A stretch of DNA of 32,571 nucleotides, from IMG/VR virus record IMGVR_UViG_3300021478_000088, positions 1 to 32,571 of that record; one strand, written 5' to 3'. The notes beneath the pieces are model-generated. The model worked only from the letters and a program-made list of their open reading frames with translations. It was not told where the DNA came from and did not search any database. A program made the translations under genes and the position numbers. The DNA comes from a virus. Shown in pieces: positions 1 through 32,571 of the stretch (the first letter of the stretch is position 1; the number at the start of each line of letters is the position of its first letter).

Positions 1-80
1 GGGACAGAAGAATCCCACGTGCTTAGGCCGGGACAGGTCTCGCCGGGAAGCGGTGCCGCAGGCGCTGCAAGCTGGCTCAT
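1..80 (-). CDS. Next baseplate gene, 5' end only (partial)
   Basis: The first 26 codons (beginning MSQLAAPAAPLPGE) are present before the window ends. The ATG overlaps the TGA of the baseplate J gene as ATGA, and GGAG lies five bases upstream of it. In the Mu group the gene after J (gp47) is gp48, a baseplate protein needed for tail fibre attachment, so that is the positional expectation. The visible peptide is too short to recognise by itself. Confidence 0.6.
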   Translation of the reverse strand, partial: MSQLAAPAAPLPGETCPGLSTWDSSV

Positions 81-1594
81 GAGGGCTCCGCGAAGATGGC
101 GACGTTCCCGATCGTCGTGAGGTACGCGCTCACGGCCGGCGACCCGATCGGTGGGCTGTACGGGATCGTCGGGTCGAGCAGCACCGCGTCTCCGACGTTC
201 GGGACGGCGAAGATCGGCTGCACAAGCCGATTGCTGACCTCGGCGGGGAATCCGACGTTCGCAGGCGGCGATCGGCGCTGGCGCAACCCCGGGTCGATGA
301 ATTGCGCGTCCACGAGCTGCTCGCCCGGCCCGAGCCCGTCGAAGTACGACACGATCGGGAGGAGGAGCGACTGAATGCTGGCCGACCACGGACCGACGAC
401 CTGCCCCGCGAACGGCGCGTAGCTCGTGTCGGAGACACCGTTTGTCGTATCGACCACGATGATCCAATCCGTCCCCGAGGGGGTGACGGTGAGGATCCTC
501 TTCGGATGGAACGTGAGGTTCGCGAGGTCGAACATCGCGATCGTCTGCCCGGCGATCGGCGCGGGGTTCGTCCCGTTGTTCCCCGTGAGGTAGAACGACG
601 TCGGCGTGATGGGGTGCGCGCCGTCGACCGCGATCTCCCCGCCCGACCCGACGTACGGCGGCCACGGCTGCTGGTCGACCCAGCCCTGCGCCCCGACCTG
701 CCACTGCACCTCGATGTGCACGTCGATCGGGTTGGGGATGATCGTCCCCATGTAGAGCCCGTCCGACGCGGGCATCTGCCCGACGATCCAGGCGAGGACC
801 GCCTGCACCTGCGTCGCGTTCGGGATGCGCGGAGCTCCCGGCTGCGCCGGCCGGAGCAAGAAGAGCAGGCACGTCGAGCCCGGCCCCATCGCGCCCGGGT
901 ACGTGAACGCCTGCTGGACGGCGACGGACGGCGTCTCGCTCGCGAGGAGCTGGTACTGCGCGTCGTTCCCCGAGGCCGCCGGATTCGCCGCGAAGGCGTC
1001 GAGCCGCGCGCGGTACTGCGCGTCGCTCTCGATGGGAGCTCCACCGGAGAGCCCCGATCCGTCCGCTTGTTCGTAGACAACGACCGGGTCGAAGCACCCG
1101 GGCCGGGTCGCCGACCAGACGCCCGTCGCGCCCGCGCTCTGGTTCGTACCGTAGCCGGTCGACCCCGCGATGGAGGTGATCGGCACGATGGCGCCGTCGG
1201 CGTACGTGCCCGTCTGCGCGCACTGGTACTTGAAGCCGTTGATCGTGCAGACGTCGCCCGCGATGATCGTCGTCCCCGTTGGGCCCGCGCTGATGATGAC
1301 GGCGCCGCTCGCGCCCTCCGCGGGGTTCCTCGGGATCCCGAGGTTCACGCCGTCGATGTTGTCGAGCTGGTTCCCGCTCCGCGTCGCGCGCGTCGCCGCG
1401 TTCGCGATGATGACCGCGTTGTAGTAGAGCGTCGCCGTCTGGTCGGCCAGCACCTGCCCGTCGAGGTAGGCGACCGAGCCCGAGACGACGGGCGCCGCGG
1501 CCGGGTTGCGGATGCCGTAGTCGAGCGCGTACTGAGCGACCTCTTGGTCACGCGTCGGGACGATGAGGCTATCGGGCAGAGCGGCGAGGGGCAT
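77..1594 (-). CDS. Baseplate assembly protein J (Mu gp47-like)
   Basis: This 505-residue protein fits baseplate J, the wedge protein that forms the outer ring of a contractile-tail baseplate. The N-terminal third has the J pattern: a stretch of short beta repeats, then around residues 190-215 the segment SDAQYRARLDAFAANPAASG, which is the conserved YRxRL helix region of the family, followed by a non-conserved C-terminal domain. At 505 residues it is longer than Mu gp47; the extra length lies in a proline- and glycine-rich C-terminal half. It follows the W/gp25-like gene with three bases between them and overlaps the next gene by ATGA. The family call is firm; the role of the C-terminal extension is unknown. 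Confidence 0.85.
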   Translation of the reverse strand: MPLAALPDSLIVPTRDQEVAQYALDYGIRNPAAAPVVSGSVAYLDGQVLADQTATLYYNAVIIANAATRATRSGNQLDNIDGVNLGIPRNPAEGASGAVIISAGPTGTTIIAGDVCTINGFKYQCAQTGTYADGAIVPITSIAGSTGYGTNQSAGATGVWSATRPGCFDPVVVYEQADGSGLSGGAPIESDAQYRARLDAFAANPAASGNDAQYQLLASETPSVAVQQAFTYPGAMGPGSTCLLFLLRPAQPGAPRIPNATQVQAVLAWIVGQMPASDGLYMGTIIPNPIDVHIEVQWQVGAQGWVDQQPWPPYVGSGGEIAVDGAHPITPTSFYLTGNNGTNPAPIAGQTIAMFDLANLTFHPKRILTVTPSGTDWIIVVDTTNGVSDTSYAPFAGQVVGPWSASIQSLLLPIVSYFDGLGPGEQLVDAQFIDPGLRQRRSPPANVGFPAEVSNRLVQPIFAVPNVGDAVLLDPTIPYSPPIGSPAVSAYLTTIGNVAIFAEPS

Positions 1595-1597
1595 GGG

Positions 1598-2140
1598 CTA
1601 GGCGGTGCCGACGGTGCCGACGAGGATGCGGTTGACGTTTTGGGCCGCGGAGAGCGCAGGGTTCTGCGGGTTGTAGCGAGGGTCCTTCAGGTTCGTGTAC
1701 GCGACGGCGAGCAGCGTTCGGCCCGGCACCGTCTGGTCGACCTTGAAGCTCAGGAGGAGAATCGCGTTCTGCGCGATGAGCGCGCCTAGGCAGCGATTGA
1801 GCTCCGAGGTGGCAACCGCCTTCACGCGCTGCGGGTCCAACCGCTGGAGCACCTTGCGAAACTTCGACCCGAGCTGCGGCGCGCTCGAGACGGACCCGTA
1901 TTCGATGAAGAGGGCCAGCGCGACTTGCTGGTCGATCGGGTGGATGCCCTGCAGCGTCCCGTCGGCGTTCTGCAGAAAGCCAAGGACGGTCGGGTTGTAC
2001 GCGAGGACGAGCGGCGTTTGGACGCCGAGCGCCTGCGCGTAGTACTGGATCGCCGTGAGTCCAATCGGCGGCGACGCGCCCGGTACTTGGACAGGGTCCA
2101 GACCCGCAGGCCCAAATCCTGCGGGAAACCCCATAGCCAT
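1598..2140 (-). CDS. Baseplate wedge protein W (gp25/Mu gp46-like)
   Basis: A 180-residue protein sits between the spike gene V and baseplate J, where W (T4 gp25 family) is expected. The central region contains DQQVALALFIEYGSVSSAPQ and GSKFRKVLQ, which resembles the gp25-family core in which a strand and helix pack against the sheath initiator. The C-terminal part has LAVAYTNLKDP and hydrophobic strands. Gp25-like proteins link the baseplate wedge to the first sheath ring. The start has two nearby ATGs (codons 1 and 3) behind a weak GAGG; either could be used. The call rests on position plus partial sequence resemblance. Confidence 0.72.
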   Translation of the reverse strand: MAMGFPAGFGPAGLDPVQVPGASPPIGLTAIQYYAQALGVQTPLVLAYNPTVLGFLQNADGTLQGIHPIDQQVALALFIEYGSVSSAPQLGSKFRKVLQRLDPQRVKAVATSELNRCLGALIAQNAILLLSFKVDQTVPGRTLLAVAYTNLKDPRYNPQNPALSAAQNVNRILVGTVGTA

Positions 2141-2143
2141 GGT

Positions 2144-2404
2144 TCAGAGCCTCGGGCAGGGGATCGCGATCGACGCGATGAAGGAGTTGATGAGCGCCAT
2201 GATGGTCTTCAGCGCCTTGGCGAGCGGCGCGAAGATGAGCGCGTTGATCGGGATCGGCGGGAGTCCGACGTTGAAGCTGGGGATGTTGCAGCAGAACTTC
2301 GGATTGAACGCGACCGAGATCCCGGGCGTGGCGAAGCTGAACCCCGCAGGGAGCGAGAGGCTGGGGAGCGCGGGAGCGGAGATGCAGCGTTGGACGTCGG
2401 GCAT
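2144..2404 (-). CDS. Small conserved baseplate-region protein, unknown function
   Basis: An 86-residue protein rich in proline, serine and hydrophobic residues, with one CC pair (KFCCNIPSF) and a hydrophobic segment near residues 55-80. It lies between V (spike) and W. A good ribosome site, GGGGAG, lies three bases before the ATG. Short Pro/Cys proteins of this type occur beside spike genes in other contractile-tail clusters, which suggests a structural baseplate part. I see no PAAR or LysM motif and do not assign a function. Confidence 0.6.
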   Translation of the reverse strand: MPDVQRCISAPALPSLSLPAGFSFATPGISVAFNPKFCCNIPSFNVGLPPIPINALIFAPLAKALKTIMALINSFIASIAIPCPRL

Positions 2405-2504
2405 GACTCCCCTCGTTGGTCTTTGAGCAGCCGAGGACCGCTCGGCTGGCTGGGCACATGGCTACGTGCGGCCCCGCAGTGCACGTCGACGAGCCGAACG
2501 CTCG

Positions 2505-3377
2505 TCAGTAGGTCGCGTTCGAATCGGTGTAGAGCAGCACCGGCGTGGCCGGGACGCTGGCGGCGACCGCAGCGATGACGGCGGCGAGGGTCGCAAAGGT
2601 GACGGGGCCGCCCCCGGTCGGCGCGATGCCGGTCGCGAACGTGGTCGAGATGGCCTTCAGCGCCGCGTCGATCGCCGCGAGCTTCGCGAGGAGGAAGGTG
2701 CCATTCACGCCCGGGGCCTGCCCGATCGCGCCGGCACCGATGACGGTGTTCCCGACGAGGGAGATCGAGCCGGCGTTGAGCGCCGCGCTCGAGGACACCG
2801 CGCTGAGCGGGCCGGGAAGCCCCGACACGCCGCCGAGATCGAAGGTCGCGCCCGCGCTCGTCGTGACGTGGAAGCCCGAGCTGTCGAGGCGAAGGCTGCC
2901 CCACGGTCCCGAGATGACGAAGCCGGTCGGCCCCACGTTCATCGTGAAGGGGGGCGAGCCGGAGTTCCCGGCGGGGGGCGGGCAGTAGCACGCCATCTCG
3001 CCGTCGTTCGTCATCCGCCAGAACTGCCCGAGCGGGCCATGGAACATGGTCTCGCCCGGCTGGATAGTTGGCAGGAGCGCGAGCACCTGCGGGTTCTCCA
3101 TCGGCCAGGCGTGCCCGATGCCGCCCTCGAGCGAGTAGAGGAGCTGGTTCGCGGTCGCGGGGTTCGGGTTCCCGCTCGAGTCGGTGACGGGCGCGAGCGG
3201 TCGCGAGTAGACGCCGTACGGGAAGTGATGCTCGTACGGCGAGACCTGCGCCTTCTGCTCGCCGGGAACATCGACCTGCGATCGGCAGATGCCGTCGCCG
3301 TCGGTGACGCTCCCGGTGGAGACCCCGATGTCCCATTCGAACGCGGACGTGGACGGGGCATAGCCGGGGCCTTTCAC
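2505..3377 (-). CDS. Baseplate assembly protein V / tail spike (Mu gp45-like)
   Basis: This 290-residue protein matches the Mu gp45 / P2 gpV role: the membrane-piercing trimeric spike at the tip of the tail tube. The N-terminal half has an OB-fold-like stretch (ICRSQVDVPGEQKAQVSPYE, then VLALLP and GETMFHGP), followed by repeated short beta segments (VGPTGFVISG, SLRLDSSGFHV) as in the spike beta-helix. The C-terminal part is Ala/Gly/Val-rich. The start is GTG, overlapping the TGA of the hub gene (GTGA), which indicates translational coupling. A metal-binding HxH apex motif is not seen. Gene order P, V, (small), W, J is that of Mu. Confidence 0.8.
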   Translation of the reverse strand: MKGPGYAPSTSAFEWDIGVSTGSVTDGDGICRSQVDVPGEQKAQVSPYEHHFPYGVYSRPLAPVTDSSGNPNPATANQLLYSLEGGIGHAWPMENPQVLALLPTIQPGETMFHGPLGQFWRMTNDGEMACYCPPPAGNSGSPPFTMNVGPTGFVISGPWGSLRLDSSGFHVTTSAGATFDLGGVSGLPGPLSAVSSSAALNAGSISLVGNTVIGAGAIGQAPGVNGTFLLAKLAAIDAALKAISTTFATGIAPTGGGPVTFATLAAVIAAVAASVPATPVLLYTDSNATY

Positions 3378-4663
3378 TCGACGCCTCCCGTCGCGAAGAT
3401 GAGGTCTTGAATCCGCATCAGCCGGATGTCCGTCTCGGTCTGCGGGTTGCGCCGGCGGACGACCGTCTCGACGTAGTAGACGTCGTTCACGCCGTACTCA
3501 TCGTCTTCCACCAGGACGACGGTGTCCGGCGTGACGACTCCCCATTGCGTCCCGTCCACGGTCGGGAGCCGGTGGCCCGAGACCGTGTACGTCAGGTTCC
3601 AGCCGTTGCGCCTCTCCTCGACGATCTTCCGCTGCGCGGTGAATTCGGCCTGCTCGGTGCTCTGGACGTTGCAGTCCCGAAATAGGATGCCCTGGTTCTG
3701 CAGGCCGTTCCCGAGCGCGTTGCCGAGCGCGTTCATCTCGGGATCGACGTAGGCCCCGAACGTCTTGGACCGTCCCGCCTTCCCTCCCCCGCCGCGCCCG
3801 TAGATCGTGCAGACCCCGTGGCGGTTCTCGATGCTGTCCTGAAAGGACGCCTGGATCACGTTCGACGCCGCTTGCTGCGCGCCACGCTTCCGCGTGATGC
3901 GCAGGCTCGGCTGCTGGGCGCCGTTCGGCTGCCCCAGGATGAATGTGTTCGGTTCCGCCCCCGCCCAGAGGAAGAGTCCCGCTCGATCGAGGTGGCGCCG
4001 GACGAACGCGAGGAGGTTCTCGTGGATCCGGTTCTGGTGCGTCTGCGAGACGATGCCGCCGATGAGGGTGCCGCTCGTCTGCGAGCCTGTCGCCGCGGTC
4101 CCGGCGGCGTTGATCTCGTCGATCGTCGTCGGGTCCTGCAGCTCGGTGATCGGGATGCCCGCCTTGAGCTGCCGGTTCGCCGCGTTCGTCGCGAAGACCG
4201 TGGCCGACGTGAGCCCCGCCGCCTCGAGCGCCCACTCGACGAGATCAAGATACGTCCCGTTGAGGAACGACCGCTGGGCCTCAGGATGAGTCCGAAGCAA
4301 GACGGAGAGCTGGTCGCGTCCGCGGAGGGAGATGCGTGTCGCTTTCCCCTGCGCGTGGAATCCCTCGTAGATCCCGTTCATCTGCAGCGCGTCGCCGATG
4401 TAGAGATGGAACGGGCTCCCCTTCGGGTAGCGCGGCGCGCTCGACGGCTTGATGTTCCCCGAGGAGTCGACGCCGCTCGGAAGCACCTGGCTCGTGAAGA
4501 GGTTCGCGACGGGCGCACTCTGCCCGAGCTCGAGGGAGAAGCGGGACGGGCCCGAGAGCACCGACTCCACGATCTCCCACGACTCGGCGATGAGGATGTC
4601 GTCGTTCCCCAGCTGGAGGCGGACGCTGTCCTGCAGACCGCCCGTCGTGAGCGCGGGGGGCAT
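3374..4663 (-). CDS. Baseplate hub / tail protein P (Mu gp44-like)
   Basis: A 429-residue protein of the phage hub family (Mu P/gp44, T4 gp27-like), which forms the ring joining tail tube and spike. Features seen are an N-terminal beta domain starting with VRLQLGNDD and ESWEIVESVLSGPSRFSLEL, a middle domain with FHLYIGDALQMNGIYEGFHA, and a C-terminal part with NGWNLTYTVSGHR and the segment VVLVEDDEYGVNDVYYVETV, ending with RRRNPQTETDIRLMRIQD, all typical of gp44. It follows N with no gap (stop TAG directly abuts this ATG) and overlaps V by GTGA. This is one of the clearer assignments. Confidence 0.88.
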   Translation of the reverse strand: MPPALTTGGLQDSVRLQLGNDDILIAESWEIVESVLSGPSRFSLELGQSAPVANLFTSQVLPSGVDSSGNIKPSSAPRYPKGSPFHLYIGDALQMNGIYEGFHAQGKATRISLRGRDQLSVLLRTHPEAQRSFLNGTYLDLVEWALEAAGLTSATVFATNAANRQLKAGIPITELQDPTTIDEINAAGTAATGSQTSGTLIGGIVSQTHQNRIHENLLAFVRRHLDRAGLFLWAGAEPNTFILGQPNGAQQPSLRITRKRGAQQAASNVIQASFQDSIENRHGVCTIYGRGGGGKAGRSKTFGAYVDPEMNALGNALGNGLQNQGILFRDCNVQSTEQAEFTAQRKIVEERRNGWNLTYTVSGHRLPTVDGTQWGVVTPDTVVLVEDDEYGVNDVYYVETVVRRRNPQTETDIRLMRIQDLIFATGGVE

Positions 4664-5629
4664 CTAGTGCGGGACCCCCAGCGAGCCGAGCGCGAGCCCG
4701 CCCGCGGTCGTCGAGGCGTTCTGCGTTGGCGGGTAGTAGACGATGATCGTCCCGGCGGGGATCTGGTTCGGGTCGTTGAACGACCCGGTGTTGAGGGCGA
4801 GGAGATCGTTCACGTGGGTCGAGTCGCCGAAGATGCCGGAGGAGACCCCGCCGATCGTCATCTGCGCGGGCACGATCCACTTCGTGAGCGGAGCGTTGTT
4901 CTGCTGGATGTCGTTCGCGTACGCCTGGGCCTGCGCCCAAAGCTGATGCACCGCGCGCATCAGCTCGACGTTGTTCGGGTTCTGGACCGACGAGAGCTGG
5001 TCCACCTGTTGGCAGAGCGCGATGAGCTGCTGGCATTGCAGCAGCACCTGATTGCCGAGGAGGTACACCGTGTCCTGAATCCCCTGGATGCTCGAGACGA
5101 GCGCGCCGAGGGAGGCGACGAGGCTCTGCTGCGAGGACGGGATCTTCTGGGCGGCGGCGATCGCGGCGGCATTGTCCGCGGTCGCCGCCATCGACTTCGG
5201 AGACGGCGCGCTGACCGTGATCGGCAGCGGCAGGTTCGTCTTGTCCTCGCGGAACTCGACGGTGCACGAGATGCCGCTCCGAACCTTCGCCGTCCACTTC
5301 CGCGTCCAGCCGTACGCGTAGGCGGAGATCGACGAGCTGATGTCCGGGACGACGAGCGGCGCCGGAGCGCCGGTCTCCCAGAGACTCATCAGCTGGTTGA
5401 TGGTCTGCGGCCAAAGCCCCGGGTACTGCGGGAAGGTCGCCGGGGCGTGGATCGTCGCCCGGATGACGTAGAGCTTCCGCCCAAGCTTCTCGGGGTCCCC
5501 GCCGTCCTGATGCGAGTACTCGTGGACGTGGTCGCGGAGGCCGCCGACCACCTCGTACTCGACCACGGGGAATGTAGTCTCCGCATGGGAGAAGAGCGGG
5601 AGACTGTCCTGCGCGGAAGGGCCCGACAT
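4664..5629 (-). CDS. DNA circularisation / tail protein N (Mu gp43-like)
   Basis: A 321-residue protein. Its N-terminal 120 residues carry the family signature FPVVEYEVVGGLRDHVHEYS followed by DPEKLGRKLYVIRATIHAP, as in Mu N (gp43), which was named for DNA circularisation but sits in the tail cluster next to the hub gene and is a tail/baseplate component. The segment VSAPSPKSMA to VQNPNNVELMRAV is predominantly helical and Gln-rich. The C-terminal end (IPAGTIIVYYPP) resembles a short LysM-like beta motif. The gene directly follows the tape measure gene, as in Mu. Confidence 0.85.
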   Translation of the reverse strand: MSGPSAQDSLPLFSHAETTFPVVEYEVVGGLRDHVHEYSHQDGGDPEKLGRKLYVIRATIHAPATFPQYPGLWPQTINQLMSLWETGAPAPLVVPDISSSISAYAYGWTRKWTAKVRSGISCTVEFREDKTNLPLPITVSAPSPKSMAATADNAAAIAAAQKIPSSQQSLVASLGALVSSIQGIQDTVYLLGNQVLLQCQQLIALCQQVDQLSSVQNPNNVELMRAVHQLWAQAQAYANDIQQNNAPLTKWIVPAQMTIGGVSSGIFGDSTHVNDLLALNTGSFNDPNQIPAGTIIVYYPPTQNASTTAGGLALGSLGVPH

Positions 5630-5641
5630 GGTGGTGGTTGC

Positions 5642-8032
5642 TTACGGCTGCGATTCGGCAGGCAGCGCCGACTGGTTGGCCCTGGTGCCCGGCGCCTCTT
5701 GCTTGACGGTGACGGTGAGCGTCCCGTTGCGGAGCCCGTCCTTCACCCCGTCCGATACGGTGCGCGCGAGCATGAGCGCCTGTTCCGCGCTCATGAGTTC
5801 CTTCTCGGCCGCCGCGACGCCGGTCTTGCTGAAGTCGATTCCCTTCGCCTGGGCCGCCGCCGCGAGCTGCTCGGTCGTTGCGTTGCCCTGAATCCCAAGC
5901 GCGCCGGCAAGCCCGCGCCGCTCCTGGTCACGGCGACCGCGCGCTGCCGCGACCGCGCCCGCGAGCTGCACCGCGTGCTCACTTAGGATGTCTGCCGTCT
6001 CGCTTGGGATCCCGACCGCTCCCCCGACCGGTGCAGCAGGCATCGGTCCGAACTGCCCCGGGATGAGCGGCGCCTCCTTGCCCGACGTCCCCGCGGCGGC
6101 GCGACGCTCCGCGAGCGCGAGAGCCTTCGCGCTCGCGTCGGTCGTCTCCTTCGCCTGGCGCGCCGCCGCCTCCGTTTCTGCGGTCCCTGGCGCAATGCGC
6201 AGCGCCGCGGGCCCGCCGACGAGTTCCTCCCAGAACCCCTTCATCCCGGTCGGCTTTGTGTTCACACCGAGCAGCGTCTCCGCCGCGAGCGCGGCACCCT
6301 TCGCGAGAAGGACCATCTCCGGGGCAAGCGCGACGACCGCGGGGAGCATCTCCTTTTGGAACTGCTCGGCGGTCTCCTGGATCTGGTCGTTGAAGACAGC
6401 GACCTGGCTCTTGCTGTTCTTCATCGCCAGCTTGAAGTCTTCTTGAACCGTCGCCTCGTCCATCATGTCGACGGTGAGGCGGTGGAACTCCTCGTTCACG
6501 GCAGCCGTCGCCGCGGCGAGCTTCTCCTGGTCGGTCCCCTTCGTGCCGGTGTAGCCCTCCTTGAAGACGCTCTCGAAACCGGCCGTCGCGCGCATCGCCT
6601 TCACGTCGCCGTAGAGCGCGGTGAGGTTCGTCTCGAAGTTCTGCCAGCCCTTCGCCGCGTCGCGGGAGCCAATGGCTCCCGCCATGGGCAGCTTCTTCCC
6701 GCCGGGCGTGAGCCGGAAGCCGCCCTTCATCGCGGCGACGAACGACTCGACGATGAGCTGCTGCGGGTCGCGAATGCCGCCGCCGGCGTCGTACGCCTGG
6801 ATGCCGAAGCCGCTGAACGTGTCGAGGCGCTGCCGCTTCCGGAATACGTTCGTGAATTGCTGGACGCTCGTGGCCGCCTGGCTCGCGCTCGCCGCGCCGC
6901 CGCGTCCGCGCGCCTCCTGCGCCATCGCGCCGAGGATGCCGATCGTGTGCGACCGGTCGCCCGAGAACATCTGCGCGGACGACGCGATCTTCGCCATCTG
7001 CGTCGCGAGATCCTTGATGAGGATCGCGCCCGTCTTGCCCTCGGACGAGACCTGCTTCATCACGTCGTAGAGGACCTCGGCCTTGTTCGGCATGTTGCCG
7101 AGGGTGTTCGACGCCGCGCCCGCCGCCTCGACCATCTCCTCCAGGCTCGAGCCGGTCGCTTTGGACAGGACGGCCATGTGCTCGAGCGACTTGCGCCCGA
7201 GGTCCAAGTCGCCCGTGAGCCCGACGAACTTCTCGAGCCCGAGCCCCGCCTCGTTCGCGGTGAAGCCCGTGCGCTGTCCGATCTTGTGCGCCTCGTGGAG
7301 GAGCACCTCCGGGTCGATGCGTTGGGAGTTCGGGCCTCCCGTCCCCGGCATGTAGCCGAAGCTCGAAATGTTCCGGAAGAGTTGCTCGTTCTTCTGGCTC
7401 TCCGCAAACATCGACGTGGTGTCGGTGTTGACGCCAAGCCCGTGAAGGAAGTCAGCGCCGAGCGCGAGCCCGCCGTGGATAGCCCCCATCCCGATGCGCG
7501 AAGCGACGCTGCCATAGCCGCCAAGCGACCGCTGCTTCGTCCAGAAGCCGGGCGCCAACGATCCGGCCAATGCCGCGTAGCTAGCACTCCCGAACTGCGC
7601 CATCCCCGCACCCGAGATGCCGTAGTGCTTGAGCGCGCCGGAGGGTGCAGCGGGGCCTAGACCAAGGGCGATCTTCGCGTTCGCCCGCTCGATCTTCGCT
7701 AGCTCCGACTGCGCGACACGCGCGACCGTTTGGAGTTCCGGTGGCAGCTTGCGCAGTTCGGCGGCGAGCTGCTCAAACTTGCTCTTTGCGCCTTCAGCGA
7801 CGGCGCCCATGTTCTGCTGAAATTGCTTCCCGGATTGACCCGCGCGCGCCAGCGCTTCCCCGACCTTAGCCGGCATCGTGCGGTACGGTCCAAGCCCCGC
7901 CTGCGCGCCCGCACCGAGATCCTGCCCCATCTTTTGGCCCGCGCGCTTGCCCGCGGTGACCATCGAGTTGAAGACGTTCGCAAGCGACGCGTCGACCGCC
8001 GCGACAATGCGAACGCGAATGGGGGGTGCCAA
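5642..8032 (-). CDS. Tail tape measure protein
   Basis: At 796 residues this is the longest protein in the tail module apart from the head polyprotein. It is Ala/Lys/Glu-rich and largely helical, and it sits just before N as tape measure genes do. It sets tail length and is threaded through the tube for DNA entry. A core segment around residues 230-420 (with QRTGFTANEAGLGLEKFVGL and the GAASNTLG region) matches the conserved tape-measure core of phage TP901-1-like minor tail proteins. A hydrophobic stretch lies near residues 590-625. The start is TTG at 8032; the first residues (PPIRVRIVAAVDASLANVF) look coding and no better ATG lies upstream. The ribosome site is the weak GAAGAAGA at the end of the preceding gene. 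Confidence 0.85.
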   Translation of the reverse strand: MAPPIRVRIVAAVDASLANVFNSMVTAGKRAGQKMGQDLGAGAQAGLGPYRTMPAKVGEALARAGQSGKQFQQNMGAVAEGAKSKFEQLAAELRKLPPELQTVARVAQSELAKIERANAKIALGLGPAAPSGALKHYGISGAGMAQFGSASYAALAGSLAPGFWTKQRSLGGYGSVASRIGMGAIHGGLALGADFLHGLGVNTDTTSMFAESQKNEQLFRNISSFGYMPGTGGPNSQRIDPEVLLHEAHKIGQRTGFTANEAGLGLEKFVGLTGDLDLGRKSLEHMAVLSKATGSSLEEMVEAAGAASNTLGNMPNKAEVLYDVMKQVSSEGKTGAILIKDLATQMAKIASSAQMFSGDRSHTIGILGAMAQEARGRGGAASASQAATSVQQFTNVFRKRQRLDTFSGFGIQAYDAGGGIRDPQQLIVESFVAAMKGGFRLTPGGKKLPMAGAIGSRDAAKGWQNFETNLTALYGDVKAMRATAGFESVFKEGYTGTKGTDQEKLAAATAAVNEEFHRLTVDMMDEATVQEDFKLAMKNSKSQVAVFNDQIQETAEQFQKEMLPAVVALAPEMVLLAKGAALAAETLLGVNTKPTGMKGFWEELVGGPAALRIAPGTAETEAAARQAKETTDASAKALALAERRAAAGTSGKEAPLIPGQFGPMPAAPVGGAVGIPSETADILSEHAVQLAGAVAAARGRRDQERRGLAGALGIQGNATTEQLAAAAQAKGIDFSKTGVAAAEKELMSAEQALMLARTVSDGVKDGLRNGTLTVTVKQEAPGTRANQSALPAESQP

Positions 8033-8036
8033 GGGG

Positions 8037-8510
8037 TTAGTCTTCTTCGACCATCACGCCGCGATCGAGCAGCCGAGCGAGCACGCCGCGCTCCCCCGGC
8101 TTTCCGTTCCAAACCGTCGCGCAGCCCTTCGCCATCGTTTCCTGGCCGGGCGTGCGCCGGACGACGGGCGTTCCCATCCAGATGACCAGCTCGCACGGAG
8201 TGCCGGTCGGGTTCAGGTCGAGCCACTTGCGAAGGGCGCGGACGGCGGCGACGCCCTCCACGATCCACGGCCCGGGCGACGCCTTCATCCAGCGCGCGCA
8301 TTCCGCGGACGCCTCGCTCCAATCGTGCGAGTCGATGAGGTCGTCGGTCTTGTAGACCCGGCCTCCGAAGAGCGCGCCGATGGTCTCCGCGAGCGTGGTC
8401 TTGCCCGTGCGCGGGCCGCCGGCGAGGACGACCCGCTGGGCCCCCTTTCGCATCTTGGCGGCGAGCCGCTCGGCCGTGGTGCCGATGGCGTGGGCGATGG
8501 GGTCGTTCAT
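8037..8510 (-). CDS. P-loop nucleotide-kinase-like protein
   Basis: A 157-residue protein with a clear Walker A motif GGPRTGKTT (residues 31-39), followed by YKTDDLIDSHDWSEAS and a segment PWIVEGVAAVRALRKWL. This is the layout of small adenylate-kinase-like P-loop proteins often found in phages. It should bind ATP or GTP and may phosphorylate a small substrate; the substrate cannot be read from sequence. I chose the ATG at 8510 because its ATGA overlaps the stop of the small membrane gene upstream, so the two are coupled. Its place between chaperone and tape measure genes is unusual, since kinases are not part of the tail assembly pathway. Confidence 0.75.
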   Translation of the reverse strand: MNDPIAHAIGTTAERLAAKMRKGAQRVVLAGGPRTGKTTLAETIGALFGGRVYKTDDLIDSHDWSEASAECARWMKASPGPWIVEGVAAVRALRKWLDLNPTGTPCELVIWMGTPVVRRTPGQETMAKGCATVWNGKPGERGVLARLLDRGVMVEED

Positions 8511-8668
8511 AGCGTTCCGAGGAGGAAGTGGCGGATGGCGCAGACGAGCGCGACGTTCAGGACGGCGAGGATCCAAGCGGCGACGAGCCAGCCTCGGCGC
8601 GCGCGGACCGTGCGGTGCTGGTAGCGGAGCTCGAAGTAGAGCGCCCGAAGGATGATGGGGTGAATCAC
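8507..8668 (-). CDS. Small single-span membrane peptide
   Basis: A 53-residue reading frame with a GTG start overlapping the TGA of the upstream tail gene (GTGA) and a TGA overlapping the ATG of the kinase-like gene (ATGA). It has a positively charged N-terminal half (ELRYQHRTVRARRG) followed by one hydrophobic helix (WLVAAWILAVLNVALVCAI), so a cytoplasmic N-terminus and one transmembrane span are predicted. The double overlap is the best argument that it is translated. A holin-like or kinase-anchoring role is possible, but nothing in the sequence decides this. Confidence 0.6.
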   Translation of the reverse strand: MIHPIILRALYFELRYQHRTVRARRGWLVAAWILAVLNVALVCAIRHFLLGTL

Positions 8669-9318
8669 GCGGTGACGCGGATCGAGTAGTCGCTCTCGCC
8701 GTCCTCCGCCGCCTCGTGGTCACTCTCGCCGTCCGCCACATCGGGCACGACGCCGGGCGCCTTCACGCGGAGCGGCTCGAGCGCGCACGCGAGCAGACGC
8801 AGCACCGCGAGTTGCTCCGCGCGTGGGAGCGCGGCGATCGTACCCACCCGGATGTGCGCGATGAGGAGCGCGAGGTCCTCGTCGTCGGCGACGGGAGAGA
8901 CGGGGCTCACCTTCGCACTTGCGGCCTGCAAGGCCTCGAAGACGAACTTGATGCCCGCGGGGCTGAAGTACCGGAAGACGTGGTCCTCCATCGCGGGGAG
9001 GTCCTTGTGCATCTCGAGCACGTCGTTCGGATCGCAGACCGCGTGCGCGATCGCAAAGCCCATGATGCGCGAGGTGTAGACCTCGTTCTCCACCTCGGCG
9101 GAGGGCCGCTTCGCCGCGGGGTCGTCGAGGTGGAGGAATTCGACCGTGGTGCGCGCAGCCTCACGCGTCGCCTGCTGCGCCTGCTGCTCGCTCAAAAGAC
9201 GAAGGCCCACTGCAATCGCTGCAGTGGGCCTATGCTCCCAATCGTCGGAGAACGCCGAGACGGGAATGATCATCGTGCTCGCCGGCTTCCGAGACCGGAC
9301 GTCCGCGAGGGTTGCCAT
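8665..9318 (-). CDS. Tail protein of unknown function (chaperone-adjacent family)
   Basis: A 217-residue mainly helical protein. The segment AVGLRLLSEQQAQQATREAA near residues 36-55, followed by YTSRIMGFAIAHAVCDPND, resembles a family found just before tape measure genes in many tailed phages, where it is thought to take part in tail assembly. The C-terminal 30 residues are acidic. A perfect 12-bp stem-loop followed by TTCGTCTTTT lies inside codons 29-39 (see separate entry), so transcription may partly stop here. The ATG at 9318 has only a weak ribosome site (GAAGA). Confidence 0.6.
   Translation of the reverse strand: MATLADVRSRKPASTMIIPVSAFSDDWEHRPTAAIAVGLRLLSEQQAQQATREAARTTVEFLHLDDPAAKRPSAEVENEVYTSRIMGFAIAHAVCDPNDVLEMHKDLPAMEDHVFRYFSPAGIKFVFEALQAASAKVSPVSPVADDEDLALLIAHIRVGTIAALPRAEQLAVLRLLACALEPLRVKAPGVVPDVADGESDHEAAEDGESDYSIRVTA
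9203..9231 (-). terminator. Terminator-like stem-loop inside a coding region
   Basis: The bases at 9203-9214 and 9220-9231 form a perfect 12-bp inverted repeat (arm AGGCCCACTGCA) around a 5-base loop. Read on the minus strand the stem is followed by TTCGTCTTTT, the arrangement of an intrinsic terminator for leftward late transcription. It lies about 90 bases inside the 8665-9318 gene. A 12-bp perfect repeat with a short loop is very unlikely by chance even in GC-rich DNA. It may work as a partial terminator that lowers expression of downstream tail genes. Confidence 0.55.
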
Positions 9319-9332
9319 GTCTTCGGTCGTTC

Positions 9333-10072
9333 CTATTCCGTGGAGGTGTTGACGGTGCTCTCGCCCGCCCAGGTCTCGACCGGCTTCTTGTCCTTCAGGA
9401 GCTGCCCGCGCGCGTACGCGACTTCCGCCGCGGTGTAGGCGACGACGACGTCGGGGTGCTCGTCGAGCTCTCGGTCGACGTACCAGGCCCAGACTTGGGC
9501 TCGAGTAAGCTCACACACTGGCTGGCCATAAAACGCATGTAGCGGAGCCGCATACTGAGCCCGCACCCGTCGAAAAAACGGAGACTCTCGTCCCCTTCTT
9601 TCGCGAGTTCGCGAACGCCGGCGACCATCTCAAGGTCGCTCATGTTCCGCCGCATCGGCGAGACTTCGTCGGCCCAGTGCTCCGCGATGCGGAACAGGTA
9701 CATGATCGTCTCGCGCTGGAGCTCGCCGAGGATCTCCTCGACGCCGGAGCCGTACGGCTGTCCGTCGAGCTTCAGGCACGTGCCGTCAAACGTCGGCGCC
9801 CTGCGCCCTGGCTCCCCGCTCGACGGATCGCGAATCGTGAGCTCGACGACCTTCGCCGCGTAGGCCAGATCGTAGAGCGGGTTCCCCATCGTGGCGTGCT
9901 CCGCCGCGACGCCCTTGTCCTTCGCGTACTTCAGCGCGAAGGCGAGGCACTCGGCTTCCTCGTCGCCCGCCATCGCGACCGCGACGCACGTGAGCCCCGT
10001 CTCGGAGCCCGGGATGGGGCAGTTGAGCGTGCGCTCCGCGCGCCGCCCCTTCATCGCTTGGGCGTACTTCAC
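9333..10072 (-). CDS. Tail assembly chaperone, long product made by -1 frameshift
   Basis: The zero frame starting at 10072 is read to the slip site at 9572-9578, where a -1 shift joins it to the frame that ends at 9333. The fusion has 167 zero-frame residues plus 79 from the -1 frame, 246 in all; the added part includes LHAFYGQPVCELTRAQVWAW and YVDRELDEHPDVVVAYTAAE. In lambda (G/GT), P2 (E/E') and the Mu group, two chaperone products made in this way bind the tape measure protein and recruit tube subunits during tail assembly. The position just after the tube gene fits. The slip sequence, a continuous open -1 frame and the gene order agree; product ratio is unknown. Confidence 0.72.
9395..10072 (-). 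CDS. Tail assembly chaperone, zero-frame product
   Basis: The unshifted frame encodes 225 residues, starting at GTG 10072 directly after the TGA of the small zinc-ribbon gene. Residues 1-167 are ordinary globular sequence (CVAVAMAGDEEAECLAFALKY region, then GVEEILGELQRETIMYLFRI). After the slip site the zero frame runs 58 more residues that are Ser/Thr/Pro-rich and end in basic residues, which look like low-complexity read-out of a non-coding frame. This supports the view that the conserved information continues in the -1 frame. It would be the more abundant of the two chaperone forms if slipping is inefficient, as in other phages. An alternative start is the ATG at codon 7. Confidence 0.72.
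   Translation of the reverse strand: MKYAQAMKGRRAERTLNCPIPGSETGLTCVAVAMAGDEEAECLAFALKYAKDKGVAAEHATMGNPLYDLAYAAKVVELTIRDPSSGEPGRRAPTFDGTCLKLDGQPYGSGVEEILGELQRETIMYLFRIAEHWADEVSPMRRNMSDLEMVAGVRELAKEGDESLRFFDGCGLSMRLRYMRFMASQCVSLLEPKSGPGTSTESSTSTPTSSSPTPRRKSRTRAGSS
9572..9578 (-). other. -1 ribosomal frameshift site T TTT TTC
   Basis: On the minus strand the heptamer is TTTTTTC, phased as T TTT TTC in the zero frame (CGT TTT TTC), which is a canonical X XXY YYZ slippery sequence. After a -1 slip both codons read TTT and decoding continues CGA CGG GTG into an open frame of 80 codons including the stop. P2 uses the closely related T TTT TTG between E and E'. I did not identify a clear downstream stimulatory hairpin. 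Confidence 0.72.
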
Positions 10073-10177
10073 TCAGGGACCTTTCGGGGGCGGGGGCGCC
10101 TTCACGCTGCCGCACTTCGTGCAGCGCCCGTCATCCGCAACGCTCTTGCAGCCGCACGCGCGGCAGGTGCGGCTCAT
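10073..10177 (-). CDS. Tiny zinc-ribbon protein
   Basis: A 34-residue protein with two cysteine pairs, CRACGC and CTKCGS, the minimal zinc-ribbon pattern (CxxC-x9-CxxC, allowing for the third cysteine), and a Pro/Lys tail. GGGAG is placed six bases before the ATG, and its TGA is directly followed by the GTG of the chaperone gene. It lies between an HNH endonuclease gene and the chaperone gene. Function unknown; such micro-ribbons can bind nucleic acid or serve as assembly factors. Confidence 0.6.
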   Translation of the reverse strand: MSRTCRACGCKSVADDGRCTKCGSVKAPPPPKGP

Positions 10178-10224
10178 GTCCGGCTCCCAGCCACGCGGCT
10201 CGCCGGCGGGACGACTGGGCGTGG

Positions 10225-11079
10225 TCACGTCTTCGTTCTCGAGCCGGCGACTCTGCGCCCGCCTCTCGTTCCAATCGACGTCGTCACGGCGTCCTGTTCG
10301 CTCCAGCCGTCGTTGATACGGCTCCAAATGTGATTCGGCGTTCCGCCAATCTTCTTCGCCCACTCGGCGATCGTCATCGACTTGCCGTTCGCCTCGACTA
10401 GACGCGATCTCGGTGCTGGCGGGGTGAGCACGGTGCGCTCGTCCGACCAGCCCGCACTGAGCCGAGCGTCCAGGGTGCGCCGGTGCACACCCAGCTTCCT
10501 CGCCCAGTCGGCCAGGATGAGCCTCTCACCGTTCACCTCGATGTATCGGTTCGACGACTTGTTGCGAGCCTGGGCCTTGGAAGACGCCCACTTGCAATTC
10601 GTCTTCGTGACGCCGCGCGCGTGGCAGTCCTCGCACTTCCCGCAGTCGTATCCCGCATCGTTATCGATGCGGTCAATCGACAATCCCTCGGGACGAGCCC
10701 CAAGATCTGCGAAGAAGTGCTCGAATCCACCTGGGCGCTGCCATCGTGCGCAAACCAGTATGCCGCGGCCACCGTAGCGGTGGTAGGCGACGTGCTGCTC
10801 GTTGAAGCAGCGATCCTGCATCGACTCCCATACCTTGTACGACGACGACGACCGCCCATTCGCGAAGTGCCCGTGATGATCGTAGCGCCTGACCTCGGCG
10901 CCGGATGACTTCTTCGACAGCAAGCACCACGCGCAGTCGTCCACGAGAGGCGCGCCGCCCGGCGTGCAGAATACGACCATCTCGCGTCCGCAGTCGCACC
11001 GGCAGAGACGGCCGCTTCGTACCGTTAGCCCAAAACCGACCTGGACCCTTACAACACCGCCGATTGGCCTAAACGCCAT
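10225..11079 (-). CDS. HNH homing endonuclease with two helical DNA-binding repeats
   Basis: This 284-residue protein has the phage HNH layout: YKVWESMQDRCFNEQHVAYH and YGGRGILVCARW (residues 81-113), then SIDRIDND (134-141) with NCKWAS (161-166), in which the Asp, Asn and Asn/His positions form the beta-beta-alpha-metal site. Cysteines at about 26-30 and 146-152 may bind zinc. After residue 175 there are two similar modules, ADWARKLGVHRRTLDARLSA and AEWAKKIGGTPNHIWSRIND, each followed by GWS; these look like NUMOD-type DNA-binding repeats. The start at 11079 was chosen because a promoter-like TACAAT ends six bases upstream. It interrupts the tube-chaperone order, so it is probably a mobile free-standing homing gene. 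Confidence 0.8.
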   Translation of the reverse strand: MAFRPIGGVVRVQVGFGLTVRSGRLCRCDCGREMVVFCTPGGAPLVDDCAWCLLSKKSSGAEVRRYDHHGHFANGRSSSSYKVWESMQDRCFNEQHVAYHRYGGRGILVCARWQRPGGFEHFFADLGARPEGLSIDRIDNDAGYDCGKCEDCHARGVTKTNCKWASSKAQARNKSSNRYIEVNGERLILADWARKLGVHRRTLDARLSAGWSDERTVLTPPAPRSRLVEANGKSMTIAEWAKKIGGTPNHIWSRINDGWSEQDAVTTSIGTRGGRRVAGSRTKT

Positions 11080-11113
11080 GGTCCAATTGTAAGACTGGAC
11101 CACCGCAAAGCAC
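11077..11113 (-). promoter_or_regulatory. Putative promoter of the HNH gene, with inverted repeat
   Basis: On the minus strand GTGCTT (11113-11108), a 16-base spacer and TACAAT (11091-11086) precede the ATG at 11079 by six bases, so the transcript would start at or next to the start codon. A 7-bp perfect inverted repeat, TGGTCCA at 11096-11102 and 11079-11085 (spacer 10), brackets the -10 element and could be an operator. The spacing is the same as at the other HNH gene and the two plus-strand promoters. This is a pattern match only. Confidence 0.45.
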
Positions 11114-11123
11114 GTCCAAAAGG

Positions 11124-11501
11124 TCAGGTAATTTGTGGTTGCCCGCCCACCAATGTCCACTTGGACATCTGCGTGCCGGTCTTGTGGTGCGACGTCGCCC
11201 CGCCGGTGATGATGCGCATCGTGACCGTGTGGGTCTGCCCGTCCACGGGGAACAGGGAGACCTTCACGTTCCGCTTCGCCTGCATCGCGGCGAAGAGGAG
11301 CTTCGAGTCTCCACCGAGCAGCGGGTTGATGCCGCCGAGGGTGAGCTTCGTGTTGATGGCGCCGTCGGAGACGCCAATAACGCCGGGGTCTCCGTACTGG
11401 AGTTCGTCGCCCGAGTTGTACTCGTAGTCGCTCTCTTCGAACGTGCCGCCCTTCTTGCCGTCGACGTACACGCTGGCCGAGCGAACGCGAATCATCGCCA
11501 T
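11124..11501 (-). CDS. Tail tube protein (Mu gpM-like)
   Basis: A 125-residue protein directly following the sheath gene (apart from one small peptide), where the tube gene M is always found in contractile-tail clusters. It is rich in short beta strands: VRSASVYVDGKKGGTFEESD at the start, NTKLTLGGINPLLGG in the middle and the ending MSKWTLVGGQPQIT. The size suits the Mu M family, which forms stacked hexameric rings inside the sheath. Codons 1 and 3 are both ATG; GAAGGA lies nine bases before the first. The call rests on size, beta pattern and position. Confidence 0.75.
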   Translation of the reverse strand: MAMIRVRSASVYVDGKKGGTFEESDYEYNSGDELQYGDPGVIGVSDGAINTKLTLGGINPLLGGDSKLLFAAMQAKRNVKVSLFPVDGQTHTVTMRIITGGATSHHKTGTQMSKWTLVGGQPQIT

Positions 11502-11543
11502 GGGAGTGGGTCCTTCGTGAGAGGGCGCGGTAGCGCGCGAGGT

Positions 11544-11702
11544 TCAGGCGGTGGGGAGCGCGCATCGCGCGCACGCCGCGCGGAGATGCTCGAGGCAGCG
11601 GTGCGGGAACGGTTCGACCGGCAGGTGCGCGACAAGCGAAAGGGGCGCGGCAGCCTTCGCTGCGCGCGCCCCTCGTTTGCCCTTCGTCTTCGCGCGCCTC
11701 AC
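11544..11702 (-). CDS. Small basic Cys/His peptide, coupled to the sheath gene
   Basis: A 52-residue frame starts at a GTG that overlaps the sheath TGA (GTGA). The N-terminal third is strongly basic (RRAKTKGKRGARAAKAAA) and the end contains FPHRCLEHLRAACARCALPT, which has the spacing of a small zinc knuckle. It overlaps a strong RNA hairpin at 11641-11673. It is too short for similarity by eye and may not be translated; the start-stop overlap and the Cys/His cluster are the arguments for it. Confidence 0.45.
   Translation of the reverse strand: MRRAKTKGKRGARAAKAAAPLSLVAHLPVEPFPHRCLEHLRAACARCALPTA
11641..11673 (-). terminator. Strong GC-rich hairpin between sheath and tube genes
   Basis: The plus-strand bases from 11641 read AGGGGCGCG GCAGC, loop CTTC, then GCTGC G CGCGCCCCT, a 14-bp stem with one bulged base. 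On the minus strand it is followed by TTCGCTTGTC, only a poor T-tract. It could be a weak terminator or an RNA-stabilising or processing element that lets the sheath and tube mRNAs reach different levels. It falls inside the proposed 52-codon peptide. Confidence 0.5.
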
Positions 11703-13426
11703 GGCGTCTGGAGAACGCTCTGGCCCAGCTGGTGGTCGCCCGGCATCGGCTGGACCGTGACGGCCGACATGATACGGCCGGCGATCGGGTCGAAGGCCGA
11801 GACGACCGGGTTGTTCGCGACGTTGTAGATGATGGGCGGCACTTGCAGCCCCTGGACGATGCCGTTGCCGAAGTCGGCGAGGATCGAGGTCGCGGTGCTC
11901 GACCAGAGCGCGGGGTACGCAACGCCGGCCGGGTACGGCACCGAGTCGGCCGGGAGGTCCGGCGCGACGCGCGGGTTCGACGGCTTGAAGACGTTGATCC
12001 AGAAGAGGAGGAGCGAGACGAGGACGAAGTCGGGGACGACCGCCTCGCTCGTGTCCAAGCACGAGTAGTCCGGGAGCGTGCCGTTCAGGGAGTGGGTCGT
12101 GATCGACCGCACCATGACGGCTTGCCCGCTCGGGCTCGTGGAGATCGGCGTGACGCCGTTGTTCAGCGCCGAGACGAGCGTGGAGTGGATCGCCCAGTCC
12201 GCCCGCTGCGACTGCGGCGCGACGCCCGGGAGGACCATCCCGTCGTAAACGGAGCTCGCCGCCGGATCGACCGCTTCGTTCGCCGTCCGGAGCGCCGCCC
12301 ACACCCCCGCGAGCTCGGTGTAATGCGTCTCCGAGTTCAAGTACCAGAGCAGTTGGAAGCGCTGGTCGTTGAGGGTCGTCTGCGCGAGGCTCGTCGCCGT
12401 GGCGAGCGTGGAGTTCGTCGCCGCGATGACGTGCTGCAGGATGAGCGAGAGGGGGCCCGCCTGCGTGTCGACCTGCGTCTTCCAGCGGCCGAGATTGGTC
12501 GCGTCGTTCTGGCAGAGCGCGATGCGGTCGTACTGCGCGTTGTTGATGTACGCGAGGATGTTGGTGACGTTCTCTGCGCCCGAGCCGCCGCCGGCGGAGA
12601 TTCCGCCGCCCGTGACGACCAAGCCGAAGCACGTCCAAACCGCCGCGCCGTCGGTGACGGTCGCGCCGATCGTGGTCGGCCACGTAGGCTCCGACGCGCC
12701 GATCGCGCCGGACGTCGTGCACTTGTAGTAGAAACCGCTCGTGTGCGCCGCGCTCGGCTGGACGTACGTGCCCACCGCGGGGACCGTCACGCTCGGCGTG
12801 AAGGTGCTCCAGAGGACGCCGCCGAGGGTGGCCGACACGCCGGGGCAGAGCAGGTAGCTCGCGAAGGCGATGTAGCTGTTGCCGTCGAGGCCGGGCGTGA
12901 TGCAGGTCGCGGTGACCACCGCGCCGACGGCGACCGCCGTGAACGGGCAGCGCGTCGTCGCGTTGATCTGCGCGGCGACGTTCGTCGCGATGACGGACGC
13001 AATGTCGGAGGCGCCGACGCCCACGCTGATCGTGAGTCCGGCGATGCGCAGGATGAGCGTGACGGGGATCGTCTGCGACGCGGTGATGAGGAACGTGAAC
13101 GTGGCTTGCGTCGCGCCGCCGGGGACGGCGACGGGCGCGCCGTACACCTGCACGCCCTGAATCCCGACCGCGGCCTGGACGCAGCGCGCGAGCTGGCTGC
13201 CGGCGCCGTAGAGCGTGTCGGCGGTGGGGACGTCGGGGATGAAGTCGACCTCGGCGTCCTGCACGGACGTACCGATCGCGTTTGACGCCTTCATGCCGAC
13301 GCAGAGCAGCTTGAGCGGGATGCTCGCCGCGCTCGTGGCGCCGGCGCCGTACTTCACCTGTCCGGCGGCGATCGGGACGAAGTCGGTGGACGGGAAGCCG
13401 ACGATGACGATGGAGGGGCCGCTCAT
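11699..13426 (-). CDS. Contractile tail sheath protein (Mu gpL-like) with inserted beta module
   Basis: A 575-residue sheath protein, somewhat longer than Mu L. The N-terminus has the family start SIVIVGFPSTDFVPIAAGQV, and IPLKLLCVGM, ADTLYGAGSQLA and the DIASVIATNVAAQINA repeat region are typical. The C-terminal half has YDRIALCQND, DQRFQLLWYLN and VPDFVLVSLLLFWINVF, the conserved core that locks onto the tube. Residues about 205-268 form a separate module with YYKCTTSG, EPTWPTTIGATVTDG and VWTC, a pattern also found at the C-terminus of the 14265-15371 protein; it probably loops out on the tail surface. A ribosome site (GGGACAG) lies in the end of the upstream gene. Confidence 0.9.
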   Translation of the reverse strand: MSGPSIVIVGFPSTDFVPIAAGQVKYGAGATSAASIPLKLLCVGMKASNAIGTSVQDAEVDFIPDVPTADTLYGAGSQLARCVQAAVGIQGVQVYGAPVAVPGGATQATFTFLITASQTIPVTLILRIAGLTISVGVGASDIASVIATNVAAQINATTRCPFTAVAVGAVVTATCITPGLDGNSYIAFASYLLCPGVSATLGGVLWSTFTPSVTVPAVGTYVQPSAAHTSGFYYKCTTSGAIGASEPTWPTTIGATVTDGAAVWTCFGLVVTGGGISAGGGSGAENVTNILAYINNAQYDRIALCQNDATNLGRWKTQVDTQAGPLSLILQHVIAATNSTLATATSLAQTTLNDQRFQLLWYLNSETHYTELAGVWAALRTANEAVDPAASSVYDGMVLPGVAPQSQRADWAIHSTLVSALNNGVTPISTSPSGQAVMVRSITTHSLNGTLPDYSCLDTSEAVVPDFVLVSLLLFWINVFKPSNPRVAPDLPADSVPYPAGVAYPALWSSTATSILADFGNGIVQGLQVPPIIYNVANNPVVSAFDPIAGRIMSAVTVQPMPGDHQLGQSVLQTP

Positions 13427-13427
13427 G

Positions 13428-14177
13428 TCACTGTCCCTTCGGGGCGTCGGTCGTGGGGGTGGGGTTCGCCGCCGCCGCTTGCGCGGCCGCCTTCTTCGCG
13501 TTGGCGGCGATCGTCGAGTCGAGTGCGCCCTTCGCGGCCTGGCCCCACTTCTCCGCGGCGCCAGGCGTGAGCGCGTTCGGGGTGCCCGGCGGGGCGGCGA
13601 TGACGGCCGACTGCGGGCGGTCTTCGATGGCGCGGTGAGCGTGCGCCATGCCGAGTCGGCCGGCGCCGTGCGCGGGGCGCGGCTTCGGATCCGGCTTCTC
13701 GCCGAAGTGGTACTCGTGCGCCTCGGCGCGGTGCTTCGCGAGATCGGAAGCGAGTTCCTCGACCGGGTGGAACCCCGCCGACCGCCCGAACGCCGTGACG
13801 TACGTGGCGAGGTCCGCCGCGAGGAGGGCGCCCGACTGGATGCCCTTCAGGTAGTGGAGCGTGTTCGGGATCCGGATCGCCGCATGCTTCTCGCGGAGCA
13901 CGAGGCCGTCAGGGTCCGTGTCGATGAGCTCCTGCGCCTTCGCCTTCCGCTCCTCGCCCTTCAGCGGCGCGAGGACGGGGGCGTGCGTGCCCTCGTACTG
14001 TTCGAATTCGAAGTAGAGCTCGCCGTCGTCGTCGAGACGATGATGCGCGCCGACGTGTCCGCGGCCCGGGTTGTCCTTCGGGTCCCACGGATACGCGGTG
14101 CAAGCGCGGTGGTTGTGATCGAGCGGGCCGTGCCAGGGGTTGGCGTAGACCTGCAGATCGGGGAGCTTTCGGGGCAT
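13428..14177 (-). CDS. Protein of unknown function upstream of the sheath
   Basis: A 249-residue protein, with the start at ATG 14177 fixed by GGAG four bases upstream. The first 45 residues (KLPDLQVYANPWHGPLDHNH, then PWDPKDNPGRGHVGA) resemble the short DUF2635-type proteins (Mu gp38) that precede sheath genes, which are usually under 100 residues; here a long charged extension follows, ending in Ala/Lys-rich sequence. The ribosome site lies in the arm of a 13-bp stem that fills the gap to the upstream gene, so translation may be restrained. No enzymatic motif seen. Confidence 0.55.
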   Translation of the reverse strand: MPRKLPDLQVYANPWHGPLDHNHRACTAYPWDPKDNPGRGHVGAHHRLDDDGELYFEFEQYEGTHAPVLAPLKGEERKAKAQELIDTDPDGLVLREKHAAIRIPNTLHYLKGIQSGALLAADLATYVTAFGRSAGFHPVEELASDLAKHRAEAHEYHFGEKPDPKPRPAHGAGRLGMAHAHRAIEDRPQSAVIAAPPGTPNALTPGAAEKWGQAAKGALDSTIAANAKKAAAQAAAANPTPTTDAPKGQ

Positions 14178-14180
14178 GGT

Positions 14181-14263
14181 TCTCCGAACGCGCAAGAGGG
14201 GCGCGTGGCCGCGATGGGGTGTGGTGAGACGAGAGGGGCGCGGGGGAAGCGCGCGCTCGGAGA
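14181..14263 (-). promoter_or_regulatory. RNA stem that pairs with the downstream ribosome binding site
   Basis: Plus-strand 14181-14193 and 14251-14263 are inverted repeats of 13 bases with one G-U position (arms TCTCCGAACGCGC and GCGCGCTCGGAGA). In the leftward mRNA the 3' arm contains the GGAG of the 14177 gene and ends three bases before its ATG, while the 5' arm begins just after the stop codon of the upstream gene. The stem therefore occupies the whole intergenic gap and would hide the ribosome site, making translation depend on melting or on ribosomes arriving from upstream. Confidence 0.5.
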
Positions 14264-14264
14264 C

Positions 14265-15371
14265 TCAGGCGCGGCCGAGGACCGCGAACGGCGGCCCGGC
14301 TTTGCCCTGGCACGTCCAAGTGATCGACCCGTCCACGACGGTGGCGCCGGTGGTGATCGGCCACGTCGGAGCGCTGATGCCGGAGATGCCCGCGCCGCTC
14401 GCCTGGTAGATGAAGGACGTCAGCGATCCGATCGGCTGCGCGACGAGATACGCGCCGGCGCCGTACTGCGTGGCCGCTCCCCACGTCGCCGCTTGGGGCT
14501 GGCCCTCGGTGACCGTCTGCTGGAGCGCCGACGGGAACGACCAGAGCGTCGTGTCCTTGATCAGATTCTCCTGCAGCTCGAAGCGCATCTCGAGCGCGGG
14601 TATCAAGATGGCCGACGCTGCGTCACCGCGTTCGCCGATCATCTGCAGACGGACGCGCGACCCGCCCCAGCGCGTCACATTGAACGCCATGACGCCCGTG
14701 AAGGTGTGGACGAACGACCCGATCGTGAGCGCGTTCGGGTCGGGGTCGCCCGGGACGACGAAGCTCGGAGTGCGCCCGCGCTCGATCGCGACGGTGATCA
14801 CCTTAGCGAGCGCGTCCACGAACGAAGCGCGACGCCGCTGGTTCGCGTTGTTCGCCTCGAGCGGGAAGACCCAGAGGAGGCGGACCTCGCTCGTCGAGAC
14901 GAGCCAGTCCTCCGCGATGTACTCTACGCTCGTGGTGTCGCCGCCCCCCTTCCGCCACATGTAGAGGGCGGGGAGGTCCTTGCTCGTGAGCCCGTGTCCG
15001 CCGGGCTGGTCCTCGTCGTCGCCCGGCTCATACGCGCGAATCGCGTTCACGACGGGGAAGCCCGGCGCCATCCCGAGCGCGGACCAGAGTGCGGTCGCAC
15101 CGGCGTCCTTCTGGATGTACGCCTTCAGGAACTGAAGGTAGATCCAGAGCCCCGGGTCCCCCTGCGCCTCCCCCTCGGGGGCGGGGTTCGTGGGGATCGA
15201 GATGAGCCCCCACACGTCCGCCGGTCCGGAGAAGACCGGCTGGTCGACCGGTGTCGACTCGGGGACCTGCACGCCGGTCCACGCCTGCGAGAGAGACGCG
15301 GACGGCGACGCGCTTGCGGGAGCTCCCCCGACGTCCAGACCACCCACGAGGCTGGAGTCGCCGAGGATCAT
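14265..15371 (-). CDS. Putative tail terminator / completion protein (gp37 position)
   Basis: A 368-residue protein located where Mu gp37 is found, before gp38 and sheath. Residues 50-140 and 155-275 contain globular sequence (LWIYLQFLKAYIQ, SVEYIAEDWLVSTSEVRLLW, LAKVITVAIERGR) compatible with a tail terminator fold that caps the tube. The last 80 residues form a separate beta module (YLVAQPIG, IYQASGAGISG, APTWPITTGATVVDGSITWT) similar to the sheath insert and likely displayed on the surface. Mu gp37 is much shorter, so the match is by position and general character only. The stop is followed by the ribosome-hiding stem. Confidence 0.5.
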   Translation of the reverse strand: MILGDSSLVGGLDVGGAPASASPSASLSQAWTGVQVPESTPVDQPVFSGPADVWGLISIPTNPAPEGEAQGDPGLWIYLQFLKAYIQKDAGATALWSALGMAPGFPVVNAIRAYEPGDDEDQPGGHGLTSKDLPALYMWRKGGGDTTSVEYIAEDWLVSTSEVRLLWVFPLEANNANQRRRASFVDALAKVITVAIERGRTPSFVVPGDPDPNALTIGSFVHTFTGVMAFNVTRWGGSRVRLQMIGERGDAASAILIPALEMRFELQENLIKDTTLWSFPSALQQTVTEGQPQAATWGAATQYGAGAYLVAQPIGSLTSFIYQASGAGISGISAPTWPITTGATVVDGSITWTCQGKAGPPFAVLGRA

Positions 15372-15385
15372 GGGGTGGGCTCAGA

Positions 15386-15838
15386 TCAGTCGACGGGCGG
15401 CTTCGGACGGTCGGCGAGCTTCGCGACCGGAGACCGGCCGGCGAGAAGCTTCGCGGCTTCCGACTCGGTCATCGCGAGAATCGCGCCGGGGAGGTACGCG
15501 CCGCCCACCGGCTTCGTGCCGCCGATCTGCTCGCAGTGGTCGTCGTGGAGGACGACGGAACCGTGGACGATCTCCACCACGCAGGTCTTCAGCGGGACCG
15601 CGCCGTCCTCGATCGCCCGGTGGGCGGCGAGCGCCTCGCGTTCGACCTTCCGGTGCGCCGCTTGCTTCGCCGCGTCGTGCGCGACGTACGCGGCGTCCTG
15701 CGCGGACGTATCCTCGACCTCGACGTCGGCGTCGTCGGAAACGACCTCCGTGGGGGAGACAGACTTGTCGTCCGTCGGCGCGGTCCCGGCGTCAGCAGGC
15801 ATGGAAGTCGCGGACGCGTTCGTGGTCTCGTCGGACAT
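15386..15838 (-). CDS. Hypothetical protein with VEIVHGS module
   Basis: A 150-residue protein; the ATG at 15838 is supported by GGAGA eight bases upstream. The N-terminal 45 residues are acidic and disordered, followed by an Ala/Lys/Arg helix (DAAKQAAHRKVEREALAAHR) and a small C-terminal domain starting CVVEIVHGSVVLHDDHC and containing GAYLPGAILAMTESEAAKLL. The same plan, helix then a VE(I/L)VHGS domain with a later P-G-(A/E)-I-L segment, is seen in the protein at 17922-18596, so the two look like paralogues. Function unknown; both lie in the head-tail connector region. Confidence 0.6.
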   Translation of the reverse strand: MSDETTNASATSMPADAGTAPTDDKSVSPTEVVSDDADVEVEDTSAQDAAYVAHDAAKQAAHRKVEREALAAHRAIEDGAVPLKTCVVEIVHGSVVLHDDHCEQIGGTKPVGGAYLPGAILAMTESEAAKLLAGRSPVAKLADRPKPPVD

Positions 15839-15849
15839 GGTCGAGTCTC

Positions 15850-16302
15850 CTATTCGTCGTAGACGACGGTGATGTCGAGCGCGCCATTCGCGCCGCCCGC
15901 GGTGTTGAAGAGCGTTTGGATGTACCCGATCGGGATCTCCTCGGGTTCCGGGAAGGGCCAGGACACGCCGACGCCCACCGAGCCACCGATGTCCTCGTTG
16001 CGGCTGTATTGAACCGGCGGCACGGGCGCGGCGGGCGCGGAGGTCCAGGTCGTATCGACGCGCATCGTTGATGCCGCGCCGAGTGGATTGCGCGGGTTCG
16101 GAACGAGCTGCCCCCCAGCGAGCGGCACGACGGTTCCGACCGCAGCGCCGGGAGCGAGTCCGCACTTCGTCGCCGTCGCGCTGCCGTTGATGATCCGCAT
16201 CTCCTTGATCCGGACCGGCCGCGAGGTCGCGTGGAAGGAGCAGATCGGCGCGCCGGCGGCGATGCCACCGGGACAGGAGAACGTCATTTCGTAGGTGGCC
16301 AT
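15850..16302 (-). CDS. Hypothetical virion protein, beta-rich
   Basis: A 150-residue protein with alternating hydrophobic residues and many Gly/Pro turns, starting MATYEMTFSCPGGIAAGAPI, with RPVRIKEMRIINGSATATKC in the middle and IGYIQTLFNTAGGANGAL near the end. GGAG lies four bases before the ATG. The pattern suggests a beta-sandwich virion component such as a decoration or tail-surface protein. It shares the (I/L)GYI(Q/D) motif with the lipoprotein-like 16892-17362, which is close by. No family recognised. Confidence 0.6.
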   Translation of the reverse strand: MATYEMTFSCPGGIAAGAPICSFHATSRPVRIKEMRIINGSATATKCGLAPGAAVGTVVPLAGGQLVPNPRNPLGAASTMRVDTTWTSAPAAPVPPVQYSRNEDIGGSVGVGVSWPFPEPEEIPIGYIQTLFNTAGGANGALDITVVYDE

Positions 16303-16318
16303 CGATCTCCTGCTGGCG

Positions 16319-16864
16319 TCACGCGCCGCCGTTGAAGCTCTCGACCGCCGCGAGCACCGCCTTCTCGACCTCCGCTTCGAGCCGCTGCTCGACTGCGATA
16401 TAGGCGACGCCCATGAACGGGTGCGGTGCGGTCCCCGGGTGGTGGACCTCTTTCTTCGAGACCCACTGCCCGTTCACCTTGAAGACCAGGAGGTGCGGCT
16501 TCGCACCGCGCTTCCGCGACTGGCCTTCTTGGAGCGGGCCGAAGGCGCCCGTCTTCGGCCGGATGATGTGCGGTGCGGTCCCGTTCTCGAGGTAGATCGC
16601 GTACGGCTTTGGCGCGACGATCTCCCCTTCAATCGCGGGGATGCCCCCTGCGACCTCGCCGGTGACCCGGCCGAAGATGTCGTCCTTGAGGTGCGAGCCC
16701 GAGGGCTTGTCGCTCCGGTTGACATGGGCCTTCGCGACCTGGACGCCGCGATCGACCGAGCGCTGCACGGCGACGCGGACGCCCCGCCGCAGCTTCGGGA
16801 GGAAGGACCGGTTCCACTCGCGCTGCAGCTCGTCGAGCCCCTCGATCGCGACGTCGAACTTCAT
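16319..16864 (-). CDS. HK97 gp10-like head-tail / tail completion protein
   Basis: A 181-residue protein with the gp10-family layout: an N-terminal helix-strand start (FDVAIEGLDELQREW), a helix with RGVRVAVQRSVDRGVQVAKA and the central motif KPYAIYLENGTAPHIIRPK, then a C-terminal HPFMGVAYIAVEQRLE helix. In HK97 and related phages gp10-like proteins complete the neck or tail end; here it would lie at the head-tail junction between gp36-like and gp37-position genes. The YLENGTAPH motif makes the family call quite safe, though the exact place in the neck is inferred. Confidence 0.8.
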   Translation of the reverse strand: MKFDVAIEGLDELQREWNRSFLPKLRRGVRVAVQRSVDRGVQVAKAHVNRSDKPSGSHLKDDIFGRVTGEVAGGIPAIEGEIVAPKPYAIYLENGTAPHIIRPKTGAFGPLQEGQSRKRGAKPHLLVFKVNGQWVSKKEVHHPGTAPHPFMGVAYIAVEQRLEAEVEKAVLAAVESFNGGA

Positions 16865-16891
16865 GACGTCGCGCCTCCGTTCACGAACTCA

Positions 16892-17362
16892 TCAGTACCC
16901 CAAATATACGGTGCAACCGCCGGTGAGCCCGACTTGGTAGACCTTCGAGATCAGCGTCGCGTGCCAAATGTTGGTCGCGAGCGGGAGCGGCTGGTTGACC
17001 TGCCCCGCCTTCCCCGCGCTGCCCGCGAAGTCCACGTAGACGGTGCCCTTCGTGTTGGAGCCGCAGTCGAGGAGGATCGCCTTCGCATACCGCGCGCCCG
17101 ACGAATACCACCCGCCATCCGTCACGGCGCCGTCGGCGAGCGTCGCGTCGATGTAGCCGAGGGGCTGCGGCTCGACGTCGGTAACGAACTCCGCCTGGAT
17201 GATCGCGCCGTTGTAGTCGGCGTTCCCTGAAGTGGCGCCCAGCTTCGGCCCGGATGGCGGCGCCGGCTCGCGCTCGTCATGCCCGCACGCCTCGACGGTG
17301 ACCGTGAGCGCGAGCGCGACGACCGACAGAAGCGTGGCCCCTGCGCGCGTGTGGCTTCGCAT
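16892..17362 (-). CDS. Lipoprotein-like protein within the virion operon
   Basis: A 156-residue protein. Residues 1-26 form a signal peptide: basic start (MRSHTRAG), hydrophobic core (ATLLSVVALALTVTV) and a cysteine at 26 in VEAC, a lipobox-like end whose -2 Glu is unusual. A Pro/charged linker follows, then a beta-rich domain (NADYNGAIIQAEFV, QPLGYIDATLADGA, VYQVGLTGGCTVYLGY). It would be exported and, if the lipobox works, fixed to a membrane. It lies between gp36-like and gp10-like genes with two bases to its upstream neighbour, so it is expressed with the virion genes. Superinfection exclusion is one possible role. Confidence 0.65.
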   Translation of the reverse strand: MRSHTRAGATLLSVVALALTVTVEACGHDEREPAPPSGPKLGATSGNADYNGAIIQAEFVTDVEPQPLGYIDATLADGAVTDGGWYSSGARYAKAILLDCGSNTKGTVYVDFAGSAGKAGQVNQPLPLATNIWHATLISKVYQVGLTGGCTVYLGY

Positions 17363-17364
17363 GG

Positions 17365-17874
17365 TCAGAAGTCTCCCGATCGATTCGATCCGTCTTGCGC
17401 GTCGCAGATCATCCGCGGGTCGCAGTTGGTGACGATGCCGCCCGCGTTGCCCGGCGGGTTACCGCCGACCAGATCGGACAGCCACTCCTTCGAGTCGACC
17501 ATGTCCTCGCAGAACTCCATCGCCTCTTTGCGCGGCCCGCTCCCGTAGACCTTCACATACTCCGCGTGGCGCTCGTAGACGAACGCGCGGAACCAGAGCA
17601 GCGACGCCGTCTGGATGTTCGCGGGGATCGGGTTCTGGGCGATCGGGAACGGCCCCGGGTAGACGCGCTTCAGGAATCCGTCGACCCGGGTGCACGCGAG
17701 ATTCGCGAGCCGGTTGAAGACCAGCATCGCCGCGGGGCTGATGGTGATCGACACGCCGGGGATGATCGCCGGCCCGTTGTTGAGATCGTCGAGCGTCGCG
17801 ACGAGCACCTGCGGCGTGAGGAACGCCGCGGCGTCGTCGTAGTTGAAGTACGGCGGCGGGGATGTCAGGGCCAA
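17365..17874 (-). CDS. Head-tail connector protein (Mu gp36 / DUF1320-like)
   Basis: A 169-residue protein with the core LACTRVDGFLKRVYPGPFPI followed by IQTASLLWFRAFVYERHAEY, which is the helical pattern of gp36-type connector proteins that join the portal to the tail completion ring. The N-terminus has FNYDDAAAFLTPQVLVATLD. The start is TTG at 17874, with GAGG six bases upstream; no ATG lies near. Gene order capsid, (HNH), (unknown), gp36-like, gp10-like is that of the Mu group. The C-terminal tail with Asp, Asn and Gly appears disordered. Confidence 0.72.
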   Translation of the reverse strand: MALTSPPPYFNYDDAAAFLTPQVLVATLDDLNNGPAIIPGVSITISPAAMLVFNRLANLACTRVDGFLKRVYPGPFPIAQNPIPANIQTASLLWFRAFVYERHAEYVKVYGSGPRKEAMEFCEDMVDSKEWLSDLVGGNPPGNAGGIVTNCDPRMICDAQDGSNRSGDF

Positions 17875-17921
17875 GGGGAACCTCCGCGGCCGTCCGCCGT
17901 ACTTCGCCTACGCGCGTGGCT

Positions 17922-18596
17922 TCAGATCCGCTCGCAGCAGCCGCCATCGCGGAGCAGCTGCGCGCTCCTGCGGTGCAGCTTGTTCGTCATGTCGAAGCGC
18001 AGGATCTCGCCGGGGACGGCGGGCTCGTGCGAGTCGGTCTCGGGAACGGGCTCGACGATCGCCTCGCCCTTCTTGTCGCGACCGACGACGACGTGCTCCG
18101 TGCCCTTCGGCCAATACGTCTTGTCCATCGTGCTACCGACGAACGAGCCGTGGACGAGCTCGACCTCGAGCACGCCCTTGTCGGGCAGCGGGCGCGAAGC
18201 GCGGCGCTCCGACGGGCGCTCATGCGCCATGAGCTGGCGACCGTCGAGCACGGTCTGGCCGAAGTCCGCGGGCTTCACCTGCGCCCGGGCGTGCGCCGTC
18301 GCTTCCGACGCCTGCTGCTTCGCCGAATCGACTTGGGCGTGGAAGGCTGCGCGCTCGTCGTTCAGCTGCTCGCGGAACTCCTCGCGGATCGCCGCGATCT
18401 CGACCGCCTTCTCCGCCTTCATCTCGGCGCGGAGCTCGGCCTTGATCGCCTCGAGGTCGAGGTCCGCATGCTTCGCGCCAGCCGCGCGAGGCCCCCTACT
18501 CGCACCGCGCGGCGCTCCCTCGTTCGTGCCGTCGGGCGGGGTCTGCGCCGTCTGCATGCTCGTCTGCTCGTTCTCGTTCGCGTTCGCGTTCGCCAT
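17922..18596 (-). CDS. Hypothetical protein, coiled coil plus VELVHGS module
   Basis: A 224-residue protein. Residues 1-45 are low-complexity (Asn/Ala/Glu, then Gly/Arg/Ala). Residues about 46-105 form a long amphipathic helix (DLEAIKAELRAEMKAEKAVE and onward) that should be a coiled coil. The C-terminal domain has VLEVELVHGSFVG, then HVVVGRDKKGEAIVEPVPET and PAVPGEILRFDMTNKLHRRS. The same module occurs in 15386-15838. It is the first gene after the HNH insertion downstream of the capsid. No clear ribosome site precedes the ATG. Role unknown. Confidence 0.6.
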   Translation of the reverse strand: MANANANENEQTSMQTAQTPPDGTNEGAPRGASRGPRAAGAKHADLDLEAIKAELRAEMKAEKAVEIAAIREEFREQLNDERAAFHAQVDSAKQQASEATAHARAQVKPADFGQTVLDGRQLMAHERPSERRASRPLPDKGVLEVELVHGSFVGSTMDKTYWPKGTEHVVVGRDKKGEAIVEPVPETDSHEPAVPGEILRFDMTNKLHRRSAQLLRDGGCCERI

Positions 18597-18637
18597 GAGG
18601 GGACCGTGTCTTTCGGGGTGACCGCGGCGAGGACGTG

Positions 18638-18659
18638 CGCGCCGCCGGAGTGCGGCGCG
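18638..18659. other. 8-bp GC hairpin between HNH gene and next virion gene
   Basis: CGCGCCGC and GCGGCGCG form a perfect 8-bp stem with a 6-base loop in the 124-base gap between 18596 and 18721. No T-tract follows on either strand. Apart from this hairpin and the short upstream leader of the next gene I see nothing else in the gap. Confidence 0.4.
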
Positions 18660-18720
18660 GGCGACACATCGCAGCCCGGCGGGAGGCCGGAGAGGGTCGG
18701 GGAGTCTCTGCGCGAGTCCG

Positions 18721-19524
18721 CTAGGCGGCTTCGCCGAGTCGTTGGAGGGCGAGCGCGAAGCGCTCAGCGACCGCCGTGGGATTGAGTCCGTGAACCTTGA
18801 GGAACACGTTCACCGGCTTGTCCTTCTTCTTCGCGTTGCAACGCTCGCAGGCCGGGGCGATGTTGCAGGGCCCGTGACGCCCGCCGCGCACGATCGGGAC
18901 GACGTGGTCCATCTCCGTGTCTTGGTCAGTGACCGCGTTCCCGCAGTACGCGCAGCAGCAACCGAAGGCGTTGCAGATGGCGATCCATTGCGTTGGCGTG
19001 AGCCCGTCGTCCACCGAGAGCATCCGCGCGCGGCGCTTCTCGTTGTTCAGGCGGATGATCATTCGGCCGCGGTGAGTGGCGGCCCATGCGGCCCTGCGCG
19101 CCCGCCGCTTCGCGAGATTGGCCTTCCCCTTGGGACCGGCGAGCCACTTACGCCGTTCAGCGTTTCGCTTCGCGCGGTACGAGGGATCGGTCGCGATTCG
19201 CTCTCGCTCACGAGCTACGTCGGCCGCTCTCTTTTCCTCCCGAGCGCCCGCTGCCTGGACCTTCGCCCGATAGACAGGGTCGCTGGCGTAGCGCTCGCGA
19301 CGCCTCGCGTTATTCCGTGCCTTGCTCTCCCGCTTCGCGTTCTTCGCGGTCGCGCGCTGAGCATCGCAAGCCTTGCACGGCATTTGAACGCCGTACGTGA
19401 TGAACCTGCGTGAGCCCTCCGCCGCCGGGTAGAAGTCGTCCGCTTTGGACTTCTCCTCCCGGCAACGGGTGCAGACAAGACGGCTCGTATCTGCTGGCTG
19501 TTGGACCACACGGCGAAACACCAT
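18721..19524 (-). CDS. HNH endonuclease with N-terminal zinc ribbon
   Basis: A 267-residue protein from the ATG at 19524 (a TTG at 19545 would add seven residues). The C-terminal region (about residues 169-240) is a classical HNH domain: CAYCGN, then MDHVVPIVRGG, then CNIAPACERCNAKKKDKP, with two CxxC pairs for structural zinc and the DH and N catalytic positions. N-terminal CTRC and CKAC form another zinc ribbon, and the middle is a very basic helical linker for DNA contact. It separates the capsid gene from the connector genes and has its own promoter-like sequence, as expected for a homing endonuclease. A role in packaging, as for HK97 gp74, is less likely because it is far from the terminase genes. 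Confidence 0.82.
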   Translation of the reverse strand: MVFRRVVQQPADTSRLVCTRCREEKSKADDFYPAAEGSRRFITYGVQMPCKACDAQRATAKNAKRESKARNNARRRERYASDPVYRAKVQAAGAREEKRAADVARERERIATDPSYRAKRNAERRKWLAGPKGKANLAKRRARRAAWAATHRGRMIIRLNNEKRRARMLSVDDGLTPTQWIAICNAFGCCCAYCGNAVTDQDTEMDHVVPIVRGGRHGPCNIAPACERCNAKKKDKPVNVFLKVHGLNPTAVAERFALALQRLGEAA

Positions 19525-19559
19525 GCAGCCCAATCTAACCAACAAATGGTAGCGCGCAA
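19522..19559 (-). promoter_or_regulatory. Putative promoter of the second HNH gene
   Basis: On the minus strand TTGCGC (19559-19554), a 16-base spacer and TAGATT (19537-19532) precede the ATG at 19524 by seven bases. The -10 sequence and the spacer length are identical to those of the two plus-strand promoters at 30057 and 31767. If used, the mRNA would be leaderless or nearly so, and there is indeed no ribosome site before this ATG. Confidence 0.45.
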
Positions 19560-19605
19560 CGGACGCCGTCCACGCACTTTGGACGTCGTGCGCTACGCAG
19601 CTAAC

Positions 19606-20910
19606 TCATTGATACGCGCCAGCAATCAGTCCGCCCACAAGGCCCGAGGTCATGACCTCGGCATCGTTGTGAACCGCGACCAATTGGGAGCCACCCATGC
19701 TCCCGCGGAACTGGTTGAAGAACTCGCGGATCACGAAGCCGCCGGACGCCTGGCCGTCGGCGAGGCCGTTCGCGGCGTTCCACCGGAAGGTGTAGCTCGT
19801 CGCGATGTCGTCCTGCGAGGTCGGCGGCATCTGGTCCGGCTGGCGGATCAGGATGCAGCTCGTGCCCCACATGAACGTGAGCCCGCCGCCGTTCGGCGAG
19901 TAGTACTTCATGCGGCCGACGTAGATGGGCGGCAGCTCGAGGAGCCCGGCCATCGCCTCGGGGCCCGGGATCGGCGCTGCGCCAATCTTGTACGTGATGT
20001 ACTTTTGGACCGCGGGGTTCCGCTGGAAGGCGTGCCAGAGCGGCTCCGCCATGATGATGCCGGAGATCTCACCGAGCGACTGCTCGATGCGGCCGTGCAG
20101 GTCCTTGATCGGGTCCGAGCTCCCGCCGCCGTCCCACTGGAAACCGGCGCCGAGGGTGACGACGTTGTTCGAGTTCCAGTTGCCGGCCGTCGTGAGGAGG
20201 TTCGCGACGCGGAGCTCCCGGCGCATCAGGAGCGCGATGAGGACGCGCTTCAGGGTCGCCTGCCGGATCTTGAGCGGCGCGTCCGCGTTCGCCTCGACCT
20301 GCGTCGGGACGAAGCCGCCGAGCGCGAACTCCACCGTGGAGAACGGCGTGTTGGACAGCCGCGGGTTGACCTCGGGCACCTGCGCGCCGCCGGCGCCCAT
20401 GATGGGCTCGACGAGCTGGAAGGCGTCCTTGTCGGAGAAGATCCAGTACTTGTCCGACTGCTTGTTGACGATCACCGGGGGCGAGCCCATGTCGGCGATC
20501 GGCTTGAAGTTCCGGTAGCCGCCCGCGAAGTTGGGCAGGCCCGACTGGATGTGGACGTCGCTCGGGCCGAGGTCCGCGAACTGCGCGGAGCGCGCGCGCT
20601 CCGCGAAGTTGATGCTCGAGGGGGGCTGGTAGCCCGCCATGCTGAAGGCCTGACCTCCGCCTTTGCCGACGGCGCCGAGGGTGTTCAGCGCGTCGAAGCC
20701 GCCGCGATAGGCGTTGCCCATCAGCTGGAGCGACTCGCCGTGCATCCAGTCGGCGCACATCTTGTGGATGGTTTCGTCGCGCGTGTCGTCCTTGACCGAC
20801 CACTTTGCGAGCTGGTTGCCGGCGGCGTCGTAGACGTAGCCGTTGTTGAAGTCCATGTGCGTCGCGGTCGGGAACGCGGCGCTCGTAAACTGGATGACTT
20901 GAGCTCGCAT
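19606..20910 (-). CDS. Major capsid protein
   Basis: A 434-residue protein with the size and position of a major capsid protein: it follows protease/scaffold and decoration genes. Seen are an E-loop-like region (NKQSDKYWIFSDKDAF), a conserved APLKIRQATLKRVLIALLMR segment, LRVANLLTTAGNWNSNNVVT, a P-domain/A-domain sequence IIMAEPLWHAFQRNPAVQKY, and the C-terminal FRWNAANGLADGQASGGFVI. These fit the HK97-fold capsid proteins of Mu-like and related phages. The start at ATG 20910 is chosen because GGAG lies five bases upstream; a longer frame to 21000 reads through leader sequence. Cleavage of the N-terminus by the protease is possible but no site is evident. Confidence 0.85.
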   Translation of the reverse strand: MRAQVIQFTSAAFPTATHMDFNNGYVYDAAGNQLAKWSVKDDTRDETIHKMCADWMHGESLQLMGNAYRGGFDALNTLGAVGKGGGQAFSMAGYQPPSSINFAERARSAQFADLGPSDVHIQSGLPNFAGGYRNFKPIADMGSPPVIVNKQSDKYWIFSDKDAFQLVEPIMGAGGAQVPEVNPRLSNTPFSTVEFALGGFVPTQVEANADAPLKIRQATLKRVLIALLMRRELRVANLLTTAGNWNSNNVVTLGAGFQWDGGGSSDPIKDLHGRIEQSLGEISGIIMAEPLWHAFQRNPAVQKYITYKIGAAPIPGPEAMAGLLELPPIYVGRMKYYSPNGGGLTFMWGTSCILIRQPDQMPPTSQDDIATSYTFRWNAANGLADGQASGGFVIREFFNQFRGSMGGSQLVAVHNDAEVMTSGLVGGLIAGAYQ

Positions 20911-21026
20911 GTGATCTCCGTGGTGAGGGATGAGGGCGTGGCTGTCCGACCGCGGAGGGGTTCGCTCCGACTCGCGGAAAACGGCGCGCCCTGCCGACAA
21001 CGGCGAGCGCAGTGAGGGGTGAGGTT

Positions 21027-21067
21027 CCTCGGCGCGCGGGCCTTTCGTCCCGCCGCGCGCACCGAGG
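21027..21067 (-). other. Imperfect hairpin in the capsid gene leader
   Basis: CCTCGG (21027-21032) pairs with CCGAGG (21062-21067), and the inner GCGCGGG region pairs with CCCGCCGCGC with bulges. It lies in the 169-base gap between decoration and capsid genes, just after the decoration stop. No T-tract follows, so it may protect or process the very abundant capsid mRNA. The rest of the gap is the capsid leader ending with its GGAG. Confidence 0.35.
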
Positions 21068-21079
21068 ACGAGAAGTGCT

Positions 21080-21532
21080 TTAGACCGCGACCTGGCCCGC
21101 GCTGAGCATCACGAGGATCTGGTCGCCCGCGGCGCCGGCCTGCGTGAGCGCAATACCGAGGACGACGGCGGCCGAGGCGTACGTCTTCACGTTGCCCGGC
21201 GTCGTGTTGTCGGCCATCACCTGCGCGTTGACGTTGATCGCCGCGGTGGCGATGCAGACCGCGAGCGGTCCAAAGAACCGAACGCGCCCCGCGGTGCCAG
21301 GCGTTCCCGCGGCGGCGCCGGCCTTGATGATCTCGAGCGTGACTCCGACGCAGCGGACGCCGCCGCCGGACGGGAGGATGACGCCGAGGCCGTCGATCGT
21401 TTGCGAGGCGGAGTTGTAGTAGGTCGTGTCGATCTGGACGAGGAAGTTGGCGGGGATGTCCGTGCCGCTGTAGTTCGCGACCGGCATGTCGAGGTCGTAA
21501 CCGTTCTCCGCGATCTGCAGATTCAGAGCCAT
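21080..21532 (-). CDS. Head decoration / capsid stabilising protein
   Basis: A 150-residue beta-rich protein between the protease-scaffold and the capsid genes, the usual site of a decoration protein. It has repeated short strands with small residues: YDLDMPVANYSGTDIPANFL, GRVRFFGPLAVCIATAAINV and VKTYASAAVVLGIALTQAGA, ending DQILVMLSAGQVAV. That pattern, with a V-G-V-A-L-like segment near the C-terminus, is typical of DUF2190-type cement proteins that bind capsid capsomers. GGAGATC lies before the ATG. The functional call is by position and fold-like pattern. Confidence 0.7.
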   Translation of the reverse strand: MALNLQIAENGYDLDMPVANYSGTDIPANFLVQIDTTYYNSASQTIDGLGVILPSGGGVRCVGVTLEIIKAGAAAGTPGTAGRVRFFGPLAVCIATAAINVNAQVMADNTTPGNVKTYASAAVVLGIALTQAGAAGDQILVMLSAGQVAV

Positions 21533-21576
21533 GGGGGGATCTCCGGTGTGAGGGACAGAGCGCGGCCTCCCCGTTC

Positions 21577-21595
21577 GAACGCGCCTATCGCGTTC
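21577..21595. other. 7-bp hairpin in the decoration gene leader
   Basis: GAACGCG and CGCGTTC form a perfect 7-bp inverted repeat around CCTAT, in the 131-base gap upstream of the decoration gene. It could be an operator or an RNA stem. A second hairpin at 21638-21658 lies in the same gap. Confidence 0.35.
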
Positions 21596-21637
21596 TCAGG
21601 CTCGGTCCCCGCGCGGGGGTTCTTGCAGTGAAGGGAG

Positions 21638-21658
21638 CGGGGCGCGCGAGGCGCCCCG
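21638..21658 (-). terminator. 8-bp hairpin just after the protease-scaffold stop
   Basis: CGGGGCGC and GCGCCCCG form a perfect stem with loop GCGAG, starting six bases after the stop codon of the protease-scaffold gene. There is no T-tract, so factor-independent termination is doubtful; an RNA 3'-end stabiliser or processing stem is equally possible. Confidence 0.35.
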
Positions 21659-21663
21659 TCGGT

Positions 21664-22305
21664 TCAGACGGCGACGTCGAGGGCGAGGTATTCCTTCGCC
21701 GCCTTGATGAGCTGCTGCTCGCTCATCCGGAGCACCATGGCCTGCGCCTCGCCGAGCGAGACCCGGCCCGTGCGCGCGATCGCATGGGAGAGCGCGACCT
21801 GATCGATCTTCACCTTCTCGGGGTCACCGACGCGGGCGACCGTGGGCTCGCGGGTGTTGCCGCCGGCGACGATCGTGCGGCCGAGGTGTTGCTTGTCCTT
21901 CGGGACCTTCGGGTAGTACGCCGCGAACGCCGCCGGGCAGTTCGTGCGGTACTCCGTCAGCTGGGCGCGCATCTCTTCCTTCGCGCCCTTCGTGTCGGAG
22001 TAGAAGGCGATCGCGTCGGTCACGTCCTGATCGATCGTGGCCTTCGCGTGCTCGTCGAGAAGGACCTGCTGGTCGGCCAGCTTCTTTCGAAGCGCCGTGA
22101 GCTCCGCATCCTGGAGCGAGAACTTCGTCGTCAGGTCGGTCGCCGCCTTCTCGGCCGCGGCGCGCGCGGTCTTCTCCGCCGCGAGGTTCTGCTCGCTGAG
22201 CGTGAGCTTCTGGGTGACCTCGGAGAGGTCGGTGCTCGCCTTGACGAGCTTGGTCTGAGTCTCGCTGAGGAGCGTCGTCACCTTGTTCTCATCGCTCATG
22301 GACAT
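21664..22305 (-). CDS. Nested scaffold protein from an internal start
   Basis: Within the fusion gene, codon 865 is ATG (22305) preceded by GGGAGAC, a good ribosome site, with a second ATG two codons later. Initiation there would give a separate 213-residue product containing the coiled coil (SDENKVTTLLSETQTKLVKA onward) and the C-terminal domain. In Mu the scaffold gpZ is made in this way from inside the protease gene I, and lambda Nu3 is nested in C likewise. The acidic linker just before (TSDEGDLDGSTGD) marks a domain boundary. The inference is good but not proved by sequence alone. Confidence 0.6.
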   Translation of the reverse strand: MSMSDENKVTTLLSETQTKLVKASTDLSEVTQKLTLSEQNLAAEKTARAAAEKAATDLTTKFSLQDAELTALRKKLADQQVLLDEHAKATIDQDVTDAIAFYSDTKGAKEEMRAQLTEYRTNCPAAFAAYYPKVPKDKQHLGRTIVAGGNTREPTVARVGDPEKVKIDQVALSHAIARTGRVSLGEAQAMVLRMSEQQLIKAAKEYLALDVAV

Positions 22306-24897
22306 GTCTCCCGTGGATCCGTCGAGGTCGCCCTCGTCGGAGGTGTTGAGGCCGTCGGGAGACCCGCCGGCGTGGTACTCGAGTTCGTGTTCGCGGATCG
22401 CCGCGTCGATGAGCTCTTGGACGATGTCGAACACGCCCTCGTCCCACTTCGCCCCGGGGGGCGCGTTGACGAGGTCGCGGAGTCCAAAGCAGTACTTGGC
22501 GAGGCTCGTGCCCTGGTGCATCCCGTTCGGGTCACCGCCGCACGCCGCGAACTTGTCGCGCAAATTGTCGAGGTGCTCGGAGCACTCCGCCGCCGGCGCG
22601 AGCTCGTGCAGACCGAAGATCTGTTTGATCTTCGGCATGTACTCGTGGCTTGCGTGCGCGAAGCCCGCGCGCGTAGACATGAGCGACAGCTGCCGCGGCG
22701 CGGGCGTCGTCGCCGTCTCCTTCTGGTTCTCGCTCGCGACGAGGCGCGCGAGGTCCAGGAACGGCTGGTTCGTGAGTCCCGCGGACGAGAGGCGCGCACC
22801 GATCGGCTCGCCCGTCACCTTGTCCTTCGCCCCAAACCGGATCGCGGGCGAGATGCCCTGGTACTCGCCCGACCGGATGTAGCCGCGCGCCTTCTCGCCC
22901 CACGCGACGTGGCCCCAGAGGTGGCCGCGGTCGTCGAGCCGGAGGTCGTGGATCCAGCCGCACGCGGGCGTCCCGTCGACCGGGATGTTCCCCGAGGCCG
23001 GGTCCTGCTCGGACGCGTGGTTGAAGTCGATCGGGATGTTGCGGTTCGGGTTCTTCGCTTTGTCGGCGTAGAAGTTCCGCACCATCTCGGCGAAGACGCC
23101 GGGGGTGAGATTGATGTCGCCGGCGGGGTGCCCCTTGTAGTGGCCGGGCGCGCCGAGCTCGATCCAAACCTTGCGGTCCGTCTCGGACATCTTCGCGGCG
23201 GCGATCGTCTCCTCGCTGAGAGAGATGATGTCGCCGATCGCGCGGGGTCCAAGCTGGCTCATGAGAGATCGCACGTGGATATGCCCGCCCTTTCCGAGCT
23301 CGCCGTGGATACGGACGCGCCCGCCGCCGGTCTTCTTCGGCGCGTACTTGGATTGGACGCCGAGCTCCCGCGCGCGCCGCGCGATGTTGCGCTTCGCCTC
23401 GCGGTACTTCGCGCCGCTGATCGCCCCCTTGCTCTTCTCGCCCTCGAGCCGCGCCGCCGCGTTGTGCACGTGGGTCGCGTCTTCGATCGGGTACTTCTTC
23501 TCCTTCGGGAGGGCGAAGTGCTCCTTCGGGATGCGCTTGCGAGCTTTGGCGGTGAGGACGCTCATCTGCTTGGGCTCGGTGGCGGGTCCACGGCGGTAGC
23601 GCGCGCTGCCGGAGGTGACGTGGACGTCGCCCGGGCCGATGTCGGCGAAGCCGTGCGCGAGGTCGAACGCCCCCAAGTCGAGGAGGTGCTTGACCGTCGC
23701 GCCGTACAGCCGCGCCTGCGCGAGGAGGTCGCCCGGCCGCATCCATGCGGTGCGCGTGTTCGGCTCAAGCGCCTGCGCGTCGCCGGTCCAGCCGCAAACC
23801 CGGAAGACGGAGACCTTGCGGCCGTCGGTCGGCGACTTGATGTCGCAAACGTGGATGCACCCGGCGTTGACGCTGTTCGGGTCGGTCTTGAGCGCCAGCG
23901 CGGCAGCGATACCGGTCTCCTCGCGGAGTTCTCGGATCGCCGCCTTCAGCGCGTCCTCTCCCGGATCGACGAGCCCGCCTGGGATCGCCATCTCGTGGGG
24001 CGGCTCCGGGCGGGAGACCGTGAGCACCTCCCCCTGGACGTTGACGACGATCGCGAGCGCGGCGTCGCCCTCGCGCCAGCGCCGTTCCTCTGCGTCGGAG
24101 AATGGCGCTCCCGCCGCGGCGTAATGTCGGTCGTACGCGCGCTCGACGGCCGATTGCACCTGACCGATCCAAAGCGGACAGCTCGGATGATGCACGCCCG
24201 AGAAGACGCCGACGCCGCGCATCCCGAACGGCTTCTGACCATCGTGCCACGCGAAGTTCTTGCAGCGCCCGCAGGAGACCTGCTCGCGCGAATACTCGCC
24301 GAAGCCGCGCGTCGCCACGTTCGTGGGGTGCTCGTCGGTCGCTCCGCCCTCGTCGAACGGCTTCGACGGATCGGACCGGGACGTGTGGTGCTTCGACGAG
24401 CCCTTCTTCTGGGCGCTATGCAGATGCGTCCAGGGACCCTCGGGGACCGGGACCTTGCAGATGAACGCGAGTACCGGCCTGCCGAGCAGCTCGCAGGCGA
24501 GCGTGCGGTGGTGACCGTCGATGATCTCCAGCTTCGGGTTGCCCGGCCGCTGGACGAGGACGACGGGCTTGTTCTTCTCGTCCGCGAGCTTCTTCGCGAA
24601 GTGAGCGACTTTGCCGTCGGTGCTGGCCGTCCACGAGTCGCGTGTGGAGAAGTCGATCTGGCTGAGATCGACTTCGACCGGACCGCGCCAGTGCCCCGCG
24701 AGCACCCACGCCAGGTCGCGCGCCGGATAGTCGTCGAGTAGCTGCTCGTAGACTACGCGCGCCGGATGCGCGTCGGGGCGCGCGTCCGCCATGAGGACGG
24801 CGCGGTGCTCATTCGCGAGCGCCCGCTCTTCGGCGCAGGCGACGAAGGTGTCGTCCGGCCACACGAGGGACGCGGCGACGATTTGCGGTCGCGTCAT
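21664..24897 (-). CDS. Fusion protein: ParB-like, Nudix, Mu-gpI-type protease and scaffold
   Basis: A 1077-residue protein with at least five parts. Residues 70-150 are a ParB/sulfiredoxin-like domain with IDGHHRTLA (126-134). Residues 205-245 have CGRC and a later HHPSC, a possible zinc site. Residues 275-400 are a Nudix hydrolase with a complete Nudix box at 308-330 (G-x5-E-x7-REL-x-EE-x-G-I). Residues 445-515 resemble DUF6582 (HFALPKEKKYPIEDATHVHN). Residues 575-720 match the Mu gpI protease (WIELGAPGHYKGHPAGDINL, IPIDFNHASEQDP, YQGISPAIRFG). Residues 870-950 are a coiled coil and, with the rest, the scaffold. It should process and assemble the procapsid. The Nudix and ParB parts are not expected in an assembly protease. 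Confidence 0.82.
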   Translation of the reverse strand: MTRPQIVAASLVWPDDTFVACAEERALANEHRAVLMADARPDAHPARVVYEQLLDDYPARDLAWVLAGHWRGPVEVDLSQIDFSTRDSWTASTDGKVAHFAKKLADEKNKPVVLVQRPGNPKLEIIDGHHRTLACELLGRPVLAFICKVPVPEGPWTHLHSAQKKGSSKHHTSRSDPSKPFDEGGATDEHPTNVATRGFGEYSREQVSCGRCKNFAWHDGQKPFGMRGVGVFSGVHHPSCPLWIGQVQSAVERAYDRHYAAAGAPFSDAEERRWREGDAALAIVVNVQGEVLTVSRPEPPHEMAIPGGLVDPGEDALKAAIRELREETGIAAALALKTDPNSVNAGCIHVCDIKSPTDGRKVSVFRVCGWTGDAQALEPNTRTAWMRPGDLLAQARLYGATVKHLLDLGAFDLAHGFADIGPGDVHVTSGSARYRRGPATEPKQMSVLTAKARKRIPKEHFALPKEKKYPIEDATHVHNAAARLEGEKSKGAISGAKYREAKRNIARRARELGVQSKYAPKKTGGGRVRIHGELGKGGHIHVRSLMSQLGPRAIGDIISLSEETIAAAKMSETDRKVWIELGAPGHYKGHPAGDINLTPGVFAEMVRNFYADKAKNPNRNIPIDFNHASEQDPASGNIPVDGTPACGWIHDLRLDDRGHLWGHVAWGEKARGYIRSGEYQGISPAIRFGAKDKVTGEPIGARLSSAGLTNQPFLDLARLVASENQKETATTPAPRQLSLMSTRAGFAHASHEYMPKIKQIFGLHELAPAAECSEHLDNLRDKFAACGGDPNGMHQGTSLAKYCFGLRDLVNAPPGAKWDEGVFDIVQELIDAAIREHELEYHAGGSPDGLNTSDEGDLDGSTGDMSMSDENKVTTLLSETQTKLVKASTDLSEVTQKLTLSEQNLAAEKTARAAAEKAATDLTTKFSLQDAELTALRKKLADQQVLLDEHAKATIDQDVTDAIAFYSDTKGAKEEMRAQLTEYRTNCPAAFAAYYPKVPKDKQHLGRTIVAGGNTREPTVARVGDPEKVKIDQVALSHAIARTGRVSLGEAQAMVLRMSEQQLIKAAKEYLALDVAV

Positions 24898-24902
24898 TAG
24901 GA

Positions 24903-24981
24903 TGGCCCTCGCCGCTGGAATCGAACCAGCGCTACGCTCCCCAGTCGTCCGCGCGCTTTCCTACCAATGAGCCCCGCGGGC
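24903..24981 (-). tRNA. Degenerate tRNA-like element, possibly tRNA-Pro(GGG)
   Basis: The minus strand has a perfect T arm (GCTGG TTCGATT CCAGC), a D-arm-like GCTCATTGGTAGG with the GG pair, an anticodon-loop-like CTGGGGA with U33 and GGG, and an acceptor pairing of GCCCGCG with CGAGGGC (one mismatch). A CCA is encoded at 24903-24905 if the end is read one way. However, the anticodon stem pairs only three of five positions, there are extra bases between D arm and anticodon stem, and two extra bases lie between T arm and acceptor. It looks like a damaged tRNA or a tRNA mimic, not an ordinary gene. It fills the gap between the lipoprotein-like gene and the fusion gene. Confidence 0.4.
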
Positions 24982-25017
24982 GGCTGACGAGCCGCACCGA
25001 GCGCGAGGCTGGGGGGC

Positions 25018-25641
25018 TCACTGGATCGTCGAGTAGCAAGTGAGGATGCCCTGCGGCACGCCCACGCCCGTCGAGGTCTTCGTGATCGAGACGGTGATCT
25101 GGTCGCCCGGTGCGACGAACGCGCCCGTGACCGGCGGGATGACAACGTTCTGCCAGGCAAACCAGCTGCCCGTCGAAGGGGCGTCCGCCGCAGCGTCGAG
25201 CATGTTCGTCGTCGTGGACGCCGAGGCGATGAGCGTCGGGCCGACACCGCCGTCCGGGTTATTGCCCGGACGCTTGTAGACGTTCAGCGTCGCGTAGGTG
25301 GTCTGCGACGCCGTGAGCGCCGCGCTCGTCACGAACTGGCACTGCGAGACGGGGATCGAGAGCGGTCCCGGTCCAATCCCGTCGACGGGGATCTCCGTAA
25401 GCGAACCGCCCGAGTCGGTCCCGTCCGCCCAGTTCTTGTTCCACTCGAAGAGCCCCTGCTCGACGACTTGGCTGCCGACCGAGTTGACGTAGTTCACGTC
25501 GAGCCCGAGCTTGTGACCCGAGGCGCTGGGCGGAGGCGTCGTCTGCGCCGGCGGATTGGCCGTCTGGCACGCGACGGAGCCGACGAGCACGGAGAGGCAC
25601 ACCGCCATCACGGAGCTGACCAGGATTCGGAACGGGTTCAT
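25018..25641 (-). CDS. Lipoprotein-like protein with virion-type beta domain
   Basis: A 207-residue protein. Residues 1-25 are a signal peptide: NPFRILVSSVMAVCLSVLVG, then SVAC with Cys25 as possible lipid site (the Ser at -3 is atypical). A Pro/Thr linker follows. The C-terminal 110 residues (VTSAALTASQTTYATLNVYK, then SWFAWQNVVIPPV, then GDQITVSITKTSTGVGVPQG) closely resemble a beta-sandwich domain seen in phage head-fibre and virion surface proteins. An export signal on such a domain is unusual. GAGGA precedes the ATG. It sits between portal and protease genes where Mu carries the minor head gene F. Confidence 0.65.
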   Translation of the reverse strand: MNPFRILVSSVMAVCLSVLVGSVACQTANPPAQTTPPPSASGHKLGLDVNYVNSVGSQVVEQGLFEWNKNWADGTDSGGSLTEIPVDGIGPGPLSIPVSQCQFVTSAALTASQTTYATLNVYKRPGNNPDGGVGPTLIASASTTTNMLDAAADAPSTGSWFAWQNVVIPPVTGAFVAPGDQITVSITKTSTGVGVPQGILTCYSTIQ

Positions 25642-25667
25642 CGGAGTCCTCTTCGGTGGTGGGGCCG

Positions 25668-27422
25668 TTACTCGGCAGCCTGTTCGGTCTCACCCCGCAC
25701 GGGGCGATCGGGTCGGTTGGGTCGGTCGCCAGACGTGGAGCCGGTCGGCTCGTCGTCCGGCTCGTCGTTTTCGTCGTCGGGGTTGTCCCCGCCCTCCGGC
25801 GGCTCGGTGCCGTCCGGAGAGGCAGGCGGCGTGGCAGGCGCGGCCGCCGTGAGCTTGATCGGCTCGTCGTCCTCGTCGTCCTTGTCGACCAGCTTCGCGC
25901 CTGCGCGCTCGGCCACGTCCTTTTTGGACCAGGGGACGCCGACGCCGGCGAGCTTGATCGCGAGGTCCGCGAGCTCTTTCGCGGAGAGGTCCTCGTTCAC
26001 GTTCAGACCGAGGCGAGGACAGAGCCGCTCCTCGCATCCCGGCCAGTTGAGCCGCACGATCCACTTGACGAGGTCGCGCTCGAGCGAGTCGCAAACCGCC
26101 TTCGCGTCGTACGTCGAGAGCTTGAGCGTGCCGCGCTCGGCCACCTCGCTCGCGCTCCGCGCTCCCGTCTTCCCCGGCTGCGTCGTGTAGTCCTGCCCGA
26201 GCAGGCCCTTCGACATCTGCCCGTCGAGGAACGAGATAAACTTCTCCGCGTCCATCGTGGACGCGCCCTTCAGGATCTCGATCTTGCAGGCGTCCGGAAG
26301 GACGGCGGAGTTCAGCGACCCGAGACCGAGCGCCTTCGTGGCCTCGTTGAGCCGCTGGATGTCGACCGTCGAGGCGGGGACCGGCGTGTCCTTCTCCTCG
26401 TCGCGGGAGAAGTAGCCGACGATGAGCGGGCGGACCGTGCGCTCGAAGTCCTGCGCGACCGCGCGGACGACCATGCGCTTGAGCATCATGTAGGACGCGA
26501 TGAAGCGTCCCTCGCCGTCGCGCGTCGGGTACTCGCCCGAGAGCGTCGGCGCGTGAATGATGAACTTCCCGGGGAAGTCCGCCATCCGCAGGCCGTACAC
26601 GCCCGTTGTCGGTCCCATGTACGACATGCCAGGGCCGACGAGCCCCTGGTCCCAAACGTGGAGGTCCCACGTCGTGGGGTTCGAATAGTTGAGCCGACGC
26701 GAGTGGATCGAGTGGAGCCCGCGCGGGCGCCACAAGTCCGTCTTCGTCCACTCGATCTCCGATGCGGAGAGGCCGGTGATAATCCCCCAGGCCAGCTGGA
26801 AGAGCGCCTGCGACCACCGCGGGATCGCGGAGATCATCGCCTCGACCTGCTTGGCGATCTCCTTCGCCTTCTCGAGGTCGGGGTCCCCGTCGGGGAGCGA
26901 CGCCGGCAGGACCTGCAGCTTGCCGCAGGCGACGTTCAGGACGCGCTGTCGAGCGACCCCGTGCGCGTGCGGGTCGTGCTCGAAGAGCTCCGACAGAACG
27001 TCGACGAACTGGTACCGCAGCCCGTAGGTGCAGTTCCGAAACGTCGAGGCGAGGTAATTGAGGGAGAGGTTCCCTCCAATGACGATCGGCGTCCGATCGA
27101 TGATCGGCGCCGGCGCGAGCAGGCGCTGCGCCGCCGACGACCCGTCCCCCCACTGCTCGTCGCGGGAGTAGCCTCCCGGGATGAGCGGCGCCGAGCCCTG
27201 GTTGGGCCAGCGGCGTCCGCTTCCGTCCGAGGCGCCACCGACGGCGACGGGGAGCTGCTCGCCGAGCGGGCCGTACGTGCCGCCGCGGAGATCGTTCGGG
27301 CTCTCCCGCGCCGTTTGGGCCGGGGCGGGGTTGGCGACGAGCGCGCCGGGCGCGGGCTCTGTCGCGAACAGCGTACCGAACCCGCCGAAGCCGGTCATGC
27401 CTTCGGTGTCGGAGTTCGGCAT
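25668..27422 (-). CDS. Portal protein (Mu gp29 / DUF935-like)
   Basis: A 584-residue portal. Family features are the stem/clip region with LSELFEHDPHAHGVARQRVL, MISAIPRWSQALFQLAWGII, SEIEWTKTDLWRPRGLHSIH, and RPLIVGYFSRDEEKDTPVPA, all as in the Mu gp29 group. The C-terminal 80 residues are acidic and disordered (many Asp, Glu, Pro) and the first 60 also look disordered. The portal forms the DNA entry ring at one capsid vertex and docks the terminase. The start at 27422 lacks a good ribosome site; the ATG at 27398 has GAAGG before it and may be the true start. Confidence 0.88.
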   Translation of the reverse strand: MPNSDTEGMTGFGGFGTLFATEPAPGALVANPAPAQTARESPNDLRGGTYGPLGEQLPVAVGGASDGSGRRWPNQGSAPLIPGGYSRDEQWGDGSSAAQRLLAPAPIIDRTPIVIGGNLSLNYLASTFRNCTYGLRYQFVDVLSELFEHDPHAHGVARQRVLNVACGKLQVLPASLPDGDPDLEKAKEIAKQVEAMISAIPRWSQALFQLAWGIITGLSASEIEWTKTDLWRPRGLHSIHSRRLNYSNPTTWDLHVWDQGLVGPGMSYMGPTTGVYGLRMADFPGKFIIHAPTLSGEYPTRDGEGRFIASYMMLKRMVVRAVAQDFERTVRPLIVGYFSRDEEKDTPVPASTVDIQRLNEATKALGLGSLNSAVLPDACKIEILKGASTMDAEKFISFLDGQMSKGLLGQDYTTQPGKTGARSASEVAERGTLKLSTYDAKAVCDSLERDLVKWIVRLNWPGCEERLCPRLGLNVNEDLSAKELADLAIKLAGVGVPWSKKDVAERAGAKLVDKDDEDDEPIKLTAAAPATPPASPDGTEPPEGGDNPDDENDEPDDEPTGSTSGDRPNRPDRPVRGETEQAAE

Positions 27423-27484
27423 TGGGGAGCGGTCTTCGTCGTGCGGGCTTGCCTCGCGCGGGCTCTACACCCGGCCCAAAGCGC

Positions 27485-27514
27485 CTGCGTGTTTCTGCGT
27501 GTCTCTGCGTCTTT
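27485..27514. repeat. Three tandem 10-bp repeats CTGCGTNTNT
   Basis: CTGCGTGTTT, CTGCGTGTCT and CTGCGTCTTT are consecutive, with a partial fourth unit TGCGGA after them. On the minus strand this is an ACGCAGARAC repeat with a 10-base period, so the units lie on one face of the helix. Similar CGCAGAGACGCAGA-type runs are common between genes in several high-GC bacterial groups. It lies in the 147-base gap between portal and TerL genes, where no other gene or site is visible. Confidence 0.6.
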
Positions 27515-27569
27515 TGCGGAATGCCGAATGCGTTCGACAGATCGCCGGCGCACGACGGATTCGCGTTTA

Positions 27570-29177
27570 CTAACGCTCGGCTAGCGGCGATTCGTAGAGC
27601 TGAATCGGGTCCTCCAATTCAGTTTCGTCGTCATCGCCCGCGAAGCCGCGCTTGCGCCCCTGCCAGATCGACAGCGCGAGCGAGTCGGCGAGGTCCGGGC
27701 TGCGCCCGATGCGGCTCTTCACGTCGTCTTTCGACTCGACTTGGTAGCGGCCACGCGCGTCGAACGTGTACGTCGGGTCGAGAAGTTCCTGCTCAAGGGC
27801 CGGCTGCGCGTCGAGGACCCCCTCCTCGTCCAGCCATTCCTGGACCCCGATCGCCAGCTGCGACCGTAGATTGTGGAAGCGCGAGTCGTCGTCCGCACGC
27901 TCGGAGACGTTGACCTCAATGACCGTGATGGTGAACCCCTTGGGGACGAGTCCCCGCCGGCGGCGATCGTTGGCCACCTTTCGGAACTCGCGCGCCGTCC
28001 GTCGAAGTTGGTCGGCGACCCCGCCACCGACGCCGATGACGTCGATCTTGACGTGGACCTCCTCGCCGTCGAACGCGTGCTCGCGCGCGACCGCGACGAC
28101 GCGCGACGCGACCGAGACCGTGTCGCGCCGGTCGAACCCGTCGGCGTCCTTCCTGCCCTCGGCGCTCGGGTCCTTGCCGATCATGACGTGCGGGTAGACG
28201 CGGGGGCCGCGGCGGGGGGTGATGACCGACTTGTCGTCGCCGAAGCGCGCGACGTCGACGCCGAGGTCGAGGTCGTATTCGCTGCGCCAACGCTCCTCGT
28301 CCTCCGGGGTCGCCGCGGCCGCTCGCGCCGTCGCCTTCTCGAGCGTGACGAGCGAGACGACGTTGTTCGCGCCGCTCGCGGGGAAGTTCCCCAGTACGCG
28401 GACCTGATAGCTGAGGCTGTCACGGCCCCACTGCTCGAGTCGGCGCCGCGTGAATTCCTTGTCCGCAAGGCCCTTGATCCCGGTCTCGGATGCCTCCTCC
28501 CCCGAGAGGGTGAAGAGCTTGAAGAACTGCCGCTCCGCGTGGAACGCCCGGTAGAACCGCCCGCTCGTCCGGGTCGGGTTGCTCGACATTACGAGGCGCG
28601 CCTTGCCGGCGCGGTTCCCCTCGATGGCCTCGAACATCGGGTCGCCAATGCCGCTGGCCTCGTCGGCAAGCCAGAGCATCTCGGGCGACGAGATGCCGGC
28701 CATCGCCTCCGGTTTCGCCTTGGCGAGCCCCTTCGCTTCGCGTCCATCCGCGAAGCGAAGCCCGGTGCGGTGGTCGATCGCGAGCTCGCCGCCGAGGAGC
28801 GCGCGGACGCGCGGCGTATAGAGCCGCGTCATCTCCTTCCAGAGCGTGTCGCGGATCGAGTCGTCCGTCGCCGACGTCATGATGACGCGGGCGCGTTTAC
28901 GCGTGGCGACGAACCAGAGCGCCGCGCAGATGAGCAGCGTCGTCTTGCCGGTCTTCTGCCCGCTCTTGATCGCGACGTCGAGGTTGTCGCGGATCGCTTC
29001 GAGGATCTCGGCCTGGCGGTGCCAGAGCGTGACCCCGAGGATATCGCGCGCGAACCCGACCGGGTCGTCGTAGTACTTCGCGAAGAGCTCGGGCCCCTTC
29101 ACTTGTCGCGCGGCGCGACGCTTCGCGGCCACCCGCGCGAAGGTCGGCTTTGGGCTGAACGTCGTCCTCGTTCGCAT
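27570..29177 (-). CDS. Terminase large subunit
   Basis: A 535-residue packaging motor. The ATPase half has Walker A SGQKTGKTT (72-80), Walker B MLWLADEA (167-174, acidic D172/E173) and the coupling motif SSNPT (199-203). The nuclease half has the three acidic sites of the RNase H fold: D308 in GVDVARFG, D379 in KIDVIGVGGG and D495/D498 in SPDLADSL. All key residues are present, so it should be active in DNA translocation and headful or site-specific cutting. It follows TerS after 24 bases. No strong ribosome site precedes the ATG; coupling to TerS is likely. Confidence 0.93.
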   Translation of the reverse strand: MRTRTTFSPKPTFARVAAKRRAARQVKGPELFAKYYDDPVGFARDILGVTLWHRQAEILEAIRDNLDVAIKSGQKTGKTTLLICAALWFVATRKRARVIMTSATDDSIRDTLWKEMTRLYTPRVRALLGGELAIDHRTGLRFADGREAKGLAKAKPEAMAGISSPEMLWLADEASGIGDPMFEAIEGNRAGKARLVMSSNPTRTSGRFYRAFHAERQFFKLFTLSGEEASETGIKGLADKEFTRRRLEQWGRDSLSYQVRVLGNFPASGANNVVSLVTLEKATARAAAATPEDEERWRSEYDLDLGVDVARFGDDKSVITPRRGPRVYPHVMIGKDPSAEGRKDADGFDRRDTVSVASRVVAVAREHAFDGEEVHVKIDVIGVGGGVADQLRRTAREFRKVANDRRRRGLVPKGFTITVIEVNVSERADDDSRFHNLRSQLAIGVQEWLDEEGVLDAQPALEQELLDPTYTFDARGRYQVESKDDVKSRIGRSPDLADSLALSIWQGRKRGFAGDDDETELEDPIQLYESPLAER

Positions 29178-29201
29178 GATGGCCGCGCCCGCGGCGCGAG
29201 G

Positions 29202-29954
29202 TCACTCGGCGGCGTTCGCGGAATCGCCCTCTTCCGTCGCGATGATCGCCGACTCCACGAGGTCGTAGAGCTCCGGCGGCAGCTTCTTCTCGAGCTTCTC
29301 GAGGAGCTGCTCCATCTCCTTCTCGAGCTTCACGTTCACCACTTGCTGCGGCGCAAACTCGTCGGGGTAGAGGCGCTCCAGCACCGTGAGCTCCGCCTTC
29401 CAATCACGGTCCCCACTGTTGAGGACCCCTTTGCGGATGCGCTCGATGGCCTGCTTCTTGTAACGCGCGCGCGCATACGTGAGGGCTTCTCCAAAATCGG
29501 AGTAGCGGGCGTCGCCCTCGCGCCCCTTCTGGAGCCACTCGGACAACGTCGCCTGCGAGATCCCGTTCGCCTCCGCGGCGATGGCAAACGTCGCCCCTTC
29601 TTCCACGTCCTTCAGCAGAGACTCGCGCAGCTCCGCGGTGAACATCGACGGCCGCCCGCGCCTGCTCTTTGCGGCTGGTTTGGCTTCGCCGCAGGTAGTC
29701 GGCGCCTTCTTCTTGGACACCTTTGCGGGCGCCACGGTGGTTGTCGCAGTCGTTTCGGTCGCCAGCGGCGGTTTCGACGACTTCGAGCGGTTGTCGCTCT
29801 TCGCCGCTCCTGAGGTCCTCAGGTACTTCGTGACGGCGGCTTTCGAGACCTGGACGCCGCGTTCCTTCGCGCACCATTCCGCGATGATGCGGTGCGATTC
29901 GCCTGCGTCCGCTTTGGCCCGAATCTCCTTCCCGAGGCTCTCGGTGATCTTCAT
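29202..29954 (-). CDS. Terminase small subunit, helix-turn-helix type
   Basis: A 250-residue protein directly upstream of the large subunit. It has two helix-turn-helix-like stretches: residues 1-50 (KEIRAKADAGESHRIIAEWC, then VSKAAVTKYLRTSG) and about 100-145 (SMFTAELRESLLKDVEEGAT, then NGISQATLSEWLQKGREGD), separated by a Lys/Thr/Ala linker. The later segment ARYKKQAIERIRKGVLNSGD with DWKAELTVLERLYPDEFAPQ is typical of small terminases, and a coiled coil (LEKEMEQLLEKLEKKLPPE) ends the protein, fit for oligomerisation. It would bind the packaging start site and recruit the large subunit. GAGG is placed five bases before the ATG. Confidence 0.78.
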   Translation of the reverse strand: MKITESLGKEIRAKADAGESHRIIAEWCAKERGVQVSKAAVTKYLRTSGAAKSDNRSKSSKPPLATETTATTTVAPAKVSKKKAPTTCGEAKPAAKSRRGRPSMFTAELRESLLKDVEEGATFAIAAEANGISQATLSEWLQKGREGDARYSDFGEALTYARARYKKQAIERIRKGVLNSGDRDWKAELTVLERLYPDEFAPQQVVNVKLEKEMEQLLEKLEKKLPPELYDLVESAIIATEEGDSANAAE

Positions 29955-29994
29955 GGCGTCCTCAGAGACTACTTCGCCGACTACCGTTCGTCAC

Positions 29995-30015
29995 GTGTCC
30001 GATGACTTTGGACAC
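29995..30015. promoter_or_regulatory. Inverted repeat in the divergent control region
   Basis: GTGTCC (29995-30000) and GGACAC (30010-30015) form a perfect 6-bp inverted repeat with a 9-base spacer, 41 bases upstream of the TerS start. It lies in the 178-base region between TerS and the first plus-strand start codon used here. It could be a repressor or activator site for the late genes or part of a packaging recognition site next to TerS. Nothing decides between these. Confidence 0.4.
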
Positions 30016-30056
30016 CGCGACCCGGAAGAAATCGACACGTCCAATCCGATCACCCC

Positions 30057-30086
30057 TTGCATGATTCAATCATGGTGATAGATTGA
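30057..30086 (+). promoter_or_regulatory. Plus-strand promoter 1 with operator-like inverted repeat
   Basis: TTGCAT (30057-30062), a 16-base spacer and TGATAGATT (extended -10, TAGATT at 30079-30084) form a promoter. TCAATC (30066-30071) and GATTGA (30081-30086) form an inverted repeat that overlaps spacer and -10, so a protein bound there would block RNA polymerase. The same arrangement recurs at 31767-31796, and both copies have AAGAAATCGAC about 40 bases upstream of the repeat. Confidence 0.6.
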
Positions 30087-30132
30087 TTGGGTGAGCGACG
30101 AGGAAGTCGCCGCGGCGAAGGGAGAAGGGGTC

Positions 30133-30399
30133 ATGGCAATGGTTGGAATGGTTACTGCGGAGCTTGTTGTGACGAAGGTGGGGGCGATCGAGTCGCGGGC
30201 GAAGGCTCTCCTCGAGAGCGCTGTCGGACGCCCCTGCGTCCGAGTGGAGATTGGGCTCACCTCCGTCACCACCGAGTGGCTGACGGCGGAGGACGCGGCA
30301 CGCGCGGCCGTCTTCTTCGGGTCGGAGATGCGCCGGGCGACCCGGCTCTCCTACGACGCGGTGAACGGGTGGACATGCGAAGCGACGGAGGGGTTCTGA
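30133..30399 (+). CDS. Hypothetical protein, first gene of the rightward operon
   Basis: An 88-residue protein from ATG 30133, chosen because GGAG lies eight bases upstream and because the parallel gene after promoter 2 also starts about 35-40 bases after the -10 element. A longer version from GTG 30091 (102 residues) is possible; that GTG is six bases after the -10, so a leaderless mRNA could use it. The sequence (TAELVVTKVGAIESRAKALL, WLTAEDAARAAVFFGSEMRR) suggests a small alpha-beta protein. No family recognised. Confidence 0.6.
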   Translation: MAMVGMVTAELVVTKVGAIESRAKALLESAVGRPCVRVEIGLTSVTTEWLTAEDAARAAVFFGSEMRRATRLSYDAVNGWTCEATEGF

Positions 30400-30402
30400 G
30401 CC

Positions 30403-31095
30403 ATGAACGCGCGAACCGCTGCCCGTCTCGCTGCCGCTCCCGCCCGCATCATCGGCGGCGTCCGTCACGTCGAATGCTCCGACTGCGGAGAGTGGCAGTC
30501 CCGGAGCGACATCGTGGAGCGGGCGGACGAGGGGCGGCCCGCGTTCTTCTGCCGGCGGTGCTCCGACATTCGGGACACGCAGCCGGGTGCGGGAGCGCTT
30601 CTCCCGTCCCTTGGGGCTCCATCGCGCTCGGCCGACTTTGATGGCGCCCGGCGGGTCCTCGGCGGCGATGTCTACGACGCGCTCGTGACGGAGGCTCTCG
30701 CGACTCTGCAGCCGGGGGAGACCGTCGGACGGGTCCTCGCGGGGCGCCTCGTCGCCCGCGTCGCGGCGCTCGGCTCGGGAGAGCAATCGGCCCGCGCCGT
30801 CGTCGCTCTCTCCCTACTGGGGTACGAGAAGCTCGCGCGTGAGCTCGCCGCGCGAGTCGGCGCCATCCACGTGGGGGAGGAGGACGGCGAACTCGTGGTC
30901 AAGGCTCCCTTCTCGGAGGCCTTCAACTGGGAGGTCAAGACGGTCCGTGGCTCCTGGTGGGATGAGGCGCGGCGGGTGCGCCGGGTTCCGCGATCGGCCA
31001 AGGCGGCTCTCTGGAGCGCCCTCTGCTCGGCGTTCCCGGGGTCGTTGGTCGTCGGGGTCCGGGGGCTCGCTGTCGCGCGGGTGGAGGCGTCGTGA
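30403..31095 (+). CDS. Zinc-ribbon protein with C-terminal HARP-like segment
   Basis: A 230-residue protein. Residues 25-53 hold CSDC and CRRC, a CxxC-x21-CxxC zinc ribbon. The middle is helical and Ala/Leu-rich. The C-terminal 60 residues read LVVKAPFSEAFNWEVKTVRG, then SWWDEARRVRRVPRSAKAAL and WSALCSAFPGSLVV; this is the pattern of a small nucleic-acid-associated domain seen at the ends of some helicase-like proteins (HARP-like: phenylalanine, V-K, R/W-W/D, then W/V-P). A DNA-binding role is plausible. GAGGGG precedes the ATG, and the stop overlaps the next GTG (GTGA). Confidence 0.65.
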   Translation: MNARTAARLAAAPARIIGGVRHVECSDCGEWQSRSDIVERADEGRPAFFCRRCSDIRDTQPGAGALLPSLGAPSRSADFDGARRVLGGDVYDALVTEALATLQPGETVGRVLAGRLVARVAALGSGEQSARAVVALSLLGYEKLARELAARVGAIHVGEEDGELVVKAPFSEAFNWEVKTVRGSWWDEARRVRRVPRSAKAALWSALCSAFPGSLVVGVRGLAVARVEAS

Positions 31096-31471
31096 GCCCC
31101 GCAATCATCGTCTGCCTCTGCGGACGCTCCTACGACGCGCCGGGCTGGGCCGGGCTCCCATGCATCGGACGATGGAGGCGGAGGACGGAGGCCTGCTCGA
31201 GCTTCGGAACTGCGGCTGCGGGTCCACCCGGGCGGTCCAGCTGCCCAAGCTCGACACCATCCTCATCCGGGCGAGCGCGATCGCCGGCTCCCCGGTGCGT
31301 CCGGCTTCCGACCGTCCGGCGAACCCGGAGGGTGGTCTCTGCTTGGTGGGGACGCGGGGAGGCCTCGCGCGCCTCTGCGCGCACTTCGGCTTCCGCTACT
31401 GCCCTCCGCGGGGACGGGAGGGGGTCTTTCTCACGGCGGCGAAGGTCCACACCCTGGCGGTGGCGCCGTGA
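31092..31471 (+). CDS. Zinc-knuckle protein split by a -1 frameshift
   Basis: The frame starting at GTG 31092 encodes MSPAIIVCLCGRSYDAPGWA and continues GLPCIGR, then loses sense. In the -1 frame, from 31172, MEAEDGGLLELRNCGCGSTR continues to the stop at 31471. Joined after CIGR the two give a 126-residue protein with CxCG and NCxCGST pairs, the known layout of small phage zinc-knuckle proteins (CxCGRxY...LELRNCxCGST). A single missing A at CGATGG (31170-31175) would explain the break; there is no classical slippery heptamer. So it is a real mutation, a read error, or an unusual recoding. Start and stop both overlap neighbours by GTGA, as expected for an intact gene. Confidence 0.65.
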
Positions 31472-31788
31472 CGGCCGCAGCGTGGCCGGGGAGCAATCGG
31501 GCTGCGGGCTGGCTCCGACGCCGGGAGGCGGTCGCGCTCTTCCGGGACATGGCCGAGCTCTGCACGGACGTCGCCAACGCGCTCGACCGTCACTCGGATA
31601 CAGGGGCGCTCGAGTGCTTCGCGCGGCTCACCGTCAAGATGGGGCTCGCGGCGAAGCTGCCGTGCTTCCCGCCCATGGGCGTCCGGCGGGAGATGGGGGC
31701 CTACCTCACGCGCCAGGGCTCGCGTGAGGGTCCAAAGAAATCGACCGGACGATGGTCGATTCTGGGTGGACACATTCAACCGTGGTGA
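31468..31788 (+). CDS. Hypothetical protein overlapping promoter 2
   Basis: A 106-residue protein with a helical core (REAVALFRDMAELCTDVANA, LECFARLTVKMGLAAKLPCF). The GTG start overlaps the stop of the zinc-knuckle gene. The last twelve codons run through promoter 2 and its TGA (31786-31788) is part of the extended -10 TGATAGATT, so transcription of this gene crosses the second operator. Function unknown. Confidence 0.65.
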   Translation: MTAAAWPGSNRAAGWLRRREAVALFRDMAELCTDVANALDRHSDTGALECFARLTVKMGLAAKLPCFPPMGVRREMGAYLTRQGSREGPKKSTGRWSILGGHIQPW

Positions 31789-31796
31789 TAGATTGA
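31767..31796 (+). promoter_or_regulatory. Plus-strand promoter 2 with operator-like inverted repeat
   Basis: TGGACA (31767-31772), a 16-base spacer and TGATAGATT (TAGATT at 31789-31794) repeat the plan of promoter 1. The inverted repeat here is TCAACC (31776-31781) and GATTGA (31791-31796), one base off perfect, with the same 9-base spacing. The 13-base stretch TGGTGATAGATTGA is shared with promoter 1 without change, and AAGAAATCGAC is present 41 bases before the repeat. Confidence 0.6.
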
Positions 31797-31833
31797 CTGG
31801 TGTCAGCGACGCGCTGGCGCGGAGGGTGTGAGG

Positions 31834-32052
31834 ATGGTCCAGTCGAAGACGGTTTCGTTCGCTCGTGGTGACGTGGTCGTCCTTGTGGACGAGGCTGTCA
31901 TGTTCTTCGACGCGGACCGCGCGAACCTCCTCCACGAGGTCGTCGACGTCTCGCGCTCCGGCTACACGATCGCCCCCATCTCTGGCGAGTCCGTGGACTG
32001 GACGCGCACGGTCCTCGCGATGCCGGAAGACCTCCGCGCCTACCGCGCCTGA
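31834..32052 (+). CDS. Small hypothetical protein after promoter 2
   Basis: A 72-residue protein; the ATG at 31834 has GGAGGG seven bases upstream, better placed than the GTG at 31828. Sequence: short strands and one helix (VSFARGDVVVLVDEAVMFFD, ANLLHEVVDVSRSGYTIAPI), acidic overall. From the promoter a GTG at 31800 could also start an out-of-frame leader of 23 codons that ends inside this gene. No family recognised. Confidence 0.6.
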   Translation: MVQSKTVSFARGDVVVLVDEAVMFFDADRANLLHEVVDVSRSGYTIAPISGESVDWTRTVLAMPEDLRAYRA

Positions 32053-32082
32053 ACACCCACCCGAGGACGACGGAGACCCCCC

Positions 32083-32430
32083 ATGAGCCACATCGACGTC
32101 AAGGAAGCCTGCAAACGCATCGCCGCCTCCCTCAAGGCCCGCTCCGGCCGGCGCTGGAGCGTGACCCACGGTCGCGGCTCCGACTTCGGCTGGATCACCA
32201 TCCAGAGTCCGCCGTCGCGTCGCCGTGGGGATGTCTCGCTCATTTCGGAGGACCGCATCGCGCTCGCGCGGCTTCTCGGCGTGACGTGGAATGATGTTCA
32301 CTTCCAGGGCTATCAGGTGTCTCCCGAGTCCCGAGCCTGGGTCGTCGCGCGCGCGAAGGGTCCGACGGATGCCACGGGGCGGTTGAACGCGGCCTACTTC
32401 ACCGCCGAGCCGGAAGGGGTACTGTCGTGA
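32083..32430 (+). CDS. Conserved hypothetical phage protein
   Basis: A 115-residue protein with GGAGA before the ATG. The first part, HIDVKEACKRIAASLKARSG then RRWSVTHGRGSDFGWITIQS and PPSRRR, is a pattern I know from uncharacterised proteins of high-GC bacteria and their phages (SL-RTGR-WSVTxGRGTxxGWIxI-PP). It is followed by SEDRIALARLLGV and HFQGYQVSPESRAWVV. Function is not known for the family. The stop overlaps the next GTG (GTGA). Confidence 0.7.
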   Translation: MSHIDVKEACKRIAASLKARSGRRWSVTHGRGSDFGWITIQSPPSRRRGDVSLISEDRIALARLLGVTWNDVHFQGYQVSPESRAWVVARAKGPTDATGRLNAAYFTAEPEGVLS

Positions 32431-32571
32431 GTGCCACCCGCTACATCGCGAAGTGCAAGGCGTGCGGCTGCGTCTCGAGCGGGCTCCTCGTCGGAAACGT
32501 CAAGGCGCCGCAGAGCCCCTACGACCTCACGCCGCCCGGCGTCGTCCACTACCACCCTCGGACGGGGAGCC
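32427..32571 (+). CDS. Zinc-ribbon protein, 5' part only (partial)
   Basis: The frame opens with GTG overlapping the previous stop and continues to the window edge for 48 codons: SATRYIAKCKACGCVSSGLL and onward, with no stop. CKACGC gives the first half of a zinc ribbon. It is the next member of the coupled small-gene operon. The end lies outside the window. Confidence 0.6.
   Translation, partial: MSATRYIAKCKACGCVSSGLLVGNVKAPQSPYDLTPPGVVHYHPRTGS

Follow-up and report, generated by a model that had tools for sequence, protein, structure and literature searches.

Does gene A, a minus-strand reading frame located between the probable tail tube gene and the tape measure gene of a phage, encode one protein or two? 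The question is raised by a T TTT TTC heptamer within the gene, where the first-pass annotation had proposed a -1 frameshift of the G/GT tail-chaperone type. We addressed it in the window, the whole stretch of 32,571 bases that was analysed, and by comparison with a related locus, L002, found on the viral contig IMGVR_UViG_3300044819_000132, which carries the same tail block. The features of the locus and of its neighbourhood are collected in Table 1.

Table 1. Features of the gene A locus and the neighbouring tail genes in the window.
Feature	Coordinates	Strand	Basis	Remarks
Gene A, zero frame	10072-9395	minus	ORF reading	GTG start, 225 aa, G-like product
Gene A domains	9395-10072	minus		residues 1-167 conserved; tail beyond becomes Ser/Thr/Pro/Arg-rich
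Slippery heptamer T TTT TTC	9572-9578	minus		phased for -1 tandem slippage
-1 frame extension (T-like)	9333-9572	minus		79 codons, then the stop at 9333; fusion product of 246 aa
Block frozen at the nucleotide level	9490-9612	minus	codon comparison with L002	rich in A/T-ending codons
Stem-loop CUCGCGAAAGAA-GGGGAC-GAGA-GUCUCC-G-UUUUUUCGACGGG	9566-9607	minus	folding	slip site in the 3' arm
Shine-Dalgarno-like AAGGGG	9592-9597	minus		13 nt 5' of the heptamer, kept in L002
Tail sheath	11699-13426	minus	phrog_165, E 4e-39	82% identity to L002
Probable tail tube	11124-11501	minus	directly after sheath	125 aa; 73% identity to L002; no clear family match
HNH endonuclease gene	about 10225-11079	minus	phrog_3377	between tube and gene A
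Zinc-ribbon-like ORF	10073-10228	minus		51 aa, between tube and gene A
Gene B	8665-9318	minus		217 aa, next ORF towards tape measure; 67% identity to L002
P-loop kinase-like small gene	8037-8510	minus		between gene B and tape measure; 76% identity in L002
Tape measure protein	5642-8032	minus	phrog_4704, E 0.002	position before the DNA_circ_N hub gene

Reading the reverse complement confirmed the annotated phase of the heptamer: its first T occupies the third position of a zero-frame codon, so that both Phe codons are able to slip back by one base. The -1 frame, annotated as open for 80 codons, runs for 79 codons from 9572 to the stop at 9333. The Ser/Thr/Pro low complexity that had been described for the zero frame after the slip is present, but it starts only about 30 codons past the slip site; the zero frame itself continues for 58 codons beyond the slip, and its L002 counterpart for 74. 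In the window, with its GC content of 68%, the T run of the heptamer is the sole run of six A or six T, and among about 6,670 codons of the main genes there was no other in-phase XXXYYYZ heptamer with X and Y restricted to A or T. In this genome codon-position GC is a strong signal, with values of about 0.65/0.48/0.91 at the three positions in most of the window's other genes. This pattern changes frame at the heptamer: upstream of it the zero frame reads 0.68/0.46/0.91, while downstream the values are 0.71/0.46/0.79 for the -1 frame and 0.46/0.73/0.80 for the zero frame.

The same switch was found in L002. When the 246 aa fusion was compared with this locus by tblastn, residues 1-167 aligned in one frame (68% identity) and residues 166-246 in the -1 frame (68% identity), and the switch falls at an identical T TTT TTC, at the matching codon. 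Conservation of the heptamer in homologues had been set earlier as a test of the frameshift, and in the one relative found it is kept. The C-termini of the -1 frame are nearly alike in the two phages (GESTVNT followed by three residues in each), nucleotide identity along gene A varies between 56 and 92% in sliding windows, and in L002 the stop codon of the tube gene overlaps the GTG of gene A. The conservation of the slip site and of the frame switch refers to this one pair, as viral contigs searched with both parts of gene A, the tube, the sheath, gene B, the MW202476 ORF described below and a conserved DNA string yielded only one contig with gene A. No match to gene A turned up by tblastn in phages or plasmids, and none to the tube or to gene B in phages, and the tube and tape measure queries retrieved nothing from genome contigs. 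The Manatee Spring phage MW202476, whose sheath and tape measure are distantly related, has a single-frame ORF of 266 aa before the tape measure gene. An alignment of this ORF with gene A spans the junction but is weak, and that with gene B is of about the same quality. As none of these comparisons was significant, we do not propose that the chaperones are fused or paralogous.

To learn which frame is under selection we dealt out anew the substitutions observed between the window and L002 in 4000 permutations and recorded protein preservation by frame. In the 108 bases 3' of about 9490 the -1 frame protein was preserved better than in any permutation (0/4000), while preservation of the zero frame was less clear (P 0.08). 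Selection acts on the -1 frame downstream of about 9490. The initial 84 bases past the slip belong to the frozen block, where changes are few and clumped and neither the -1 frame (P 0.08) nor the zero frame (P 0.03) was singled out, so that dual coding by the zero frame is no more than a possible cause of the conservation there. Within the block protein identity is higher in the +1 frame than in the other two, with a permutation P of 0.0035, and as the substitutions are clumped this identity may be their by-product. Past the slip site the +1 frame meets a TGA at 9513-9511 (minus strand), about 20 codons on, at the same place in the window and in L002. As a baseline for the block, 30% of the degenerate codons encoding the same residue differ silently in nine aligned coding stretches. 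A/T-ending codons for the same residue were identical in L002 in 14/16 cases within the block and in 27/149 cases elsewhere (Fisher P 4e-8), and nowhere in the comparison are identical A/T-ending codons as numerous as in the 25-codon window that begins at 9601.

The frozen block contains the stem-loop that encloses the slip site. Its inner part consists of 6 bp closed by a 4-base loop and followed by one G and then U6, and was scored as terminator-like. The stem-loop is stronger than expected from synonymous-codon randomisation in both phages (P 0.0005 in the window and 0.0135 in L002), and the few positions at which the two differ are confined to the loop and the base pair that closes it. AAGGGG is part of the 5' arm. 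Shine-Dalgarno-like stimulators of -1 frameshifting are stated to lie 9-14 nt upstream of the slip site (PMC5009743), and with its spacing of 13 nt AAGGGG falls within this range, in agreement with an optional 5' stimulator; it is perhaps a frameshift stimulator. Folding of the sequence 3' of the heptamer was no better than that of shuffles (z -0.55 and +0.44), a search for a downstream pseudoknot disclosed only short conserved long-range complementarities, one of them a possible pairing of bases 10-15 with bases 119-124 as counted from the first T of the heptamer, and an Rfam search gave no match.

A second conserved hairpin, of 12-13 bp followed by TCGTCTTTT, is located at 9190-9237 (minus strand), within the first 130 nt of gene B. 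About 45 nt of it are identical in L002 while the flanks are about 60-65% identical, and all of its A/T-ending codons (7/7) are identical as well (P 1.4e-5). Together with the slip-site stem-loop it provides the only minus-strand terminator-like matches between 5000 and 14000, and no frame change occurs at its site. This hairpin, which we take to resemble rrnB T1, is possibly an attenuator that sets the ratio of the upstream tail genes to the tape measure.

To get at the identity of gene A we examined its gene neighbourhood. The order on the minus strand is sheath, probable tube, the HNH insert, gene A, gene B, the P-loop kinase-like ORF, tape measure and DNA_circ_N hub, where the tube is assigned from its position. 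The first-pass annotation had placed gene A after the tube gene, and it does occupy the G/GT slot (E/E+E' in P2) between tube and tape measure, but in the window the HNH endonuclease gene and the zinc-ribbon-like ORF intervene, both of which are missing in L002. Gene A had no significant match in Pfam, PHROGs, PDB or the Foldseek viral library. The model of its N-terminal part was of low confidence (pLDDT 58), and its best viral fold matches had E values of 0.1 or worse, a few of them, with E 1.6-3, named tail assembly chaperone. The accepted members of the tail-chaperone frameshift class show low sequence similarity among themselves, too (PMC5009743). As family, PDB and fold searches gave no significant match, it is from gene position that we infer a role as tail chaperone. 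The earlier assignment to the G/GT type gains support from the gene order and from the heptamer and frame switch kept in L002, and gene A very probably belongs to this familiar class of tail-assembly frameshifts. Gene B may be a second chaperone-like protein; its model was of low confidence (pLDDT 53) and the fold search with it was uninformative. At the site of the small P-loop kinase-like gene, next to the tape measure, a nucleotide kinase-like protein would not be expected. Elsewhere in the window, a 1077 aa ORF (21664-24897, minus strand) combines NUDIX (278-393), DUF6582 (453-515) and Mu-like prophage I protease (612-782) domains.

The heptamer of the lambda G/GT pair differs from T TTT TTC. 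What lambda shares with gene A is a place ahead of the tape measure gene and two products from one start, whose ratio depends on -1 slippage (PMC5009743), whereas its proteins have no detectable sequence similarity to gene A and the tail of the window phage is contractile. P2 (Peduovirinae) is close: its E/E+E' pair has TTTTTTG at the same gene position, in the interval between tube and tape measure of a contractile tail, and the six-T run is likewise read as X XXY YYZ and in the -1 direction, without a clear downstream hairpin (PMC3091744), just as gene A shows no unusual downstream stability. The two differ in the last base of the heptamer (G in P2, C in gene A) and in the size of the N-terminal part, which is larger in gene A, with 167 aa before the slip, while P2 E measures 91 aa in full. 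Gene A further differs in being without a detectable family match and in having a long zero-frame tail and a stem-loop that encloses the slip site.

Could the frame switch arise in some other way than by ribosomes slipping? The T6 tract, the only one in the window, is a homopolymer at which a sequencing or assembly error, or decay of the gene, might be suspected. Yet the similarity to L002 jumps from the zero frame to the -1 frame at the same heptamer, a jump that a sequencing error is very unlikely to explain; this diverged contig shares both the T6 and the switch, with both parts of the protein conserved, and the -1 frame is under selection, so that we regard error or decay as extremely improbable. 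It is also highly doubtful that there are two overlapping genes, the -1 ORF starting independently of any frameshift. The -1 frame does contain a GTG codon, at 9566, whose valine is kept in L002, but no Shine-Dalgarno sequence is suitably spaced from it, the nearest, AAGGGG, being about 26 nt off, and an independent start would leave the conserved heptamer, its exact phase and the frozen codons unexplained.

Slippage of RNA polymerase deserves more attention, although we consider it unlikely. According to this explanation the nascent 6-bp stem-loop before U6 realigns the polymerase, and transcripts with U7 or U4 are then read in the -1 frame. The terminator-like score of GGGGAC-GAGA-GUCUCC with its one G and U6, the strength of the stem-loop beyond what codon choice predicts, the freezing of the sequence and the +1-frame stop, whose position the two phages share, are all in its favour. 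So is the layout of a Roseiflexus IS630 element, in which a 6-bp stem with a 4-nt loop stands directly before the T tract (PMC5009743). That element, however, concerns a transposase gene with U5C5 and the loss of one C (PMC5009743), while gene A is a tail gene with U6 C, and to reach its -1 frame the transcript must gain one base or lose two. The loss of one base known from the stem-loop case would thus lead to the wrong frame in gene A: T6 minus one base gives U5 and the +1 frame, which meets its stop about 20 codons after the slip. Slippage that is free of context has been described for about nine T or A, or for more than eight T (PMC5009743, PMC3711429), and here there are six. Moreover, the phase of the heptamer and the Shine-Dalgarno-like element are expected only if it is the ribosome that slips. 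That polymerase slippage at the nascent stem-loop and U6, or polymerase and ribosome jointly, determines the chaperone ratio in this lineage of phages seems to us improbable too; were the polymerase involved, a third, truncated form would come from U5 transcripts, whose reading ends at the conserved +1-frame stop.

We favour, with good confidence, a programmed -1 ribosomal frameshift of the G/GT type by which gene A gives two products. Weighing against it, conservation comes from a single relative, chaperone families and folds gave no significant match, the zero frame continues well beyond the slip, the sequence 3' of the heptamer forms no unusually stable structure, and the stem-loop with U6 fits RNA polymerase slippage too. 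Under ribosomal frameshifting, two proteins would be made from the single start. The majority of ribosomes would stay in the zero frame and produce the short, G-like form of at most 225 aa, and some, with tRNA-Phe in the P and A sites at U UUU UUC, would slip one base back and add the 79 codons of the -1 frame, giving the GT-like fusion of 246 aa. If lambda G/GT and P2 E/E+E' are a guide, the shared part would bind the tape measure while the -1 domain recruits tube subunits. The rate of slipping would fix the ratio of the two products and may be tuned by AAGGGG, and perhaps also by the stem-loop.

The probable frameshift of gene A is ordinary in kind, and the one odd thing about it is that the slip site sits in an unusually well-preserved RNA hairpin. 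Frozen block and stem-loop add a detail that is not described for the P2 relatives compared, and the stem-loop at the slip site makes the choice between ribosome and RNA polymerase directly testable. The 79-codon extension would probably be missed by automatic annotation, and with gene A the class of tail-assembly frameshifts very probably gains a member in a phage lineage that has no matches to chaperone families.

Follow-up and report, generated by a model that had tools for sequence, protein, structure and literature searches.

The stretch of DNA analysed here (the window) comprises 32,571 nucleotides of a virus (IMG/VR record IMGVR_UViG_3300021478_000088) and contains, between a Mu-type portal gene and the gene of the major head protein (19606-21000), a protease gene whose 1077-residue product is a multidomain fusion (Table 1). 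The domains follow each other in the order ParB/sulfiredoxin (Srx)-fold module, linker, Nudix, DUF6582, Mu gpI-type protease and scaffold. The original prediction had named the ParB-like, Nudix, DUF6582, protease and scaffold parts, and this reading is borne out by Pfam matches and, for the ParB part, by a structure model, PDB matches and a profile.

Table 1. Positions of the fusion gene, its parts and its neighbours in the window
Feature	Residues	Positions	Strand	Basis
Mu-type portal		25668..27422	minus	PF06074 E 8e-47
Lipoprotein-like gene between portal and protease		25018..25641	minus	homologues in relatives
Whole fusion gene	1-1077	21664..24897	minus	ATG start; same ORF in second contig
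ParB/Srx-fold module (predicted)	21-165	24403..24837	minus	AlphaFold2 model, PDB matches, SerK profile match
DGHHR motif	127-131	24505..24519	minus	sequence
Linker	166-266	24100..24402	minus	low model confidence (pLDDT)
Nudix domain	278-393	23719..24066	minus	PF00293 E 2e-16, above cut-off
Nudix box	308-330	23908..23976	minus	complete G(5x)E(7x)RE(2x)EE(1x)G
DUF6582 segment	453-515	23353..23541	minus	PF20223 E 4e-7, above cut-off
Mu gpI-type head maturation protease	568-782	22552..23196	minus	PF10123 E 6e-23, phrog_328 E 1e-24
Shine-Dalgarno (SD)-like GGGAG		22308..22312	minus	8 nt ahead of internal ATG
Candidate start of separate scaffold protein, ATG	867	22297..22299	minus	SD-like site + ATG
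Putative coiled-coil-like scaffold and C-terminal part	867-1077	21667..22299	minus	position, lower conservation

The 1077-residue ORF is a genuine gene. The annotated frame is the best of the six in 8/8 segments scored (residues 1-452). A reading error fusing two separate genes was checked against a second contig of the same phage, in which an identical ORF runs uninterrupted; this contig shares 99.994% DNA identity with the window across 16.8 kb and may come from the same sample rather than from an independent one. Of the domain order sought in other phages, the part from Nudix to scaffold is collinear in three relatives of the window phage, whereas a ParB part on the protease was found in none.

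The protease is assigned to the Mu-type head maturation enzymes by its profile match (Mu-like_Pro, PF10123, spanning residues 612-782 with 82.2 bits against a cut-off of 25.2) and by its genomic place. By analogy with Mu gpI/Z, the C-terminal residues would form the scaffold. An SD-like site followed by an internal ATG lies near the scaffold boundary in all four genes examined, at codon 590 in L002, codon 633 in L007 and codon 543 in L158 besides the one in the window.

The Nudix box had been read as complete, and both the letters and the PF00293 match bear this out; by box and profile the domain is a predicted Nudix hydrolase. Its catalytic residues are kept in the four aligned sequences (window, L002, L007 and L158), L002 departing from the box at one non-catalytic position. 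The dN/dS values between the window and L002 are 0.30 for the Nudix domain and 0.29 for the protease, and the selective constraint on the former equals that on the latter. The best PDB matches of the domain are ADP-ribose pyrophosphatase and others, which do not fix the substrate. The DUF6582 segment is found in L002 and L007 and is missing from L158; against phages, it gave two weak matches, only in Komagataeibacter phages.

The ParB-like reading, prompted by the IDGHHRTLA string at residues 126-134, fared unevenly in profile searches. Plain Pfam gave no match at E<=1 and PHROGs reached E 0.07 at best, whereas an 11-row profile of the module, the AlphaFold2 model and its PDB matches agreed with it. 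The block means of pLDDT are 85-98 across residues 21-160. Foldseek returned nothing at E<=0.001 (best 1.7e-3). Among the PDB matches listed, 31 entries have a Z of 5 or more; 30 belong to the ParB/Srx superfamily by title and the remaining one is the untitled ParB-like 1vk1. The Z scores are 8.4 for PadC, 8.0 for Srx, 7.5 for ParB and 6.4 for SerK. The 11-row profile matched SerK at E 6e-7, the matches to 1vk1 and SerK ranging from E 3e-7 to 9e-7. Model and profile together place the module in the ParB/Srx fold superfamily, a Z of about 8 being weak alone and the profile concurring. The constancy of DGHHR in the 74 aligned rows is partly imposed, the motif having been within a scan pattern.

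Several known identities were tried for this module and rejected. It is not a canonical partition ParB: no profile of the helix-turn-helix DNA-binding or C-terminal dimer domains was found in the 1077 residues (Pfam E<=1, NCBIfam E<=0.1), and the linker, Nudix and protease come after the fold in their stead. The DdrB-like ParB family (PF18763) matches none of six module-holding records at E<=1, and the full-length SerK-type kinase model NF053625 scores 13.5 bits against a cut-off of 380. SerK chemistry is doubtful as well, because the profile alignment sets the catalytic E30 of SerK against residue 93, which is H in 47/74 rows; at the following residue, 94, the counts among the 74 rows are 37 for E, 20 for Q and 14 for D. 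By sequence, the ParB part nevertheless resembles the SerK/SbnI kinases, which use nucleotides, more closely than it does ParB clamps, and the earlier suggestion of an action on host DNA is not favoured. PMC5512222 does, however, report nuclease activity in certain proteins with the ParB/Srx fold. The loci searched yielded no homologue of the linker, which contains a CxxC...HH..C arrangement (C209, C212, H236, H237 and C241) that could be a metal site.

The lipoprotein-like gene proposed between portal and protease is real, with homologues at the corresponding place in L002, L007, L158 and L173; the model of its protein has a low-confidence pLDDT of 56. The tRNA-like element proposed for the same gap was abandoned: ARAGORN found none, Rfam had none at gathering, the best tRNA-type score, 14.7, fell short of the cut-off of 47, and folding of the gap did not surpass that of shuffled versions. 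The statement that no recognisable gpF is present held. The MuF profile PF04233 matched the window once, at chance level (38 positions, with a stop inside, on the opposite strand), and gave no match in G001-G003 and nothing above the cut-off in the four records G000-G003, all of them possibly fragments; as a control, it detected MuF in 6/14 genomes. Neither the L002 record nor that of L007 has MuF, and the short ones of L158 and L173 have none either, though it does occur in two of eight additional records carrying the ParB module. The absence of gpF is not peculiar to the window phage and need not be tied to the fusion.

The closest kin of the window module are borne on portals. It is the sister of the modules at the portal C-terminus of L007 and L158 (support 100/99), where portal-ParB is followed by the lipoprotein-like gene and this in turn by Nudix-protease-scaffold. 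Because of this sister relation, the module probably moved from portal to protease. A single origin of the four modules of the Mu-portal lineage (window, L007, L158 and L173) has a p-AU of 0.26. In L158, the Nudix part is matched by a PHROGs portal profile as well, phrog_15528. No ParB module is present in the 22-kb record of L002; that this phage manages without the part counts against the head-cargo reading given below.

A survey returned 152 relatives of the module, of which the best 80 were kept; they correspond to 79 loci and 73 distinct ORFs. These leave out near-copies (L113, L139, L153, L176 and L186) and the window's own phage (L124), include the contigs from which the scan took its four query rows, and comprise five ORFs (L108, L117, L118, L125 and L184) on contigs met in earlier scans. 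IMG/VR records are frequently fragments. Among these best 80 of 152, a portal-type region lies ahead of the module in 52/73 ORFs, 41 of them recognised via the iterated Phage_portal profile and the remainder by linkage to DUF4055 (6), Portal_Mu (2) and Phage_portal_3 (3). In a Pfam scan of 72 ORFs at E<=0.01 (L175, close to L150, was also dropped), the partners in the same polypeptide were Phage_portal in 40, NUDIX in 18, MuF in 15, 2H phosphoesterase in 7 and ADP-ribosyltransferase (ART) in 3. Fewer than 150 residues precede the module in 12/73, which are solo or otherwise placed, and a tether is therefore not needed in all modules. The 'head maturation protease' profile phrog_595 matched 10 of 38 module ORFs and was not counted as a protease; its match falls on a MuF-like stretch in all five matching among eight ORFs re-scanned.

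Other searches were less productive. Zero relatives were obtained by tblastn with four queries against 50,697 phage records, nor was any obtained with one query against plasmids, so there is nothing experimental to borrow. Two genome-contig scans gave 80 and 203 pattern matches, none of which was confirmed as a relative; the patterns were narrow, and this result does not imply absence from prophages. The early scans gave one to three related loci each, and in a Nudix-led scan 70/73 loci were generic Nudix genes, whose ORF lengths, along with ten picked ORFs, were inspected.

The recurrence of this module on portals in many uncultured phages suggests that the two enzyme-like domains of the window gene are carried in the head and injected into the host. 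The best-supported idea, given the fusions to portals, MuF and other head proteins, is that the module and the Nudix domain form a portable head cargo, packaged, probably ejected and acting on nucleotides early in infection, with a probability of about 0.6. The cargo would be the SerK-like ParB/Srx module plus the Nudix hydrolase at the N-terminus of the protease/scaffold gene product. The protease part, docked through the scaffold part, would bring it into the procapsid during assembly. Most of the scaffold would be made cargo-free from the internal start, and the cargo would then be loaded at a protease-like low copy number. Maturation proteolysis may release it within the head, and the freed cargo would leave with the DNA and act on the new host's nucleotides or nucleotide signals, possibly in an anti-defence or takeover role.

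On the other hand, the domains might serve assembly, nucleotide binding or hydrolysis gating the protease or reporting DNA packaging with no delivery to the next host. Their fusion partner in the window is just the enzyme that needs timing control, and a Nudix domain is present in 4/4 protease genes compared. This role is unlikely, because a protease regulator would not roam among carriers: L007 and L158 have the ParB module on the portal, elsewhere it occurs on several portal types, in MuF fusions or alone, and it is missing from the L002 record. The nucleotide- or NAD-using effector-type partners (2H in 7/72 and ART in 3/72, best 80 of 152) also speak against it. Phage Nudix and nucleotide-metabolism enzymes commonly work inside the infected cell, and some modules have no long partner; the N-terminal part could accordingly be cleaved off and work late in the producing cell, staying out of virions. 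This is rather improbable, since the late head-operon position and the repeated tethering to a virion-resident portal favour the head interior. An inert hitchhiker, fused by chance recombination and decaying, would fit the orphan linker, where the codon signal is the lowest of the segments scored, and the ParB-less L002, but it is very improbable with a Nudix domain as constrained as the protease, catalytic letters intact in 4/4, ParB motif positions intact and a module confidently folded in the model. Least credible of all is a frame or assembly error that merged separate ParB and Nudix-protease genes: ParB on the protease was seen in no further phage among those searched and the coding signal is lowest at residues 216-266, yet the annotated frame is still the best of six there and the second contig, perhaps from the same sample, repeats the ORF.

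Under the head-cargo reading, the carrier is not fixed: closely related ParB modules ride on the portal in two relatives and on the protease in the window phage, and none was found in a fourth. In this natural experiment, what counts appears to be a place inside the head and not the protein that serves as carrier. More tentatively, and with rather less than an even chance of being right, the modules might represent an undescribed, widespread SerK-like ParB/Srx enzyme family of exchangeable virion cargo, placed on several portal types, MuF fusions, the protease or alone, often beside Nudix, the pair being injected to modify or destroy host-defence nucleotide signals within the first minutes of infection. 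The 73 distinct ORFs (best 80 of 152) offer a large group of phage proteins for testing ParB-fold and Nudix chemistry in virions, and the portal C-terminus or protease N-terminus a natural tag for loading enzymes into heads.

Among known systems, Mu gpI/gpZ (PF10123) likewise has protease and scaffold in one gene, 3' of a Mu-type portal and 5' of the major head protein, and an internal scaffold start is likely here as for gene Z within I; unlike in Mu, about 550 additional residues at the N-terminus of the window protein bear the ParB/Srx, Nudix and DUF6582 parts. A study of MuF polymorphic toxins reportedly describes effector domains borne on a head protein, a similar arrangement, whereas no MuF was found in the window phage. 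The two N-terminal domains had been called unexpected. This no longer applies to Nudix, whose fusions to MuF, portal or capsid-processing serine peptidase, including Nudix on the head maturation protease, were published in 2022 with packaging and injection proposed (PMC9503650); section 3.5.2 of that paper mentions neither a ParB-like partner nor movement between portal and protease. No report of the ParB module on portals or proteases was found in the literature searched, and within it the ParB-like part on the protease is new. Like the polyvalent proteins and P1 DdrB, the latter processed and packaged (PMC5512222), the product is a late phage protein with at least two effector-type domains and the ParB/Srx fold. 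Unlike the window, the relevant passages of PMC5512222 place 2H, PBECR and InPase on portals, not a window-type ParB, and the DdrB-type PF18763 matches 0/6 records with the window-type module. The SerK/SbnI free-serine kinases (PMC5120207) share the DGHHR motif, and by sequence no solved structure matches better (E 3e-7 to 9e-7 for 1vk1 and SerK), although the match covers only about 70 positions and the catalytic glutamate of SerK, E30, is not conserved where it aligns. Finally, although the main text of a survey of the ParB-CTPase fold does not contain the words 'portal', 'Nudix' or 'MuF', it treats the same fold as that of the window module and describes it as a fusion-prone NTP-binding module, phages included (PMC12704722).

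The fusion gene (21664-24897, minus strand) belongs to a viral IMG/VR record 32,571 bases long and is an open frame of 1077 amino acids without a stop. The encoded domains and the neighboring genes are listed in the table.

Domains of the fusion protein and genes around the fusion gene
Feature	Position	Place
ParB/sulfiredoxin-fold module	residues ~21-165	N-terminal
Linker with possible metal-binding Cys/His cluster	residues 166-266	
Nudix	residues 278-393	
DUF6582	residues 453-515	
Mu gpI-type protease	residues 568-782	
Scaffold-like tail	residues 867-1077	C-terminal
Small terminase subunit	29202-29954	upstream
Large-terminase-like gene	27570-29177	upstream
Mu-type portal	25668-27422	upstream
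Lipoprotein-like gene	25018-25641 (-)	upstream, between portal and protease
Cement-like protein	21080-21532	downstream
Major head protein	19606-21000	downstream

The same ORF is present in a second contig of this phage (L001/G001, 69.8 kb), which is 99.994% identical in DNA over 16.8 kb and may share the sample of the window. Eight segments from residues 1-452 were scored by codon use, with a table built from residues 278-1077 plus three further genes; the annotated frame came out best in each, though least convincingly at 216-266. A break between residues 430 and 560, named in the original prediction as the sign of two fused genes, is excluded because the stretch from Nudix to scaffold is uninterrupted in three relatives: L002, at a protein identity of 72%, L007 and L158. 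The junction of ParB with the Nudix-protease is found in the window phage only. Past the end of the window, the second contig goes on for about 53 kb (16800-69763, L088-L090), with genes for a DnaB-like helicase and an integrase, which makes the phage at least about 85 kb long and, judging from these genes, probably temperate.

The lipoprotein-like gene has homologues in L158 (6475-7125), L002 (5263-5694) and L007 (6632-7063). A stretch resembling a signal peptide and lipobox opens the gene in the window and L158, and the L002 and L007 homologues begin at the mature part. A second lipoprotein-like ORF (16892-17362, minus) lies in the structural gene block, has no PHROGs match and apparently lacks a counterpart at the same place in L002. 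The major head protein gene is immediately followed by an HNH endonuclease gene (18721-19545, minus), which is apparently missing there in L002 and is thus probably an inserted mobile gene. The tRNA-like element proposed ahead of the fusion gene found no support: the gap at 24898-25017 (minus) contains a hairpin resembling a tRNA T-arm (GCTGGTTCGATTCCAGC) and no tRNA gene. The predicted absence of gpF (MuF) from the window phage was borne out within the records examined. This absence is not the explanation of the ParB part, because gpF was likewise not found in L002 and L007, and MuF is present in two of eight further records with the module. The short L158 and L173 records also gave no MuF.

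The ParB module has no Pfam ParB match at E<=1 in the fusion protein, and the PHROGs match has an E of 0.07. An AlphaFold2 model built with 11 related rows folds the domain confidently, at pLDDT block means of 85-98 for residues 21-160. Foldseek returned nothing for this model at E<=0.001, the best being PadC (1.7e-3). All 31 entries that VIA-align lists at Z 5 or more belong to the ParB/Srx superfamily, 30 of them by title and the other being 1vk1, with PadC at 8.4, sulfiredoxin at 8.0, ParB at about 7.5 and SerK at 6.4. Among sequences with solved structures, a profile search ranks 1vk1 and SerK, a kinase of free serine, first (E 3e-7 to 9e-7), followed by SbnI (1e-3) and then Noc/ParB (0.02 and worse). 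In contrast to canonical ParB, profiles matched neither an HTH nor a dimer domain behind the module in the fusion protein. Judged by the Pfam model, the module is not the DdrB-type ParB of polyvalent proteins: none of six records that contain the module matched. Across 74 rows D127, G128, H129, H130 and R131 are invariant, which is in part imposed by the scan pattern, and residue 94 is E in 37, Q in 20 and D in 14. A SerK-like reaction is uncertain, since the catalytic E30 of SerK aligns in the profile opposite residue 93, which is H in 47 of the 74 rows.

In L007 and L158 the module forms the C-terminal domain of the portal, and is followed by the lipoprotein-like gene and then by the Nudix-protease-scaffold gene. 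The protease gene of L002 begins at Nudix, and the module was not found within its 22-kb record. In a tree of 75 modules, the sister of the window's module is the pair from L158 and L007 (support 100/99), so that a move from the portal C-terminus to the protease N-terminus in the window's line would be the simplest history. L173 has another Mu-type portal (assigned by linkage) with the lipoprotein-like gene behind; its module groups elsewhere in the tree, and the test does not reject a single clade of window, L007, L158 and L173 (p-AU 0.26).

Scanning 2.9 million viral contigs with the module alone gave 152 relatives, the best 80 of which were kept as 79 loci (73 distinct ORFs). Among these 73, a portal-type region precedes the module in 52. 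When the preceding parts were compared all-vs-all, 44 fell into one component, and an iterated Phage_portal profile recognized the portal region in 41 of these, the exceptions being L144, L145 and L159; further groups comprise 6 DUF4055-type portals, 2 Portal_Mu and 3 Phage_portal_3. L115, L120 and L130 form one group (weak portal match in L120, 19.8 bits), in 12 of the 73 the module is preceded by fewer than 150 residues, and L161, L169 and L171 are ungrouped. Pfam at E<=0.01, run on 72 ORFs in sets of 38 and 34, placed on the same polypeptide Phage_portal (21+19), MuF (9+6), NUDIX (6+12), 2H (3+4) and ART (2+1), and no Mu-type protease. With PHROGs, 27 of 38 module ORFs match the ParB-like phrog_1033. 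The family named head maturation protease, phrog_595, matches 10 of the 38 and was rejected as a sign of protease carriers: where checked, the match falls on a MuF-like stretch.

Several large multidomain proteins were also observed: L145 5128-9933 (ParB module, 2H and ADP-ribosyltransferase), L060 5572-9762 (Nudix, weak GNAT-like match and polyvalent kinase domain) and L056 4948-7518 (2H, two Nudix stretches and DUF5661). L087 (3859-8707) has a run of several head-effector types: a ParB fusion with an N-terminus that clusters with portals of the DUF4055 type, and behind it separate genes for MuF and an ADP-ribosyltransferase domain. A more distant ParB domain is fused to a cytidylyltransferase-like domain in L100 (4336-6378; relatives L101-L107), and a C-terminal tail with MYHWCANMKGGKK is common to L100, L105 and L106.

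The Nudix box of the fusion protein is complete, and its catalytic letters are kept in the window, L002, L007 and L158. Against L002, dN/dS is 0.30 for Nudix and 0.29 for the protease. In the PDB the Nudix part is most similar to an ADP-ribose pyrophosphatase and an 8-oxo-dGTPase domain, neither of which fixes the substrate. A regular expression finds the box in 18 of the 73 module ORFs, 88-193 residues after DGHHR in 14 and 206-396 before it in four; in the window it comes 181 residues after DGHHR. Generic Nudix loci served as a rough, pattern-picked control: 11 of the 70 have an ORF longer than 600 aa, and with one representative scanned for each of five kinds, a head domain appeared in the XkdF-type only, below the cut-off. 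Protease and Nudix are also joined in the 619-aa ORF of L022-L025, where the protease, ahead of Nudix, is of XkdF type (21.1 bits against a cut-off of 24). Nudix on head proteases is already in print (PMC9503650, section 3.5.2), and the titles and abstract openings of the papers listed yielded no report of ParB on portal or protease; the module is therefore possibly undescribed so far. The words 'portal', 'Nudix' and 'MuF' are all absent from the main text of a ParB-fold survey of 2025 that includes phages (PMC12704722).

At the scaffold boundary of the fusion gene, codon 867 is an ATG with GGGAG 8 nt upstream. A Shine-Dalgarno-like site with ATG lies close to the same boundary in L002 (codon 590), L007 (codon 633) and L158 (codon 543, GGAG 9 nt before), and is the sole such site seen in common among the window, L002 and L007. 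In Mu I/Z, the scaffold has an internal start inside the protease gene. Such a start would likewise provide an excess of scaffold free of the ParB and Nudix cargo, and the protease copies would bring a few cargo units into the head. We infer that in the window phage this cargo may be packaged, cleaved free at maturation and ejected with the DNA. Packaging and injection have been proposed for Nudix-peptidase fusions in section 3.5.2 of PMC9503650, and DdrB of P1, which has a ParB fold, is described in PMC5512222 as processed and packaged.
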